This document shows, piece after piece, positions 1 through 64,000 of a DNA stretch of 64,000 nt (position 1 is its first letter; each line of letters opens with the position of its first letter). Below the pieces are notes generated by a model. It was not told the origin of the DNA and did not search any database. It worked only from the letters and a program-made list of their open reading frames with translations. The translations under genes and the position numbers were made by a program. Origin of the DNA: Thermoleptolyngbya sichuanensis A183 (GTDB lineage: Bacteria > Cyanobacteriota > Cyanobacteriia > Elainellales > Elainellaceae); the NCBI RefSeq assembly GCF_013177315.1, contig NZ_CP053661.1:3844001-3908000 (forward strand), in the 5' to 3' direction.

Positions 1-89
1 AAAATGACCGTAACGTGACTGTAAGATGCTTAAAATGAACGCAAGTTGCGAAGAACCGTAAATTGCAGAGATAGCCTAACCTCTCCAGC

Positions 90-758
90 ATGACGGCGGA
101 ACGACTCATCAAAATTCCTCCTTTAGAGAGCGGCGATCGCCTGACCCGTGATGAGTTCGAGCGGCGCTATCGGGCCATGCCCAACCTCAAAAAAGCTGAA
201 CTGATTGAAGGAGTGGTTTACGTGGCATCCCCGTTGCGTGCCGAAGCTCACGGCAAGCCGCACGGCGACATCATGGGCTGGCTGTGGACGTATAAAGCCG
301 CTACTCCGGGCATTGAGCTTTACGATAATCCCACGGTGCGCCTAGATGCAGACAACGAACCTCAGCCTGATGCGATATTGCGGCTCAAGGAAGGGGGAGG
401 CTCCTGGATTAATGAAGAGGACTATATCGAAGGTTCCCCCGAATTAGTTGTTGAAGTTGCCGCCAGTAGCGCATCCTACGACTTACACGACAAGCTTCGA
501 GTCTATCGCCGCAATGGGATTCGAGAGTACATGGTCTGGCGCACCTACAGCCAGCAGATTGATTGGTTCTGCCTGGAGGCTGGAGAATATCGATCGCTCG
601 CCGCGAATGCGTCGGGTATTCTGTGCAGTCAGGAGTTTCCGGGCCTGTGGTTAGCAAGCGAAGCCCTGCTCTCTGGCGATCTCAGCTTGGTGCTGCAGGT
701 TCTTCAAGCTGGCATTAGCAGCCCAGAACACCAGGCGTTTTTGAGTGCGCTTCGTTAA
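90..758 (+). CDS. Uma2 family PD-(D/E)XK nuclease-like protein
   Basis: A 222-aa protein with the Uma2 layout: an early acidic residue in ELIEG, the dyad region EPQPDAIL near residue 95, and PELVVEVA near residue 120 followed by a helix with K/R residues (DKLRVYRR). These are the acidic and basic positions of the PD-(D/E)XK fold. Uma2 genes are multiplied in cyanobacteria; most have no known function, though some are thought to belong to mobile or defence loci. It is the first of five Uma2 genes or remnants in the first 17 kb. The C-terminus is somewhat longer than usual. The ATG at 90 gives a full N-terminus; no upstream gene is visible in the 89 bases before it. Confidence 0.85.
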   Translation: MTAERLIKIPPLESGDRLTRDEFERRYRAMPNLKKAELIEGVVYVASPLRAEAHGKPHGDIMGWLWTYKAATPGIELYDNPTVRLDADNEPQPDAILRLKEGGGSWINEEDYIEGSPELVVEVAASSASYDLHDKLRVYRRNGIREYMVWRTYSQQIDWFCLEAGEYRSLAANASGILCSQEFPGLWLASEALLSGDLSLVLQVLQAGISSPEHQAFLSALR

Positions 759-832
759 CACTCAGAACTGACGCAATTGAACTGACGTGACGCAATTGGC
801 GGATGGTTTGCGGGCTGCGTTTGCAGGCGGGT

Positions 833-2953
833 TTAGCTGCTAGGCAGGTTGACGATCGCCATTGAGACGGCGCGATATTGGCGGGCGATCGCCTCTGGAG
901 TCACGCCCAGCGTCGGCTGGCCGAAGGCGTAGGGGGCGTAGGACCGCGTTTCGTGCAGCAGTATCAGCAAATCGTTTGGGTCGAGGATATACGACAGGCT
1001 GCGAACGATGTCGCCGTGCAGCGGATAGACCGAATCCTTCAGTTCGCTTTTGAGGGAATCGAGTTGATTAGTGGCGATCGCCTCATCCGACATCGCCAGT
1101 CCCAGCACAAAGGTCGCCTTTAGCCCCGTCGCCAGCCCCTTCACCAGCGCCAGCGCGTCGGCAAACTGGGGCGAGGCAAAGTCTTCCGCCGTCACCACCA
1201 GCAGCACCCGCTTTACCGTGTTCATCGGCTGCATCAGCCGCGTCACCAAGACAGGAATGCCCGCCCGCCGCACCACGTTGTCGATCACGCTGCCAAACAG
1301 GTGGTCGCGGTAGGTGGAAAAGCCCTTCCAGCCGCAGACGATCAGGTTTGCCTCCCGCTCCTGCGCCGTCCGCAAGATGCCCCGATCGATAGAGTCGTCG
1401 ATCCGTCCAATCGGTTCCACCTCTGCGGCGGCGGCGTTGGCCAGGGTTTCGGCCGCGCCCAATAGCATGGCTTGCTGGCTGCGATCTGCCGCTGTCAGCC
1501 AGTCTTGCGAATCGGGCAGGACGTGCAGTGGCAGCAGCGTCCCCTCCGTCGAGCAGACCAAAATCAGCGCCAGTTGCAGCAGGTTTGCTTCGGTATCGGG
1601 ATTTGCCACAGGCACTAGCACTCGGAGCGGCACAGTTTTCAGTTCTTTTTGCGAATCGGCAACCAGCGTCGAGGCGGGTTCGGTCGCGGTGTCGGAGGCA
1701 AGGGGGATGCGATCGCCCCAGCGCGAGGTAATCCACGGCGACGCGATGCAGGTCACCAAAATCATCATGATCGTGCCATTCACGGTCGGCTGATCCACGA
1801 GTTCGATATTGTAGGCAACAGTGATCGCCGCCAGGGTGGAAGCCGCCTGCGCCACCGACAGCCCAAACATGACCATCATGCTGGGGGTGCTGAGGCGAAA
1901 CCACTTGCTCGTCATCCAGGCGGGTAGATACTTTGCCACAATTGCCACGCCCACCATCACCGCCGCCACCGCAATCGACTTGGGTTCCTGAAGCAGAATC
2001 AGCGGGTTCACCAACATCCCCACCGAAATCAGAAAAAACGGCACAAACAGGCTGTTGCCGATGAACTGAATCCGATTCATCAGCGGGCTGAACTGGGGGA
2101 TCAGGGGGGCGATCGCCACGCCCGCCAAAAACGCGCCAATAATCGGCTCAATCTCGATCAGCCGCGCCACGTAGGACACTAAAAACAGCGCCGCCACCAC
2201 AAAGGTAAATTCGGCCCCTTCGTCGTGTCCAAACCGCTGAAAAAACCAGCGCCCGATGCGCGGCACTCCCCACAGGGTTGCGAAGGTATAGATTGCCAGC
2301 GACGGAATCAGAAACAGCCAAAAGCTCAGCGTCAAATCGCCCTGGTGCGCCTTCACCACCACCGCCAGCACCAGCAGCGCCAGCACGTTGGTAATCAGCG
2401 TGCCGCCCAGCGTAATGGTGACCGTCTGCGTCCGCATGATGCCTAGCTTGCTAGCAATGGGCAGAGACAGCAGCGTGTGCGACGCGAAGCACGATGCAAC
2501 CAGGATCGCCGCCAAAAACGAGTAGCCCAACAGCAGCATAGCCACTGTGCCCATCAGCATGGGAATCAGAAACGTGGCCAGTCCGAAGGAAATTGCGCCC
2601 CTGGCATTGGTTTTCAAATCATCCAGGCTGGTTTCCAGCCCCGCCATAAACATGAGAAACAGCAGCCCCACCGTGCCCAGCAGGACAATCGTGCTGTCGC
2701 GCTCCAAAATGTTCAGCCCGTAGGGCCCCACAATCAGCCCAGCCAAAATCAGCCCCACAATCCCCGGCAGTCGAATCCGCTCAAACACCAGCGGCGACAC
2801 CAGCATGATGGCGATGATCACCAAAAACACTGCCACTGGGTCGGTAATCGGCCGGAAAATGAACGCCACGAGGGCAGGTTGAAGAACCACAGGCAACCCT
2901 TGGATGTGCAAACGTGTCAGCATCATCCTAATCTGCCTGTTGGAATTCTTCAC
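833..2953 (-). CDS. CPA2-type cation:proton antiporter fused to universal stress (Usp) domains
   Basis: This 706-aa inner-membrane protein has about 12 hydrophobic segments in its first 420 residues, typical of the Na+/H+ exchanger (Kef/CPA2) fold, including the GLILAGLIVGPYGL and AFLAGVAIAPL helices. The last 270 residues are soluble and Usp-like (LRVLVPVANPDTEANLLQLA; ANLIVCGWKGFSTYRDHLFGSV, a nucleotide-binding G-x-x-S type loop). It exchanges monovalent cations for protons, with the Usp part probably sensing nucleotide. It starts 7 bp after the stop of the second fluoride-channel gene, so the three are probably co-transcribed. Antiporters and Usp genes recur in fluoride-responsive loci of other bacteria. 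A link to fluoride here is inferred from position only. Confidence 0.9.
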   Translation of the reverse strand: MKNSNRQIRMMLTRLHIQGLPVVLQPALVAFIFRPITDPVAVFLVIIAIMLVSPLVFERIRLPGIVGLILAGLIVGPYGLNILERDSTIVLLGTVGLLFLMFMAGLETSLDDLKTNARGAISFGLATFLIPMLMGTVAMLLLGYSFLAAILVASCFASHTLLSLPIASKLGIMRTQTVTITLGGTLITNVLALLVLAVVVKAHQGDLTLSFWLFLIPSLAIYTFATLWGVPRIGRWFFQRFGHDEGAEFTFVVAALFLVSYVARLIEIEPIIGAFLAGVAIAPLIPQFSPLMNRIQFIGNSLFVPFFLISVGMLVNPLILLQEPKSIAVAAVMVGVAIVAKYLPAWMTSKWFRLSTPSMMVMFGLSVAQAASTLAAITVAYNIELVDQPTVNGTIMMILVTCIASPWITSRWGDRIPLASDTATEPASTLVADSQKELKTVPLRVLVPVANPDTEANLLQLALILVCSTEGTLLPLHVLPDSQDWLTAADRSQQAMLLGAAETLANAAAAEVEPIGRIDDSIDRGILRTAQEREANLIVCGWKGFSTYRDHLFGSVIDNVVRRAGIPVLVTRLMQPMNTVKRVLLVVTAEDFASPQFADALALVKGLATGLKATFVLGLAMSDEAIATNQLDSLKSELKDSVYPLHGDIVRSLSYILDPNDLLILLHETRSYAPYAFGQPTLGVTPEAIARQYRAVSMAIVNLPSS

Positions 2954-2960
2954 CCTGCTC

Positions 2961-3374
2961 TTAGGAGGAAATTCCTCTCGTGAGCCAGAGCGCCAGCACG
3001 ATGCCCAGTTCTACGCACAGAAACCCCGCCAGCGGGCTGCCCAGCCAAAAGAGCAGCGCTGGGGCGATCGCCTTTCGTCGGAACAGGGAATACACATCCA
3101 GCGCATATGTGGAAAAGGTCGTATAGGAGCCGAAAAAACCAACCATAAACAGGTGATCCAGATTGGGCAGCGAAAAGCGAATGCGAAACAGCCCCGCTGC
3201 CATGCCCATCAGCAGCGACCCAGACAGGTTCACCAGCAGCGTCCCCACCGGAAAGTCCAGCCCAAACCGCCGGGAGCAAAACCGGGTGACGTAGTAGCGG
3301 CTCCATGCGCCCAGCACCGCACCCAGAGAAATGAGCAGCACAGTTAGCGGTAGCGAATCTGATCCAGCAGACAT
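2961..3374 (-). CDS. crcB: Fluoride channel FluC/CrcB, second of a tandem pair
   Basis: 137-aa membrane protein with four hydrophobic helices. It shows the family motifs GTLLVNLSGSLLMG (central helix with the conserved N) and GFFGSYTTFSTYA (the phenylalanine/threonine fluoride track). FluC proteins form dual-topology dimers that export fluoride through two pores. I chose the ATG at 3374 over an upstream in-frame start, because the 41 extra residues are Pro/Cys/Trp-rich, overlap the upstream gene and precede the first helix. It lies 22 bp downstream of the other crcB copy. Two dissimilar adjacent copies usually mean a heterodimer of opposite fixed topologies. Confidence 0.9.
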   Translation of the reverse strand: MSAGSDSLPLTVLLISLGAVLGAWSRYYVTRFCSRRFGLDFPVGTLLVNLSGSLLMGMAAGLFRIRFSLPNLDHLFMVGFFGSYTTFSTYALDVYSLFRRKAIAPALLFWLGSPLAGFLCVELGIVLALWLTRGISS

Positions 3375-3396
3375 GATGAGGGAGGGGTAGTTTGGA

Positions 3397-3813
3397 TCAA
3401 TCCAGGGTGACAGGCGGGGCGATCGCCCTAGCAACCCACACCCCCAGCAGCAGGCTGCCAAACCCCAGCAAGGTACTCGCGCCCCAATACAGCCCATCGG
3501 CTGCCAGTTCTCGCTGATAAGCCAGCCGTGCCAAGTCTAGCTCGTAGCTGGAAAAGGTAGTGTAGGAGCCGAGAAACCCCGTCGTTAGCATGAGCTGGAG
3601 TTCGGGCGCATGACCCAGCACCCGCTGGCCAAACAGCGTCGCCAATAGCCCCATGCCAAAACAGCCCGTCAGGTTTATCAGCAGCGTGCCGATGGGCAAG
3701 TCAGAGCCGACCCAGTGGGAAATCCAACTGCTGAGGAAATGGCGGCTGAGGGCACCCAGGATAGCACCCAGGGCGATCGCCATTGGGGTTCGGAAAGCGG
3801 GATTTTGCAGCAT
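3397..3813 (-). CDS. crcB: Fluoride channel FluC/CrcB, first of a tandem pair
   Basis: 138-aa four-helix membrane protein with GTLLINLTGCFGMG and GFLGSYTTFSSYE, matching the FluC signature motifs in the same order as its downstream neighbour. Start chosen at the ATG at 3813, just before the first helix (MAIALGAILGALSRHF). A GTG at 3858 would add 15 residues and is possible. It heads a three-gene run crcB-crcB-antiporter on the minus strand. I looked in the 200 bases upstream for a fluoride riboswitch and found no convincing match to the crcB RNA core; instead an 11-bp tandem repeat fills part of the leader. Confidence 0.9.
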   Translation of the reverse strand: MLQNPAFRTPMAIALGAILGALSRHFLSSWISHWVGSDLPIGTLLINLTGCFGMGLLATLFGQRVLGHAPELQLMLTTGFLGSYTTFSSYELDLARLAYQRELAADGLYWGASTLLGFGSLLLGVWVARAIAPPVTLD

Positions 3814-3851
3814 GGGTTTGCAGAAGGAGAGAGGGGCGATCGCCCTAGCGC

Positions 3852-3895
3852 GAGTCACTCACGAGTCACTCACAAGCCACTCACAAGCCACTGAG
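3852..3895. repeat. 11-bp tandem repeat upstream of crcB pair
   Basis: Four copies of an 11-bp unit (GAGTCACTCAC, with AAGCCACTCAC variants) follow one another directly upstream of the first crcB gene. It may be a simple-sequence array or part of the leader; no function can be assigned. Confidence 0.7.
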
Positions 3896-4012
3896 TACCA
3901 GTCGCAGTACAAATCGCCTGGCAAAAGCAATCACGAAGCATCATAGATCTTTGCCACTCGTTTGTGCTGTTTGGACTCGCCGCTTACCCTCACGGATGCC
4001 TTGCGGCCGAGT

Positions 4013-4885
4013 TTATCGAGCGCCCTTCGAGGACATTGGCTCTGTAGCTGACTCCGCATCCGGCTCTCCCAGATTAAACAAAAAGGGCACACTCCCAGCA
4101 TCCTTGCCCATCACCAGCACGCGAGGCATCTGAGCGCCTCCCTCGCGCCACGCCTCGATCGCCTCCTTTTGCAGCACCAGTTGCCCGCCTGCGCTTTTCA
4201 GCGTTTCTGCCAATAGCCGCTGGGCCTCTGCCTTGCCCTTGGCGCGGTTGATTTCTGCCTGGGCCTCTTGCTGTGCCTGTTGGGCAATGTAAACCGCCCG
4301 CTGGGCCTGCTGTTCGGCAATTTGCTTGTCTTCCACTGCATGGGCAAATTCATCGGAAAACTTCACATCCACCACGCTGGTATCCAGCAGCACAATGCCA
4401 TATTTCTCTAGCCGCTGGCTGAGGGCGATGTCAAAATCCTGCCTCAACTCCTCTCGCTGGGTAATGGACTCTTCGGCCGTGCGGCGGGCAGCGGCGATTT
4501 TGAAGGCTTCCTGGGTTTGGGGCGCAATCACCTTGGACACAATGTTGGCCAGCGTGCCCTGCTTGCGGCGAATCTCTACAATTCGCATGGGGTCAAGCCG
4601 GAAGTTAATCGCAAAACTGGCGGAAAGGTACTGCAAATCCTTGGTGGAACTTTGGGCAGGCACCTCAAACTTTTGCACTGTGACATCGTAAATATCCACC
4701 TGGGACACGAACGGCGGCTTTAGGTGAATGCCCTCTAGCAGTGTGCCGTCCTGGGCCTTGCCGAGAATGCTTAGCACGCCGGCCTGACCGGGATTAATCA
4801 CCACAAAGGAATTGAATGCCAAAAAGAGGGCGATCGCCCCCATAATCAGCAGTCCCCGAAACGCATTGCCTGTTATCGATTTCAT
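4013..4885 (-). CDS. Prohibitin / SPFH (band 7) domain protein
   Basis: 290-aa protein with an N-terminal signal-anchor helix (about residues 10-30), then an SPFH/PHB domain beginning VINPGQAGVLSILGK and including the region DLQYLSASFAINFRLDP. A long Ala/Gln/Glu-rich coiled coil follows (about residues 180-240, KQIAEQQAQRAVYIAQQ). This is the prohibitin subfamily, which oligomerises on the cytoplasmic or thylakoid membrane and is usually linked to membrane protein quality control with FtsH. It is a single gene with no obvious operon partner. Confidence 0.9.
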   Translation of the reverse strand: MKSITGNAFRGLLIMGAIALFLAFNSFVVINPGQAGVLSILGKAQDGTLLEGIHLKPPFVSQVDIYDVTVQKFEVPAQSSTKDLQYLSASFAINFRLDPMRIVEIRRKQGTLANIVSKVIAPQTQEAFKIAAARRTAEESITQREELRQDFDIALSQRLEKYGIVLLDTSVVDVKFSDEFAHAVEDKQIAEQQAQRAVYIAQQAQQEAQAEINRAKGKAEAQRLLAETLKSAGGQLVLQKEAIEAWREGGAQMPRVLVMGKDAGSVPFLFNLGEPDAESATEPMSSKGAR

Positions 4886-5145
4886 GAGTCCCTATACGCT
4901 CCAAAACGCTCTTATACTCTGCTTTCAATATGCGCCAGACAGATTCCAGATTTTGCAGAGGTCAAAGGCGGCGAGCCAAGACAAGTGACGGAGTATTCTA
5001 ATGTCACCCTACTTAAATCGTCTTGCATCCAGAGCAAAGGACAGCTAGCTAGTTTGGGTACTCTGGAAGAGATGCAGCAAACCGTCCGAGACGGCTGATC
5101 TTGCATCCCCCATCATTCCCTCGTCCAAAACTCCCATCACTCTCC

Positions 5146-7437
5146 ATGCCCACCCCCGAAGAAGCCCTCAAATTCTACTTCGGTTATGATGCCTTTCGCC
5201 CCGGACAGCGGGAGATCGTCGAAGCGGCGATCGCCCAGCGGGATCAGCTTGTAATCATGCCCACAGGCGGCGGCAAGTCGATTTGCTACCAGCTTCCGGC
5301 GCTGCTGATGGACGGGGTGACGATCGTCGTGTCGCCGCTGATTGCGCTGATGCAGGATCAGGTTCAGGCATTGCAGGACAACGGCATTGGGGCGGCGTTT
5401 TTGAATAGCAGCCTGGGGCCGACGGAGCTGCGATCGACGGAACAGGCCGTGCTGGCGGGCCAGATCAAGCTGCTGTATGTCGCGCCAGAGCGACTGATGG
5501 GCGATCGCTTTTTGCCGTTTTTGGAACGCATCGATGCCGAAGTGGGCATTGCCGCCTTTGCCATCGACGAAGCCCACTGCCTGTCGGAATGGGGGCATGA
5601 CTTTCGTCCTGAATATCGCCAGCTCAAAACCCTGCGCCAGCGCTATCCCGCCGTGCCCATGACAGCGCTGACGGCCACCGCCACCCACCGCGTCCAGGAA
5701 GATATCGTTGCTCAGCTTGCCCTGCGCGACCCGCGCATCCACATCGCCAGCTTCAACCGCACGAACCTGTATTACGAAGTGCGTCCCAAGCAGCGCGATG
5801 TGTATCGCCACCTGCTGCAACTAATTCGCCAAGCCCCCGGCGCTGGCATTGTCTATTGCCTCAGCCGCAAAAAAGTAGACGAACTCGCCTTCCGACTCCA
5901 GCAAGACGGCATTGAGGCGCTGCCCTATCATGCGGGACTGGAGGACGAAACCCGCGCTGCGAATCAAACGCGCTTTATTCGCGACGACGTGCGCGTGATG
6001 GTGGCGACGGTCGCCTTTGGCATGGGCATCAACAAGCCCGACGTGCGGTTTGTGATTCACTATGACCTGCCGCGCAGCCTGGAAAACTACTATCAGGAGG
6101 CAGGGCGGGCCGGGCGCGATGGCGATCCGGCAAAATGCACGCTGTTCTTCGGCTATGGCGATTTGAACACGGTCGAGTTTCTGATTGCCCAGAAGGTCGA
6201 TCCAACGACCGGAGCGCCGCTAGAAGACGAGCAGCGCATCGCCCGCCAGCAGTTGCGCCGCGTGGTGGACTATGCCGAAGGGACAGAGTGCCGCCGCAAG
6301 ATTCAGTTGGCCTACTTTGGCGAAAGCTTTGCAGGGCAGTGCGGCAACTGCGACAACTGCCTGCATCCGCGCCCCGTGGAAGACTGGACCATCGACGCGC
6401 AAAAGTTGCTGTCCTGTATTGCCCGCTGCAAAGAGCGTTTTGGCATGAACCACATCATCGACGTGCTGCGCGGCTCTCGCAGCCCAAAAGTGCTACAACA
6501 TGGGCACGATCAGCTTTCCACCTACGGCATTGGCAAAGACCGCAGCGCCGAAGCCTGGAAACATCTGGGGCGATCGCTCTTGCACCAAGGCTTGATGGAC
6601 GAAACCACCGATGGCTATTCCATCCCCAAGCTGAATGCCCAAAGTTGGGAGGTGATGCGGGGTCAGCGGACGGTGATGATTGCCCTGCCTGCGCGATCGC
6701 TCGATGAACCTGCCCCCGTGGGCGATCGCTTCTTGAAACAAACCGGGCCCAAAGCCGACAGCCTGTTTGAGCGCCTGCGCCAGTTGCGAAAGCGCCTCGC
6801 CGACGCGCAAAACGTTCCGCCCTACGTGGTCTTTTCTGATGTCAGCCTGCGGCAAATGGCGGAGAAACAGCCGCACACGCTGCGTGAGTTTGCGCGGATC
6901 TCTGGCGTGGGCAGCCGCAAGCTAGAGCAATACGGTGAAACGTTCGTTACCGAAATCCGCGACTTTTGCACAGAGAATGACATTCCCCTGCGATCGCCCA
7001 GTCTGGGAACCATCCCCAGCAATTCCGATGATGATTCATTTGATCCTACACTCGCCTATGCCAAACCACCGCGCGATCGTAGTGAATCTCGTTCGGCGCT
7101 GCGTCTTAAATCTGTGTCTCGCACTGTGTTCTATACGCTAGAACTGCATCAGCAGGGCTTGTCACCCGCAGAGATTGCCGAAAAGCGCGGCTGCGGCATC
7201 CATACGATTTACAACCACCTGGATAAGTTATTAGAAGCGGGGCAGGCGGTGGATCTGGGAAAGCTGGTAGAGGGCGATCGCCAGGCAAAAATTGAACGGG
7301 CGATCGAAGCGGTAGGCACTGCGTCGCTCAAGGCGATCTACGAACACATCCAAAACACGCTGGGCGAAACGATTGACTACGACTCTATTCGCCTCGTCCG
7401 TGCCAAATGGCGACATACCAATCGCCCAGATAGCTAG
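5146..7437 (+). CDS. recQ: ATP-dependent DNA helicase RecQ
   Basis: 763-aa superfamily 2 DNA helicase (3'-5'), acting in recombination and fork repair. It has Walker A TGGGKS near residue 40, DEAH in FAIDEAHCLSEWGHDFRPEY, motif VI QEAGRAGRDG, and the four-cysteine zinc site (CRRKIQLAYFG...CGNCDNC). An RQC winged helix, an HRDC domain (near 530-610) and a C-terminal HTH_40-type domain (residues about 660-760, LSPAEIAEKRGCGIHTIYNHL) follow. The ATG at 5146 begins just before the canonical N-terminus; a TTG at 5101 would add 15 low-complexity residues. Codon use and HIP1 density resemble the neighbours. Confidence 0.96.
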   Translation: MPTPEEALKFYFGYDAFRPGQREIVEAAIAQRDQLVIMPTGGGKSICYQLPALLMDGVTIVVSPLIALMQDQVQALQDNGIGAAFLNSSLGPTELRSTEQAVLAGQIKLLYVAPERLMGDRFLPFLERIDAEVGIAAFAIDEAHCLSEWGHDFRPEYRQLKTLRQRYPAVPMTALTATATHRVQEDIVAQLALRDPRIHIASFNRTNLYYEVRPKQRDVYRHLLQLIRQAPGAGIVYCLSRKKVDELAFRLQQDGIEALPYHAGLEDETRAANQTRFIRDDVRVMVATVAFGMGINKPDVRFVIHYDLPRSLENYYQEAGRAGRDGDPAKCTLFFGYGDLNTVEFLIAQKVDPTTGAPLEDEQRIARQQLRRVVDYAEGTECRRKIQLAYFGESFAGQCGNCDNCLHPRPVEDWTIDAQKLLSCIARCKERFGMNHIIDVLRGSRSPKVLQHGHDQLSTYGIGKDRSAEAWKHLGRSLLHQGLMDETTDGYSIPKLNAQSWEVMRGQRTVMIALPARSLDEPAPVGDRFLKQTGPKADSLFERLRQLRKRLADAQNVPPYVVFSDVSLRQMAEKQPHTLREFARISGVGSRKLEQYGETFVTEIRDFCTENDIPLRSPSLGTIPSNSDDDSFDPTLAYAKPPRDRSESRSALRLKSVSRTVFYTLELHQQGLSPAEIAEKRGCGIHTIYNHLDKLLEAGQAVDLGKLVEGDRQAKIERAIEAVGTASLKAIYEHIQNTLGETIDYDSIRLVRAKWRHTNRPDS

Positions 7438-7598
7438 AAAACAGCGAACATTTAGCCTCTATTTAACTTTCAGAAAACTCAATATTTTCGTAGAGATCTG
7501 CAATTTGAATTTGCAAGTCCAATGTGCGAAGTGAAAGGTTAAATTCTGGATCTTTATATTCAGAAAAAAGCCACTGATTTTCTGCAACTTTTACATGA

Positions 7599-9115
7599 CT
7601 TTAGTTTGGACTAACTGGCATCACAATAATGCTCAACAGGATGCCATAAAGAATCTGCTCAACCGTTCATAACAGTTGAACTTAAGGAATTGGATACAAT
7701 CCTGCTCGCAGTTAAGCTGCTGTTGCAACCGGACTGTTCAGGGATTGTTCGGATGTCTTGCGTTTCGAGGCTCGTTTTTTGACCATCGGATAGCAGGGAC
7801 GAGGAGTTGGCTTGTGCCCCTTGCCTCGTCCTGGCGATTTACCACGAGGTTTAGGCGCAGGAGCAGGGGTGCCAATCGCTGCCAAAATGCCTGCAAACGC
7901 TTGTGCGACCCGACCCGGAGTCAACGTTTCTTGCGGTGCCTGCCAGGGCAAGGGGTGGTCAGTACAGTCCTTTCGCGCTAACCACAACTGCCAACTGAGC
8001 AACGGCATCAGGCTGCTCCACTGTTCGGTTGCCGATACAGAACTGAACTGGGGATGTGTCCAATATAGCCTCTGCTTGGCAAAGCGATACCAGTGTTCAA
8101 TGGCAAAGCGACGGAGGTAGTGCAACCACAGGGTTTCTAACGGAGGCATCTGCTCACCCAGCCAAACTAACCACAAAGGAGCCAAGCGTCGCGTGCTGCT
8201 CTGTGTCTCCAGCACCTCCACGCGCAACACTTCCATTGCCCGTTTGGGGGATTTGCGGAAATGGTATGCACTCCAACGACTGACCCGCACTCGTCCCCAG
8301 TTGGGATCATCGACTTCAACGGTTTCGACCGGGACACTCCAAGTGTCAGGGTCATTGAGTTTCATCTTATGTCCATGCTTGGCAGGTGCGCCTCGCCCTC
8401 GATACGCTGGGGGCGCGCCATAGACACATCGATTGGATGTAACCCGCAGCAGCAAGTCTGCCTCAATCCCTGCCGTTTGGTTGACAAAACTGGCATTGCC
8501 GTACCCTCGGTCGTAGATCGCCAACGGACGCACCGCTAACTGCCGAGTCACTTGTTTGAGTTGGAATGCCGCTTTACTGGCGGGTGTTTCAAAGCTGGTG
8601 ATGCGCTCATGCCGCAATGGTAATGCCCAACTGCCCCTGTCTTCAGCAATCCAGGCTAAGGTACTGTAGTTTTGTCCGGCTATCGGGGCATGTCCTGTTC
8701 TGCCTGATAAGGTGCGGTCTTTCAAACGCCTGGCAGCAGGACGGTTCCACCGACTCGCATCACCTGCCAACAACGGTTGCTGCTGAGTCGGTATCTGCTG
8801 CACCAACAGCTTCAGCACCTTTGATCGGGGTAGGCGGCTATCGCGCAACGCTTCATAGGTGCTCGACCACTGGCGACGAAAGACAGGACTCTGCGATAGC
8901 CTCACAAACGACACGATGCACGCACTCACTAACACGGCATCCATCAGATCAAACAGGGCATCTCTGGCGTTTCCCAAGCTGGCATACAACGTTTGGCGAA
9001 ATTGCTGAAGTTCGTTGAAAATCATGGGGTCAATGTTGGTTGTACTTCATTGACCTTACGGCAGTCGGTGCTTCTCATTGACTGCCTTCCTCTTCACCAT
9101 TAGTCCAAACTAAAG
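7599..9115 (-). mobile_element. Insertion sequence, copy 1 (1517 bp, IS4-like DDE)
   Basis: The ends are 16-bp perfect inverted repeats CTTTAGTTTGGACTAA. The element is flanked by direct repeats ACATGA at 7593-7598 and 9116-9121, which fixes both its ends and the 6-bp target duplication. A hairpin (GGCAGTC / GACTGCC arms) lies between the upstream inverted repeat and the transposase start, a common device to block read-in translation. Copies 2-4 in this window have the same length and are almost identical. This is the only copy whose two flanks belong to the same gene. Confidence 0.95.
7712..9025 (-). CDS. DDE transposase of IS copy 1
   Basis: 437-aa transposase with RNase H-like catalytic residues that can be placed by eye: D89 in LLAGDASRW, D172 in IYDRGYGN, and E310 in the Y/R/E-type helix FAIEHWYRFAKQRLYW. 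The N-terminal 80 residues are the DNA-binding part; the C-terminal 60 are basic and proline-rich. The arrangement is that of IS4-superfamily enzymes (IS4/IS701-like). I cannot place the subfamily without a database. The four copies in this window encode the same protein. Confidence 0.9.
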   Translation of the reverse strand: MIFNELQQFRQTLYASLGNARDALFDLMDAVLVSACIVSFVRLSQSPVFRRQWSSTYEALRDSRLPRSKVLKLLVQQIPTQQQPLLAGDASRWNRPAARRLKDRTLSGRTGHAPIAGQNYSTLAWIAEDRGSWALPLRHERITSFETPASKAAFQLKQVTRQLAVRPLAIYDRGYGNASFVNQTAGIEADLLLRVTSNRCVYGAPPAYRGRGAPAKHGHKMKLNDPDTWSVPVETVEVDDPNWGRVRVSRWSAYHFRKSPKRAMEVLRVEVLETQSSTRRLAPLWLVWLGEQMPPLETLWLHYLRRFAIEHWYRFAKQRLYWTHPQFSSVSATEQWSSLMPLLSWQLWLARKDCTDHPLPWQAPQETLTPGRVAQAFAGILAAIGTPAPAPKPRGKSPGRGKGHKPTPRPCYPMVKKRASKRKTSEQSLNSPVATAA

Positions 9116-9623
9116 ACATGATGCTCAACGTGGATTTCATCCTGATCAATGAGCAGGTATTCCTGAAAGCTAGAGATAGTACGATAAGCCGCAAACTTAT
9201 CACTCCGGTCATAGCTGCGGGTTGATTTGGACAACACCTCAGCAATAAAACAGGGGTTCATCACCGTGTCTTTTCGCCCAGCTTGCAACTCTAGCGGCTT
9301 TGGCAACACCATCACATCAGGATACGTGTAGAGACTTGCACCAGGAATCCAGAGCTGCTGATCAGCATAGAAGATCCGATAGTCTTTTCCTTTGAGGGCA
9401 GATTTAAGCAGAATATATAAGTTTCCTGCGATGTCATTGTGGTTTGGGGTGCCGCCCATCATCGGAACAATTTCTCCATCGCGATATTCGTTGCGGGTTT
9501 CCGACGCAACTTCAAGCTCCAAATATTCTTCAGCGGTATAGCGTTTTGTCTCAGTTTGAGCCATCATGACAGGCTTACCTCCAAGATTTGAAATGGTTAG
9601 TTACCAGAAGCATCTGATAGACA

Positions 9624-9820
9624 ATGCCAAATGGTACGAGACGGTGCGCCAGATGGGCTGAAAATTGGGTGTTGGCTGCCCTAAGTGTAGGTATTGGCTG
9701 CCCCAAGTGTAACAGTGAGAGCGTGATCAAATGGAGCAAAGGGCGATCGCCCAGGTGCGGGTGCTTGCAGAAAAGGGCGATCGCCTTAATGGATGGCGAT
9801 CGCCCGACACTCGTTTCCCA
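9624..9820 (+). other. Gene-poor spacer with a possible zinc-ribbon remnant
   Basis: The 370-bp spacer between the broken Uma2 gene and the pirin gene holds no convincing gene. A 22-bp unit (GGTGTTGGCTGCCCTAAGTG type) occurs twice in a row near 9668-9712. One short plus-strand frame reads GCPKCNSESVIKWSKG, which resembles the N-terminal zinc ribbon of IS1-type InsA proteins, but it is not followed by an open frame of that kind. It may be a decayed fragment or chance. Confidence 0.3.
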
Positions 9821-9937
9821 GAAATCACGGCTCACCTGGCCGATCTGCTGGGTCAAGGGCAATTTCGCAGATCGGCAGCAGCAGGGAAGAGACAGGCGGG
9901 AGATCGAGAATCGATGCGACCTCCCGCTTCTCTGGAT

Positions 9938-10636
9938 CTACGCCAAGTCAAACAGCAGCACTTCCGCATCGCTGATGGCTTGCACCTCCAGCAGCGTTTC
10001 GTCGCTGATGGCCGCGCCGTCGCCCGCTTCCAGCGACACCCCGTTGAGGCTGATCTTGCCCTGCGCCACCTGCACCCAGGCATAGCGGCCAGGACGCAAT
10101 TCGAGCGATCGCCCTTCACCGGCCTTCAGCACCGTGGCATACAGTTCCACATCCTGATTAATTTGCACCGCGCCATCGGCCCCCGTGCGGCTGGCAATAC
10201 GTCGCCACTGCCCCTGCTTGGCCTCAGTGGGAAACACCTTCTCTTCGTAATTGGGCGTTAATCCTGCTTCCTCTGGCAAAATCCAGATTTGCAGAAAATG
10301 CACGCCCTCCGTTTGCGACGGGTTGAATTCGCTGTGGGCAATGCCCGTACCCGCCGTAATTTTTTGCACTTCGCCCGCGCCAATCGTGGCGGCGTTGCCC
10401 ATGCTGTCTTTGTGCGCCAGCGACCCCGACAACACGTAGGAAATAATTTCCATGTCGCGGTGCGGATGCGTGCCAAAGCCGCGACCCGGCGCAACCCGGT
10501 CTTCATTGATCACGCGCAGGGCGCGAAAGCCCATGTGGTCAGGGTCATAGTAGTTGGCAAAGGAAAACGTATGGTAGCTATCCAGCCAGCCGTGGTTGGC
10601 GTGACCGCGCTCTTGAGACGGACGGACAGTAATCAT
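9938..10636 (-). CDS. Pirin family protein (bicupin)
   Basis: 232-aa cupin protein starting MITVRPSQERGHANHGWLD and carrying the metal-site motif GFGTHPHRDMEIISYVLSG...HKDSMGN. This supplies the His/His/Glu ligands of the N-terminal cupin; the C-terminal cupin is degenerate, as usual. Pirins of this type can act as quercetin 2,3-dioxygenases or as iron-dependent regulators; the substrate here is unknown. ATG at 10636 chosen because AAGGAG sits 7-8 bases upstream and the family N-terminus begins there; the longer frame to 10759 is not needed. It lies downstream of the CDGSH gene on the same strand. Confidence 0.9.
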   Translation of the reverse strand: MITVRPSQERGHANHGWLDSYHTFSFANYYDPDHMGFRALRVINEDRVAPGRGFGTHPHRDMEIISYVLSGSLAHKDSMGNAATIGAGEVQKITAGTGIAHSEFNPSQTEGVHFLQIWILPEEAGLTPNYEEKVFPTEAKQGQWRRIASRTGADGAVQINQDVELYATVLKAGEGRSLELRPGRYAWVQVAQGKISLNGVSLEAGDGAAISDETLLEVQAISDAEVLLFDLA

Positions 10637-10821
10637 GGAGAGTCTCCTTGAGTGAAAACTAGTGAAAACTTGAGTACAAAATGTGGATAAGCAGTCGAGT
10701 AAGAAAGACGAAATGGCGGGGTATCGGCGCGATAGGTTGGTAGCGCGGCTCTGCTCCAAAGCCCCATCACGCCAGCCCTCATCACTTCAACCCGGCGTGC
10801 GACCCATCGCAGAAGGGTTCA

Positions 10822-11019
10822 TTACCCGTGCTTGCAGAGGCAGAACGCCACTTTCTGGGTTTCGGTGATTTCAAAGGCAAGGGGCGTAAAGTCCGTGCCC
10901 TGGTGGGAACCGTCGCAAAACGGCTGCCCCTGCGATCGCCCACAGCGACACCAGTAGTAGGTGCCCGGTTCTAGCTCCATTACCACGGGTTTCGTATCTG
11001 CAATTACGGGTTCGCTCAT
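10822..11019 (-). CDS. CDGSH iron-sulfur (mitoNEET-type) protein
   Basis: 65-aa protein with one complete CDGSH signature, CRCGRSQGQPFCDGSH, i.e. three Cys and one His that bind a redox-active, acid-labile [2Fe-2S] cluster. Such small cytosolic proteins transfer clusters or electrons. It sits about 185 bp upstream of the pirin gene on the same strand and is divergent from the HxlR regulator. This suggests a small redox or electrophile stress unit, by position only. Confidence 0.92.
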   Translation of the reverse strand: MSEPVIADTKPVVMELEPGTYYWCRCGRSQGQPFCDGSHQGTDFTPLAFEITETQKVAFCLCKHG

Positions 11020-11030
11020 TGGTGTTCTCC

Positions 11031-11063
11031 CTATGTACGAGCTATGTACGAGCTATGTACGAG
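11031..11063. repeat. Three 11-bp tandem repeats upstream of the CDGSH gene
   Basis: CTATGTACGAG occurs three times head to tail immediately upstream of the CDGSH start codon, in its leader region. It is either a simple repeat array or a cluster of protein sites. Confidence 0.7.
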
Positions 11064-11240
11064 TTGACCTGTGTATGTTGACCTGACCCATGTACGGATC
11101 AACTGGCGTGCTAGTCGGCGCTCGTGTGTTCTCAAAGTGCTTGCGAAACGTTCGAGCAGACTTGAATCAAGGTGTTGAGCGGTTTAAACTCAAAGTCGTA
11201 CTCGGAACTACTTTGAGTTTATAGTAGATACAATAGGTTT

Positions 11241-11273
11241 GGGAAGTATGCACTTTTTGGTAAGGTACTTCCC
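11241..11273. promoter_or_regulatory. Inverted repeat GGGAAGTA-n17-TACTTCCC, possible HxlR operator
   Basis: Two perfect 8-bp arms separated by 17 bases lie between the divergent CDGSH and HxlR genes. Each arm ends in AGTA/TACT, similar to half-sites bound by HxlR/YodB-type regulators. Three 15-bp repeats (AAGGTATGGCTATAG) follow at 11296-11340. The role as autoregulatory operator is inferred from symmetry and position. Confidence 0.5.
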
Positions 11274-11372
11274 AAAAGGAAACTATGAGAGACTGAAGGT
11301 ATGGCTATAGAAGGTATGGCCATAGAAAATATGGCTATAGAAAATATCCCTGCATTGGAACCTCGTTAGGCA

Positions 11373-11750
11373 ATGTCACTCCAAAACGCCGATCCCAAAA
11401 CCCTGCAACCTGCCCCTTCGCCCAGCGGACTGGAGCGCCCAAGCTGCGCGGTAGAAACCACCATCGCCATCATCGGCGGCCGTTGGAAGGTGCTGATCTT
11501 GCGGGAACTGCTGGGCGGCGTGAAGCGGTTTAATGAACTGCATCGATCGCTCACGGGCATTACCCAAAAGATGCTGACGCAGCAACTCCGCGAAATGGAA
11601 GACGACGGCATCGTGCATCGCGAGGTCTATCAGCAGGTGCCGCCCAAGGTGGAATATTCCCTTACGCCGCTGGGACAAAGCCTGGAGCCGATCCTGGCGA
11701 TCATGCACGAATGGGGAGAGCGATATTTGGCAGAGCAGGGAGAGCGATAG
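11373..11750 (+). CDS. HxlR family winged-helix transcriptional regulator
   Basis: 125-aa regulator with the full HxlR/MarR-like core: [55 protein letters not shown] and the wing [12 protein letters not shown]. The single cysteine just before helix 1 is in the place used for thiol-based sensing by YodB-type members, which respond to quinones and electrophiles. It is divergent from the CDGSH/pirin pair, so it likely controls them. DNA-binding class is certain; the signal is inference. Confidence 0.9.
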
Positions 11751-11796
11751 AGTTGGGGATTTTGGATTTTGGATTGGGGAGTTTGGATTTGGAAGG

Positions 11797-11919
11797 CTAC
11801 CGTTTGCCTACAAGAATTTGAGTGGCGGTGACGCGAAGCTCTGGAAAGGGAGGCGATTGAATCAAATCATTTCCTTGATATTCCGCCACGTCGTAGAGTT
11901 GCTCCAGCGCATCCGCCAA
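11797..11919 (-). pseudogene. Uma2 C-terminal remnant
   Basis: A 40-codon frame reads LADALEQLYDVAEYQGNDLI followed by QSPPFPELRVTATQILVGKR and a stop. This matches the usual Uma2 ending (LYxxAxYQGxDxIxSPxFPELxLTAxQI). A stop codon lies directly before it and no N-terminal Uma2 part is present upstream. It is a decayed fragment of a further Uma2 gene. Confidence 0.55.
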
Positions 11920-12009
11920 CTATTTTGGGTCAAATTTGGGTCAAAAATCGCTGAACCCGGAGCCTCATTAGGGGCGATCGCACTGCTTGCTCAGACACCT
12001 ACCCAACCC

Positions 12010-12125
12010 ACCCAGCCCCATTGACGCTTCTCCCTCCTCCCTCTTCGTTCTTCCCTCTTCCCTCCTCCCTCTTCGTTCTTCCCTCTTCCCTCTTCGTTCT
12101 TCGTTCTTCCCTCTTCCCTCTTCCC
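12010..12125. repeat. Low-complexity array of CTTCCCTCTT / CTTCGTTCTT units
   Basis: About 115 bp consisting of permuted 7-10 bp pyrimidine units (CCCTCTTCGTTCTTCCCTCC). The same family recurs at 17440-17572 and 19905-19972. Here it lies just past the 3' end of the XRE gene. Confidence 0.8.
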
Positions 12126-12377
12126 CTATCCCTCTCCCCCCGCCTCGTCTTCCAAAATATCGCCCAGATAAAGCTGCACAAAAGCCCGCGCCGCGTCTGG
12201 GTTCAACTGCTTCAGCGCTTTGGTAATTTCAACAATCGTCTCGGAGCTAGGTTCTCGCTGGTCACGCACCCACTTAAACACCGCAGAGCGATCGATTTCC
12301 AGCATCACAGCAAGCCGATTTTGGCTGATGCGATAGGTTTCTAAAACTTCCTTGAGTGCTTGGTTTGCCCGTCCCAT
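12126..12377 (-). CDS. Small XRE-type helix-turn-helix regulator
   Basis: 83-aa protein that is almost only an HTH domain: YRISQNRLAVMLEIDRSAVFKWVRDQREPSSETIVEITKALKQL is the lambda-repressor-like five-helix core. The short acidic C-terminus (DILEDEAGGEG) has no ligand domain. Two 20-bp palindromes lie 36-89 bp upstream of its start, in the region shared with a divergent hypothetical gene. That is the usual arrangement for an autoregulated repressor. It lies near the STAND/Uma2 operon, which may or may not be part of its regulon. Confidence 0.88.
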   Translation of the reverse strand: MGRANQALKEVLETYRISQNRLAVMLEIDRSAVFKWVRDQREPSSETIVEITKALKQLNPDAARAFVQLYLGDILEDEAGGEG

Positions 12378-12412
12378 GCCCCAATCCTGTCAGAGGATGG
12401 GTGAGCCGTAAA

Positions 12413-12466
12413 TGTTGTCTCTATAGACTACATCTGATAAATTTGATGTTGTCTCTGTAGACCACA
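12413..12466. promoter_or_regulatory. Two tandem 20-bp palindromic operators
   Basis: TGTTGTCTCTATAGACTACA at 12413-12432 and TGTTGTCTCTGTAGACCACA at 12447-12466 are two copies of the same imperfect palindrome (arms TGTTGTCT / AGACnACA), spaced 34 bp centre to centre, about three helical turns. They fill the region between the divergent XRE gene and the hypothetical gene at 12480. Binding by the XRE protein is inferred. Confidence 0.7.
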
Positions 12467-12479
12467 TTTGGCAAAAAAT

Positions 12480-12716
12480 ATGGCAAAAGAATGTTTCTCC
12501 AATAGCGCTGAGTCCCAGGTTCCCGCCGCGCCGCCGGAGAATCCTGAGCGGGAACCCGTGAAGATTATGGTGGTGGGTTCGCGCTGGGCGGTGCTGCTGA
12601 TCATCCACACGCTGCATCGGCTGGGGTTCGCGCCAGCGGGCGAGTGGAGCAAGCTGCAAGTGGAACCCGCCACGCGCCAGTGGATGAGCGTGTTGACCAA
12701 GTGGCTACGGCGCTAG
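12480..12716 (+). CDS. Conserved hypothetical protein
   Basis: 78-aa soluble protein (from the ATG; a TTG at 12468 would add four residues). After a Pro/Glu-rich N-terminus the core is EPVKIMVVGSRWAVLLIIHT, LHRLGFAPAGEWSKLQ and MSVLTKWL, a beta-strand/helix pattern that I recall as common in cyanobacterial proteins of unknown function. It is divergent from the XRE regulator and its start is 14 bp past the second operator. Two copies of a 23-bp unit (GAGTTTGGATTTTGGCTTG) follow its stop codon. Confidence 0.65.
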   Translation: MAKECFSNSAESQVPAAPPENPEREPVKIMVVGSRWAVLLIIHTLHRLGFAPAGEWSKLQVEPATRQWMSVLTKWLRR

Positions 12717-12784
12717 CCGAGTTTGGATTTTGGCTTGGCGAGTTTGGATTTTGGCTTGCGGAGCGAAACCCCATTCCTGCTGGG

Positions 12785-13348
12785 CTAGAAAAGCTGACTC
12801 ACCAGACAGCGAAAACCGGGCAAGACCGGGCTGGTCAATTCATCCTGCGGATACAGCGTTGCCACCAGCTTCAGCACCGCATTCTCCCGGCGATACACTT
12901 CGACCCGTTGGGTCTGAACATTCACAATCCAGTATTCCAGCACCCCCCGCACTGAATACAACTTCAGCTTGGCTTCCCGGTCACGCTGTTCATTCGTCTT
13001 CCCCGGCGACAGCACCTCCACCACCAGTTCGGGAGCCGCCGTCAGATGCCCTGCCTCATCCAGCAATTGCGCCAGCCGCTCATGGCTCGCCCATACCACA
13101 TCGGGAATCACCGCGTCCGATTCCGAAAACACAATCCCAGGGTTAATTGCGGCTTGCCCCAGCCCGCTCTGATCCGACCAGAGCTTTAGTACCGTCCCAA
13201 TGTTGACACAAACCGCTTGATGTTTCCAATCGGGCGCTTGGGTCACAAACAACTCCCCATCAATGATTTCGTAGCGATTGGCCCGATCGCCCTCAAAGAG
13301 TGCCAGATCAGCCGTTGTCCAGCGGACGGAATGGGTGGTGGACTGCAT
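12785..13348 (-). CDS. Uma2 family PD-(D/E)XK nuclease-like protein
   Basis: 187-aa protein with normal Uma2 length and motifs: YEIIDGELFVTQAP (first acidic residue), AVIPDVVW (Asp), PELVVEVLSPGKTNEQRDREAKL (Glu plus the basic helix) and YSVRGVLEYWIVN. It appears catalytically complete. It begins 72 bp after the stop of the STAND-TPR gene on the same strand and is probably the last gene of that operon. Confidence 0.9.
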   Translation of the reverse strand: MQSTTHSVRWTTADLALFEGDRANRYEIIDGELFVTQAPDWKHQAVCVNIGTVLKLWSDQSGLGQAAINPGIVFSESDAVIPDVVWASHERLAQLLDEAGHLTAAPELVVEVLSPGKTNEQRDREAKLKLYSVRGVLEYWIVNVQTQRVEVYRRENAVLKLVATLYPQDELTSPVLPGFRCLVSQLF

Positions 13349-13420
13349 AAAACCCTCGCTATGCGTGTTTTGATTCTACGGTATCCGCCCAAGTCCCTTG
13401 AGTCGGCCCAAGCAGCCGGG

Positions 13421-15599
13421 TCAGCCCGCGTTACGCTCAGCTTGCACCTGAGTCAGTAGCGCCTGGGTGAGGGGATGATCGGACAACTCGCCCGCCCGCC
13501 CCGCCTGCACTGCCGCGAGCAAAAACCCTACAAAATTTTGCCAAACCGTTTGCGATCTGGGATGCTCTTGCCCCAACTGGCTGACCAAAATCAACAGCGC
13601 CCTCAAATACAAGGGTTCTGCCTCGCTGTAGCGTCCCATTGATTCATACAACGCCGCCAAATTGTTCAAGCTGGTGGCGGTGGCGGGATGGTCTTTGCCC
13701 AACTGCGCTTCTCGGATGGCGAGCGATCGCCCATACAACGGTTCCGCCTCACTGTAGCGTCCCATTGATTCATACAACGCCGCCAAATTGTTCAAACTCG
13801 TCGCCGTGTCGGGATGGTCTGCGCCGAGCTGCGCTTCTCGGATTTCGAGCGATCGCCCATACAACGGTTCCGCCTCACTGTAGCGTCCCATTGCACGATA
13901 CAACCCCGCCAAATTGTTCAAACTCGTCGCCGTGTCGGGATGGTCTGCGCCGAGCTGCGCTTCTCGGATTTCGAGCGATCGCCCATACAACGGTTCCGCC
14001 TCACTGTAGCGTCCCATTGCACGATACAACCCCGCCAAATTGTTCAAACTCGTCGCCGTGTCGGGATGGTCTGCGCCGAGCTGCGCTTCTCGGATTTCGA
14101 GCGATCGCCCATACAACGGTTCCGCCTCACTGTAGCGTCCCATTGATTCATACAACGCCGCCAAATTGTTCAAACTCGTCGCCGTGGAGGGATGGTCTGC
14201 GCCCAGGCGCTCTTCCACCTGTTTCTTACATCGCTCCGCCCAGCGAACGCCTTCAGAATACAAGCCCTGTCCGTAGTAGAACGCTGCCAACCCGTTGGCA
14301 GGGAAAAGCACCGCCTCATCGCTGACTGCCGCCATCTGGTGATGCACCACTTCCACCAGATGCGGTATTACTGGCGCAAAGCCCAAATAGGTTGCCTGTG
14401 AGTCCATCCAGGGAATCTGCTGAGCAACTTGCACCAGCACCGCGCAGTGGGCACGGGTCAGGTCGTCGGCATCGGTCGCCTGCTCTCGCTTTGCCGCAAA
14501 AAACTCGCGGATTAGGCTGTGCAGTTGATAGCTGCCGTCGCCCACGCGGTTCAGCAGGTTGCGGTTTATCAGCGTATCGCGGTCGTCTTCCAGGTCTTCA
14601 GCATCCGCTTCGGGCTGCCCGGCTTTCACCAGTGCCCAAGGAATCGGGGCCAGCGCAAACAGGCTCAGTCGTTCTCCCAGTTGCCGCTGTGTTTCCGTTA
14701 GGTCGTTCCAGCTTAGTTCAAAGGCGGCGGCCACGCTCTCGTGGGTGGCAGTCATCGCCTCTTGGCGAGACAGCGCTCGCGCCGCCAGCTTCTGCTGCTC
14801 CAGCCGCCGCAACAGTTCCGCCAGCGTTAGGTCTGGCTTGCTGGCCAAATATCGCCCCACCAGTTCCAGCCCCAGGGGCAAATAGCCCAGCCATTCACAG
14901 AGCAGTTTTGCGTCTGCGATCTGGCTGTCGATGCGGCTGGCTCCCGCCAAGTCGCGCAACACCTCCAGCGCCGCCGCTGCCGCCAACACCCCCAGCGGCA
15001 CGGTGCAAAAGCTGGCTCCCAGGTTTTGGCGCGTCGTCACCAGCACCCGAAAGCGTGGGTCGGTGGGCAGGTAGGGTTTTGGCCTCGTAGTCCTCCACCC
15101 GCTGATAGGCCACATCATCCACCACCACCAGCACCTCGCCCTCGCGCCAGTGCCGCCAGCAATAGCCCACCTGTGCGGCCAGGTCGTCTAGACCGTCAGG
15201 CAGACTCAGCCCCAGTTGTGCCTGAAAGTATTGCGTAATCTGAATGCCAAGCTCCTGCTCTCGCGCCCCCAGCCAGCACACGCCGCCCGGATACGCGCCC
15301 TCCCGCAGCTTCGCCGTGGCATATTGCAGCGCTAGCTCCGTCTTGCCAACGCCGCCCATGCCGTGCAGCGCGGTGATGGCGACTCGCTCTGTCTGCTGCA
15401 AGGCGGCGTGCAGCCTGGCCCAGTCGTCTTCCCGGCCCCGAAAGCTTTGGCTGGGATGCTGCGGCAGGTTGCTGGGAATTCCAGTCGGCGAGGGCGGTGG
15501 CAGCGGTGGATAGATTTCGATATCACCAATGTAGACCGTGCCGCCCTTGACCTCGACTTGAAAGCCCTTGCCCTGGTCGTGAATGTGCTGGTCGCTCAT
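13421..15599 (-). pseudogene. STAND (NB-ARC) NTPase with TPR repeats, single-base frameshift
   Basis: The two frames together encode a protein of about 725 aa. The N-terminus carries VKGGTVYIGDIEI, a motif shared with the upstream gene. The NTPase part has P-loop GMGGVGKTELAL, Walker B VLVVVDDV, sensor RVLVTTR and GYLPLGLELVG. The C-terminus has five 42-residue TPRs of kinesin-light-chain type (LNNLAALYESMGRYSEAEPL). The reading frame breaks at 15074-15080, where four A residues (minus strand) stand in place of three; deleting one base joins EDYEAK to PYLPTDPRFRVLVTTR. Such proteins are signal-sensing switches in programmed death or antiphage defence. The shift may be a sequencing error, a phase change or true inactivation. 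Confidence 0.88.
13680..14190. repeat. 126-bp near-identical tandem repeats inside the TPR region
   Basis: The same 126-bp unit recurs with its GCGATCGCCC block at 13723, 13849, 13975 and 14101, an exact 126-bp period equal to one 42-aa TPR. Middle units are almost identical at DNA level (only the ESMG/RAMG positions vary), so the array has expanded recently and probably varies in copy number between strains. Confidence 0.9.
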
Positions 15600-15625
15600 A
15601 GAGACTTGGTTGAGTCGGGGTTGAG

Positions 15626-16081
15626 TCAGGAGTTTGCGGGCGGTTGGCTTTGGTGAATGGTGATGTCGCCGATGTAGGCCGTGCCGCCTTCGACTTTGGT
15701 TTGCCAGCCCTTGGCATGGTCGCCGATGATGTTTTGGGTCATGTGGCTCTGGTCAAGCAGCTTGCCGGCGTTGATTTCCTGGGCCAAAAGCCGAATCTCG
15801 TTGGCAAACTGCGGGTCGTCGTCCATCGCCACCTGAAGATAGGCCGCAATTTGATTCACCTGCTCCGCTGTGATGTTGCGGGTCTTTTCAACGGCGGCTT
15901 TGATCTCCTCCACGCGGGGTCGTCCGCGCAGTTTGGCCCAAATGCGCTTTAACAGATCATCCATGCGGGCGATCGCCATTTCGGAAAACTTCTCCGCCAG
16001 TTTTCCCGCACTCGTTTCCATAAACTTTTGGAAAGCAAGAGAGGCGATCGCACTGGCTGTCAGTGTTGCCGGGTCAACCAT
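15626..16081 (-). CDS. Small helical protein with GGTxYIGDI motif, partner of the STAND gene
   Basis: 151-aa protein I cannot name. Residues 1-110 are predicted helical (TLTASAIASLAFQKFMETSA; EEIKAAVEKTRNITAEQVNQ). The tail has VEGGTAYIGDITIHQ, the same short beta-motif found at the N-terminus of the STAND protein encoded 26 bp downstream. Shared motifs at the end of one protein and the start of the next are typical of effector-associated or homotypic adaptor modules in STAND systems. ATG at 16081 chosen because residues 1-33 of the longer frame overlap the upstream Uma2 gene. The role as effector or adaptor is inference. Confidence 0.75.
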   Translation of the reverse strand: MVDPATLTASAIASLAFQKFMETSAGKLAEKFSEMAIARMDDLLKRIWAKLRGRPRVEEIKAAVEKTRNITAEQVNQIAAYLQVAMDDDPQFANEIRLLAQEINAGKLLDQSHMTQNIIGDHAKGWQTKVEGGTAYIGDITIHQSQPPANS

Positions 16082-16160
16082 TTTTTCTATCCAGACTGAA
16101 TGCGCTAACTCCGTTCTAACCCAAAAGTTTCGGAGATTCGAGCATTTCTTTTCCGCCGCC

Positions 16161-16862
16161 CTAAACCTGCGACGGGTCAATCCCCAATTCCCACAGCTTT
16201 GCTGCCAGACGCTCTGCCCGCTGGCGTTCCTGCTCCTCTGCCTCTTCTGCCGACAGGATCAGCGCTCCGTCGGGCGTGAAAAAGCGCAGCCGCTGGTGAG
16301 CAATGCCCAGGTATAGCCCCAGTTGCTCACTCCAGAGCTTGCCGTCTGTAGGTTCGATGGGCTGGTAGGTTCCGCCGATCAGCCGAAAGCCGGACAGTTC
16401 AAGCGTGTTGGGGTCGAGCCAAAAGTATTCGGGCGTGCGGAATGTGTTTTGGTAAAGCTCCTTTTTTGCGCCCTTATCGACGGCGGCGGTGCTTTTGGAG
16501 AGGATTTCTACAATCACGTTGGGGTATTTGCCGTCCTCCGCCCACACCACCCAGCTTTTGCGCTCTTTTAGCTCCGTGTCCAGCACCACAAAAAAGTCGG
16601 GCCCTCGAAAGTTGCGGGTGATGATCTTGTCCTCGCTGTAGTAGATAGTCAGGTTGCCCGTGACGTAGAAATCGGTGCGGTCGGCCCAATAGCGCTTCAG
16701 CAGGCGAATCAGCAGGTCAATCTGGTCGCGATGAAAGTCAGATTCCAAAGGGGGTTCGTCGCTCCATAAATCGGTGGGGGGCAGGCTGATATCTAGCTCT
16801 TCTGCCAGGGCTGCCAAGTCTTCTGGAGGAATGGCGGATTGGGGCGAGGCAGAGATAGTCAT
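16161..16862 (-). CDS. Uma2 family PD-(D/E)XK nuclease-like protein
   Basis: 233-aa Uma2-type protein. Catalytic segments are GPDFFVVLD (Asp) and YPNVIVEILSKSTAAVDKGAKKELY (Glu plus lysines), and FRTPEYFWLDP is the usual strand. It has an extended N-terminus and a C-terminal Glu/Arg-rich helix (EEAEEQERQRAERLAAKL) that occurs in many cyanobacterial members. The ATG at 16862 is used; an in-frame start at 16931 adds 23 residues and overlaps the MITE-proximal region. It heads the run Uma2 / adaptor / STAND-TPR / Uma2. Confidence 0.88.
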   Translation of the reverse strand: MTISASPQSAIPPEDLAALAEELDISLPPTDLWSDEPPLESDFHRDQIDLLIRLLKRYWADRTDFYVTGNLTIYYSEDKIITRNFRGPDFFVVLDTELKERKSWVVWAEDGKYPNVIVEILSKSTAAVDKGAKKELYQNTFRTPEYFWLDPNTLELSGFRLIGGTYQPIEPTDGKLWSEQLGLYLGIAHQRLRFFTPDGALILSAEEAEEQERQRAERLAAKLWELGIDPSQV

Positions 16863-16947
16863 TGCAAAGTCCACCGAATCGATTGGGTCATCCAACGTCT
16901 TGGATTCAAAGTCCTGTATCCAAAGTCCCAAACCTTGAAGCCGCTTG

Positions 16948-17095
16948 GGGTGTATCCCACTTTTGTAACCCTCACCCTAAATGCCTCTCCCAAAGCGGGA
17001 GAGGGACTTCCAATCCGGCTCCCCTTCTCCCTTTTTGGGAGAAGGGGCTGGGGGATGAGGGCAAACTTGCATACTTGCATAATTGAGATGCGCCC
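16948..17095. mobile_element. 148-bp MITE with 9-bp target duplication
   Basis: A short element with ends GGGTGTATCCC and (other strand) GGGCGCATCTC lies between direct repeats AGCCGCTTG at 16939-16947 and 17096-17104. Inside are two palindromes (CTCTCCCaaagcGGGAGAG; CCCCTTCTCCC with GGGAGAAGGGG) that give a strongly folded RNA or DNA. Its first 120 bp recur, inverted, at 31279-31402 as the tail of an ISKra4-like element with similar ends. It has no coding capacity. Confidence 0.85.
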
Positions 17096-17211
17096 AGCCG
17101 CTTGTGAATACCTTTATTTATGCTTAGTGTATACCCTCAGCTTTTCGGAGCAGAGGACGACTCCCCTTCTCCTGACTGGTCTTCTCTTGACTGGATAGCA
17201 GTTCCATCACC

Positions 17212-17433
17212 ATGAAAGTCCTCCTCCTCGGACTCATCCACTCCTACCGCATCCTGATCTCGCCGCTGTTTCCGCCAAGCTGCCGCTTTCAGCCCACCTG
17301 CTCGCAATATGGACTGGAGGCGATCGCCCGCTACGGCTCCATCAAAGGCAGCTGGCTAACGGCAAAGCGCATCGCCCGCTGCCACCCCTGGAGCGAAGGC
17401 GGCTATGATCCGGTGCCGACGGAGGAAAAGTGA
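17212..17433 (+). CDS. yidD: Membrane protein insertion efficiency factor YidD
   Basis: 73-aa protein with the whole family pattern: [27 protein letters not shown] and [20 protein letters not shown], i.e. the conserved CRFxPTCSxY and RCxPWxxGGxDPVP signatures. YidD assists YidC in inserting inner-membrane proteins. It stands alone here; the usual rpmH-rnpA-yidC neighbours are absent, as is normal in cyanobacteria. The spacer to the convergent DUF4340 gene is a low-complexity repeat. Confidence 0.95.
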
Positions 17434-17439
17434 CAAATG

Positions 17440-17572
17440 GAAAAAAGAAGAACGAAGAACGAAAAACGAAAATTCTTAAGCATCTCTCAAACCTGTCCTA
17501 AACCCTCTTCCCTCTTCCTTTTTTCGTTCTTCCCTCTTCCCTCTTCGTTCTTCCCTCTTCCCTCTCCCCCTC
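17440..17572. repeat. GAAGAACGAA / CTTCCCTCTT array between convergent genes
   Basis: Purine units (AGAAGAACGAAGAACGAAAA) on the left and the complementary pyrimidine units (TTTTTTCGTTCTTCCCTCTT) on the right could pair into a long hairpin between the convergent yidD and DUF4340 genes, so it could serve as a two-way terminator. Same repeat family as at 12010 and 19905. Confidence 0.7.
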
Positions 17573-18152
17573 ACTCTGCTGGCGACGGGCTGGGTGAAGC
17601 AGCAGGAGTTGGCTGGAGCCATGCATGGGGCGATCGCCCCACGGCGGTTTCAAAGTCGAGCGAGACGAGGGAAACGGTGAGGTTCTGCGGATTTTCTGGG
17701 GCATCGATCAGGGCGTAGATAGCGCTCTGGTTAAAGTTTTTGTTGCCGAGGGCGAGGGTGTGGGGTTTGCCGTTGGCAGTGAATTCGATGGTGGTGGAGG
17801 GCTGGTCGAGTCCGTAGGTGGCGAGGTCAGTCGGGGGAATGGAAAAAGTGCGATCGCTCATCCCGGTCGCAAGTAAGTTTGCCAAAAACGCAACGGCGGC
17901 ATCGTTGGCTACGCCTTGCTGGGGCTGTTTCATTTGCCACACGCCATTTTCGTCTTTTTCAAAGAGCAGCGTTTCATTGGGCTTTTTCACGGTCAGCGAC
18001 TGGATCTGGCTTTCCTCTATTGCAAACAGCTTTTGCGGAGTGGTTTGTCCTGCCTCTTCGGTGCGTGGAGGCTGCTGCAACGACCACAGGCTGACGCTGC
18101 CCAAGATCAGCGCGGCAAAGAGGAGCCAGAAAGTAGCGGGCTTGAGTTTCAT
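17571..18152 (-). CDS. DUF4340 domain-containing protein
   Basis: 193-aa protein with one N-terminal membrane helix (FWLLFAALILGSVSLWSL) and a periplasmic or lumenal domain with the DUF4340 pattern (ESQIQSLTVKKPNETLLFEKDENGVWQM; TYGLDQPSTTIEFTANGKPHTLALGN). DUF4340 proteins accompany Gld-type ABC exporters; no enzyme activity is known. The C-terminus is Pro/Ser-rich and runs into the repeat array, so the exact end may have been altered by repeat growth. It is the last gene of a four-gene minus-strand run. Confidence 0.88.
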   Translation of the reverse strand: MKLKPATFWLLFAALILGSVSLWSLQQPPRTEEAGQTTPQKLFAIEESQIQSLTVKKPNETLLFEKDENGVWQMKQPQQGVANDAAVAFLANLLATGMSDRTFSIPPTDLATYGLDQPSTTIEFTANGKPHTLALGNKNFNQSAIYALIDAPENPQNLTVSLVSLDFETAVGRSPHAWLQPTPAASPSPSPAE

Positions 18153-18198
18153 AGCGCAGAGTAACGATAGCGAGGGATTGGGGGGCTAGAGGGTGGGG

Positions 18199-18300
18199 AA
18201 ATTGGTGCAAAGTCTAGTGCAAGTTTCTGGTGCAAGTTTCCGGTGCAAAGGTCTGATGCAAGTTTCTGGTGCAAGGGTCTGATGCAAGTTTCTCAGGTAT
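18199..18300. repeat. Degenerate tandem repeats (GGTGCAAGTTTC)
   Basis: About six units of 15-17 bp, alternating GGTGCAAGTTTCT and GGTGCAAAGGTCTGAT, fill the spacer between the GldG-like and DUF4340 genes. No gene lies here. Confidence 0.75.
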
Positions 18301-18314
18301 CCGCCGAACCCTGA

Positions 18315-19904
18315 TTAGCGTCGTCGCCACCACACGCCCACCGCCAGCGCCAGCCCCGCCAGCGGCAAAAAGACCAGCGAGGCAAGAATCAGCGCAATTT
18401 GCTGGGAGGGCGAGAACAGTACGCGGCGATTGGTGGGTTCGGCAGCGCGGACGGAGAAGGTGGGGTCGGCTTCTTGACTGAGCCAGCCAATGGCGTTGAG
18501 GAAGAGGTCGCGGTTCAACTGCTGGTCAATCAGTCCGTTGGTGGCAAACGTGGAGTTGCCGATCGCCACCATTCGCGCTTCGTCCTGAACAGGCGGCTCC
18601 TCTGCGTCGGGCGAGGGGCTGGGGGTGGGCGCGTTTGACAGGCGACGGCTGAAGGCAGCGCCCAGAACGAGATTGCCCTCCGGCGCTTCGGGGTCAAGCT
18701 GGAGCTGGCCGTCTTCGCCGATTTGCTGGGCCTGGGTGCGGGCATTGGTAAACAGCAGCGGAGTCATCTCTACGCCCTCGACTTCGCCTAGTTCGAGCGG
18801 CCGCGCCAGGGGAAAGAAGGTGATGCCGTTGTTGAGTCCGTCGGTGATGGGGTGCGGGCCATATTCCGTGATGATGGTGACTGCGCCATCGCGGCCGGCG
18901 ACGGGGTCTACCAGGATGCGATCGCTAAAGGCAACGCCCCAGCCTTCTAGCAAATCGTCCAGTTCAGGATTCGCCTGAGGATCGACCAGCAGCAACAGTC
19001 CGCCCTTGCGGGTCTGAAAGTCTTTGAGGCGAGTGATTTCTTCTGCCAAAAGCGGCCGCTGGGGGCCAGCCACCACAATTACCGCAGCGTCGGCGGGAAT
19101 TTCGGCAGTGTTTGCCAGGTTCAGCGGTTCTGCCTGAAAGGTTTCGTCCGTTAGGCTAGTGAGGGCCTGGGCCAGCCCGCCTTGACCGGGGTTCAGTTCT
19201 CGTTCGCCGTGCCCTTGCAGGAAGTAGACTTTGGTCTGGCGATCGCTCGTGATCTTCACCAGCGCAGTGGTCAGCCGTCGCTCCGAGAGGCGCTGGGAGG
19301 GGCTGATGGTCTGCACCAACTGGCGGCGATTCCCAGAGGAATCGCTTCGCGAATCGCCCTTCTCTACATACACTTCGCCAAAGTTCTGCACGCCAAAGCG
19401 CTCGGCAAGTCCGGGCTGCACCTGCGGATCGACATATTCATAGGCGAACCCGTCAGGATTTTGGCGGCGATAGTTTTCCAGCAGATCGCGATCGGCAGGA
19501 TTCGGTGCCAGGTCAAAGATCCACACTTTGACGGGATCTTCCAGCGACTTCACCACCTCCTGCGACTGGGGCGCAAGGGTGAACAGGCGATTCTCCGTCA
19601 GGTCTAGGCGCGTGTTGTAGCGCGTCGCCAAAAAGTTTGTGAGCAGGAAAATAGCCAGCACCGCCAGCGTTGCCAGCACCGCATTCGTGCCCGCCTGGGT
19701 CGAGCGTTTGCCCCATAGTCCCTGAAATCCGCTGGCCTGCGACCCCAGCCACACCACCAATAGCCCAATGCCCGCGCTCAGCAGCCCAGCAGGTATGGGG
19801 CCCCAGGTTCCTGCCACCAAACCTGCCGTTAGCCCCATGAGAATCAGGAACAGGCCGGGCCAGATTAGGTGTTTGAGTTTGAGGTAGGAACGGAGGGGTT
19901 TCAT
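18315..19904 (-). CDS. GldG-like ABC exporter accessory protein
   Basis: 529-aa membrane protein with two or three N-terminal helices (LIWPGLFLILMGLTAGLVAG; NAVLATLAVLAIFLLTNFLA), a large extracytoplasmic domain (LDLTENRLFTLAPQSQEVVKSL, the GldG/DUF4350-type start; VYFLQGHGERELN; DFQTRKGGLLLLVDPQANPE) and a C-terminal helix. It partners the ABC permease upstream and the DUF4340 protein downstream. Homologues are needed for gliding in Bacteroidetes; in cyanobacteria the exported substrate is unknown. Confidence 0.9.
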   Translation of the reverse strand: MKPLRSYLKLKHLIWPGLFLILMGLTAGLVAGTWGPIPAGLLSAGIGLLVVWLGSQASGFQGLWGKRSTQAGTNAVLATLAVLAIFLLTNFLATRYNTRLDLTENRLFTLAPQSQEVVKSLEDPVKVWIFDLAPNPADRDLLENYRRQNPDGFAYEYVDPQVQPGLAERFGVQNFGEVYVEKGDSRSDSSGNRRQLVQTISPSQRLSERRLTTALVKITSDRQTKVYFLQGHGERELNPGQGGLAQALTSLTDETFQAEPLNLANTAEIPADAAVIVVAGPQRPLLAEEITRLKDFQTRKGGLLLLVDPQANPELDDLLEGWGVAFSDRILVDPVAGRDGAVTIITEYGPHPITDGLNNGITFFPLARPLELGEVEGVEMTPLLFTNARTQAQQIGEDGQLQLDPEAPEGNLVLGAAFSRRLSNAPTPSPSPDAEEPPVQDEARMVAIGNSTFATNGLIDQQLNRDLFLNAIGWLSQEADPTFSVRAAEPTNRRVLFSPSQQIALILASLVFLPLAGLALAVGVWWRRR

Positions 19905-19972
19905 GGGGAAGAGGGAAGGGGGAAGAGAAAAGAACGAAGAGGAAAAAGGGAAGAACGAAGAGCGAAGAGGGG
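19905..19972. repeat. GAAGAGGGAAGAACGAAGAG array
   Basis: A purine-rich array of the same family as those at 12010 and 17440, filling the spacer between the permease stop and the GldG start. Confidence 0.8.
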
Positions 19973-19991
19973 TGTTTTATAGGAACGCGGG

Positions 19992-20792
19992 TTAGGAACG
20001 CTGGAATCGGAGGGCTTCGATGGATTGGGCGGTGAGGAAGATGCCCAGCAGGATGTAGCTGAGGTAGAGGACGAGGCTGCTGGTGTTGAAGATGCCTCGG
20101 CTGAGGTCGTTGTAGTGTTTGATTAGCGAGAGGTGGGCGATCGCCTCTCCGGTGGGGCCGCCGACCCCGTTGGCGATTAGGTCGGTGACCCAGAGCAGCA
20201 GCATCAGCCCAAAGGTCAGCACAGCGGCGAGGATGGTGCTGTCGGTGAGGGAGGAGATGAACATGCCCAGGGACAGTACGGCGGCGGCCATCAGAATCAG
20301 TCCCAGATGCCCCATCAGCAGCACGTTCAGGTTGGCGGCGGGGTTCGATGCGGCAAACAGGGTGCTTTCATACAGCAGGATAGGCAGCAGCATGGTGATG
20401 AAGAAAGTCAGCACGCCCAGCAGTTTGCCGACGGCGACGGCCCAGTTGGTAATGGGCGAGGTGGCCAGCAGTTCCAGCGTGCCGCGCTTGCGCTCTTCGG
20501 AATAGAGTCCCATCGACAGCATCGGCAGCAAGAACAGCGCCAGGGAACCCAGCAGCCCTAGAAACACGTTCAGGAACTGGTAGGGCACGTCCACCGGTGG
20601 GTCGGTGATGCCGGCTTGGTCGCGCTGGGCAACGGCGGCGAACAATCCCTCTGGGCCAAACAGAATGACCACGAAGAAGAAGCCGCTCAGCAGCCAAAAC
20701 ACGGCGGCGATCGCATAGGCAAAGGGGGAGGCAAAGTAGCTCTGGAGTTCTCGCCGATAAATTGCCAGAATGTTGCTCAAAATGACGCGCAT
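19992..20792 (-). CDS. ABC-2 type transporter permease (GldF-like)
   Basis: 266-aa integral membrane protein with six hydrophobic segments. The N-terminus IYRRELQSYFASPFAYAIAA and the motif SMGLYSEERKRGTLELLATSPI are hallmarks of ABC-2 permeases of the NosY/GldF group. It pairs with the ATPase encoded directly upstream (adjacent stop and start) to form an exporter in the inner membrane. Confidence 0.92.
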   Translation of the reverse strand: MRVILSNILAIYRRELQSYFASPFAYAIAAVFWLLSGFFFVVILFGPEGLFAAVAQRDQAGITDPPVDVPYQFLNVFLGLLGSLALFLLPMLSMGLYSEERKRGTLELLATSPITNWAVAVGKLLGVLTFFITMLLPILLYESTLFAASNPAANLNVLLMGHLGLILMAAAVLSLGMFISSLTDSTILAAVLTFGLMLLLWVTDLIANGVGGPTGEAIAHLSLIKHYNDLSRGIFNTSSLVLYLSYILLGIFLTAQSIEALRFQRS

Positions 20793-21806
20793 CTAGGCTG
20801 CTTCCTCCTGGGATGGGGACTGGTTTTGGGGTTCATTGGAAAGACTGGGGTCGGGGTCGGCGGGCGCGTCGGCCATGGTGAGTTCCAGAAACACCTGCTC
20901 TAGGTCGGCCTGCACCCGCCGCATTTCATACAGCCCTAGCCCTGCACCGATGACCGTGGCGGCAATGTCGCGGCCGGGGTCGGTTCCTGGATTGGAGATG
21001 ACGCGCAGTTTGTAGCGGTGGGGCGGCAGCCCTTCGACGGTTAGTGCGGTGACGGACTTTACGCCTGCGAGGTATTGCAGCCGCTCCTGAGCCACCAGCA
21101 GTTCGCCCTCCACTTCTAGCTCATAGCCCGCACCGCCCGACAGGTCTTCCATCAGGCGATCGGGCGTGTTGGTGGCGACGACGCGGCCGCGGTTGATGAT
21201 AGCGACGCGGCTACAGGTCATGCTGACTTCCGGCAGAATGTGGGTCGAAAGAATGATGGTGTGGTCGCCGGCCAGACTTTTAATCAGGTTCCGCACGTCG
21301 ATGATTTGGCGCGGGTCGAGGCCGACGGTCGGTTCGTCCAGCACGATGACGGGCGGGTCGTGGACGATCGCCTGGGCAATGCCGACCCGCTGCCGAAAGC
21401 CCTTAGACAGCTTGCGAATCAGGGTGTCTCGCCGTTCCACTAGGTTGCAGCGTTCTAGGGAAGACTGGACCCGCTGGGGGCGATCGCCCGCTGCCACGCC
21501 CTTCAGCCGCGCCACAAAATGCAGAAACCCTTCCACCGTCATGTCGGGATAGAGGGGCGGCGTTTCTGGCAAATAGCCAATCCGCTGCCGCACGGCCATC
21601 GAGTCCTCATGCACGTCGAACCCGGCTACGGTAGCGGTGCCGCTGGTGGCGGGCAAGTACCCGGTCAAAATCCGCATCGTCGTTGTCTTGCCTGCCCCAT
21701 TTGGCCCCAAAAAGCCCAAAATTTCTCCCGGCTCCACCGAAAACGTCACATCGGTAATCGCAGGGGTGGAACCATAGACTTTGCTGAGGTGTTCGACGGT
21801 AATCAT
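20793..21806 (-). CDS. ABC transporter ATP-binding protein (GldA-like)
   Basis: 337-aa ATPase with Walker A GPNGAGKTTT, signature LSKGFRQRV, Walker B PPVIVLDEPTVGLDP and switch His in ILSTHILPE. The last 90 residues form the regulatory domain seen in GldA-type ATPases. ATG at 21806 gives the canonical MITVEHLSKVYG start; a longer frame to 22118 runs through repeat DNA. It energises the permease encoded next to it and heads the run ATPase-permease-GldG-DUF4340. Confidence 0.95.
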   Translation of the reverse strand: MITVEHLSKVYGSTPAITDVTFSVEPGEILGFLGPNGAGKTTTMRILTGYLPATSGTATVAGFDVHEDSMAVRQRIGYLPETPPLYPDMTVEGFLHFVARLKGVAAGDRPQRVQSSLERCNLVERRDTLIRKLSKGFRQRVGIAQAIVHDPPVIVLDEPTVGLDPRQIIDVRNLIKSLAGDHTIILSTHILPEVSMTCSRVAIINRGRVVATNTPDRLMEDLSGGAGYELEVEGELLVAQERLQYLAGVKSVTALTVEGLPPHRYKLRVISNPGTDPGRDIAATVIGAGLGLYEMRRVQADLEQVFLELTMADAPADPDPSLSNEPQNQSPSQEEAA

Positions 21807-21954
21807 GAGGGGCAGGCAGGATGAAGGGTTAGGTCGTGTTGGCGAAAGGGAACAAGCAGGGTTTGAGAAATTCTGAGGTTTAGGGAGATCTAATTCCTGA
21901 GTGACTTCCTGAGTGGTGCTACGAATGCAATTGCTGGAGTCCATGAAAACGCTT

Positions 21955-22310
21955 GGCGAGCAATCCAAAATCGCAAGTCCAAAATCCAAAATCGAGAATC
22001 GACCTTGGAGGATCGAAAGCGATCCGGACCAACATTCCCAATCTTGGCTCTCTCCACTCCCAACAACGGCAAATTGTAGCCAACATTGCGAATTTTCGAT
22101 CTGACGGAGATGTGTCAAGCGTGTGACAGCACCTCGAATTCTTGTCTTGCGACTGATTCACTGCGGCTGATTCACTGCGGCTGATTCACTACGGCTCATA
22201 CCTTGCGGCTTATGCTTTGCGACTCATGCTTTGCGCCTCAGGTTCCAATATCTGACCCCTAGCTCGGCCCCTAGCTCGACCCTTGGCTCGACCCTCAGCG
22301 CCATTCTTGG
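21955..22310. repeat. Repeat-rich spacer upstream of the ABC operon
   Basis: No gene is seen. The stretch holds CCAAAATC units (21960-22005), then ten or so degenerate units of CTGATTCACTGCGG and CTCATGCTTTGCG (22140-22245) and then four of TAGCTCGGCCC / TGGCTCGACCC (22259-22295). These are typical of cyanobacterial short tandemly repeated sequences. Confidence 0.65.
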
Positions 22311-22311
22311 T

Positions 22312-24876
22312 TCAGTGTTGACTGACCACGCTCCACCAGACGAGGAGGGCAATCGCCCCTAGACCGACGTGCTGCGGCAGCAGATTTTGCAAGGGCTGGC
22401 GGGCAATTTTTTGCGTTAGGAAAATGCTGAGGGCGAGGGTGCTGAGCAGCGTCACGCCCTGTAGAAACGCAATCACGGCGGGATGGGCGACGACGACGGG
22501 CATCCCTGCGCCGCTCAGTCCAAAGGTGGCGAGGGTGACGGGCACGATGCGGCCGGCTTCGGTCAGTCCCAGATGCAGATAGTGCGCCAGGTTGCAGCCC
22601 AGCACCAGGGGCAGATAGCCGTAGGCCAGTTCGATGAAGGGCTTGGGTTTGGGGGTGATGCGCTCGATCAGGCTGTGGCAAAGGAGGGCGATCGCCCCTG
22701 GCAACACCAGCGCGATCGCCGCCAGTCCGGCATGAAGCGCAAAGGGGCCGAGCGGAGCCGCGTCGTATTGCAGCAGCGTGGCCAGCAGATCGCTGTCGCC
22801 AAACCCCAGCAGCGTCAAAATTGTCGGCAGCCGATGCAGCACCACCGCCCCCGCCAGCAAAAACAGCAGGCACACCTCCGGTCGCGTGGGCTTGTGGGTG
22901 GTCCAAAGTTCAATGCCGGGGGGCCGCAGGTTGAGTTCTACCGAGCGGTGCGGACAGGCCTTCAGGCAGGTCATACACAGCACGCAGTCGCGGTTGTCCT
23001 GGAGCTGCGCCGGGTGCGAATAAATTGGACAGCCGCCGGTTTCCTGTCCTTCGCCCTTTTGCGGCCCGCCCTTATAGCACTGGTAGGTCGTGCAGTTGGC
23101 GGAACAGATCCCCTGCTGCGCCCGCAGTTCAATCATCGACAGCTTGGCAAACAGGCCGTTCATGCCGCCGATGGGGCAGAGATAGCGACACCAGAAGCGC
23201 CGCTCAAACAGGAACGAGAAAATCACGGCTCCGGCGGTAATCAGCAGCAGCAGGCAGGCCGAGAGGTACGCCGTGTTTCCCAAATGCCACAGTTCTTCCC
23301 AGAGCAAAATCAGCGCAAATAGCCCAAACAGAAACCAGCCGCCCCATTTTTCTGCCTCTGGGCGCGACCAGGGCAGCAGCTTGCGCCCCAGCACGCGGGT
23401 CGAGAGTTTTTGCGAAATTTCGCCGTAGATCATAAACGGGCACACCGCGCACCACAGCCGCCCCACAAACGGGAAGCCAACCAGCACCAGCGGCCACCAC
23501 CAGGCCCAAAAGAAATTCAGCGCAAAGTTTTGGTCGCGGGTCTGCGGGCCCAGCCAGAGAACTGCAATCACCAGCGGAAAAAACCAGACCGTGAAGCCGT
23601 AGTTTATCCGGTCGGGCCACCACGGGCTGCGAAGAAACTGGCGCAGTTTGGGATAGGCGTTGAGCAGGTTGACCCGAAAGCGGCGGGTCTTGCTGCCCGT
23701 TGCCCAAAACACCTCTTCCGTTAGCACAGGCGCACCGCTGGACTGGATGATGGCGCGGCCGACCATGCCCTCTAGCTCCGTCAGGTTGCCGGGAAAGTCG
23801 TAGCCCTGGAGCCGCCGCAGCGCCTCTGGGGCAAGGGTGGGACGGGCCAGGCCGCGCGAGGAACAGTAGAGGCTGATGTAGTAATTCACCTGGGTTTCGA
23901 GGTCGGCCTTTCGCACGCGCAGGGGCGGCACTTTGATGGCGTGGCCAACGTGGCGATCGAGTTCGGGGAGCGATCGCTCTGAGGTGAAGATAATTCGCGC
24001 ACCCGACTGACGCGGTTCTGGTTCTGGATCACCTTCGCGGGCGACGGGACGGTAGGTTCCCGTTTCCAGCAGTTCCGCCAGCCTGGGCTGGAGCGCCTTG
24101 GGCACGTCCTGCACGTTGTTGATTAGCAGCGTGCCGTTGCCCAACCAGCTCAGTAAACCGGGCTTGCCATTCACCCGGCCAAACAGGTCTGCGCCGCTGG
24201 GTTGCAGCATATCGCCGTTGAGCTTGATCATGGGCTGCTTGCGATCGCCACTGCCAAAGTGGATCAGCGCGGCCGCGTTGTCCTTGCCTAGCCCCGGCTC
24301 GCCAAAGATGAGAACCGGACGGCGATCGCCCGCTGCTTTTTTGATCTCCTGCCGCAGCCGCACCGCATAGCGACTCGCGCCCACAATGCCCCGCCGCACC
24401 TTGGGCACCAGGTAGGGACGCAGGGCCGCCTGTCGCTCTTGCTCAAAGACAAGCTGGGAACTGAGTTCCGTCACCTCGTCTGCCAACTGCCGCGACACGG
24501 TGCGGTTTAGCTCCGGAAACTGCGCCACTAGGTCGCGGAATGCCCCGCGGGGCACTGTCCAAATTTCGCAATCGCTGAGGGTGATGACGGTATGTTCCGC
24601 AGGCGTTTCGAGCAGCAGTTCTTTCAAATACAGCACCGAACCGGGCAGCAGGCTAACGGTGTCTGCCATGCTGTCGGGTCGGGTGCGATAGCGCTCCAGC
24701 CGCCCCGATTTCAGAATGTAAAGCGCTTTGGGTTCGGTGTCTTCCAGCGCCAGCCGATGGTTTTCGGGAAGACGGATCTCGCGAACCTGCTGGGCGATCG
24801 CCCTCACCGCCGCCTCCGATAGCTCCCCAAACTGGGTCTGCTGCTGTATCCACTGCACCCGCTCGGAAATTTGCAT
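22312..24876 (-). CDS. cNMP-domain / degenerate sigma54-type AAA+ / membrane polyferredoxin fusion
   Basis: 854 aa in three parts. Residues 1-150 are a cyclic-nucleotide-binding-like domain (LPENHRLALEDTEPKALYILKSGRLERY). Residues about 160-400 resemble a sigma54-activator AAA+ domain (IFGEPGLGKDNAAALIHFGS; GNGTLLINNVQDVPKALQPRLAELLETGTYRPV), but the GAFTGA loop is absent and Walker B lacks the acidic pair (LLINN). Residues about 420-854 have about ten membrane helices with paired CxxxCP motifs (CAVCP, CRYLCPIGG) and a 4Fe-4S site (CVLCMTCLKACP), as in NapH/CcoG polyferredoxins. It is probably a membrane redox sensor or electron carrier. Cyanobacteria generally lack sigma-54, so the AAA part must do something else. 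It is divergent from an ArsR gene. Confidence 0.88.
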   Translation of the reverse strand: MQISERVQWIQQQTQFGELSEAAVRAIAQQVREIRLPENHRLALEDTEPKALYILKSGRLERYRTRPDSMADTVSLLPGSVLYLKELLLETPAEHTVITLSDCEIWTVPRGAFRDLVAQFPELNRTVSRQLADEVTELSSQLVFEQERQAALRPYLVPKVRRGIVGASRYAVRLRQEIKKAAGDRRPVLIFGEPGLGKDNAAALIHFGSGDRKQPMIKLNGDMLQPSGADLFGRVNGKPGLLSWLGNGTLLINNVQDVPKALQPRLAELLETGTYRPVAREGDPEPEPRQSGARIIFTSERSLPELDRHVGHAIKVPPLRVRKADLETQVNYYISLYCSSRGLARPTLAPEALRRLQGYDFPGNLTELEGMVGRAIIQSSGAPVLTEEVFWATGSKTRRFRVNLLNAYPKLRQFLRSPWWPDRINYGFTVWFFPLVIAVLWLGPQTRDQNFALNFFWAWWWPLVLVGFPFVGRLWCAVCPFMIYGEISQKLSTRVLGRKLLPWSRPEAEKWGGWFLFGLFALILLWEELWHLGNTAYLSACLLLLITAGAVIFSFLFERRFWCRYLCPIGGMNGLFAKLSMIELRAQQGICSANCTTYQCYKGGPQKGEGQETGGCPIYSHPAQLQDNRDCVLCMTCLKACPHRSVELNLRPPGIELWTTHKPTRPEVCLLFLLAGAVVLHRLPTILTLLGFGDSDLLATLLQYDAAPLGPFALHAGLAAIALVLPGAIALLCHSLIERITPKPKPFIELAYGYLPLVLGCNLAHYLHLGLTEAGRIVPVTLATFGLSGAGMPVVVAHPAVIAFLQGVTLLSTLALSIFLTQKIARQPLQNLLPQHVGLGAIALLVWWSVVSQH

Positions 24877-25008
24877 GGGGCAACCTCATCGCGTGGCTAT
24901 CCAGGGTCAATCATTCTTGCTTTTGGGCGTTCCTGCTTTTGGGCGTGGGGGCAATTTCGGAGAGGCCGGCCTTGTAAATTTTAAAGTTCTGATGTGTAAT
25001 CTACTACT

Positions 25009-25028
25009 CTATTTTCAATTCTGAATAG
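25009..25028. promoter_or_regulatory. Imperfect palindrome CTATT-n10-AATAG, possible ArsR operator
   Basis: The dyad CTATTTTCAATTCTGAATAG lies in an AT-rich patch 42 bp upstream of the ArsR start and in the region shared with the divergent polyferredoxin gene. The 5-bp arms and AT-rich core resemble SmtB/ArsR-type sites. Function is inferred. Confidence 0.4.
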
Positions 25029-25070
25029 ATTGTTAATATTTTGGGATTAAGCCTTTTTGAAACGACCCGC

Positions 25071-25442
25071 ATGAAAACGGTAGATCCGGTCTCAGTTGAG
25101 ATTATGCAGCAGGTGGCGGAGTATTTCAGCGTCCTCAGTGAGCCGACCCGCCTCCGCATTCTCAGCGTCCTCCGCAACGGCGAACGGTGTGTGCAAGATC
25201 TGGTCGAAGCGACCGCCACCAGCCAGGCCAACGTCTCCAAGCACCTGAAAGTGATGCTGCAAGCAGGCATCCTCTCGCGCCGCACCGAGGGCACCTCTGC
25301 ATACTACAGCGTGCAGGATGACCTGACGTTTGAACTGTGTAATCTGGTGTGCGATCGCCTCGCCAGCCGCATCGAACTCCAGGCACGCCGATTTCGAGCC
25401 TTTGGGCTGACCAGTGGGCAAGTCTTGAAGCGGTCGGTATGA
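25071..25442 (+). CDS. ArsR/SmtB family winged-helix repressor
   Basis: 123-aa regulator with the family core EYFSVLSEPTRLRILSVLRN, ATATSQANVSKHLKVMLQAGIL and YYSVQDDL. One Cys is in the recognition region (GERCVQDL) and two are in the last helix (ELCNLVCDRL). There is no CxC arsenic motif. The pattern of one early and later cysteines is reminiscent of the persulfide sensors BigR/SqrR, but also of metal sensors. ATG at 25071 preferred over a TTG ten codons earlier. Divergent from the polyferredoxin fusion gene, which is the probable target. Confidence 0.9.
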   Translation: MKTVDPVSVEIMQQVAEYFSVLSEPTRLRILSVLRNGERCVQDLVEATATSQANVSKHLKVMLQAGILSRRTEGTSAYYSVQDDLTFELCNLVCDRLASRIELQARRFRAFGLTSGQVLKRSV

Positions 25443-25498
25443 CGGGATCTTGAGGGGCACAGAAGCCCAGCGAGTCCCTGTTTCTGAAAAGAAAGCCC

Positions 25499-25743
25499 TT
25501 AATACGGGTAAACTCCCGGCGAGAGGAGCAGCCGCCGTTGAGCTTCGGTGAGGCTGGGGAACTCGTCGGGATTGTAGAGCGATCGCGCCCAGGCATTCGA
25601 CCGCGGCGAGTATTTATAAAACAGGGTGCGCCGCTCTCCCTGGCCGCGCCAAGGCAGCGTGCCGTGGGTCAGCGCTTCAGTAAACAGAATGGCGCTGCCT
25701 GCGGACACGGCCACGGGCTGCATACAGGCGGGCGGGTTTTCCA
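25499..25743 (-). pseudogene. Phytanoyl-CoA dioxygenase family protein, C-terminal fragment
   Basis: About 80 residues remain: GSAILFTEALTHGTLPWRGQ, then RRTLFYKYSPR and LTEAQRRLLLSPGVYP. This has the distal iron-binding His (ALTHGTLPW) and the 2-oxoglutarate-binding Arg of PhyH-type dioxygenases. The N-terminal two thirds are missing because IS copy 2 abuts at 25744. No matching N-terminal part is found on the other side of that IS or elsewhere in the window. Confidence 0.82.
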
Positions 25744-27260
25744 CTTTAGTTTGGACTAATGGTGAAGAGGAAGGCAGTCAATGAGAAGCACCGACTGCCG
25801 TAAGGTCAATGAAGTACAACCAACATTGACCCCATGATTTTCAACGAACTTCAGCAATTTCGCCAAACGTTGTATGCTAGCTTGGGAAACGCCAGAGATG
25901 CCCTGTTTGATCTGATGGATGCCGTGTTAGTGAGTGCGTGCATCGTGTCGTTTGTGAGGCTATCGCAGAGTCCTGTCTTTCGTCGCCAGTGGTCGAGCAC
26001 CTATGAAGCGTTGCGCGATAGCCGCCTACCCCGATCAAAGGTGCTGAAGCTGTTGGTGCAGCAGATACCGACTCAGCAGCAACCGTTGTTGGCAGGTGAT
26101 GCGAGTCGGTGGAACCGTCCTGCTGCCAGGCGTTTGAAAGACCGCACCTTATCAGGCAGAACAGGACATGCCCCGATAGCCGGACAAAACTACAGTACCT
26201 TAGCCTGGATTGCTGAAGACAGGGGCAGTTGGGCATTACCATTGCGGCATGAGCGCATCACCAGCTTTGAAACACCCGCCAGTAAAGCGGCATTCCAACT
26301 CAAACAAGTGACTCGGCAGTTAGCGGTGCGTCCGTTGGCGATCTACGACCGAGGGTACGGCAATGCCAGTTTTGTCAACCAAACGGCAGGGATTGAGGCA
26401 GACTTGCTGCTGCGGGTTACATCCAATCGATGTGTCTATGGCGCGCCCCCAGCGTATCGAGGGCGAGGCGCACCTGCCAAGCATGGACATAAGATGAAAC
26501 TCAATGACCCTGACACTTGGAGTGTCCCGGTCGAAACCGTTGAAGTCGATGATCCCAACTGGGGACGAGTGCGGGTCAGTCGTTGGAGTGCATACCATTT
26601 CCGCAAATCCCCCAAACGGGCAATGGAAGTGTTGCGCGTGGAGGTGCTGGAGACACAGAGCAGCACGCGACGCTTGGCTCCTTTGTGGTTAGTTTGGCTG
26701 GGTGAGCAGATGCCTCCGTTAGAAACCCTGTGGTTGCACTACCTCCGTCGCTTTGCCATTGAACACTGGTATCGCTTTGCCAAGCAGAGGCTATATTGGA
26801 CACATCCCCAGTTCAGTTCTGTATCGGCAACCGAACAGTGGAGCAGCCTGATGCCGTTGCTCAGTTGGCAGTTGTGGTTAGCGCGAAAGGACTGTACTGA
26901 CCACCCCTTGCCCTGGCAGGCACCGCAAGAAACGTTGACTCCGGGTCGGGTCGCACAAGCGTTTGCAGGCATTTTGGCAGCGATTGGCACCCCTGCTCCT
27001 GCGCCTAAACCTCGTGGTAAATCGCCAGGACGAGGCAAGGGGCACAAGCCAACTCCTCGTCCCTGCTATCCGATGGTCAAAAAACGAGCCTCGAAACGCA
27101 AGACATCCGAACAATCCCTGAACAGTCCGGTTGCAACAGCAGCTTAACTGCGAGCAGGATTGTATCCAATTCCTTAAGTTCAACTGTTATGAACGGTTGA
27201 GCAGATTCTTTATGGCATCCTGTTGAGCATTATTGTGATGCCAGTTAGTCCAAACTAAAG
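25744..27260 (+). mobile_element. Insertion sequence, copy 2 (1517 bp)
   Basis: Same ends and length as copy 1. It differs from copies 1, 3 and 4 by a silent C-to-T change at 25878. Flanking hexamers TTTCCA (left) and TCGGAA (right) do not match, and the flanking genes are unrelated truncated genes, both cut at their 5' side. So this copy marks a rearrangement or an assembly join rather than a simple insertion. Confidence 0.95.
25834..27147 (+). CDS. DDE transposase of IS copy 2
   Basis: 437 aa, protein identical to that of copy 1 (catalytic D89, D172, E310). Intact start, stop and terminal repeats suggest it is active. Confidence 0.9.
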   Translation: MIFNELQQFRQTLYASLGNARDALFDLMDAVLVSACIVSFVRLSQSPVFRRQWSSTYEALRDSRLPRSKVLKLLVQQIPTQQQPLLAGDASRWNRPAARRLKDRTLSGRTGHAPIAGQNYSTLAWIAEDRGSWALPLRHERITSFETPASKAAFQLKQVTRQLAVRPLAIYDRGYGNASFVNQTAGIEADLLLRVTSNRCVYGAPPAYRGRGAPAKHGHKMKLNDPDTWSVPVETVEVDDPNWGRVRVSRWSAYHFRKSPKRAMEVLRVEVLETQSSTRRLAPLWLVWLGEQMPPLETLWLHYLRRFAIEHWYRFAKQRLYWTHPQFSSVSATEQWSSLMPLLSWQLWLARKDCTDHPLPWQAPQETLTPGRVAQAFAGILAAIGTPAPAPKPRGKSPGRGKGHKPTPRPCYPMVKKRASKRKTSEQSLNSPVATAA

Positions 27261-27739
27261 TCGGAACGGCAGAGGATATTCCTTTGGGCGATAGTGAAGT
27301 TGATATCGTTCTGTGCAATCAAGTGCTTGAGCATGTTCTTGATCCAAGCCAAGCGATGCGTGAGATGGCTCGAATCCTCAAGCCGGGTGGCTACTTCATT
27401 GGCAGCGTTCCCCATGTCGGTCTAGTTCATTTAGAACCACACGACTATCGCCGCTACACTGCGCTGGGTATAAAGCAACTGCTTCAGCAGCAAGGTTATT
27501 GCGACATCCACATTGAAGGGAATGGGGGAGTCTTTAGAGCGGCTGCGCTGATGATTGTGATGGATCTGCTGCTCAGCCAGCGTAAACCCGGCGTTTCCCA
27601 GCAGTTTAATGCAAATATGGCGCTGTTGCTGTCTCCAGTGATTACCGTCCTTAACTTATCTAGTCTATTGGCAGATAAGCTGTTGGGCGATCGCCAGCGC
27701 ACGCCGGCCAATCTCTGCTGGATTGCGCGAAAAAAATGA
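27261..27739 (+). pseudogene. Class I SAM-dependent methyltransferase, C-terminal fragment
   Basis: Open frame entering from the IS boundary: GTAEDIPLGDSEVDIVLCNQ, VLEHVLDPSQAMREMARILKP and GGYFIGSVPHVG are motifs post-I to III of Methyltransf_11 enzymes. The SAM-binding motif I (VLDxGxGxG) would lie upstream and is missing, removed at the junction with IS copy 2. The remaining 160 residues extend to a natural stop at 27739. Confidence 0.85.
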
Positions 27740-28325
27740 CTTTTTTCTTTACAATGACTCATTTAAGATGAGGGATCTTGTGGTGTGGGGATGAGGGTTG
27801 GGCGATCGCCCCAATTTCACCAATCGTATCTGCCATTAGGCCGAACTGAAAGTGCAAAATTCTGAGTTTACAAACTCAATCTCCTCATCCATCAACCAGG
27901 AACCTTTAGAAAATACAAGCCCAGGCTTGGGGAGGAGGTCGCATAGAGAGTTGAACAACCTATACAAATTGGAGTTTGCCACAAACATAAAATAGTCATC
28001 AGGGCACCTCGATTAATTGCCTTATTGCAAATTTTTCGGCACTTAAACCAGTGAAATCTCATTGCCATTCTCAACAAGAATTGATTTTTGACCTGATCTT
28101 CTGAGTTTTCTCCCTGATCTTCTGAGTTTTCTCAAGGTTGTGTTAGGGTATTTCAAACTCACGGCACAGAAACCATTTCCTAAACGGTCTTAACTGTCCT
28201 ATCTATTGGGTGGATGTTTGGACAGGTATGTGATGTTATGAAAAATATTGTGAAATCTATCAGGGCGATCGCCCCGTAAGATCACCCCGTAAATTTTTGA
28301 GTTCGCTCCTATTTTTGACGTGATA
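27740..28325. other. Gene-free AT-richer spacer
   Basis: No supported gene in about 585 bp. It contains a small hairpin TGAGTTTACAAACTCA near 27862 and two direct 21-bp copies of CCTGATCTTCTGAGTTTTC at 28092-28133. Confidence 0.6.
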
Positions 28326-28334
28326 TAGCGTTTT

Positions 28335-28907
28335 TCATTCTGGCGAGGCATAGTAACAGCAATGGGAGAACCAATTCTGTAGGTCATTCAATGACACTTG
28401 GGAGAAGGACTCCTCAATGGCTTTGTCTAGATCAAGATAGCTCCGTGCCCCAAGGGAGCGCAGAATACTCTTAATCTTTGAAAAGCAATTCTCGATGGGT
28501 GAAAAGTCCGGCGAGTACGGCGGTAGAAACATCAGTTTAGCACCTGCATCCTCAATCAACCTCCTAACTTCTTCACCAAGATGAATCGAGCAGTTATCCA
28601 TGATGACACATGCCCCTTTCCACAACTTAGGAACGAGTCTCTGGGAAATGAAGGCTTCAAAGGTAAGTCCATCGACTGAACCGATGAGATTGGAATAGGT
28701 AATTACCTTTTTAAGGCTAATTGCACCAAGAATCGAGACCCGTTTCCCTCGTTTGCTGGGACGCTTACCATGGGCTCGTTTTCCTTTCGGGGCACGTGCC
28801 CGGAGTCGAGTCAAAGCCAGGTTCACTCCTGATTCGTCAATAAAGATTAAGTCTTGAGCCAGGAATCCTCGAACCAGTTGCCAAAATTTGACTCGTTCGA
28901 TTTGCAC
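28335..28907 (-). CDS. IS630 transposase, catalytic part (frame 2)
   Basis: DDE_3-type domain: DLIFIDESGVNLALTR (first Asp), KGACVIMDNCSIHLGEEV (second Asp) and PPYSPDFSPIENCFSKIKS (Glu). It lacks the helix-turn-helix part, which is in the preceding frame; the two are offset by one base at an A8 run near 28938-28945. Expression as a fusion by ribosomal slippage at that run is usual for many IS630 elements. Confidence 0.88.
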   Translation of the reverse strand: MQIERVKFWQLVRGFLAQDLIFIDESGVNLALTRLRARAPKGKRAHGKRPSKRGKRVSILGAISLKKVITYSNLIGSVDGLTFEAFISQRLVPKLWKGACVIMDNCSIHLGEEVRRLIEDAGAKLMFLPPYSPDFSPIENCFSKIKSILRSLGARSYLDLDKAIEESFSQVSLNDLQNWFSHCCYYASPE

Positions 28908-28911
28908 CCGT

Positions 28912-29289
28912 TCAGTTTCCTTTTTGTCGGGATACAGCGTTTTTTTTAAGGGTTAAGTTCAGTTTCTCTAACATACGAAACATCGTCGAAACGCCAATCC
29001 GAACACCGACCCTTTGTTCCAGCAAGTCACACAACTCTGCCAATGTCGCGTCATGATTTGATTCAGCAATCGTTTTTAGGATCTCTAGTTGCTCATTACT
29101 TAATTTGGTTGGCGTTTGCTCAGTGCGGCGTTTGGGGGCAATCTCACCTGTTTCCCGATATTGTTTGATCAGCTTTCGCACGAAACTGTAAGCAACTCGA
29201 AATTGTTGAGCGATTTGACGTTGCGACGTATTCCCTTCAATGTAGACATCAATAATTTTTTGTCTAAGATCTAGTGAGTAGGGTCGCAT
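28912..29289 (-). CDS. IS630 transposase, HTH part (frame 1)
   Basis: 125 aa starting MRPYSLDLRQKIIDVYIEGN, the standard IS630 N-terminus, with two helix-turn-helix segments (TSQRQIAQQFRVAYSFVRKL; LEILKTIAESNHDATLAELC). The frame ends just after the A8 slippery run shared with the catalytic frame. Confidence 0.88.
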   Translation of the reverse strand: MRPYSLDLRQKIIDVYIEGNTSQRQIAQQFRVAYSFVRKLIKQYRETGEIAPKRRTEQTPTKLSNEQLEILKTIAESNHDATLAELCDLLEQRVGVRIGVSTMFRMLEKLNLTLKKNAVSRQKGN

Positions 29290-30060
29290 TTGAGTTAAGG
29301 GTAAAGTAAATTCACTGAATAGATTATATCAAAATACGCCTCACTAGGCTAGAAATTGCTATAGTAAACGCTCCTGCTTAATGACTATCCTGCACCAAAA
29401 CGAAACGTCCCAACAGCAAACAAACCCCTCCGTTTCAATTACGCCCCAGAGCGCCGAACTGCTCAGCTTCAACACATCACGACAATCAGCTGATGCACTC
29501 CTGCGAGGTCCAAAGCCAACAGTCAATGCCTTTGAAGTCACGCTAGAGCGGCTCAGCTCAGCGGTGAAGATGGGGCTGTATGAACCTGGCGACCAACTGC
29601 CGAGCGAACGGGAACTTGCCGATATTATGGGCGTGAGTCGGGCTACCGTCCGAGAAGCAATTCGCCTGATGACCGAGCAGGGCATTTTGGTAGCGCGTCG
29701 GGGACGCACAGGGGGCACCTTTGTCTCCAAGCACCCGGTGCCCGAAACATTACAAAATCTGCGAACCCGCCTTAGCGCAAGGGGAACTTCGATTACAGGC
29801 ATTTTGGATCATCGACTGGTGGTGGAGTCGGGCGTGGTAGAGCTAGCTGCTCAACGGGCGACCGACGAGCAAAAGTGGGAATTGCAAGCACTGGTTAATG
29901 CAATGGAGCAAGCAGACAACCATGCAGAATATCGCAAGCTAGATACGCGGTTTCATCTGCTGATTGCCGCCGCAACCCAGACCAATCGACTGTCGTCGGT
30001 TGTTGCAGAGATTCATGCTGAACTGTCGGATTTGCTGGGTGCATCCCAGTCTTACAAGAC

Positions 30061-30900
30061 TCAGGATGAGAATTGACCATTGAGATAAGCGCAGCGATGG
30101 CGAAGGACTTGTGGAACGTTGTCTTCCTTCCACTGAGCGCCTGAAATTTTCACCCGCCTACCAATTTGCTTGATAGTCGACTCCACGGCACCCGAGCCAA
30201 TTGAAATCCCCTCAGCTTGGTAGTAGCTGTAGTTAACGATACGGAGCCGATGCTTAGCCAGATAGCCGATAAACTGGTCTACCCGCTCATGGGACCAGTC
30301 GTCGAATAGCCTAACCGCCCCATCCACATCCCCTTGCCACAAGCAGGCTTCGACGGCATCAAGACGCTGTTGAGACCCACCCACGTTACCCAAATTCTCC
30401 ATCAGGTGGTACCAGTCCAAGATCTCAAGGCGCTCGCTGCGATGCCCGATCTGTGAAAACAGGTTCCAGATGCCGTCGTGACCATCCCCAAGACAAACGA
30501 GGGGATGCGCTAAGGGCTGCTGGTTGAGCCAGTTGACCAAGCTGTCGTTGTCTTTGTAGAAGGCGCTAATGCTGCACTGATGCAGGTTTACCCCCTTGTA
30601 ATCGCGCCACTGGCAGGGCTGCCCCTGAGGAGTCCGCAGACGGACTTTGCCCCCGTCTAAGCTCATTTCCTTAACCCCGCTGTCCACCGCTGGTGGCTCT
30701 AGGTCTTGACGATGCACCAGCCGTTGCTGGGTACTCCCTGACACGCACACCCCGGTGAGCACAGCGATATCGTCGGCAGCTCGCGCATAGGCTTCGTTGG
30801 CACTCAGCAGCAAGCAGCACGTCTCAACCTGAGGACTCCACTGGGTGCGGGCCTTGACCTTAAGCCGCTGGCTCTGGCGCTGACTCAGACTTAAGCGTCC
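30061..30900 (-). CDS. ISKra4-type transposase, catalytic part
   Basis: The frame contains EMSLDGGKVRLRTPQGQ (first Asp), HPLVCLGDGHDGIWNLFSQI (second Asp) and GISIGSGAVESTIKQIGRRV (Glu region), typical of ISKra4 transposases. It stays open upstream to about 30900 (RLKVKARTQWSPQVETCC), where it overlaps the end of the preceding frame, so a frameshift is needed to make the whole enzyme, as in the ISMich2 subgroup. The first plain start inside the frame is at 30813. Confidence 0.85.
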   Translation of the reverse strand, partial: GRLSLSQRQSQRLKVKARTQWSPQVETCCLLLSANEAYARAADDIAVLTGVCVSGSTQQRLVHRQDLEPPAVDSGVKEMSLDGGKVRLRTPQGQPCQWRDYKGVNLHQCSISAFYKDNDSLVNWLNQQPLAHPLVCLGDGHDGIWNLFSQIGHRSERLEILDWYHLMENLGNVGGSQQRLDAVEACLWQGDVDGAVRLFDDWSHERVDQFIGYLAKHRLRIVNYSYYQAEGISIGSGAVESTIKQIGRRVKISGAQWKEDNVPQVLRHRCAYLNGQFSS

Positions 30901-31181
30901 GACGATACTCTGGATGTGCCGCTTTCGCCCAGAGCTTGTGCCGCTGCTTGTGCAGATAAAAAATTTCCGATCTCAGGCCCCACATACTCCAGTAGGTGGT
31001 CACGAACGGCGACTTCGATCCCGGCCAATGTTTTGACTTGTTCAGGGTCTGTCTCGTCGTAAAGCAACTCCGCTAACGCCAGTGCATGGGCTTTGATTTG
31101 GGCTTCCTTGGTGGCATCCATCGCTTCAACTATCCTTAGAGCAACTGCTCTGAGCCTACGGCGTCTGCCCTTAATCTGCAC
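30891..31181 (-). CDS. ISKra4-type transposase, N-terminal part
   Basis: 96-aa frame (KEAQIKAHALALAELLYDETDP; ALGESGTSRVSSD) upstream of the catalytic frame and in a different phase. It gives the N-terminal region of ISKra4 enzymes. It overlaps the catalytic frame around 30890-30900, where slippage or a mutation would have to join them. Confidence 0.7.
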   Translation of the reverse strand: MQIKGRRRRLRAVALRIVEAMDATKEAQIKAHALALAELLYDETDPEQVKTLAGIEVAVRDHLLEYVGPEIGNFLSAQAAAQALGESGTSRVSSDA

Positions 31182-31567
31182 TAAGCACTTCTACTCATTG
31201 CATAACTGGGATGCACCCTGTGGAATCGTAGTTTCTTCTGATTGGGAATCATAGATTCTTCCTGATATAGCTGGGTTGTGCAAGTTTGCCCTCATCCCCC
31301 AGCCCCTTCTCCCTTTTTAGGAGAAGGGGAGCCGGATTGGAAGTCCTTCTCCCGCTTTGGGAGAGGAATTTAGGGTGAGGGTTACAAAAGTGGGATACAC
31401 CCGATTTGCTGACAGCCGCGCCCCATAGCAAATCCCAATGTCTCCATGCCAATGATCAGCATCAGCTGATCGTGGATGCAATCTGCCTGGGACGACCCGA
31501 CCTCGCTCGCATCAAGATTCAGGAGCATATTTTGGCTACTAACAGCTACTTGAATGCTCTGCTATGA

Positions 31568-32116
31568 AAGTTGGTTTGAGGTATTTTGAGATATTTCTAG
31601 AGCCACTTCTACGCCTGGAAACTTTTGCATTTGACGTTTGCATTTGATGTCTTGAGCAGACTAGGGCAAGTCTTGAACACGAGCCATCGGCCTAGAAGTG
31701 GGCTTTGTAGTGGGCTTCGTTGCTTACCGAGCCATTTCAATACTTTTGGCGATCGCCACACATCGCTATCACGTTTTAAGGTGTATCTTTTTAAGGTGTA
31801 TCTTAGGTTGGATCACCAGAATCCAAACTTTGTAGCGCTAGCTACGGAAGCATACGGAATAACCGCATACTTTTAGCTCTGAGGTTGAATGGAATAGATT
31901 CAGACCTTTGGGTGGACGCTGCCTTTTTGCTTTTGCATCCATGTCCACTCAGAACATTCAATCTACATAGCTTGCATGGTTCACATTGGCATGGCTGCGT
32001 TATTGGCTTAGACCGTTGATTGGTGCTTGATTTGCACTGTTGCGATCCGCTTGAACAATGTGTTGAAAATGTCCCGACCGTGGACTTGATACAGACTTGA
32101 TACAGATGGTGATAGT
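31568..32116. other. Gene-free spacer upstream of aldehyde dehydrogenase
   Basis: About 550 bp without a supported gene; two short tandem repeats (TTTGCATTTGA near 31628; AAGGTGTATCTTTTT near 31780). It probably holds the promoter and the former GntR operator for the amine-catabolic genes, but no clear dyad stands out. Confidence 0.5.
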
Positions 32117-33565
32117 GTGACGCAAGGTTTTGTGACGCAAGATTTATTGATTGGAGGCGATCGCCTACCCGCTGACTCAGGGCAATATACCGAACTCATC
32201 GACCCCGCCACAGGTGATGCCTGGATCAAAGTCGCCGCTGCCGCAGCCGATGATGTCGATCGGGCCGTGCAGGTTGCCGACCAAGTGCGATCGCCCTGGC
32301 GCAGAGTCAATAGCCGCGATCGCACCCAACTGTTGCTGAAGCTGGCGACCCTCATCCGCGAAAATTTGGAACCGCTGGCCCAACTGGAAAGCCGCAACGT
32401 CGGCAAGCCCATCCGCGATGCCCGCGACGAGGTGAACCTGGCCGCAGACTGCTTCGAGTATTACGCCGGGGTAGTGAATAAGATCGGCGGACAGACAACT
32501 CCTGTGGCTGCGGCGGGCACCCATCTAACCTTTCGAGAACCCATCGGCGTGTGTGGGCTGATTGCGCCGTGGAACTTTCCCATCGCCATCACCGCCTGGA
32601 AGGTCGCGCCTGCCCTAGCAATGGGCAATCCAGTGGTGCTAAAGCCTGCAACCCAAACGCCGCTCACAGCGCTGCGGTTGGGCGAACTGGCCCTAGAAGC
32701 AGGCATTCCGCCCGGTGTGTTTAACGTGGTTCCTGGTGCGGGATCGGTGGCAGGCGAGGCGCTGCTGCGGCATCCGCTAGTGCGAAAGATCTCCTTCACT
32801 GGCTCGACTGAAATTGGAATGCACGTCATGCGGACTGCGGCAGACGATCTCAAGCGCGTGACGCTGGAACTGGGCGGCAAGTCGGCGAATCTGGTGTTTG
32901 CCGATGCGGATCTGGATTTGGCGGTTCCCAAGGTAATGTGGAGCGTGCTGGGCAATGCCGGGCAGGACTGCTGTGCGCGATCGCGCCTGTTGATTCAGCG
33001 CCCGGTTTACGACGAGTTTTTGCATCGCCTGACGCAGCAATTCCAGGCGCTCCGAATTGGCCCACCGCTCGACGAATCGACGGAAATTGGTACGCTGATT
33101 TCTACCCAGCAGCGCGATCGCGTGTTGGATTATATCACGCTGGGGCAGCAGGAAGGCGCAACCTTGCTCTGCGGCGGCACAGTGCCCACCGAATCCCCGC
33201 TCGACCGGGGCGCGTACCTCACGCCTGCCCTCTTTGCCCACGCCACGCCCAATATGCGAATTGCCCAGGAAGAAATCTTTGGCCCAGTTCTCTGTGCTAT
33301 CCCGTTTGACACCGAGGAAGAAGCCGTGGCGATCGCCAACACCAGTCTCTACGGACTCTCTGGCTCTATCTGGACCCGCGACATTGGCCGCGCCCTCCGC
33401 ATTGCCCGCGCCATCGAAACGGGCGTTCTCTCCATCAACACGGGCCACAGCGTCCACCTGGAAGCCCCCTTCGGTGGCGTGAAGCACAGCGGCATCGGTC
33501 GCGAACTGGGACTCGCCGTGTTAGATCATTACAGTGAGTGGAAGAGTATCTTCATTGCAGAGTGA
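32117..33565 (+). CDS. NAD(P)-dependent aldehyde dehydrogenase
   Basis: 482-aa ALDH superfamily enzyme oxidising an aldehyde to the acid. Motifs: IAPWNFPIAITAWKVAPALA (cofactor cleft), LELGGKSANLVFADADLDLA (catalytic Glu), GNAGQDCCARSRLL (catalytic Cys) and EEIFGPVLCAIPFD. The closest type by motif is the betaine/gamma-aminobutyraldehyde group (PuuC/GabD-like). Start is a GTG at 32117. Next to a glutamine-synthetase-like gene and behind a GntR/FCD gene, it fits a gamma-glutamylated amine pathway; the substrate is inference. Confidence 0.92.
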   Translation: MTQGFVTQDLLIGGDRLPADSGQYTELIDPATGDAWIKVAAAAADDVDRAVQVADQVRSPWRRVNSRDRTQLLLKLATLIRENLEPLAQLESRNVGKPIRDARDEVNLAADCFEYYAGVVNKIGGQTTPVAAAGTHLTFREPIGVCGLIAPWNFPIAITAWKVAPALAMGNPVVLKPATQTPLTALRLGELALEAGIPPGVFNVVPGAGSVAGEALLRHPLVRKISFTGSTEIGMHVMRTAADDLKRVTLELGGKSANLVFADADLDLAVPKVMWSVLGNAGQDCCARSRLLIQRPVYDEFLHRLTQQFQALRIGPPLDESTEIGTLISTQQRDRVLDYITLGQQEGATLLCGGTVPTESPLDRGAYLTPALFAHATPNMRIAQEEIFGPVLCAIPFDTEEEAVAIANTSLYGLSGSIWTRDIGRALRIARAIETGVLSINTGHSVHLEAPFGGVKHSGIGRELGLAVLDHYSEWKSIFIAE

Positions 33566-33640
33566 TGGAGCGTCCGTCTCTTTGTCACTTCTCTAGCCCA
33601 ACACTCCCCATTCTTTAATCCTTCTATTTTGTATTCCTTT

Positions 33641-35029
33641 ATGTATTCTTCTTCTCGTGGACGATTGACCGTCGAAATGCTGACGCAGCTTGTTCAGGAT
33701 GAGCAGATTGAAACCATCCTCACCGTGTTTCCAGACCTCTATGGACGGCTGATCGGCAAGCGGATCACGGGCGATTTTTTCGTGAACGACGTGCTGCAAG
33801 ATGGCGTTCACGCCTGCGATTATTTGCTGGCCTGCGACATGGAAATGGACCCGGTTCCGGGATACAGCTTCACCAGTTGGGCCAGTGGCTATGGCGACTT
33901 TCGCATGATTCCTGATCTGAGTACGCTACGAGTTGCGTCTTGGCTAAAGAAAACGGCGATCGTGCTGTGCGATGTTTACAACGAAGAAGAGGATGCGCGG
34001 GTTGAGATTGCGCCGCGCAGCCTGCTGAAGACGCAGGTAGAACGGGCCAAGTCGCTGGGCTATGTTGCTAAAGGGGCTTCGGAACTGGAGCTATACGTCT
34101 TTGCCGATTCCTACGAAACCGCACGGCAAAAGAACTATCATGACCTTCAGCCCATCGGCAGCTACATTGAGGATTATCATATTTTCCAGGGCACCAAGGA
34201 AGAGTTTCTCATTGGCTCAATCCGCAAGCATTTGGAGCGATCGGGAATTCCTGTCGAGTTCTCGAAGGGCGAATGGGGGCCGGGGCAGCAGGAGATTAAC
34301 TTACGCTACGCAGATTTTTTGGAAATGTGCGATCGCCACATTCTCTACAAGCACGCCGCCAAGGAAATTGCCTGGCAAAGCAACGTCGCCGTTACGTTCA
34401 TGTCCAAGTGGGACGAGCGCTACGCCGGGTCGAGTATGCACCTACACGCCAGCTTGTGGGATCAGGAAGGTAAGATAGCGCTGTTCCCCGGTAAGGAAGC
34501 CTTCGGCCCGGTGCATAGTTCGCCGCTGTTTCGCTGGTTCCTCGGCGGCTGGATGGCGCATATCCGCGAAATCTTCCCGTTCTACGCGCCCTATCCCACA
34601 TCCTACAAGCGCTACGTAGCGGGTTCCTTTGCGCCAACGGGCATTGCCTGGTCCTATGACAACCGCACAGCGGGCTTTCGCATTTTGGGACATGGCCCCT
34701 CGCTGCGGCTAGAGTGTCGCGCACCGGGAGCCGATGCCAATCCTTATCTTGCCTTTGCTGCTACCCTCGCTGCTGGACTCGACGGCATCAAAAACCAGAT
34801 CGAGCCGCCGCCGATGTTTGAGGGCGATGTGTACGAGGCACGGGATTTGCCGCAGGTGCCCCACAGCCTGAATGAGTCCATTCACGAACTGGAAAAGAGC
34901 CAGTGGGCGCGGGACACCTTTGGCGAAGCCACGATTGACCACTATCTGCACTTCTTCAAAACTGAGCAGCGCAAATTCGATGAAGTGGTGACGAGTTGGG
35001 AGCGGGCCCGCTATTTTGAACGGGCCTGA
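33641..35029 (+). CDS. Glutamine synthetase family protein (gamma-glutamylamine synthetase type)
   Basis: 462-aa protein with the GS catalytic barrel: VEFSKGEWGPGQQEINLRYA (metal-binding Glu, usually GPGQHE/GPSQ), YAGSSMHLHASLWDQEGK (SxHxHxS), YVAGSFAPTGIAWSYDNRTA (flap, NRTA instead of NRSA) and RLECRAPGADANPYLAFAA. The N-terminus DLYGRLIGKRITGDFF is like PuuA/GlnA3-type enzymes that ligate glutamate to amines rather than ammonia. ATG at 33641 used; a TTG at 33629 is possible. It is 75 bp downstream of the ALDH, probably the same operon. Confidence 0.88.
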   Translation: MYSSSRGRLTVEMLTQLVQDEQIETILTVFPDLYGRLIGKRITGDFFVNDVLQDGVHACDYLLACDMEMDPVPGYSFTSWASGYGDFRMIPDLSTLRVASWLKKTAIVLCDVYNEEEDARVEIAPRSLLKTQVERAKSLGYVAKGASELELYVFADSYETARQKNYHDLQPIGSYIEDYHIFQGTKEEFLIGSIRKHLERSGIPVEFSKGEWGPGQQEINLRYADFLEMCDRHILYKHAAKEIAWQSNVAVTFMSKWDERYAGSSMHLHASLWDQEGKIALFPGKEAFGPVHSSPLFRWFLGGWMAHIREIFPFYAPYPTSYKRYVAGSFAPTGIAWSYDNRTAGFRILGHGPSLRLECRAPGADANPYLAFAATLAAGLDGIKNQIEPPPMFEGDVYEARDLPQVPHSLNESIHELEKSQWARDTFGEATIDHYLHFFKTEQRKFDEVVTSWERARYFERA

Positions 35030-35051
35030 TCCCCCTCTAATCCCCCGTCGA

Positions 35052-36101
35052 TCAGCGAACGCCTAGCACCTGCTTTGCCCGGTTCAGGTATCTTTGGCGA
35101 TCGGCCAGACCGTTGCGCCCGCCGTTTACCACGCGGGTTACAGCAATCAGGTCATCGCGGTCAGCATGTTGGTTGATGTTGCGGGTTTGCCAGAACCACC
35201 CGGCGGCAGTGACGGCATACTGCGGCGACGCAACCAAATCGGGGTTTGCTACAAAATCGACCCCCATTGCCCTGGAAAACTGAGCATAGTTGGAGCGACC
35301 CGTTAGCTGAATTACGCCGCGCCCCATATAGCGTGCGCCATCGCCCGGTTGCGTGTTGCCGAGATTTCGCGCTAGGCTCGACGGCGGCTCGTAGCGGCGC
35401 TGGGCATCTGTCGGGCCCCAGATTTCGCGCAGATAGCGGAATCCCCCGCTTTCGTGCAACACCTGACCAAAGAAATGGGCCATTCGCAGGGGAGTGTTGA
35501 TTTCAAACCGCTCGAAGGTGGCGTTGATGCCGGGGGTCATGGCAGTTACGCGATCGCGCAATTGGCTAGAGCCGATGATCTGCAAAATCTGATCTGTCGT
35601 AACGAATTGCCGTTTTGCGGGGGGATAGTTGGCCTGGGTATTGGGCGGCGGGGGCTGGGGCGGTGCGTCCTGAGGTAAGATAAATAGCCGCACGTAGGGT
35701 AAGGTTCCGGCAGGACGGGCAGGCAAATCGGAGAGCAGTCGGATAAACGAGTCGATTTCTTCATCCAGCGCGTGTAGCTCTGGCTGTTTCATCAGCAGAT
35801 CTCGCAGGCGATCGCTCCCCCCATCTCGATAATGGGCCATAGTGAACGTTGTGCCATAGATGCCGTGATAGGGATGGGCACTGGCAGGCGCAGGCGGCAA
35901 CCCCGTGAGCTGACGAATCGCCCGATCTAGGAACCGATCGGCATCGTGGGGCTGGGGTGGCAATTGCAGCAGAAGCTGCTCAAAGCGACTAATTCCGTAA
36001 TCTCGATATGTCCTAAGTTTTGCGCTATCAAGCGTAGGCGCAGGACTGGCAGCGCTACTGGGCGCGGAATTGGTCGCATTATTAACCGAAGCATTAGTCA
36101 T
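35052..36101 (-). CDS. GH19 (chitinase/lysozyme-like) glycoside hydrolase
   Basis: 349-aa protein. Residues about 165-349 are a GH19 catalytic domain: LRMAHFFGQVLHESGGFRYL (first catalytic Glu), YMGRGVIQLTGRSNYAQFSR (family signature), VASPQYAVTAAGWFWQTRNI and VTRVVNGGRNGLADRQRYLN. The first 160 residues are Pro/Ala-rich and helical with a repeated pattern (RLRDLLMKQPEL) and no known domain. No signal peptide is seen. Likely a cell-wall lytic enzyme; chitin as substrate is uncertain. Confidence 0.9.
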   Translation of the reverse strand: MTNASVNNATNSAPSSAASPAPTLDSAKLRTYRDYGISRFEQLLLQLPPQPHDADRFLDRAIRQLTGLPPAPASAHPYHGIYGTTFTMAHYRDGGSDRLRDLLMKQPELHALDEEIDSFIRLLSDLPARPAGTLPYVRLFILPQDAPPQPPPPNTQANYPPAKRQFVTTDQILQIIGSSQLRDRVTAMTPGINATFERFEINTPLRMAHFFGQVLHESGGFRYLREIWGPTDAQRRYEPPSSLARNLGNTQPGDGARYMGRGVIQLTGRSNYAQFSRAMGVDFVANPDLVASPQYAVTAAGWFWQTRNINQHADRDDLIAVTRVVNGGRNGLADRQRYLNRAKQVLGVR

Positions 36102-36235
36102 GGCGATTTCCCTGATTCTGAAGTGATGACAACACAGCGTGCGATCGCGCTGACTGGGGCAAAACTGAACGAGCGATCGCGGCAGCGCGTTTTGATTAGC
36201 AGATGCGTGCTGAATGACTTAGTTTAGAATGCCCA

Positions 36236-36606
36236 AACTCACGTCCGCAGCACAACGACCCGCTATGAAATCCGTCTTCACACGGCAATCTTGTGTTTAA
36301 GCGGTCAAGTCAATCTGGAAAATCCTACAGCCAACAGCAATCTGCCTGGTCAAACAAGCTGCCTGGTCAATCCTGAATCGCAAACTCGAACCTGTGAAAC
36401 GGCACTTTGAAGTGGTGAAATGGTGTGAAACGGTGTCCAGAGCGTGTTGTGCCGTCTTGCCAGATACTTCACGCTCTGGCCGTAGAATTCCAGACAAAGA
36501 CTCGACCCGTTTCCCAACTGGCTAGAAATCGGTCAGAAATTGCCTAAAAAACTGGCTACAAACCAGATGCAAGAAGGCCAACTCCAGCCAATAAACGCAG
36601 ACTCAA
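36236..36606. other. Gene-free spacer between GH19 gene and tRNA-Val
   Basis: No supported gene in about 370 bp. Short reiterated GGTGTGAAACGGTGTC and CTGCCTGGTCAA units are seen. Confidence 0.5.
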
Positions 36607-36680
36607 TGGACACAACTGGACTCGAACCAGTGACCCCCACGATGTCAACGTGGTGCTCTAACCAACTGAGCTATGCGTCC
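36607..36680 (-). tRNA. trnV-GAC: tRNA-Val (GAC)
   Basis: A complete cloverleaf on the minus strand: acceptor GGACGCA pairs with TGTGTCC (one G-T pair), D arm GCTCAGTTGGTTAGAGC, anticodon stem CCACG/CGTGG around TTGACAT (anticodon GAC, valine), and T arm ACTGGTTCGAGTCCAGT. Discriminator A; CCA is not encoded. It lies between the GH19 gene and the helicase gene. Confidence 0.95.
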
Positions 36681-36778
36681 TGAACAGTCTACTAATATAG
36701 CAGCCTTGGGCGATCGCATCAAGCTTTTTGTCCCCAATTTTATAGAACGCTGGCTGAAATGCTTTTTCTGCCTGGGGT

Positions 36779-39235
36779 TCACGCTTTGCCGTCCCACTGC
36801 TGCTTCATCCGCTCGATGCGCTCTAGCAGGCTCTCGTTCGACAGGCGCGAGTTGAGCCGCTCCACCAGCAGCGGAAAGGCAAAGGGCGACGGGCGCTTGG
36901 TGGTTTGCCACACCAGAGAGAGCGATCGCACTCTATCCAGCGTTTTGGCCAGCCGATGCACCTCCAGCTGATCAGTGAGGACTTCTTGCTCTGCCTGCTT
37001 CAGCAGCAAGTTGTCCGGTTCATATTTGGAAAACACTTCGTAAATCAGCGACGAACTGACCTGGAGTTGCCCTGCCGTCTTTTTGGCAGAGGGATAGCCC
37101 TTGAACACCAGCCCAGCAATCTGGGCAATGCCGCGAAACTTGCGGGCAGTGAGTTCCGACAGGTTGAGGCTGGCGCGGATGTCGGCTTCCAGATTTTCCA
37201 GGCTAAAGAAGTCTTCGGAAAACAGGTCTTGAAACGGATAGTCCTTAGGCGCGAGGATTTCAAACCCGTAATCATTCACGGAAATCGTAAACGTCGCCTG
37301 CTTTTGTCGCGCAAACCGATAGCCCCACAAAAAGCCCAGCCCCTCATGCACAAAGCGCCCTTCAAAGGGATAAACATAAAGATGCTGTCCTTCGCGGGTC
37401 TTGCAGGTTTCAATCAGCAACTCGGTTGCGGCGGGCAAATGGGATATGCGCTGCTGGGCAGACAGAATTGGTTTCAAGCAGATCAGTTCCAGATTCGTGC
37501 TTGCATCCTGACTCCGTTCAATTTCACGTCTCAGGTGCATACTCAGCGTGTCAGATATTGCGAGATTTCCGCCACCCCAGGTGGGTGTTACGGTAGATTT
37601 CTTGCTTGTGCTTTTGACATACACCACCATATCTTTCATCTGAAAAAACTCAAGCTGTCGCCCTGCAAAAAAGAACACGTCGCCCTTTTGCAGCTTGGAT
37701 GCAAAGTTTTCCTCAATCGTGCCAATCTTGCGGCGATTGGTGTACTGAATCTGTACCGACTGGTTCGAGATAATTGTTCCGATACCCATGCGGTGCATCC
37801 GGGAAATTTGCAGGTCGGTGACACGATAGCGGTCATCCTCCAGCGTGATTTTTCTGTACCTTGGATAGGCGCTGAGTGACTTCCCACCCTTTTCCAAAAA
37901 GTCGAGTATCCAAGTAAATTCGGCATCCGTTAAGCGTTCGTAGGATAATGTTTTGCGAATGGTGGAGAGCGTGTCGGCAGGCGTAAAACCATCTCCACAG
38001 GCCAGGGTGACTAAGTGCTGAATTAGCACGTCGTAGGGCTTGTGGAGCGGGCGGCGCACTTCGATATCGCCCTGGGCCAGTCCATTGCGAAAAGCAGAAA
38101 TTTCCAATAGCTCCAGCGAGTTGGTCGGCAGGAAGAAAATCTCGGACGTGCCTGCGGGGACGTGGGCCGATCGCCCGGCCCGTTGCAATAGCCGAGCCAG
38201 GTTTTTGGCGCTGCCAATTTGCACGACTCGCTCTACGGGCTGAAAGTCTACGCCCAAATCCAAGGACGAGGTGCAGACGACCCACTTGATGGCCCCGGTT
38301 TTCACGGCTGCTTCGATCGCCTCTCGTTCTTGCACGTCGATGGAGCCGTGGTGCAGCGCAATGCGATCGCCCTCTTCGGGCAGGGCAAACGTGAGCGCCT
38401 GATACCACTTTTCTGCCTGGGCGCGGGTGTTGGTGAAAATCAGCGTGGAGGTTTCGATATCTAGTGCGTCTACGAGTTCCTGAAACATTCGCAGGCCCAA
38501 ATGCCCCGCCCAGGGAAAGGTGTCTACCGAGTCGGGCAAGATACTGCGAATGATCGTTTGCCGCTGGAGGTTGGTTTGAATCACCACGGGTTCGATATCC
38601 AGCCCCACGGCGACTTGGGCAGCTTCCTGAATATTGCCTAGCGTGGCCGACAGGGCCCAGGTTTGCAGCGACGGGCGCAATTGACGCAGTGCCGAAAGGC
38701 AGAGTTCGGTTTGGGTGCCTCGTTTGGAACTAAGCAACTCATGCCACTCGTCCAAAATCACCGCCCGCAGATTGCCAAAAAGCGTCTCCGCACCGGCATA
38801 GGACAGCATCAGAGCAAGCGATTCTGGCGTGGTGATCAGGATCTGCGGCATCTTTTTGAGCTGGCGGGCTTTGCGGCTGGCGCTGGTGTCGCCCGTGCGC
38901 GACTCGACCCGCAGATCCCAGCCCATGTCTTCGATGGGGCGGCGGATGGATTGCTCGATGTCGCGGGAGAGCGATCGCAGCGGGGTCAGGTATAGCAGTT
39001 GCAGCCCTGGTTTGGGGTCGTGCAGCATAGCGGCGATCGCCCCCATGACCGCCGCATAGGTTTTGCCAGACCCGGTGGGCACCTGCACCAGCCCGCTGCG
39101 CCCCGCCAGAAACGCCTCCCAGGTTTTCTGCTGAAACGGCAATGGCTCCCAGCCCTGCCGCTGAAACCATTCGACGACAGGTGCAAGGCTGGACGTGCTG
39201 GGAGGGGCAGAACTAGGCGGCGATCGCCTCTTCAT
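36779..39235 (-). CDS. Lhr-like, ligase-associated DEXH box helicase
   Basis: 818-aa superfamily 2 helicase. Motif I VPTGSGKTYAA, motif II AVILDEWHELL (DEWH, typical of the ligase-associated DEXH group), motif III LSATLGN, motif VI LARLLQRAGRSAH, then a long Lhr-type C-terminal region (GKSLSAYPRYRKITLEDDRY; DSLSMHLRREIE-like). In other bacteria it works with a nuclease, phosphoesterase and ATP-dependent ligase in DNA repair. None of those partners is adjacent here. Full length. Confidence 0.92.
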   Translation of the reverse strand: MKRRSPPSSAPPSTSSLAPVVEWFQRQGWEPLPFQQKTWEAFLAGRSGLVQVPTGSGKTYAAVMGAIAAMLHDPKPGLQLLYLTPLRSLSRDIEQSIRRPIEDMGWDLRVESRTGDTSASRKARQLKKMPQILITTPESLALMLSYAGAETLFGNLRAVILDEWHELLSSKRGTQTELCLSALRQLRPSLQTWALSATLGNIQEAAQVAVGLDIEPVVIQTNLQRQTIIRSILPDSVDTFPWAGHLGLRMFQELVDALDIETSTLIFTNTRAQAEKWYQALTFALPEEGDRIALHHGSIDVQEREAIEAAVKTGAIKWVVCTSSLDLGVDFQPVERVVQIGSAKNLARLLQRAGRSAHVPAGTSEIFFLPTNSLELLEISAFRNGLAQGDIEVRRPLHKPYDVLIQHLVTLACGDGFTPADTLSTIRKTLSYERLTDAEFTWILDFLEKGGKSLSAYPRYRKITLEDDRYRVTDLQISRMHRMGIGTIISNQSVQIQYTNRRKIGTIEENFASKLQKGDVFFFAGRQLEFFQMKDMVVYVKSTSKKSTVTPTWGGGNLAISDTLSMHLRREIERSQDASTNLELICLKPILSAQQRISHLPAATELLIETCKTREGQHLYVYPFEGRFVHEGLGFLWGYRFARQKQATFTISVNDYGFEILAPKDYPFQDLFSEDFFSLENLEADIRASLNLSELTARKFRGIAQIAGLVFKGYPSAKKTAGQLQVSSSLIYEVFSKYEPDNLLLKQAEQEVLTDQLEVHRLAKTLDRVRSLSLVWQTTKRPSPFAFPLLVERLNSRLSNESLLERIERMKQQWDGKA

Positions 39236-39820
39236 AGGTCACAAAATGGGGCATAAACAGCATACTTTTGGCTCCACAACGGAACGCTTTTGTCCATCGA
39301 GAATTGCCTCAAACGGCTTGCCTGCATCCGATGCCTAAATCTGGATCACCCTTGACCGGATCATAAATCACAGGCAATCTTAAACCTTAAATCGTTTGGC
39401 AAATTGCTGTGTAGCCGTTCTATGTAGCCGTCCTATGCAGTGATTTTCACTCTTTATTGGTACTTAGAGACGGTATTTAGGGATGGTATTTAGAGCATCC
39501 TTTGCTAACCATAGCAGGCAACCGTCAGACTCTATTCCTTGCGTCTTCAGTAATTACACGCTGATTCTCACTGTAATTTTTCTATGAAGCACATAATTAA
39601 CCGTGAGTCTCAGGACGCTAGGCCTCTACTGAAAGATAGATAGTCAGAATATGAGTTTAGGAGCAGTTTATACAAAATTGTCCTGTCTGTTTCTCGAAGT
39701 GTTCTATCACGGCAAGTGCTTTCTATCGTTTATCGCGATCTCTTTGAGACTGAGTGACTAAATAATTGTGAATTTGCTAGCCGCTAGCCTTGCCGTAAGT
39801 TCATCTGGTTCGCTTCCTTA
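39236..39820. other. Gene-free spacer
   Basis: No supported gene in about 585 bp between the helicase start and the MITE pair. AT-richer than the coding DNA, with short reiterations (GACGGTATTTAGGGATGGTATTTAG near 39466). Confidence 0.5.
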
Positions 39821-39983
39821 GAGGATGTTTGAAAAGTCCTACTGTTTGTAGCAAAGCGTGCAAGATCCCCCTAAATCCCCCTTAAAAAGGGGGACTTTAA
39901 GGCGGTTTCCCCCCTTTTTAAGGAGGGCTAGGGGGGATCTCTGAGTGCTTAACATTACAGGCGATACCTTTTCAAACACCCTC
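39821..39983. repeat. MITE-like repeat, copy 1 (163 bp)
   Basis: Ends are inverted: GAGGATGTTTGAAAAG on the left and, on the other strand, GAGGGTGTTTGAAAAG on the right. The centre has a long G/C hairpin (CCCCCTTAAAAAGGGGG; then CCCCCTTTTTAAGGAGGGC). A second copy follows 13 bp later in the same orientation. TA lies on both sides, which hints at a Tc1/IS630-type origin. Confidence 0.82.
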
Positions 39984-39996
39984 TAAAGATTGCTCA

Positions 39997-40158
39997 GAGG
40001 ATGTTTGAAAAGTCCTACTGTTTGTAGCAAAGCGTGCAAGATCCCCCTAAATCCCCCTTAAAAAGGGGGACTTTAAGGCGGTTTCCCCCTTTTTAAGGGG
40101 GGCTAGGGGGGAGCTCTGAGTGCTTAACATTACAGGCGATACCTTTCCAAACACCCTC
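39997..40158. repeat. MITE-like repeat, copy 2 (162 bp)
   Basis: Nearly identical to copy 1 in the same direction (differences in the CCCTTTTTAAGG run, GATCTC versus GAGCTC, and CTTTTC versus CTTTCC at the right end). It ends about 325 bp upstream of the giant RTX gene, so a regulatory effect on that gene is possible. Confidence 0.82.
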
Positions 40159-40483
40159 TTAGAGCAGCTCCCATCGCGTCGAAGCGAGCAAGCCAAGCCG
40201 TTTTCCGATCAAAATACGCTCGCCTGCATCCCCGCCTCCTCCTGATTCCTCGATCAAGCGGGTGCATTGTCGAGACGTTTGGTGCATTCTACCGCCCTCT
40301 TTCCTGTCGCTTGTTCTTAGCACTGATTTTTACACAGTTTGCATCTGTGTAACCTTGCGTCTCTGCGGTTGCAGAGCGGCAGATCGTGCTGCCTCAGGTT
40401 TGGCCTGCTTTCAGGTACAGTTCTGTCGATTTGGGCTATTCATTCACCTGCTGTTTCATCCTTGCTTAGGAGCGCTCATAGCC

Positions 40484-43400
40484 ATGTCCGCAGTTTGTCT
40501 TCCCTCCCCGGTTTCTAGATTGTCCTCGTCTGCTTTAACCCATTCAACTCAACAAGTCCTGTCGGTTCCCAAAAGCGCCTGCACACTCGTCGTGTTTGAC
40601 CGAGGCATTGCGGATCTGGGAACGCTGGTGGCGGGTGTGTCGGACGCTGCGGGCGTGCTGGTGCTGGACGCTCAGCAAGATGCGATCGCGCAAATTACGG
40701 CAGTTCTGACCCAGTATCCACAGATTGACCAAGTTCATCTCGTGACTCACGGCAGCGAGGGCTGTCTGCAACTAGGCGATCGCCCCCTCTCTCTGGAAAC
40801 CCTCGACCGCTACGCCTGGGAACTACAGTCCTGGTTTTCTGCTGCAAACGCGCCGAGGCTAATCCTCTACGGCTGTCGCGTGGCAGCAGGCGAAACCGGG
40901 GCAGAGTTTCTGCAAAAGCTGCACCAACTGACTGGAGCCACAATCATCGCCTCCACCACCGACACGGGAAGCCTATCCCTGGGCGGCAACTGGGAACTGG
41001 AGATGCAGGTTGGCCCCGGTTCCTATCAGCCTGTGTTTTCTGAAGGGGCGATCGCCCGATTTTCTGGCATTCTCTCCCCTGTCCAGTTCAACCTTTCCGG
41101 CGTGCTGAACCGCGATGTCATTGCCAATACGGGGGACAGCATTCAAGACTCAATAGACAACCAAACCAACGTCATGATAACCCAGTCCGTTGCCACTGCC
41201 ATTGGCGGGGCAAATGGTCAGGGCTTACCCGACAACGGCTTCTTCGCAGCCAATGCCTTTCGCCCCAATATGCAGCTCGCTTATAGCAACACCAACAACG
41301 GCAACAACGTTTGGTTTGCTACGGCCAATGGGCAGAGCATGAACTTTGCAGTTCCACCTGGTCAATATAGCGAAGTTCACATCGCCGTCTTGTCCACAGA
41401 AGGGGCATCCTCCATGCGGCTGACCTTTCACTACAGCGATGGCACCACGCAAACCACTGGCAGCATCACGATTCCCGACTGGTTCGACGAAATTACTGAA
41501 TCTGCCTCGCTGTACTACATGATCAACGGCATGGATCGGGCCCACAATACCGCAGGCACACTCTTTGAGGATGCCAACAATCCAGCCGTCTTTGGAGCAC
41601 GCTTCCTTCCTAACACGGGCAAAACGCTGCAAAGCGTCACCGTTGAGAAAGTTGGTACGACAGGCTACCTCAACGTTATGGGCGCAACTGGCGTGGTTAA
41701 CAACCTGCCCACAAACGTTAACCTCAGCAGCACCAGTGTTAATGAAAATGTCGCCGCTGGCTTCACAGTGGGTGGACTGAGTACCGTTGACCCCGACGCA
41801 GGTAATACTCACACCTACAGCCTCGTAGCAGGTGCGGGAGACACCGATAACGCTACTTTCAGCATTGTCGGCAACCAGCTTCGGATCAACACCCCACCCG
41901 ACTTTGAAACCAAGAGCAGCTACAGCATCCGAGTTCGCACGACCGATCAAGGTGGGCTGTTCTTTGAGCGCGTCTTCACTATCAACGTGAACGACGTGAA
42001 CGAAACGCCGACCAACCTGACGCTAAGCAACACCACACGAGATGAAAACATTCCTGCCAATTCTCTAATTGGCAACTTCGGTACCGTTGACCCCGACACA
42101 GGCAATACCCACACCTACAGCTTGGTGGCGGGTGCGGGAGATACCGATAACGCTGCCTTCACGATCGTCGGCAACGAACTGCGGATCAATGCCTCCCCCG
42201 ACTTTGAAACCAAGAGCAGCTATAGCATTCGGGTTCGCACGACGGATCAGGGCGGATTATTCACCGAGCGCGTGTTCACGGTCAACATCAACAACCTGGA
42301 AGAAGCGCCGACCAATCTGCAACTCAGCAGCAATGACCTGTTGGAAAACGTCCCTGCCGATACTGTCGTCGGCACACTGAGTACGATTGATCCCGACGTT
42401 GGAGACACCCATACCTACGACTTGGTCAGCGGCACAGGCGATGAAGACAATGCCGCGTTCACGATTGTCGGCAATGAGCTGCGGATCAATGCCTCGCCCG
42501 ACTTTGAAACCAAGAACAGCTACAGCATCCGGGTTCGCACGACCGACCAGACCGGGCTGTTCTTTGACCGCGTTTTGACGGTTTATATCAACAATGCGAA
42601 CGAGGCTCCGACAGATATCATCCTGAGCAGCACCAGTGTTGAAGAAAACGTGGTGCCAGATACGGTAGTGGCCGCGCTCAGCGCCGTAGACCCAGATGCA
42701 GAGGACGAGCACACCTATCTGCTGGTGGCAGGTGCAGGCGACAACGACAACGCCGCCTTTGCTCTGGAGGGCAACGAGCTGCGAATCAACGAGATGCCAG
42801 ACTTTGAAGCCAAGTCGGTGTATCGAGTTCGGATTCGCGCCGTCGATCGCGATGGGCTGTTCTATGAAAAAGCTGTTCAGATCAACATCACGGATGTGGA
42901 TGAGTCGGGCAATGCGCCGCCGACCAGCATTAGCCTCAGCACCGCCAGCCTTGATGAAAACGTTCCTGCCAATACCGTCGTGGGCACGTTTTCGACGGTC
43001 GATCCCAACCCTGGCGACGTGCATACCTACAGTCTGGTAAATGGGGTCGGCTCGACGGATAACGCCGCGTTTACAATTGTCGGCAATCAGCTCCGAATTA
43101 ACGTATCGCCCGACTTTGAGGCGAAGCCCAGATACAACATCCGCGTGCGATCGCGCGACCAGAGTGGTGGCATTTTTGAGCGGCAGATGGTGATCACGGT
43201 TAACAACGTGAACGAAACCCCGACCGCCATCAACCTCAGCACGACGAACATCAATGAGAACCTTCCTGCGAACAGCGCTGTTGCAATTCTCAGCACAGTC
43301 GATTCCGATGCAGGAAACACGCATGCCTATACGCTAGTGAGCGGCGAAGGTGACACTGACAATGCTGCATTTAGCATTGTAGGTAACCAGCTTCGGATCA

Positions 43401-46400
43401 ATACTTCACCTGACTTTGAGACCAAGAATAGCTACAGCATTCGTCTTCGTTCAACCGACCAGGGTGGATTGTTCACCGAACGCACGGTCAATATCGGCAT
43501 CAACAACGTCAACGAAGTGCCGACTCAACTGGAGTTCAGCGCTACGAACGTGAATGAGAACGTGCCCGCGAATAGTGTGATCGGCACGTTCACCACCACC
43601 GATCCCGATGCAGGCAATACCCACACCTACACGCTGGTATCAGGCGCTGGCTCGGCTGACAATGCTGCCTTCACCATCGTTGGCAACCAGCTCCGCATCC
43701 GCAACGCACCCGATTTTGAAACCAAGCCGAACTACACGATTCGCGTCCGCACGACAGATCAGGGCGGGCAGTTCTTTGAGCGGCAGTTTAGTATTACCGT
43801 CAACGACCTGAACGAAGCGCCCACCAGCATCACCCTCAGCAACAACGCTGTGCGAGAAAACGATGCTGGCGTGGTGATTGGCCGCCTGACGGTTGCCGAT
43901 CAAGATCGCAACCAAACTCATAGCTTTACGGTTAGCGATCAGCGCTTTGAAGTAGTGAATGGGCAACTGAAGCTGAAGTTTGGACAGAGCATCGATTTTG
44001 AACAGGAAAAGCAGGTCAATCTCAGCATCACGGCCTTTGACAACGGGTCGCCCAGCCTCAGCCGCACCCAGAGCTTCACGATCAACGTGCAGGATGTGCC
44101 AGAAATTGATGTGGAGAAGTTCCGCTCTGGCGTGACGGGGGCGCTGACCCAGCTCGCTGTGGTGCTGGACAACGACCTGGCGCGGAGTTCTCTGCCGATT
44201 CTGGGAACGCTGAGCGATCGCTACGTTCCTGCGTTCCTGAGGAACCTGACCAGCACCTTGGTCAGCGGCATGGCTAATGAGGAGCAACTCACGGTCGGCG
44301 AGTTCCAAAACCGCATCAGTCGGAATCTGCCGGGTATTCGAGTGCTGACCGACTTCAGTCATGCGAAGCAGTTTGAAGTGACGCTAGACATGACCCAGAC
44401 CTATAACCTAGGTTCCGTCGGGCTGAATAGCAACATGGGCCTGCCAATGCTGAGCATGAGAACCACGGGTTCTGCCAATGCCAGCGTCCTCGGCGGCATG
44501 AGGCTGACTTTCGGCTTCCATGATGACTTCGGCTTCTATTTCAACACGAACCCCAGTAAGACTTTCTTTGGGGCAGAACTGACGGCTGCGCTGTCGAATA
44601 ACTTCAGCGCCCAGGCGACGCTGGGCTTCTTGCAGGCAAGCTTGACCAATGATCTGTCCAATCCTACGCGGGTGACGGGCGGCTTTAAGGCGCTTCTGAA
44701 GGACATCGACAATATTCCGGGTGCGCCCAACGATGGCGATCGCCTCACCCTCACCGAGCTGCGGCGACGCAACGCCAATTCCAGCTTCCGTGAACTATTT
44801 AGCACCGAATTTGCCATCACGCCAAACCTGGGCATGAAAGCCCGAACAGGCATCGCCAACTTTGAGGGAATGCCCTCCATTAACTTTGATCTGGCGCTCA
44901 AGTGGAACGCCTTTACCTACCGCGACGGCCGCAGCTCATCGGGCAGCCCCCAGCTTGAGTTCAACAACGTCACGCTAGATCTAGGTTCCTTCATCTCTGG
45001 CTTTGCCCGACCCGTCCTCACTCGCATCGATAACACCATTAGACCCTTCCGGCCGGTCATCAACTTCCTGAATGCTGACACTCGGATTCTCAGCAGTCTG
45101 GGTTTGACCGGCCCCTTCGACCAGAACCGCGACGGCCGGGCGACGGTCGTAGAAGTCGTCAGCACCCTCAGCCGCTGGCGCTTTGGGCGTGGTATCGACA
45201 CTCGGTTTATCGATGCCATTAGCGCTCTAGATGCCGCCATCACTGCCCTCAACCAGCTCACCGCCAGCGACGGCAACTTGGCCATCAACTTTGGCTCCTA
45301 CAGCATTGGCACTGTAGACACCAATGCGGCACCTAGCAGCCTGTCCCAGAGCAGCCCCCGCACCACTAGAGGGCAAAGCACAAACTCCCTGACCCAGGCT
45401 TCGAGCAACTCGCGTGTGCGGAACTTTATCAATGCGCTAAACCGAGTCGAAGGGCTGGGCTTCCCCATTCTGTCTGATCCCAACCAGGCGATTAACCTGC
45501 TGCTGGGGCGCACGGCGACGCTGTTCCGCTACGACATGCCCGACCTGGACTTCAACCTCCGCCTGGAGCAGAAGTTCCCCGTGATTTGGCCACTCGAAGG
45601 CAGGTTGTTCGGCGATCTCCGCGTGCGAAGCAATCTCGACTTTGGCTATGACACCTTTGGCTTCCAAGAGTGGCAGCGAGCAGGCTACTCCAGTTCTGCT
45701 GCCTCCAGGCTGATTGATGGCTTCTATGTCACCGACTTCCCCGGCGACGAAATTACCGTCGATGCGACGATTGGCGCAGGCTTTGGGGTGAACGTGGGTG
45801 TGGCCGCAGGACGTATTGACGGGGGTCTGCGAGGCAGGGCAGGCATCGACCTGATCGACGTGGGCGAAAATGCTCGAAATCCAGTTTGGGATTCGGAGTA
45901 TAGCCGAGTCTGGAACGAGATCAATCGGCAGATTGGCCATATCTCTTTCCTCCGTCCACTCGTTGGCGCACAAACGATTGCAACGCTCAATTCGCGGGGT
46001 ATTCGCGAGTTTGTTAACCTCAGCGACGGCCGCATCCGCACCACTGAGATTACGTCTCGCCTGAGCAATCCGCTGAGCCTGTTCCAGATTCAGGGCGTGG
46101 TGAATGTGTTCCTGGATGCCTATGCGCGGGTTGGGGTGCGGGTTTTTGGCAAGCTGATTGGCAAAGAGTGGCGGAAGAACCTGGCGACGTTTAAGATTAT
46201 GGAGTTCAGCGTGGGGGGCGGCGCTTCTGTAGGACGGATCAGCCAGAAATATATTTCGGGGGCCACGATCTTCCTGGATGCCAACAACAATGGGGTGCTG
46301 GACGAGAACGAGCCTTACACCATCAGCAGCTTCGACGGCTCCTACGAGCTGAAGTTTGCTACCGAACTGTTTGACAAGAATGAAAACGGCGTGATTGACC

Positions 46401-47731
46401 CCGACGAAGGACAGATCCTGGCGGTGGGCGGCTACGACACCTTCACCAACGAGAAGATGGATGTGCCGCTGTCGGCTCCGGTGGGCTATAGCATGATCAC
46501 GCCAGTCACCACTATGATTAACGCGCTGGTGCGGATGGGCGATGTGGATGTGGCGACGGTCGCCGCTCAGGTGAAGGCGGCGCTGGGGCTGCCTGAGACG
46601 CTGGATCTGGGAACCTTTGACCCGATCATTGCCATGCGCGACGGCGACCCGAACGGGGCCAAGGTGATGGCAGCCCATGTGTCCATCTACACGCTGATGG
46701 ATCAGGCGGCAACGCTGCTGCGGGGGGCGACGGGGCTATCGGGCGAGATGCTGGCGATGCTGGTGACGGGGGCGATCGCCGATGCGATTGAACCGGGTCA
46801 GCCGCTGGATTTGAGCAATAGCTCGGTGGTGGCGAATATCCTGAAGACGACCGTTGGCGCACTGGAAATGGTCAGCCCTGCCCCGGAGCTAGCCAAGGTG
46901 ACGGCGATCGCCGATCAGGTCGCCACCATCATGGCGGAAGGTGTGCAGCGGCTCCAGGCGGTGCTGGCAAAACCGGGCAATGCGGCGGCGCTGCTGCGGG
47001 AAGTTAGCGAACTCCAGGGCTTCCTGGTCAACAACACCTCGAAGGATCTGGCGGCTGCGATCCTGGGTACGAAGACCATCGATCAGGTGCTAGATGCCAA
47101 TACCGGCGATGGGCTGCTGGCCGGGCTGAAGCGCCGCGAAGCCATGAAAAACCGAGCGACCCTTCCAGGCACCAACGAAATCGACTTCCTCAAGGGCACC
47201 AACCAGAGCGAAATTTTGGTGGGTCTGAAGAAGGGCGATCGCATCCGGGCACTGGGCGGCGACGACATGGTGGCCGGCGACTCGGGCAACGACTGGCTGC
47301 ACGGCGGCAACGGCAACGACACGCTGAACGGCGGGCAGGACGACGACACCCTGATCGGCGGCGCGGGCGATGACGTGCTGATTGGGCGCAGCGGCAAAGA
47401 CACGCTGATCGGCGGCAGAGGTCGCGACACCTTCCAGCTTGCCGCCAACAAGAAGGGCAGCAACCGTATCCGCGACTTCAAGGCCGCAGAAGACCGCATC
47501 GAAATCACGCTGGGTCGAGAGTTTGCAGAGCTGCCCATTGGCAAAGGTATCAGCGCCGAGCAGTTCCGCCTGGGCAGCAAGGCAGCGACCGAAACCGAGC
47601 GGTTTGTCTATAACCAAAAGACCGGAGCGCTGTTCTTTGACCTCGACGGCAGCGGCGCGGGTCAGCAGGTGAAGATTGCTCAACTCAACGCTGGCGCGTC
47701 TCTGACCCATGCTCAAATCTCGATTGCTTAA
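40484..47731 (+). CDS. Giant DUF4347 / cadherin-like / RTX secreted protein
   Basis: 2415 aa from the ATG at 40484, which has TAGGAG upstream. Residues about 30-200 are DUF4347 (DQVHLVTHGSEGCLQLG; LILYGCRVAAGETG). Residues about 405-1205 hold eight cadherin-like repeats of about 100 aa (ENVPANSVIGTFTTTDPDAG; FETKPNYTIRVRTTDQGG). A region unlike anything I know follows to about 1920, then a SdrD-B/EF-like calcium segment (IFLDANNNGVLDENEPY; DKNENGVIDPDEG), and near the end four to five RTX nonapeptides (GGNGNDTLNGGQDDDTLIGG) with the usual RDF...DRIEI tail. Probably exported by a type I system as a calcium-dependent adhesin; no secretion genes are adjacent. Confidence 0.92.
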   Translation: MSAVCLPSPVSRLSSSALTHSTQQVLSVPKSACTLVVFDRGIADLGTLVAGVSDAAGVLVLDAQQDAIAQITAVLTQYPQIDQVHLVTHGSEGCLQLGDRPLSLETLDRYAWELQSWFSAANAPRLILYGCRVAAGETGAEFLQKLHQLTGATIIASTTDTGSLSLGGNWELEMQVGPGSYQPVFSEGAIARFSGILSPVQFNLSGVLNRDVIANTGDSIQDSIDNQTNVMITQSVATAIGGANGQGLPDNGFFAANAFRPNMQLAYSNTNNGNNVWFATANGQSMNFAVPPGQYSEVHIAVLSTEGASSMRLTFHYSDGTTQTTGSITIPDWFDEITESASLYYMINGMDRAHNTAGTLFEDANNPAVFGARFLPNTGKTLQSVTVEKVGTTGYLNVMGATGVVNNLPTNVNLSSTSVNENVAAGFTVGGLSTVDPDAGNTHTYSLVAGAGDTDNATFSIVGNQLRINTPPDFETKSSYSIRVRTTDQGGLFFERVFTINVNDVNETPTNLTLSNTTRDENIPANSLIGNFGTVDPDTGNTHTYSLVAGAGDTDNAAFTIVGNELRINASPDFETKSSYSIRVRTTDQGGLFTERVFTVNINNLEEAPTNLQLSSNDLLENVPADTVVGTLSTIDPDVGDTHTYDLVSGTGDEDNAAFTIVGNELRINASPDFETKNSYSIRVRTTDQTGLFFDRVLTVYINNANEAPTDIILSSTSVEENVVPDTVVAALSAVDPDAEDEHTYLLVAGAGDNDNAAFALEGNELRINEMPDFEAKSVYRVRIRAVDRDGLFYEKAVQINITDVDESGNAPPTSISLSTASLDENVPANTVVGTFSTVDPNPGDVHTYSLVNGVGSTDNAAFTIVGNQLRINVSPDFEAKPRYNIRVRSRDQSGGIFERQMVITVNNVNETPTAINLSTTNINENLPANSAVAILSTVDSDAGNTHAYTLVSGEGDTDNAAFSIVGNQLRINTSPDFETKNSYSIRLRSTDQGGLFTERTVNIGINNVNEVPTQLEFSATNVNENVPANSVIGTFTTTDPDAGNTHTYTLVSGAGSADNAAFTIVGNQLRIRNAPDFETKPNYTIRVRTTDQGGQFFERQFSITVNDLNEAPTSITLSNNAVRENDAGVVIGRLTVADQDRNQTHSFTVSDQRFEVVNGQLKLKFGQSIDFEQEKQVNLSITAFDNGSPSLSRTQSFTINVQDVPEIDVEKFRSGVTGALTQLAVVLDNDLARSSLPILGTLSDRYVPAFLRNLTSTLVSGMANEEQLTVGEFQNRISRNLPGIRVLTDFSHAKQFEVTLDMTQTYNLGSVGLNSNMGLPMLSMRTTGSANASVLGGMRLTFGFHDDFGFYFNTNPSKTFFGAELTAALSNNFSAQATLGFLQASLTNDLSNPTRVTGGFKALLKDIDNIPGAPNDGDRLTLTELRRRNANSSFRELFSTEFAITPNLGMKARTGIANFEGMPSINFDLALKWNAFTYRDGRSSSGSPQLEFNNVTLDLGSFISGFARPVLTRIDNTIRPFRPVINFLNADTRILSSLGLTGPFDQNRDGRATVVEVVSTLSRWRFGRGIDTRFIDAISALDAAITALNQLTASDGNLAINFGSYSIGTVDTNAAPSSLSQSSPRTTRGQSTNSLTQASSNSRVRNFINALNRVEGLGFPILSDPNQAINLLLGRTATLFRYDMPDLDFNLRLEQKFPVIWPLEGRLFGDLRVRSNLDFGYDTFGFQEWQRAGYSSSAASRLIDGFYVTDFPGDEITVDATIGAGFGVNVGVAAGRIDGGLRGRAGIDLIDVGENARNPVWDSEYSRVWNEINRQIGHISFLRPLVGAQTIATLNSRGIREFVNLSDGRIRTTEITSRLSNPLSLFQIQGVVNVFLDAYARVGVRVFGKLIGKEWRKNLATFKIMEFSVGGGASVGRISQKYISGATIFLDANNNGVLDENEPYTISSFDGSYELKFATELFDKNENGVIDPDEGQILAVGGYDTFTNEKMDVPLSAPVGYSMITPVTTMINALVRMGDVDVATVAAQVKAALGLPETLDLGTFDPIIAMRDGDPNGAKVMAAHVSIYTLMDQAATLLRGATGLSGEMLAMLVTGAIADAIEPGQPLDLSNSSVVANILKTTVGALEMVSPAPELAKVTAIADQVATIMAEGVQRLQAVLAKPGNAAALLREVSELQGFLVNNTSKDLAAAILGTKTIDQVLDANTGDGLLAGLKRREAMKNRATLPGTNEIDFLKGTNQSEILVGLKKGDRIRALGGDDMVAGDSGNDWLHGGNGNDTLNGGQDDDTLIGGAGDDVLIGRSGKDTLIGGRGRDTFQLAANKKGSNRIRDFKAAEDRIEITLGREFAELPIGKGISAEQFRLGSKAATETERFVYNQKTGALFFDLDGSGAGQQVKIAQLNAGASLTHAQISIA

Positions 47732-47796
47732 GTAAGGCGTGATGGGTGACAGGGCAATGAAATGCTAGTGTAAGCCACACGGCTTCGTTTAGACTC

Positions 47797-47837
47797 ATCG
47801 AGGGTGTTTCCTGCGGGACGGCCCTCGATTTTTTTTG
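47797..47837 (+). terminator. Intrinsic terminator after the RTX gene
   Basis: Stem ATCGAGGG / CCCTCGAT with a 17-base spacer followed by eight T residues, 66 bp past the RTX stop codon. A classical Rho-independent terminator. Confidence 0.88.
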
Positions 47838-47846
47838 CGTTAAACC

Positions 47847-48387
47847 ATGCTCCTAGACTTGCCAAATTCAATTCGCCTGATTGCCACCGACATGGATGGG
47901 ACGCTGACCCGCCGGGGCAAGTTTACGCCGCTGCTGCTGCAAGCGCTGGAAGTCCTGCAATCGGCAGGCATTCCAGTGGTGATAGTGACGGGGCGATCGG
48001 CGGGCTGGGTGCAGGGCGTGGTGTCGTATCTGCCCGTAGCGGGGGCGATCGCCGAAAATGGCGGCGTGTTTCTTCCCGGAGACACCGAGCCGGAGTTCCT
48101 GGTTCATGTGCCTGATCTGGCCGATCATCGGCGATCGCTGGCCGATCTCTTTCACGACCTTCAAAACACGTTTCCCAAAATCCAGGAAGCCCCCGACAAC
48201 CGCTTCCGGCTGACGGACTGGACGTTTGATGTGCGGGGCTTGTCGGCAGCGGATTTGCAAACGATGGGCGATCGCTGCCAGGACGCGGGCTGGGGCTTTA
48301 CCTACAGCACCGTGCAGTGCCATATCAAGCCTGCTGCTCAGGACAAAGCCAGCGCCTTAGAACAAGTTTTGCAGCGGCACTTTCCCC
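47847..48387 (+). pseudogene. HAD family (mannosyl-3-phosphoglycerate phosphatase-like) hydrolase, truncated
   Basis: 180 residues remain, with motif I LIATDMDGTLT, the motif II region VIVTGRSAGWVQGVV and the cap GAIAENGGVFLPG. The end (QDKASALEQVLQRHFP) is the point just before the motif III/IV core in this family, where IS copy 3 begins, so the Lys and Asp of motifs III-IV are lost. The protein cannot be active. A short terminal frame (WELTQQILGRS, stop) right of IS copy 4 at 63209-63244 might be its lost 3' end, which I cannot prove. Confidence 0.85.
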
Positions 48388-49904
48388 CTTTAGTTTGGAC
48401 TAACTGGCATCACAATAATGCTCAACAGGATGCCATAAAGAATCTGCTCAACCGTTCATAACAGTTGAACTTAAGGAATTGGATACAATCCTGCTCGCAG
48501 TTAAGCTGCTGTTGCAACCGGACTGTTCAGGGATTGTTCGGATGTCTTGCGTTTCGAGGCTCGTTTTTTGACCATCGGATAGCAGGGACGAGGAGTTGGC
48601 TTGTGCCCCTTGCCTCGTCCTGGCGATTTACCACGAGGTTTAGGCGCAGGAGCAGGGGTGCCAATCGCTGCCAAAATGCCTGCAAACGCTTGTGCGACCC
48701 GACCCGGAGTCAACGTTTCTTGCGGTGCCTGCCAGGGCAAGGGGTGGTCAGTACAGTCCTTTCGCGCTAACCACAACTGCCAACTGAGCAACGGCATCAG
48801 GCTGCTCCACTGTTCGGTTGCCGATACAGAACTGAACTGGGGATGTGTCCAATATAGCCTCTGCTTGGCAAAGCGATACCAGTGTTCAATGGCAAAGCGA
48901 CGGAGGTAGTGCAACCACAGGGTTTCTAACGGAGGCATCTGCTCACCCAGCCAAACTAACCACAAAGGAGCCAAGCGTCGCGTGCTGCTCTGTGTCTCCA
49001 GCACCTCCACGCGCAACACTTCCATTGCCCGTTTGGGGGATTTGCGGAAATGGTATGCACTCCAACGACTGACCCGCACTCGTCCCCAGTTGGGATCATC
49101 GACTTCAACGGTTTCGACCGGGACACTCCAAGTGTCAGGGTCATTGAGTTTCATCTTATGTCCATGCTTGGCAGGTGCGCCTCGCCCTCGATACGCTGGG
49201 GGCGCGCCATAGACACATCGATTGGATGTAACCCGCAGCAGCAAGTCTGCCTCAATCCCTGCCGTTTGGTTGACAAAACTGGCATTGCCGTACCCTCGGT
49301 CGTAGATCGCCAACGGACGCACCGCTAACTGCCGAGTCACTTGTTTGAGTTGGAATGCCGCTTTACTGGCGGGTGTTTCAAAGCTGGTGATGCGCTCATG
49401 CCGCAATGGTAATGCCCAACTGCCCCTGTCTTCAGCAATCCAGGCTAAGGTACTGTAGTTTTGTCCGGCTATCGGGGCATGTCCTGTTCTGCCTGATAAG
49501 GTGCGGTCTTTCAAACGCCTGGCAGCAGGACGGTTCCACCGACTCGCATCACCTGCCAACAACGGTTGCTGCTGAGTCGGTATCTGCTGCACCAACAGCT
49601 TCAGCACCTTTGATCGGGGTAGGCGGCTATCGCGCAACGCTTCATAGGTGCTCGACCACTGGCGACGAAAGACAGGACTCTGCGATAGCCTCACAAACGA
49701 CACGATGCACGCACTCACTAACACGGCATCCATCAGATCAAACAGGGCATCTCTGGCGTTTCCCAAGCTGGCATACAACGTTTGGCGAAATTGCTGAAGT
49801 TCGTTGAAAATCATGGGGTCAATGTTGGTTGTACTTCATTGACCTTACGGCAGTCGGTGCTTCTCATTGACTGCCTTCCTCTTCACCATTAGTCCAAACT
49901 AAAG
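48388..49904 (-). mobile_element. Insertion sequence, copy 3 (1517 bp)
   Basis: Same terminal repeats and length as copy 1. Flanking hexamers TTCCCC (left) and TCCCAC (right) are not a duplication. Left is the HAD fragment; right is a truncated phage-type ATPase. Opposite in orientation to copy 4, with which it brackets the prophage-like segment. Confidence 0.95.
48501..49814 (-). CDS. DDE transposase of IS copy 3
   Basis: 437 aa, identical to the protein of copy 1; intact. Confidence 0.9.
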   Translation of the reverse strand: MIFNELQQFRQTLYASLGNARDALFDLMDAVLVSACIVSFVRLSQSPVFRRQWSSTYEALRDSRLPRSKVLKLLVQQIPTQQQPLLAGDASRWNRPAARRLKDRTLSGRTGHAPIAGQNYSTLAWIAEDRGSWALPLRHERITSFETPASKAAFQLKQVTRQLAVRPLAIYDRGYGNASFVNQTAGIEADLLLRVTSNRCVYGAPPAYRGRGAPAKHGHKMKLNDPDTWSVPVETVEVDDPNWGRVRVSRWSAYHFRKSPKRAMEVLRVEVLETQSSTRRLAPLWLVWLGEQMPPLETLWLHYLRRFAIEHWYRFAKQRLYWTHPQFSSVSATEQWSSLMPLLSWQLWLARKDCTDHPLPWQAPQETLTPGRVAQAFAGILAAIGTPAPAPKPRGKSPGRGKGHKPTPRPCYPMVKKRASKRKTSEQSLNSPVATAA

Positions 49905-50822
49905 TCCCACAAGTTCCGTCATCACCTCAATTGAGATCCGATCGCCCCAGTCACTCATCTCGTCACACAGCAGCGTCCAGTGATCCTCGTCCACTAGGGG
50001 GTCATAGTCCTCAATGGTGCCGCGATCTGTGAGACGGCGTTTTGCTTCAATGACGAACTCCCGCAGCCCCTGCTCTGCGGACTGATAGTCCACGCCTCTG
50101 CCGTAAACTTTCAGACCCTTAAAATCGCTGGCCCGCGCCAGCGGGTTAATCACCATAACGCGATCGCCCCGCTTGGCTTGCTCCATGCCAAACCACGCCA
50201 GCTTGCTAGATTTGCCACTGCCCTGCGGGCCAAAGATGCGGATGCAGGGCGCATCTAGCAATTGGAAGAGTCCGGCATATCGCGGGTCGCGGCTGTGATC
50301 CACGACTTTGGGCGGTGGTTCTGGCTTTGGTTCCGGCTTTGGCTCTGGTGCTGGTTTCTCCACTTTTTCAGGAGTTCCAGAACCGATCGGCTGGAGGTCG
50401 GGCGGCAGTTCTACCGTCAGATCTTCTATCTCGATCGGCAACCCAAGGCGATCGCGCCACTTGTTACCAAACTCTCGTTGCAGCGCCTGCTGCATGTTGG
50501 GGTCAAAGAGTGCGCCCCGCTCTGCCCGCTCCAGCAGTTCCGCCAGCTCGTCCCTAAGGGTGCGGGGTTGCTGTTGTTGTGGTTGGAGCGATCGCCAGTC
50601 CACCGCGCTCGCCGCCGCCAGCCCCAGCCCAACGGTCGCCAGCGCCAGCGCCGGAGCCATGCTGAAATTGCGCTCTTGCACCTGCACGGGCAGCACGCCG
50701 GTTTGCTGCAACGCAGTTGTGGCGTTGTCAGACAAAACCAACTGCGTGCTGCGTCCCTTGGCGGCGATTGCCACCGACAGGAGCAAGCAGACAGTGGATG
50801 TGGCGTAGAGCAAAGGTTTCAT
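49905..50822 (-). pseudogene. Membrane-anchored P-loop ATPase, 3'-truncated
   Basis: 305 residues remain. There are two N-terminal hydrophobic helices (LLYATSTVCLLLSVAIAA; APALALATVGLGLAAASAV), a Pro/Glu/Lys-rich linker, then Walker A IFGPQGSGKSSK and Walker B WTLLCDEMSDWG. The C-terminus is cut by IS copy 3. The start ATG at 50822 overlaps the stop of the upstream gene (ATGA), which means translational coupling. The layout recalls DNA-translocase or conjugation coupling ATPases; family not certain. Confidence 0.7.
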
Positions 50823-51751
50823 GGCTGTAGCTCTAGTGGTTCTAGCTGCCTGGTCTGTGGGTTGTACTGCATCCCCGCCTGCTGTTGGGCGGGTTGCTTC
50901 ATCTTCATAAAGGTGTTGGCGACGCCGTTGGGCGTTTGGGCATCCAACTGCTGGGTCGCATTTAGATATTTGACGCGGGCGAACCGCCACAAGTCTGGTT
51001 GCCACTGGTGCGGCTCAGTGCGGTTTTCTCGAATCCGATCTAGTGCCCGATTCAGGCTGCTGATCAGTAACAGCTCGTCGGTATTGCCCACTTGGGTGGC
51101 GGCTTGCCAGCGCTCATCTAGGGTGCGTTGCTGCCACGCGACGCACTGCTCTTGAGTGAGCTGGTAGCAGGGATGTCCTGGTGTCGCCATCCCCAGCGTG
51201 ATGCCGATAAACCACTCATTGACTTTGCGCTGCAAAAGCTGAGATTCCATCTCGCCCATGACCCGGCGACCCGCGTCCAGGATTTCGGCGGCAGTGGCGG
51301 GGCGCACGCCCTCAGTAGTCTGGATCGGCTGATCCAGCACAATTCCCACCGCAGCGTCGTAAACAACCTGCTTCGACTGCGCCGCCAGCGGCGTAGTGAT
51401 CGCTGCCTCCTGGATCTGGTTGCCCGACAGCACCAGAGTCCCCAGCGCCACCATGCTGGCTGGCACGATCACGATAAAGAAAAGTTTGGGGTAGTGGCGC
51501 ATGAAACCATTGGTCAGCCCCATGAAGACCGCACCAAAGTTCGGACTCGGGAGGCTGGGTCGTTCCCGATGGGCAATCTGATCTCGCGGCACGGGACGCG
51601 CCGGAACCTCGCGAGGGGGCGCGGCTTGCCCGAAACCAGGCGCAATGTCTTGCAGCCCCTGCCAGTAGCCTGACGTGGGTGGTTCATCTGTTAGATATTC
51701 GTCGGGGTCAATGTAGGCATCGCCCCCGTAGAAATTCATCCCTGCATCCAT
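50819..51751 (-). CDS. Hypothetical single-pass membrane protein
   Basis: 310 aa, not recognised. Acidic N-terminus (DAYIDPDEYLTDEP), one clear membrane helix near residue 90 (LFFIVIVPASMVALGTLVLS), and a soluble helical C-terminal domain with two cysteines (GHPCYQLTQEQCVAWQQ). It overlaps the ATPase gene by four bases. Size, topology and coupling suggest the two products work together at the membrane, perhaps in DNA transfer. Confidence 0.7.
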   Translation of the reverse strand: MDAGMNFYGGDAYIDPDEYLTDEPPTSGYWQGLQDIAPGFGQAAPPREVPARPVPRDQIAHRERPSLPSPNFGAVFMGLTNGFMRHYPKLFFIVIVPASMVALGTLVLSGNQIQEAAITTPLAAQSKQVVYDAAVGIVLDQPIQTTEGVRPATAAEILDAGRRVMGEMESQLLQRKVNEWFIGITLGMATPGHPCYQLTQEQCVAWQQRTLDERWQAATQVGNTDELLLISSLNRALDRIRENRTEPHQWQPDLWRFARVKYLNATQQLDAQTPNGVANTFMKMKQPAQQQAGMQYNPQTRQLEPLELQP

Positions 51752-51782
51752 ACCTTTTACCTATCACTCCGGCGTATTTTCA

Positions 51783-51944
51783 TCACTGACGCGGGGCAAT
51801 CAGCCCCAAGGCGGCCCCGAAGGCGAAGCCCGTGACGACCACGCCGCCCGTGAGCGCAGCGCCCGCCACCACGACGATGCCGCTGGCGATCGCCGCCATG
51901 CCCCAACCTCCGTACACCATCCGTTCTGCGATCGCCAACATCAT
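51783..51944 (-). CDS. Small two-helix membrane protein
   Basis: 53 aa; MLAIAERMVYGGWGMAAIAS then VVVAGAALTGGVVVTGFAFG gives two glycine/alanine-rich helices. The start at 51944 is set by a GGGAGG sequence 8-10 bases upstream; a longer frame would overlap the next gene by 150 bp. It could be a holin-like or pilin-like subunit; not identified. Confidence 0.6.
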   Translation of the reverse strand: MMLAIAERMVYGGWGMAAIASGIVVVAGAALTGGVVVTGFAFGAALGLIAPRQ

Positions 51945-51976
51945 GGCGGCTTCCTCCCGTTGCTCTCTTGCGGCGA

Positions 51977-52570
51977 TTATTCGTCCGATCCGATAGAAGG
52001 CAGCGCAGCGCGCTGCGGCAACAGCGCTGGCAGTGCGGATATCGTGTCCCCACTGGTCATCTGGGCCAATGCGTCGGGGCGCAACTGGAGCAACTGATGC
52101 GCCTGCTGCGCTAGATTGCCGCCCGTCCAAGGGGACAAAAAAGCGGCTGTCAGGTTATTTCGGGCGGCTTGGACGCGATCGCTCTGGCGAATTTGTGGTG
52201 CGCCGATCAGCGCCCCTGTTAGTTGGTAAAACGCTACGTTGGACTGAACGGCGGCCTCTACCGCTGCGGGCAGCACCGCACTAACCACGTCGCCCTGCAT
52301 CCCGCCAATCCCTTCTTGGGCCCCGGCGTAGGCTGCATTGTCCGTGTCTTCGACTGGGGCGGAGGACTCTTCTTGCTGGCGGAACTCCGCGACCACTTGG
52401 GCTGCGGTCTTGCTTTTCGCCTGCATGACCTGAAGCACCTGATACATCTGGGCTTCCTGTCCCTCTGTGTAGTTGGGAGACTTTGCCTCAAATAGGGCGA
52501 TCGCAATTTCATCCACCTTGGCGGCGGATTTCAAATCCCACTTTTGCTTAAGCTGCGTTCTCGTAGGCAT
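51977..52570 (-). CDS. Hypothetical phage/plasmid protein
   Basis: 197 aa, not recognised. N-terminal basic/helical part (TRTQLKQKWDLKSAAKVDEI), Ala/Gln-rich C-terminus (VSAVLPAAVEAAVQSNVAFY; NLAQQAHQLLQLRPDALAQM). Overlaps the gene upstream by 23 bp and lies 32 bp from the small membrane protein, in a compact minus-strand run of five genes. Confidence 0.65.
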   Translation of the reverse strand: MPTRTQLKQKWDLKSAAKVDEIAIALFEAKSPNYTEGQEAQMYQVLQVMQAKSKTAAQVVAEFRQQEESSAPVEDTDNAAYAGAQEGIGGMQGDVVSAVLPAAVEAAVQSNVAFYQLTGALIGAPQIRQSDRVQAARNNLTAAFLSPWTGGNLAQQAHQLLQLRPDALAQMTSGDTISALPALLPQRAALPSIGSDE

Positions 52571-52913
52571 GTGCCTCTTCCTCTTCCTCTTGAATAATTA
52601 CTGCTTCCAACTGGGCTTGCGTTCCGCCACGGGCAAGCCAGATGCAGACCCGCACCAACTTGCGGACATCTTCTGGCTGGTAGAAGGGCAGCTCGGAGTC
52701 AACGCCCTCAACATCACACCACCGCACCCAGACGTTGCGGGTGATGGGGTTTTGGAGGCTGAGGCGACGACGATATCGAGGGTTGGCAGCGGCGCGAACC
52801 CTAGCCAACATTTGCTTGACCTCTTGCCGCCCCAGCTCCAGATCCACGGGCGCGGCATCTAAACCGCAGCTGGCGATCGCCTCATTGATTTCTTGCTGAT
52901 GGATAACCTTCAT
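52548..52913 (-). CDS. Hypothetical protein, first gene of minus-strand run
   Basis: 121 aa from the ATG at 52913 (MKVIHQQEINEAIASCG); not recognised. Basic centre (MLARVRAAANPRYRRRLSLQ) and a run of six Glu near the C-terminus. It overlaps the following gene. Upstream lies a cluster of GTTCCAT motifs. Confidence 0.65.
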   Translation of the reverse strand: MKVIHQQEINEAIASCGLDAAPVDLELGRQEVKQMLARVRAAANPRYRRRLSLQNPITRNVWVRWCDVEGVDSELPFYQPEDVRKLVRVCIWLARGGTQAQLEAVIIQEEEEEAHAYENAA

Positions 52914-52968
52914 GGAACGCTGGCGGAACATTCATGGACTTCCATCACTGTTCCATGAGCGTTCCATA
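52912..52968. promoter_or_regulatory. Cluster of GTTCCAT / ATGGAAC motifs
   Basis: ATGGAAC at 52912, TTCATGGA at 52931, TTCCATCA at 52940, GTTCCATGA at 52950 and GTTCCATA at 52961 lie within 57 bp over the start of a minus-strand gene and upstream of a divergent plus-strand gene. They may be repressor half-sites of the element; inference from density and position. Confidence 0.45.
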
Positions 52969-53052
52969 GCTGGAAATGATGAGTTAATAATTTTATGAAC
53001 CCGCTTTTTTTACGCCATAATTGGGGAAAGTTAAAGTTTTGGAAGCACTGCC

Positions 53053-53433
53053 TTGCGATCCATTGCCCCACCGCAACGATCCCTTGCCCCACGGATTTCG
53101 TTCCCGCAGTTAGTTCAACTGCTGGAGCGTCATCTTCTGGCAGGCAAAACCGCGATCCACCCGACCGAGTTCTTTGACCGGTGGATCAAGAAAATCTATA
53201 ATGTGTTTCCAGACGAGCCGAACTACCGTCAGGCTTGCCTGACGGAACTCATGATCAATCTCAACGGGGTCGTGACGCGAGAATCAATTATTGGTAATTG
53301 GCGTTGGGAAGGCGAAAAGCAGCAGTTCCCCAACTACCTGCCCGCCATGCTGTTCCAGATTCATCAGCGCTACTGCCTGCTGGACGCGCTCCACCTGCTG
53401 CCCCGGCGATCACTCTATCGTGAGAATCAATGA
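53053..53433 (+). CDS. Hypothetical phage/plasmid protein
   Basis: 126 aa, not recognised. Starts at a TTG with GGAAG 8 bases upstream. The segment AIHPTEFFDRWIKKIYNVFP and LTELMINLNGVVTRESIIGN suggest an all-helical soluble domain. Its stop overlaps the next start by four bases. Confidence 0.6.
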   Translation: MRSIAPPQRSLAPRISFPQLVQLLERHLLAGKTAIHPTEFFDRWIKKIYNVFPDEPNYRQACLTELMINLNGVVTRESIIGNWRWEGEKQQFPNYLPAMLFQIHQRYCLLDALHLLPRRSLYRENQ

Positions 53434-53993
53434 CGAGTCTACAGAGCGCAATTCAGTGGTGTCAGCAGCAGGCATCTATCCAGGATCTGGTGCTACTGCT
53501 AGACGAAATCGTGGTACTGCTCCGCAACGCTATCCTGGCGCAGGATATGCCGATCCAGACCATACAGGACGTGATCGAACAGTCGCTGTTGGTGCGCGGC
53601 TGGAATCTGGCGAACTTAGCGCAGATCAGCGGTATAGAGCTGCCCCGGCTGCGGGAAATTCTGGATCATGAGGGTCTGCCGCCCTCCAGTGAGGAACTAG
53701 CGGCGATCGCGCCCACCTGCTATAGGCCCGACGGAGCCGCCTGGGCAGCCGAGGAGCTGGAAGTGTTGGCAAAAGTCCAGTACGGCGCACAATACTACGC
53801 GCAGTACACCTCGCTGTCGATGCTGATCCTCAGAAACTGGAACTTGCTGTGCCGCACCCCCATGCCAATCGAACGGCTCCAGGCGCTGCGGGATGGCGAA
53901 GACCCAACGGAAGCCGATATCCTGCGGCTGGTGCTGCACCTGCGGCTGGAGGAAGCTTTCGTACGGAATCTGGCGAATGGGGCGATCACATGA
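53430..53993 (+). CDS. Hypothetical protein with possible HTH
   Basis: 187 aa. RGWNLANLAQISGIELPRLR near residue 56 reads as a helix-turn-helix, and PTEADILRLVLHLRLEEAFV near the end as a second; the DNA-binding role is inferred. ATGA overlaps at both ends link it to its neighbours in a three-gene unit. Confidence 0.6.
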   Translation: MTSLQSAIQWCQQQASIQDLVLLLDEIVVLLRNAILAQDMPIQTIQDVIEQSLLVRGWNLANLAQISGIELPRLREILDHEGLPPSSEELAAIAPTCYRPDGAAWAAEELEVLAKVQYGAQYYAQYTSLSMLILRNWNLLCRTPMPIERLQALRDGEDPTEADILRLVLHLRLEEAFVRNLANGAIT

Positions 53994-54199
53994 CTGAACC
54001 GAAAATTACACATGTTTGGGCGCTATACAAGAACCACCCTGGCGTTCATGGGAAACTTGTCGGCATCTTTAGTTCTGCCGACCTCGCCAAGAGCTGCGCT
54101 TTAATTCAGCCTCAACTTCAAGGCGACTGGACGCCCAGAGAAGTGCATGACTCTTATATCTGGATAGACCGACTTGTTGAGCAGAGGGCGATCGCATGA
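53990..54199 (+). CDS. Small hypothetical protein
   Basis: 69 aa (EPKITHVWALYKNHPGVHGK; PREVHDSYIWIDRLVEQ). It begins inside the stop of the previous gene (ATGA) and looks like one of the small DUF7336-type beta/alpha proteins that accompany phage genes; family not certain. Confidence 0.6.
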   Translation: MTEPKITHVWALYKNHPGVHGKLVGIFSSADLAKSCALIQPQLQGDWTPREVHDSYIWIDRLVEQRAIA

Positions 54200-54279
54200 T
54201 CTGTTCTGACGGAAGCAGCAGGTTGAGCAGTCCGCAGAGCAGCAAAATCAAGAGCCAAAACCGCCACGCCCGCAGTACG

Positions 54280-54609
54280 TCAAAGGCTCTCATCGCTAAA
54301 AATAAGTTCCAACGCTTTGCCACCCTCTCGCAGCGCCTCGCTGCGGACATGGTCACCCGCCGCCCGTAGCGCTTCAGCCGCTATCGTGAAAGTGTTGGGC
54401 GTCAGCTTCGGCACACTGATTAGGTAATTGAGGGCACGGCAGAAATGATCCTCCGGGTGCGTCGTTGACAGAAACTTGATACGCTCAGAATCTCCGGCGC
54501 GAAACGCTTCCAGTGCTCTGAGCTGAATATCATTAGCTGGATTGCCCAGCAGATTTAGGATGATTGTCACAATCTGCTGGGCTTTTTCAGCCGTTACCTC
54601 TAGGCTCAT
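54280..54609 (-). CDS. Hypothetical helical protein
   Basis: 109 aa, not recognised; EKAQQIVTIILNLLGNPAND and FRAGDSERIKFLSTTHPEDH point to an all-helical soluble protein. A short frame (54069-54293, MRAFDVLRAWRFWLLILLLCG) overlaps its end and could encode a small membrane protein, but it overlaps the plus-strand gene at 53990-54199. Confidence 0.55.
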   Translation of the reverse strand: MSLEVTAEKAQQIVTIILNLLGNPANDIQLRALEAFRAGDSERIKFLSTTHPEDHFCRALNYLISVPKLTPNTFTIAAEALRAAGDHVRSEALREGGKALELIFSDESL

Positions 54610-54633
54610 GATTCTACTCCTCTGGATACGAAA

Positions 54634-55140
54634 CTACAGAAATCGGCAAGCGCGATCGCGCTCAATCTGCGGCAGATAACTGGCGTCCCAGTTATCTCTG
54701 AAGTGCTTGATCAGCATCCGGCTGATCACCTGCACCATTGAGCCGCCATCAACGATTCGCGCCACCTTTAGCAGCACGTAGTTATAGGCTGAAAGCCCAA
54801 TTGTGTGATAGGTGCGGCGAAACGCAGGATCGGGGGCGATCGCCGCGATCGTATCAATTGGTGCAGCGCCAAACGCTGGGCGTCCGTTTTGGTAAGGCAG
54901 CAGGTCTTCCTCGGTGCGATCACGCAAGCATACAAAATAATCCTCTTCTGTCATGCCGCGCGCCGCTGCGTCGATCTGCCCAGCCTCCGCATAGAATCGC
55001 CCGTCTCGACGAAAGAAGCCGTGCAGGCATTGCTTGACGATAGTGGACTGGTTCCAGCCCAGCTCATCACACGCCAGACGTATTTTTTCCCAGGTGGGAT
55101 TATCCGCGTAGATATAGTTCACTCTTAGCTCTCGGATCAT
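54634..55140 (-). CDS. Hypothetical phage/plasmid protein
   Basis: 168 aa, not recognised. The N-terminal TWEKIRLACDELGWNQSTIV resembles a ribbon-helix-helix-like DNA-binding segment; the C-terminus is LPQIERDRACRFL. Divergent from the gene at 55233, with a 9-bp-arm palindrome between them. Confidence 0.6.
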   Translation of the reverse strand: MIRELRVNYIYADNPTWEKIRLACDELGWNQSTIVKQCLHGFFRRDGRFYAEAGQIDAAARGMTEEDYFVCLRDRTEEDLLPYQNGRPAFGAAPIDTIAAIAPDPAFRRTYHTIGLSAYNYVLLKVARIVDGGSMVQVISRMLIKHFRDNWDASYLPQIERDRACRFL

Positions 55141-55194
55141 TTGCGATCGAATCGAAACTAATCCATTTTCCCACGGGTTGTAATTTTGGGCTAT

Positions 55195-55217
55195 CGTTAG
55201 TAATATTTTTACTAACG
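55195..55217. promoter_or_regulatory. Perfect palindrome CGTTAGTAA-n5-TTACTAACG
   Basis: Two perfect 9-bp arms with 5 bases between, 15 bp upstream of the plus-strand start at 55233 and 55 bp from the divergent minus-strand start at 55140. Position and symmetry fit an operator for a homodimeric repressor. It could also act as a small hairpin in the plus-strand leader. Confidence 0.6.
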
Positions 55218-55232
55218 AGCTTCAGAAGTAGT

Positions 55233-55619
55233 ATGAGCGCGATCGCCCATTACCCCGAACGGATTTCTCTAATCCGCAACTTCCTCAATCGGCATGCAGG
55301 GGCGCTAGAGGACGGCGACGCCCGCGTGGTGGTGCACCAGTGGGAAGCCGTCGAAACAGCGCTGCGCGATCGCCCTTGGTGCAGCATCACGCTTGAGTCT
55401 CAGGTGGCACGATTTGCGCCGCTCATGCTGAACGACATGGTGGTAGGGCAAGGCTGGGTGCCGCCCTGTGCGGTCTTTCGGTTCCTAGGGGTCAACGGAG
55501 AGGCGATCGCCACCCTGCGGATCTGGATCGATCGTCCCAGGGTATTGGTGGAGCCAGGGCTGGAAGGGAAAAGCTATGTGGAGGCGATCGCCAATGCGTT
55601 CACTCGATCGTTTATATGA
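55233..55619 (+). CDS. Hypothetical phage/plasmid protein
   Basis: 128 aa, not recognised. Mixed alpha/beta; the motif GQGWVPPCAVFRFLGVNGEA is distinctive. Its end overlaps the next gene by 26 bp. Confidence 0.6.
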   Translation: MSAIAHYPERISLIRNFLNRHAGALEDGDARVVVHQWEAVETALRDRPWCSITLESQVARFAPLMLNDMVVGQGWVPPCAVFRFLGVNGEAIATLRIWIDRPRVLVEPGLEGKSYVEAIANAFTRSFI

Positions 55620-55818
55620 GCTGCCGATCTACCTTCCGCGTGGTTGGCGTGTCGTGCCCCGGTGGGACAGGCTCATCCTAGTGGCTCCCGACCGAGTGGC
55701 GGCAGAAAATTTATGCATTGGTGCAGCCCGCCACATCCGCGCCACATCCAAACGGCTCAGCGTTCCGGTCGAGATTTACTGGTGCGGCAAAACTGAACGC
55801 CTGGAAACTTACGACTGA
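55594..55818 (+). CDS. Small hypothetical protein
   Basis: 74 aa from the ATG at 55594 (RSLDRLYELPIYLPRGWRVV); basic, mostly beta; not recognised. Overlaps the gene before it, so probably translated with it. Confidence 0.55.
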   Translation: MRSLDRLYELPIYLPRGWRVVPRWDRLILVAPDRVAAENLCIGAARHIRATSKRLSVPVEIYWCGKTERLETYD

Positions 55819-55823
55819 GCCAC

Positions 55824-55949
55824 CTACGCTTGGGCATTTTGCCATAGGCTCGTCGCTTGGTTGATCCAATCAACAAAAACATCAGGATGACGCAGCGCGA
55901 TCGAATCCAGAATATGGCGATCGCCATCACCCGTGACTTGGTTCCACAA
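55824..55949 (-). CDS. Possible small gene or fragment
   Basis: A 40-codon protein-like frame from a TTG (WNQVTGDGDRHILDSIALRH, then PDVFVDWINQATSLWQNAQA). No ATG or GTG start exists before the next upstream stop. Composition (balanced charge, Trp, Ile) looks coding, unlike the alternative frames. Either a TTG-start gene or a remnant. Confidence 0.35.
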   Translation of the reverse strand: MWNQVTGDGDRHILDSIALRHPDVFVDWINQATSLWQNAQA

Positions 55950-55980
55950 TAGTTGATACTCATTTGAGCAAAAGGAGGTG

Positions 55981-56131
55981 ATGCAAATAGCTCAATTTGA
56001 TTACGAGGTCTGGAAATACATCATTCAGGAACATTCGGTAGAAACGGATGGCTTGAAGGGGCAGGTACTTATCTGTTTGTGAGATTCCGATAAGTACCTG
56101 CTGACGCATGGAGGGGAGCCTTCTTCCCTCC
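55981..56131 (+). promoter_or_regulatory. Structured leader with short ORF and two hairpins
   Basis: A 33-codon frame (MQIAQFDYEVWKYIIQEHSV...) begins at 55981 behind a very strong AAGGAGG that is only two bases away. Its stop lies inside a 13-bp perfect hairpin (GCAGGTACTTATC at 56061-56073 with GATAAGTACCTGC at 56089-56101). A second hairpin (GGAGGG/CCCTCC) follows at 56110-56131. The gene at 56155 starts 23 bp further on. The shape is that of an attenuation-type leader; no poly-T tail. Confidence 0.45.
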
Positions 56132-56154
56132 TTCACTATCGTGAGGATAGCACC

Positions 56155-56460
56155 ATGATTCTTGATATTCAAACCCCTTGGGGACGGGCTACTGCCGAGC
56201 AGGTTTCCGCTAGCTTGCTGCATCCCGAAAGCCTGGCGGGCGATCGCCGTCTGATCTCTTGGCGCTTCACGCTATTAGGTGAACCGCCACAGTCCGAAGT
56301 ATTTGCCTTCCACCCTGACGAGGATATCGCGGCGCATCTGCGCTATTGGGTTGGGTGCCTCAGCCCCGAAGGGCAGGGAGAGCACGATGCTTTGTGCGAT
56401 CGCTTAGCAGAGCAGGCTCGTGAGTACGTCAGGAGACAAAATGATGACCTGTCTTCATAG
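56155..56460 (+). CDS. Hypothetical protein
   Basis: 101 aa (LDIQTPWGRATAEQVSASLL; FHPDEDIAAHLRYWVGCLSP), not recognised; GAGGAT precedes the ATG. Overlaps the zinc-ribbon gene by 20 bp. Similar small proteins occur beside phage structural or replication genes, but no function can be given. Confidence 0.6.
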   Translation: MILDIQTPWGRATAEQVSASLLHPESLAGDRRLISWRFTLLGEPPQSEVFAFHPDEDIAAHLRYWVGCLSPEGQGEHDALCDRLAEQAREYVRRQNDDLSS

Positions 56461-56689
56461 CGATGCAGTTAAGAACGGGCACGACCGACAGGGGCGACAG
56501 CTTTACCGCTGTCGAGATTGCGGCAAGGCATTTGTCTTAGAAAGCGGGCGATCGCCCGGTAGACCGCGAGGGAAAAACCCACTGTGTCCAATTTGCAGTA
56601 GCGGGAGCGTGAAGAACGGCAGGCAGGATGGGCATCAGCGATATAGATGTCAGAACGGACACTATTTCAGCGGTATCAGTGAAGATTAG
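56441..56689 (+). CDS. Double zinc-ribbon protein (IS1 InsA-like ribbons)
   Basis: 82 aa made of two zinc ribbons: CLHSDAVKNGHDRQGRQLYR followed by CRDCGKAF, and CPICSSGSVKNGRQDGHQRY followed by RCQNGHYF. Each has the VKNG...GxQRYRC pattern of the InsA/IS1 N-terminal ribbon, but there is no transposase domain. Probably a small DNA-binding regulator of the phage-like element. It converges on the terminase gene and its stop overlaps that gene's stop by four bases. Confidence 0.72.
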   Translation: MMTCLHSDAVKNGHDRQGRQLYRCRDCGKAFVLESGRSPGRPRGKNPLCPICSSGSVKNGRQDGHQRYRCQNGHYFSGISED

Positions 56690-58761
56690 TTCCGCTTAAA
56701 CGACCCGAACGCCAGCCGCTTGGGTCGCGGCTCATAGAACGCCGCCAGCACCGCGACTTCTGCGAAGCAGAGGGCATGGTGAAAGTGATCCGGCATCCCT
56801 GGCGTCTGGGCCCAAATGCCATCGGTGCGGCGATCGCTCGCCAGCAAGTGGAGCAGCAAGTTATCTTCGTCGCGGGAATCGTATTGCAGCCCCTCGGGCA
56901 GATGGAGTTGACCCCGGTAGAGGCGATCGCGCACGGCATCTAGTCCAAAGGTACGGTGCATCGCGAAGACCGGCACTTGCTGATCCTGGATGGTGCGCTC
57001 AGCTCTGCGGAAATCTTCCCCCTTGAGCTGCACTTGGTCAAACAGGAACATCGCGCCCTTGCGTCCCTCGGTTCGGTAGTGCGTCAGGAGCGTGGATTGT
57101 CGTACCGATGCCGCAGCAGAGCGATCGTGCCAGACCGACTGGCTTGGGCGTTTGCGAGCGTAGGCGGCGGCGAGCTGGATCTCCGGTTCACCATCAAACC
57201 CCACAAGATCGACATCATGGCGATCGACGTGATCTTCCACGCCATCAAAGCCATGCAGATGCCCCCACCATTCCAACACTATATGGGCATTCAGCCAGCG
57301 GGTTTCGGGGTCGGGTTCGTCGGGCGGCAGATACCAGGCGGTGCGGACACAGTAGTGGGAGGCGCGGCCCTGGTCTCCCCCCAGCACGACCAAATCGGGC
57401 GATCGCCCCTGGCACCAGTCCGGTAGCGGTAGCCCGCAGGCCCGCTGGAGCCGTGGTAGCGAAATCTTGCCAACCCCGATCGTAATTGCCTTGCCTAGGC
57501 CTTGCTGGATAGCATCAGCCGGGTTGCGCGTCGTCGCCAAGTCGCGCATCGTCTCGGCCGGGTTGAATAGCTTGGAGGCAAGTCGGGGCAGCCGCAGCGC
57601 CACCGGGTCAAACAGCGGACGCTCTTTTTCAATCAGCTCAGTGCAGAGATCCCGCAGTTTGGTGCCGGTGTTGACGCAGACAAATTCGCCCGTGCCCCTG
57701 GGTTCCCGGAGGTCTGTCGGAACGATTGAGTCTGTGCGAGAAATTGCGGCGATCGCCCAATCGGGCAACTCACCTCCGCAGTGCTGACAGCCAATGTAGG
57801 CAGTTTCGATCCGTCGTCTACGGCTGCTGTCGTCTCGACAGAACCAGTCCAGCGGCCGCCCCGTAATGTCAACATAGCGTTCATCAGTTGCGCCGTCCTC
57901 TGTCTCCTGCACGACAGGGCGCAGCAGGTTGCCAAACGCATCAAGAAACTGAGTGCGATCGCAATGGGGACACCGTACCCGCCACTGAAAGAAGTAGGCG
58001 CTGGCCCGCACGAGGCTATCGACGATGCCGCCCTCATGACCCGGCGTGCTGCCCGCTCGAAACGGCTTCGTGCGGAGCGTACTGGCGGACATCCGTTTTT
58101 TCGCAACGTCCAGAACCCCTTCGGGATACAGCTCAATCTCGTCCGCCCCCTGCCACCAGGCGGGAAAGCTCGACAGCGTGGAGCTGGCCTGCCGTTCCTG
58201 CTTGTTTTTTGCGGCGGTGCTGGCATACCAGAAGGTGCACTCCACACCCCCGACCGTCATCTTACGCTCTTTGTGGTCGGTGTCTTTGCGGCCGGTCGCC
58301 AAAATACGCGATCGCCGCACCTTCTGGATCGAGTCAATAAAGTCAAAGGTGCTCTGGATACGGGGCACCAGTTCCCGCAGCTTCCGCTCAGCCTCAAACC
58401 CAACGCCACACGGGATCTTGACCTCCGCCATCACAAACGCCAGCATTGCGATCAGTGATTCGGTAAAGCCGACCTGTGAGGGCTTTTCTACCACAAGGAA
58501 CTCTACCCACGGGTTACCCATGAGCAAATAAAACTCTTCCTGGGTCGGTTCAATCCAATGGAGCGGTTCACCGTTGCTGCGGCGATATTGGTCGCGTGCC
58601 CATTCGGCAAACAGGATGCCGCCGCGATCGTACCAGTCCTCAATGCCCTTGACCCGCAGGGCGGATTGATCCAGCGAAAACTGTCCGCGTCGTCGCTGGG
58701 CGGTGTTCTCAATCTGGCGTCGCTTGCGTTGGCGAGTGGGTTTTGGGGGCGCGAGAAACAT
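56686..58761 (-). CDS. terL: Phage terminase large subunit (GpA family)
   Basis: 691 aa. ATPase part: WVEFLVVEKPSQVGFTESLIA (Walker A variant), WWQGADEIELYPEGVLDVAK (Walker B), FRAGSTPGHEGGIV. Two zinc-knuckle pairs (CPHCDRTQF; CQHCGGELPDW) are typical of GpA terminases. The nuclease part begins near VVLGGDQGRASHYCVRTAW. It packages phage DNA by cutting and ATP-driven translocation. The ATG overlaps the stop of the small-subunit gene (TAATG). It appears complete. Confidence 0.9.
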   Translation of the reverse strand: MFLAPPKPTRQRKRRQIENTAQRRRGQFSLDQSALRVKGIEDWYDRGGILFAEWARDQYRRSNGEPLHWIEPTQEEFYLLMGNPWVEFLVVEKPSQVGFTESLIAMLAFVMAEVKIPCGVGFEAERKLRELVPRIQSTFDFIDSIQKVRRSRILATGRKDTDHKERKMTVGGVECTFWYASTAAKNKQERQASSTLSSFPAWWQGADEIELYPEGVLDVAKKRMSASTLRTKPFRAGSTPGHEGGIVDSLVRASAYFFQWRVRCPHCDRTQFLDAFGNLLRPVVQETEDGATDERYVDITGRPLDWFCRDDSSRRRRIETAYIGCQHCGGELPDWAIAAISRTDSIVPTDLREPRGTGEFVCVNTGTKLRDLCTELIEKERPLFDPVALRLPRLASKLFNPAETMRDLATTRNPADAIQQGLGKAITIGVGKISLPRLQRACGLPLPDWCQGRSPDLVVLGGDQGRASHYCVRTAWYLPPDEPDPETRWLNAHIVLEWWGHLHGFDGVEDHVDRHDVDLVGFDGEPEIQLAAAYARKRPSQSVWHDRSAAASVRQSTLLTHYRTEGRKGAMFLFDQVQLKGEDFRRAERTIQDQQVPVFAMHRTFGLDAVRDRLYRGQLHLPEGLQYDSRDEDNLLLHLLASDRRTDGIWAQTPGMPDHFHHALCFAEVAVLAAFYEPRPKRLAFGSFKRN

Positions 58762-59585
58762 TAGTCTTCCGCTTCTACCTCGTCGTCTGGCTCGGCGTCT
58801 GCTTTTTCCGGCTCCTCCAGGTCAAACGGACGCGCATAGATTGAGCCGTCTTCGTTCTCCTGCACGTCGTAGCCATATTTGTGCAGCGTGTTGAGCGCGG
58901 CGTTGTAGTCGCTAGTGAAGCCGATGTGGCGGGCGATCAGCGAGAGTGCGGTGTTGTTGCGCTCGTGCAGCTTGATCTTGAGGCTGACCCGTGCTTCACC
59001 CTCTTCGCTGTAGGAGGTGTTGCAGGAGATCTCTTTAATGCCCAAGACTTTGTAGCGTGGCAATTTCTTCAGATCTTTCAGCGTCAGCGTCCCGTCTGAC
59101 TGGACGTCCGCTACTTCAGTAATGTCTACGTTGCTGGACTCGACCCATTCTTTCGCACGTTCCAGAACCCAGTCGTGATCGACCTGATAGCGCAGCATGA
59201 GCGATCGCTGGAGATCCCGCAGGTATCGCTTGAAAACCGGACGCGCAAACAACCGGCTAGCCGCTGCCGCCAATGAGTCAGCATCCCCCCGGTAGCCAGC
59301 CTTACGGTAAGCATCTGTCTGGGTGCAACCGCCCTGAAGATAATGGCGGGCAACCCATTTCTGTTGCTCCGTGAGGGGCGATCGCTCCAGCACGAGTTCG
59401 GCGATTCGTTGCTGAACATTAACATTTCCTAACAGTCCACCCGCAATCCTCACCAGGTCTGCGTCGCTGTTGTGGCGATAGCCCGCACGCCGGGCCGCTT
59501 CAATGTTGTCAAAGTCTTCAACGTATTCGGCACAGAACCGGTCTTGCAATTGGTTCAGTGCCCGTGGCTTGGGAGGCATGGGCAA
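58761..59585 (-). CDS. terS: Phage terminase small subunit
   Basis: 274 aa. The N-terminus has two copies of the terminase_2 helical pattern: LQDRFCAEYVEDFDNIEAAR RAGY and LTEQQKWVARHYLQGGCTQT DAYRKAGY, the DNA-recognition helix-turn-helix. The C-terminus is acidic (EKADAEPDDEVEAED), as expected for the part that contacts the large subunit. Longer than most TerS proteins because of the duplicated domain. It precedes and overlaps terL. Confidence 0.85.
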   Translation of the reverse strand: MPMPPKPRALNQLQDRFCAEYVEDFDNIEAARRAGYRHNSDADLVRIAGGLLGNVNVQQRIAELVLERSPLTEQQKWVARHYLQGGCTQTDAYRKAGYRGDADSLAAAASRLFARPVFKRYLRDLQRSLMLRYQVDHDWVLERAKEWVESSNVDITEVADVQSDGTLTLKDLKKLPRYKVLGIKEISCNTSYSEEGEARVSLKIKLHERNNTALSLIARHIGFTSDYNAALNTLHKYGYDVQENEDGSIYARPFDLEEPEKADAEPDDEVEAED

Positions 59586-59687
59586 CAGCGCAGAGCTAGA
59601 TCAACCCGCTGGGGCCTTGTTTTAAGATTATCGTACCCAGAAGCTCGATCTAGCGTGCTGTTGCGCCGCAGCAGAGGATTTAAAACT

Positions 59688-60050
59688 TCAAGCCTCACCA
59701 TTGAGTAGTGAAAACAAGTCGGTTTGCCCGCACGGATCGATCGCAGCTTTACGCTGATCCTTGATCTGCGGATGGCGTAAGTTTTGCGGATTGCAAACCG
59801 TCAAGTAACGACTGCCAACTTTGACAACCGGCTCAGGCTCAAAATACCGGACTGTGCCTCTGCGCCATTTGCCACCAAGGAATATCTCGACATTGACGCG
59901 GTAGCCCCAACTTACTCCTGTGTTTGCGCCTGTCGTTGAAGCTGGAGATCTCAGTCCAGACGATTGCTTTACGATCGCAGGGGAGATCTCCTTAGGAAGG
60001 GCAGCAAGCTCCGAGTCTGACCGATCTCGGTCAATGCGCTCCGCCTTCAT
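59688..60050 (-). CDS. Hypothetical phage protein
   Basis: 120 aa, not recognised; the centre (VEIFLGGKWRRGTVRYFEPE PVVKVG) reads like a small SH3-like or KOW-like beta barrel. Its ATG overlaps the stop of the frame upstream. Confidence 0.55.
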   Translation of the reverse strand: MKAERIDRDRSDSELAALPKEISPAIVKQSSGLRSPASTTGANTGVSWGYRVNVEIFLGGKWRRGTVRYFEPEPVVKVGSRYLTVCNPQNLRHPQIKDQRKAAIDPCGQTDLFSLLNGEA

Positions 60051-60310
60051 TTCGCCGTATTGGCATACTGCATTATCGCAGACTCAATCGCCCGGTCAGA
60101 ACCGAGGTCATGGAAAAGATCCGCCCCTTTGCTGCGGAACATATTCTCCAATTCTCGCGATATGTTGCGAGCGCTATAGGAGGGGGAATTTAGTTGCTCA
60201 TAGGACAGATCAACAGGCTTTGCATCGGTACTCTCGCCCCAGCGCGCCGCCGATCCGGTGCCAGCAGGTTTAGGTGAGAGGAAACCGGGCTGAACATCGA
60301 AGCGGTAGAG
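60047..60310 (-). CDS. Open frame without clear start (phage protein or 3' remnant)
   Basis: A protein-like frame (YRFDVQPGFLSPKPAGTGSA; LENMFRSKGADLFHDLGSDR) ends in an ATGA overlap with the next gene, a sign of real coding. No ATG or good alternative start exists in the first 60 codons. It abuts the tail of the damaged cytosine methyltransferase frame, so a frameshift or deletion probably removed its beginning. Confidence 0.4.
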   Translation of the reverse strand, partial: LYRFDVQPGFLSPKPAGTGSAARWGESTDAKPVDLSYEQLNSPSYSARNISRELENMFRSKGADLFHDLGSDRAIESAIMQYANTAK

Positions 60311-60849
60311 TATCCATGAACTTGTCCCTTGAGAAAGCTTTCGCCACCTGCCGACACCACATCGGCATCATCAATGAAGTGGTCAACCTGCGGGGTACGC
60401 TCAAGAGCATTGAAGCGATCGCTAAACTTCTGACCGATGCCAGGAGCGTTATAGGTTCTGACGTTGGAGATCAGATCTGGGTATTCCGTGAATTGAACCA
60501 CCTGCCACGCGGTCATGCGGCTGCGCTCTACCGCTGGGTCTGGCTTATTTTGCTCCAGTAAGTCGAGTTGCCCAGGATGCTTGCGTTTTCGTCAACCGCT
60601 TGGCGAGTGGGTGGTGCACTCGGGTGAAAACCAAGCGATAGTTGTGCGCGGAAATCTGGAAGGGTGTTCAATGTGTAGATCAACATGCCTGCTGTCTACC
60701 TGCGGGTGATTGGTTCCGTGAGTTTGGATCGCCCTTTCCCAATGGTTAGCAGCGTACTTTACCTCAACGCCTGCCGCTAACAACCCAGTGGTGGAGCCGC
60801 CAGCTCCACAGAAACCATCAATCGCCGTAATGCCGCTACTACTGCCCAT
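60190..60849 (-). pseudogene. Phage C5 cytosine DNA methyltransferase, with in-frame TGA
   Basis: Motif I AIDGFCGAGGSTTGLLAAG and motif IV AWFSPECTTHSPS (catalytic Cys) identify the phage-type C5-MTase. A TGA at 60592-60594 interrupts the frame; the same frame then continues in family-like sequence (QLDLLEQNKPDPAVERSRMT, AWQVVQFTEYP), after which homology is lost. No TRD is recognisable. Start at 60849 is supported by GGAGGAG. It is probably inactive. Such enzymes protect phage DNA from host restriction. Confidence 0.7.
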
Positions 60850-61073
60850 CAATTCTCCTCCAGTCCCGAACACCACACCGCCGTGCCGATCGCCAGCCCA
60901 GATGTGACGATCGCCCCTCTAATGAGCATTTCGACAGAATCGTGCGCCGTGAGCAAAATCCCGATGTACGTGATCAACAGAACAGACAGCGTGTACGACC
61001 AGCAGTCGTCGGGACGCTGCGTCAAAAGACGCTGCCCATAGAACTGCTGGATAATCGCGTGACACAGACGCAT
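60849..61073 (-). CDS. Small hypothetical membrane protein
   Basis: 74 aa with two hydrophobic stretches (LSVLLITYIGILLTA; GAIVTSGLAIGTAVW). Start ATG at 61073 with AAGGAGG 14 bases upstream. Its stop overlaps the methyltransferase start (TGATG). It overlaps the out-of-character tail of the adenine-methyltransferase frame. Confidence 0.5.
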   Translation of the reverse strand: MRLCHAIIQQFYGQRLLTQRPDDCWSYTLSVLLITYIGILLTAHDSVEMLIRGAIVTSGLAIGTAVWCSGLEEN

Positions 61074-61084
61074 CCCTATCCTTA

Positions 61085-61691
61085 CCCTCCTTGAACGCAA
61101 AAATCTCTGAAGCCATTGGGCGATCGCCCTTACACGAGATGCTGCGCCGCACCCCCAACTCCATCACCTCAAACCCCAGATCTCGGTAGAGCTGCACAAT
61201 CCGATGGGTTGCGGCATTGCTTACGAGCACCGGGCCGGGGTGCTGGGCAAGATGTCGCGCCAGCCGCACCTGATCGCCCCAGCCAAACGCGCCGCTGTAG
61301 CCCACAAATCCGTCGCCCGCTTGCCCCTGATGCTCAACTCCCAACAGCGACAACTGCTCAACGCTGTCGTCCGCTACCGAGTCGTACGGCGGATCAGCAT
61401 AGACAAAATCCGTCGGTACAAGCTGCACAGCGGCAAAATCCGCACTGGTAAACACCCAGCCCTGCATGGGCGATCGCCACGGTGAAAAGTCCTCACGGTA
61501 GTTGATCTTTCGGTAATGCCCGTAGGGCACGTTGTAGACGCCAGATTTGGAAAACCGCACTAGCCCGTTGAACCCGGTGCGATTCAGGTAATAGAGCAGC
61601 AGGGCAGACTCTAGCGTCCAGTCCAGCCCACTGGCAATCAGGTGATTAAAGCGATCGCGATTTTGGTAGTACACCGCTTCGTCGTTTTCAA
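61085..61691 (-). pseudogene. D12 class N6-adenine DNA methyltransferase, 5'-truncated
   Basis: The fragment starts at the edge of IS copy 4 and includes LYYLNRTGFNGLVRFSKSGVY NVPYG, the catalytic motif DFVYADPPYDS, and the closing segment SISCKGDRPMASEIFAFKEG. The N-terminal SAM motif (FxGxG) is lost. The frame stays open to 60919 but the last 55 residues are Arg/Ala-rich and overlap a better-supported gene, so I end the homologous part near 61085. A Dam-like enzyme that would methylate GATC or a similar site. Confidence 0.85.
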
Positions 61692-63208
61692 CTTTAGTTT
61701 GGACTAATGGTGAAGAGGAAGGCAGTCAATGAGAAGCACCGACTGCCGTAAGGTCAATGAAGTACAACCAACATTGACCCCATGATTTTCAACGAACTTC
61801 AGCAATTTCGCCAAACGTTGTATGCCAGCTTGGGAAACGCCAGAGATGCCCTGTTTGATCTGATGGATGCCGTGTTAGTGAGTGCGTGCATCGTGTCGTT
61901 TGTGAGGCTATCGCAGAGTCCTGTCTTTCGTCGCCAGTGGTCGAGCACCTATGAAGCGTTGCGCGATAGCCGCCTACCCCGATCAAAGGTGCTGAAGCTG
62001 TTGGTGCAGCAGATACCGACTCAGCAGCAACCGTTGTTGGCAGGTGATGCGAGTCGGTGGAACCGTCCTGCTGCCAGGCGTTTGAAAGACCGCACCTTAT
62101 CAGGCAGAACAGGACATGCCCCGATAGCCGGACAAAACTACAGTACCTTAGCCTGGATTGCTGAAGACAGGGGCAGTTGGGCATTACCATTGCGGCATGA
62201 GCGCATCACCAGCTTTGAAACACCCGCCAGTAAAGCGGCATTCCAACTCAAACAAGTGACTCGGCAGTTAGCGGTGCGTCCGTTGGCGATCTACGACCGA
62301 GGGTACGGCAATGCCAGTTTTGTCAACCAAACGGCAGGGATTGAGGCAGACTTGCTGCTGCGGGTTACATCCAATCGATGTGTCTATGGCGCGCCCCCAG
62401 CGTATCGAGGGCGAGGCGCACCTGCCAAGCATGGACATAAGATGAAACTCAATGACCCTGACACTTGGAGTGTCCCGGTCGAAACCGTTGAAGTCGATGA
62501 TCCCAACTGGGGACGAGTGCGGGTCAGTCGTTGGAGTGCATACCATTTCCGCAAATCCCCCAAACGGGCAATGGAAGTGTTGCGCGTGGAGGTGCTGGAG
62601 ACACAGAGCAGCACGCGACGCTTGGCTCCTTTGTGGTTAGTTTGGCTGGGTGAGCAGATGCCTCCGTTAGAAACCCTGTGGTTGCACTACCTCCGTCGCT
62701 TTGCCATTGAACACTGGTATCGCTTTGCCAAGCAGAGGCTATATTGGACACATCCCCAGTTCAGTTCTGTATCGGCAACCGAACAGTGGAGCAGCCTGAT
62801 GCCGTTGCTCAGTTGGCAGTTGTGGTTAGCGCGAAAGGACTGTACTGACCACCCCTTGCCCTGGCAGGCACCGCAAGAAACGTTGACTCCGGGTCGGGTC
62901 GCACAAGCGTTTGCAGGCATTTTGGCAGCGATTGGCACCCCTGCTCCTGCGCCTAAACCTCGTGGTAAATCGCCAGGACGAGGCAAGGGGCACAAGCCAA
63001 CTCCTCGTCCCTGCTATCCGATGGTCAAAAAACGAGCCTCGAAACGCAAGACATCCGAACAATCCCTGAACAGTCCGGTTGCAACAGCAGCTTAACTGCG
63101 AGCAGGATTGTATCCAATTCCTTAAGTTCAACTGTTATGAACGGTTGAGCAGATTCTTTATGGCATCCTGTTGAGCATTATTGTGATGCCAGTTAGTCCA
63201 AACTAAAG
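61692..63208 (+). mobile_element. Insertion sequence, copy 4 (1517 bp)
   Basis: Same ends and length as copy 1. Flanking hexamers TTTCAA and TGGGAA do not match each other. Left flank is the truncated adenine methyltransferase, right flank a short terminal frame. Inverted relative to copy 3. Confidence 0.95.
61782..63095 (+). CDS. DDE transposase of IS copy 4
   Basis: 437 aa, identical to the protein of copy 1; intact. Confidence 0.9.
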   Translation: MIFNELQQFRQTLYASLGNARDALFDLMDAVLVSACIVSFVRLSQSPVFRRQWSSTYEALRDSRLPRSKVLKLLVQQIPTQQQPLLAGDASRWNRPAARRLKDRTLSGRTGHAPIAGQNYSTLAWIAEDRGSWALPLRHERITSFETPASKAAFQLKQVTRQLAVRPLAIYDRGYGNASFVNQTAGIEADLLLRVTSNRCVYGAPPAYRGRGAPAKHGHKMKLNDPDTWSVPVETVEVDDPNWGRVRVSRWSAYHFRKSPKRAMEVLRVEVLETQSSTRRLAPLWLVWLGEQMPPLETLWLHYLRRFAIEHWYRFAKQRLYWTHPQFSSVSATEQWSSLMPLLSWQLWLARKDCTDHPLPWQAPQETLTPGRVAQAFAGILAAIGTPAPAPKPRGKSPGRGKGHKPTPRPCYPMVKKRASKRKTSEQSLNSPVATAA

Positions 63209-63244
63209 TGGGAACTCACTCAGCAAATCCTGGGTCGCTCGTGA
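63209..63244 (+). pseudogene. Short 3' gene remnant
   Basis: Right of the IS the plus strand reads WELTQQILGRS and a stop. The sequence looks like the last residues of a protein; its ending is compatible with that of HAD/MPGP phosphatases (xELAxxLL), which would match the fragment at 47847, but eleven residues are too few to decide. Confidence 0.35.
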
Positions 63245-63399
63245 TCGAGTGGTGCATAACCGGGTTTGCGATCGCCCACTGCTTTTGCGGTAAACTGTCG
63301 TACCAAGGCAAAGACTGTCACACCAAGGTATAAACTGTCGTACTAAGGCAACCTGTAGGCAAACTGTAGACAAGCTGCGAGTTCATCCCATTCTTGCTT

Positions 63400-63741
63400 A
63401 TGAACCCAACTCAAAAACGCTTTTTAACTTGGCTGGGCTGCTCTGGTGCAGTGGCGCTGGGGCTGGTCTTGCCAAAGCCGCTGCTGGCACAAACGGTGCC
63501 CATTCGAGAACTGATTTTCTCCAGCACACAGACGGGTGAGATGGTTCCGCCGGACGACTTGGACTGCGGCTGTACGGGATTAGGCGATGGGCTGGCGGTG
63601 CTGACTGGCTCAGACGCAGAGGGCGACATGGCGATCGCCCTGCGCGGTTGCGACTGTGCTGGATGCCGCTTTATTGCCCGCCAGGAGATGCAGCGCCAGT
63701 TGCAGGCGAGTATCTCGATTCCGGTGCAACGGGTGGAGTAG
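63400..63741 (+). CDS. Small exported cysteine-rich protein
   Basis: 113 aa from the ATG at 63400. A typical signal peptide (KRFLTWLGCSGAVALGLVLP, cleavage after LLAQ) is followed by a short mature domain with clustered cysteines (DCGCTGLG; GCDCAGCRFIARQEMQ). The cysteine pattern could bind a metal or form disulfides in the periplasm or lumen. Not recognised as a family. The spacer before it has three reiterated AAACTGTCGTACCAAGGCA units (63290-63350). Confidence 0.7.
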   Translation: MNPTQKRFLTWLGCSGAVALGLVLPKPLLAQTVPIRELIFSSTQTGEMVPPDDLDCGCTGLGDGLAVLTGSDAEGDMAIALRGCDCAGCRFIARQEMQRQLQASISIPVQRVE

Positions 63742-63836
63742 TTTTCTGGAGTGCGTTGCTGAATTAACCAGCAGGATTAACTAGCGGGATCAGCCAACGG
63801 GTGGGAAGCCTGGGTCGCATTCAAGCTCGCCGCTAG

Positions 63837-64000
63837 CTAGCCCTGCTGCAAAATGTTGGCGATCGCCGCCTTCACATCTGAATACTGATACGCAAAACCA
63901 GCCTCCTGCGTGCGCTTGGGGAGAACCTGCTGACCCTCCAGCACGACTTGGGCCGCGTCTCCCAGCAGGGCTTCTAGCGCAAAGGCAGGCACAGGCAGCC
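63837..64000 (-). CDS. TIGR01777/DUF1731-type epimerase, C-terminal end (partial)
   Basis: The last 54 residues of a protein that continues beyond the window: LPVPAFALEALLGDAAQVVL EGQQVLPKRTQEAGFAYQYSD. This is the DUF1731 C-terminus of SDR-fold NAD-dependent epimerases (LGExAxxVLxSQRVxPxxLxxAGFxFxxP). In cyanobacteria such proteins are annotated as thylakoid-associated nucleoside-diphosphate-sugar epimerases; the reaction is unknown. Confidence 0.85.
   Translation of the reverse strand, partial: LPVPAFALEALLGDAAQVVLEGQQVLPKRTQEAGFAYQYSDVKAAIANILQQG

Follow-up and report, generated by a model that had tools for sequence, protein, structure and literature searches.

The gene at 22312-24876 on the reverse strand of the window very probably encodes an orthologue of FesM, an electron carrier in cyclic electron flow, with a soluble half that has no transcriptional function. 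The window is the whole stretch of DNA that was analysed, i.e. 64,000 nucleotides of the Thermoleptolyngbya sichuanensis A183 genome. The AAA+ part of the soluble half appears to be an eroded version of the motor of transcription activators, without the parts for ATP hydrolysis or for contact with sigma-54. Among the components of cyclic electron flow, FesM is one of the less understood. With a conserved pseudo-ATPase as its NtrC-like domain, in a phylum that has no sigma-54, it can no longer be regarded as a sigma-54 regulator.

The gene is one unbroken frame of 854 amino acids, in which a cNMP-like domain is followed by a sigma54-activator-type AAA+ domain with its lid and by a NapH-type membrane 4Fe-4S domain. 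The following features were located:

22312..24876, reverse strand: probable fesM orthologue, cNMP-like / AAA+ / membrane 4Fe-4S, 854 aa
24520..24774, reverse strand: cNMP-binding-type beta-barrel domain, residues 35-119, with an apparently degenerate phosphate-binding cassette
23962..24387, reverse strand: sigma54-activator-type AAA+ core, residues 164-305
24280..24303, reverse strand: Walker A GEPGLGKD, residues 192-199
24154..24180, reverse strand: site of the missing GAFTGA (L1) loop, residues 233-241
24115..24120, reverse strand: Asn-Asn in place of the Walker B acidic pair, residues 253-254
23716..23919, reverse strand: AAA+ lid, residues 320-387
22324..23622, reverse strand: membrane domain, predicted transmembrane helices within residues 419-851
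23437..23451, reverse strand: CxxCP, residues 476-480, Fer4_5 type, invariant Cys
23173..23190, reverse strand: CxxxCP, residues 563-568, Fer4_5 type, invariant Cys
23026..23106, reverse strand: C-x3-C-x4-C-x15-CP, residues 591-617, probably the first half of a 2[4Fe-4S] module
22951..22986, reverse strand: C-x2-C-x2-C-x3-CP, residues 631-642, ferredoxin-type 4Fe-4S motif

Pfam matches above cut-off were obtained for cNMP_binding (residues 35-119, 5e-13), Sigma54_activat (164-305, 8e-14), AAA_lid_14 (320-387, 3e-9) and, twice, Fer4_5 (best match 543-579, 7e-9), and weak Fer4 matches were seen at residues 626-643. The NCBIfam model TIGR02163 (NapH/MauN family) matched residues 470-648 at 5e-13, scoring 49 bits against a cut-off of 213. 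This order agrees with the sequence-only reading, which had placed the AAA+ domain between a cNMP-like domain and a membrane 4Fe-4S carrier. The sigma54-activator-like character that it had given to the AAA+ region was also recovered. A fold predicted from a 75-member alignment (pLDDT 84) matched cNMP domains over residues 1-141 at Z ~17, and the AAA+ domains of FleQ, NtrC1 and PspF over residues 159-393 at Z 22-25 with an rmsd of 2-3 Å. The protein shares the AAA+ and lid fold of the sigma-54 activators PspF, NtrC1, FleQ and FlrC (Z 22-25 over ~225 residues, 24-29% identity). In contrast to these activators, it lacks the GAFTGA loop, the Walker B acids, a DNA-binding domain and a sigma-54 in the same cell, and its AAA+ domain is fused to a membrane electron carrier.

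An electron-transfer protein in which cNMP, NtrC-like and 4Fe-4S parts are fused is largely known already, as FesM. Xu, Liu and Zhao (Plant Physiol 2005, 138:1586; doi 10.1104/pp.105.061549) reportedly described FesM of Synechococcus (Picosynechococcus) sp. PCC 7002 as a protein in which a cAMP-binding and an NtrC-like domain are combined with a redox sensor motif and a 4Fe-4S motif. The same four-part architecture was found in a Picosynechococcus relative (L106) that is 61% identical to the window protein over 839 aa. The identity with FesM was tested in near kin of PCC 7002, namely the genome that carries L106 (G056) and its congener G081; one contig of G056 matches plasmid pAQ7 of PCC 7002 with 96% identity over 7.7 kb. 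In both genomes, the orthologue of the window gene was the sole Fer4_5 membrane iron-sulfur gene found, and also the sole Sigma54_activ_2 match above cut-off. FesM of PCC 7002 is therefore almost certainly the orthologue of the window gene, because no second Fer4_5 gene was found in these genomes. The two proteins are alike in architecture and come from different species.

According to PMC9003380, fesM of PCC 7002 encodes a membrane iron-sulfur protein on which cyclic electron flow around PSI and photoheterotrophic growth depend: mutants without fesM are affected in PSI cyclic flow and unable to grow with glycerol. The electron-carrier function in the earlier proposal of an electron-transfer protein with a repurposed AAA+ scaffold agrees with this fesM phenotype, and the proposal is partly supported. 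In Synechocystis, slr0593 is annotated as a 'cAMP binding membrane protein' (PMC3516471), and may be the orthologue of the window gene.

In total, relatives were confirmed at 239 loci in a species-level genome collection, and the best 80 of these 239 were all cyanobacterial. Strong matches occurred in ~70 of the 291 sampled genomes of the phylum, with full-length homologues falling in the photosynthetic class. Many cyanobacteria in the same sample, e.g. small-genome picocyanobacteria, gave no match, which implies that FesM is not universally needed. The family comprises three forms. The main form shows 54-91% identity. A second form (~40% identity) has a canonical P-loop, PPGSGKT, and D-N at Walker B. 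In a third, picocyanobacterial-type form, which has no cNMP domain, the Walker B pair is D-[QC] or S-G. None of the three retains the GAFTGA loop or the glutamate of Walker B.

The loss of these motifs was followed residue by residue. At the position where an intact activator (L127, from a distantly related member of the phylum) has FGHEKGAYTGATKRRIGLL in the same alignment, the window protein reads FGRVNGKPGLL, and none of the 75 family members in the sampled set has a GAFTGA-like loop; the L1 loop of the orthologues has a constant short length. The Walker B motif of the window protein is LLINN, versus (F)LDE in activators, and both asparagines are kept across the 108 orthologues (N253 in 106, N254 in 105). 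Both losses had been claimed from the window protein, and they extend to its family. Because the co-aligned L127 shows GAYTGA, DE and FRKDLFYRL at the corresponding positions, the alignment would have revealed these motifs if they were present. We reject the idea that the Walker B loss reflects a sequencing error or an artefact in a single genome, as the asparagine pair recurs in 105-106 of 108 orthologues. The motif-loss state is conserved family-wide, and is thus not due to chance.

Other catalytic elements are partly eroded. The stretch of the first arginine-finger candidate is ~11 residues shorter than in activators. R308, which is kept in 82 of 108 orthologues, aligns with the second candidate (R168 of PspF), so we do not claim complete arginine-finger loss. 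The sensor II position, residue 366, is variable (K/R/T/A), and most orthologues have K, T, A or S there instead of the arginine. The AAA+ domain of FesM would thus be a pseudo-ATPase throughout the family that keeps its P-loop lysine. This is a possible addition to the known picture, and may never have been spelled out earlier.

The partner of such a motor is also missing. The Thermoleptolyngbya genome is closed (one contig, 5.53 Mb), and a profile search of it for rpoN matched neither PF04552 nor PF04963 (the DNA-binding and core-binding domains), while all four controls, i.e. E. coli, B. subtilis, Caulobacter and a Bacteroides, gave matches. Among the 291 genomes of the phylum, the sigma-54 DNA-binding domain scored above cut-off only twice, once barely, and the core-binding domain was absent from both genomes concerned. 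In line with this, sigma-54 and its activators were found in none of 29 surveyed cyanobacteria (PMC3162934). The absence of sigma-54 that the sequence-only reading had presumed for this lineage is thereby supported, and neither an rpoN gene in the genome nor homologues with intact GAFTGA and Walker B motifs were found in the family. A soluble half that lacks the GAFTGA loop and the Walker B carboxylates, in a cell that has no sigma-54, cannot remodel a sigma-54 holoenzyme. Judged by these motifs, the AAA+ domain of FesM is unable to serve as an ordinary sigma-54 activator, as had been argued. Hence, the label 'Sigma-54 interaction domain' in cyanobacterial genomes does not mean sigma-54 regulation.

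Two isolated sigma-54-related sequences were noted in the phylum. A 207-aa frame in one cyanobacterium (G123:C1:411956-412339) gave a 62-bit match to the sigma-54 DNA-binding domain without a core-binding domain, and may be a mobile-element protein. L127 itself (G106:C1:126500-129600) has tandem sigma54-activator AAA+ domains with GAYTGA and DE intact, in a genome that is 98% complete and has no sigma-54 domain match; either a contig is missing or L127 is another orphan activator.

Alternatively, the protein might be a membrane-bound regulator of sigma-70-type transcription that follows the logic of VpsR or NosR/NirI, with clusters that read the redox state and an output in gene expression. 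The AAA+ part has its best single-sequence PDB match in VpsR of Vibrio cholerae, which also has no GAFTGA and has an altered Walker B motif (LLND). VpsR is a soluble DNA-binding transcription factor. In the window protein, however, no DNA-binding domain was found with Pfam, and the chain enters the membrane after the lid. At the window locus an ArsR/SmtB-type regulator gene (25041-25442, forward strand) is divergent from fesM across a gap of 164 bp, which might point to regulation, but such a gene was found in only four of the 80 best loci, adjoining fesM in two (L001, L006) and lying within ~2 kb in the other two (L031, L052). We therefore regard a role of FesM as transcription regulator as highly improbable. 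The ArsR/SmtB protein is possibly a regulator of fesM in some lineages.

In our preferred reading, the cNMP-like and AAA+ domains most likely form a non-hydrolysing assembly or sensor module. The Walker A lysine, K198, is invariant in the 108 orthologues, so nucleotide could be bound without being hydrolysed, and the retained lysine would be able to hold it. In a rival reading, the protein is a redox- or nucleotide-gated switch: the AAA+ domain would bind, but not hydrolyse, ATP or ADP and signal the adenylate status to the electron carrier in the membrane, and a cyclic-nucleotide input would come in through the cNMP domain. This would fit the invariance of D325, N364 and E367 alongside the P-loop lysine in all 75 members of set A1, an asparagine pair that is conserved as such rather than scattered, and the full PPGSGKT P-loop of the second form. 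Conversely, 73 of 108 orthologues have E for G197 of Walker A, a change that should impair phosphate binding. Furthermore, the cNMP phosphate-binding cassette seems degenerate, with E86 in 100 of 108 orthologues but an arginine at position 95 in only 29, in a gapped part of the alignment, and the picocyanobacterial-type members have no cNMP domain at all. We hold this reading tentatively, somewhat below an even chance.

The same erosion in G197 and the cNMP cassette, and the lineage that dispenses with the cNMP domain, speak for a pure scaffold, in which the soluble domains would be ligand-free relics that only help the protein to oligomerise or to dock to PSI, NDH-1 or the membrane. The catalytic residues were also lost differently across the three forms (NN, DN, and D[QC] or SG). 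Yet a mere relic would not be expected to keep the Walker A lysine and several residues in the lid and sensor region strictly invariant, and a ligand-free scaffold is likewise a tentative idea, with the balance somewhat against it. A more specific picture, a sigma54-activator AAA+ domain that holds but does not hydrolyse nucleotide and now works, possibly as a ring, as an adenylate or redox sensor gating the iron-sulfur carrier throughout the cyanobacterial family, is in our view rather unlikely. K198, N253/N254 and G197 are the residues to which these comparisons point for how the soluble half would control the carrier.

In the membrane half, all 12 cluster cysteines are invariant, in the 108 orthologues and across the three forms. 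CxxCP (476) and CxxxCP (563) read as NapH-type motifs. As in NapH/MauN-type membrane ferredoxins (Fer4_5), they lie at the ends of membrane helices and are followed by a ferredoxin-type 4Fe-4S motif, but the membrane part of the window protein is longer, with extra C-terminal helices and a regulatory-looking soluble half in front. These C-terminal helices hold conserved histidines (H681, H715 and H765). CcoG and NosR resemble the membrane half as further kin. When the membrane half was modelled alone (pTM 0.87) and compared with the PDB, Foldseek gave no matches at E < 0.001 and no match reached a Z of at least 8; the model from the 75-member alignment was poor (pLDDT < 50) precisely over the 2[4Fe-4S] stretch, residues 589-633. 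Since the membrane fold has no confident PDB match, the electron route and the number of clusters are both deduced from the sequence. By the usual ferredoxin rule, the motifs at 591-617 and 631-642 would bind two ferredoxin-type [4Fe-4S] clusters through eight invariant cysteines, in addition to the CxxCP/CxxxCP set. Electrons would then pass from the reducing side of PSI or from reduced ferredoxin to the plastoquinone pool. This transfer would be part of cyclic electron flow, a role taken from the literature; the invariant cysteines agree with it, as do the photosynthetic cyanobacteria in which full-length homologues occur. A second Fer4_5 reading frame was observed in the Thermoleptolyngbya genome (G000:C1:2743179-2743307, within a 953-aa frame), with no match to FesM at E 0.001.

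Among the best 80 of the 239 loci, no conserved operon or partner genes were found and the neighbours were clade-specific; ABC genes near fesM were not consistently kept. In the window, an ABC ATPase, an ABC-2 permease and an auxiliary protein form a cluster at 18315-22118 (reverse strand) that resembles the GldA/GldF/GldG set. Two adjoining reading frames at 28335-28907 and 28912-29289 (reverse strand) resemble, by reading, the halves of a split IS630-type transposase gene.
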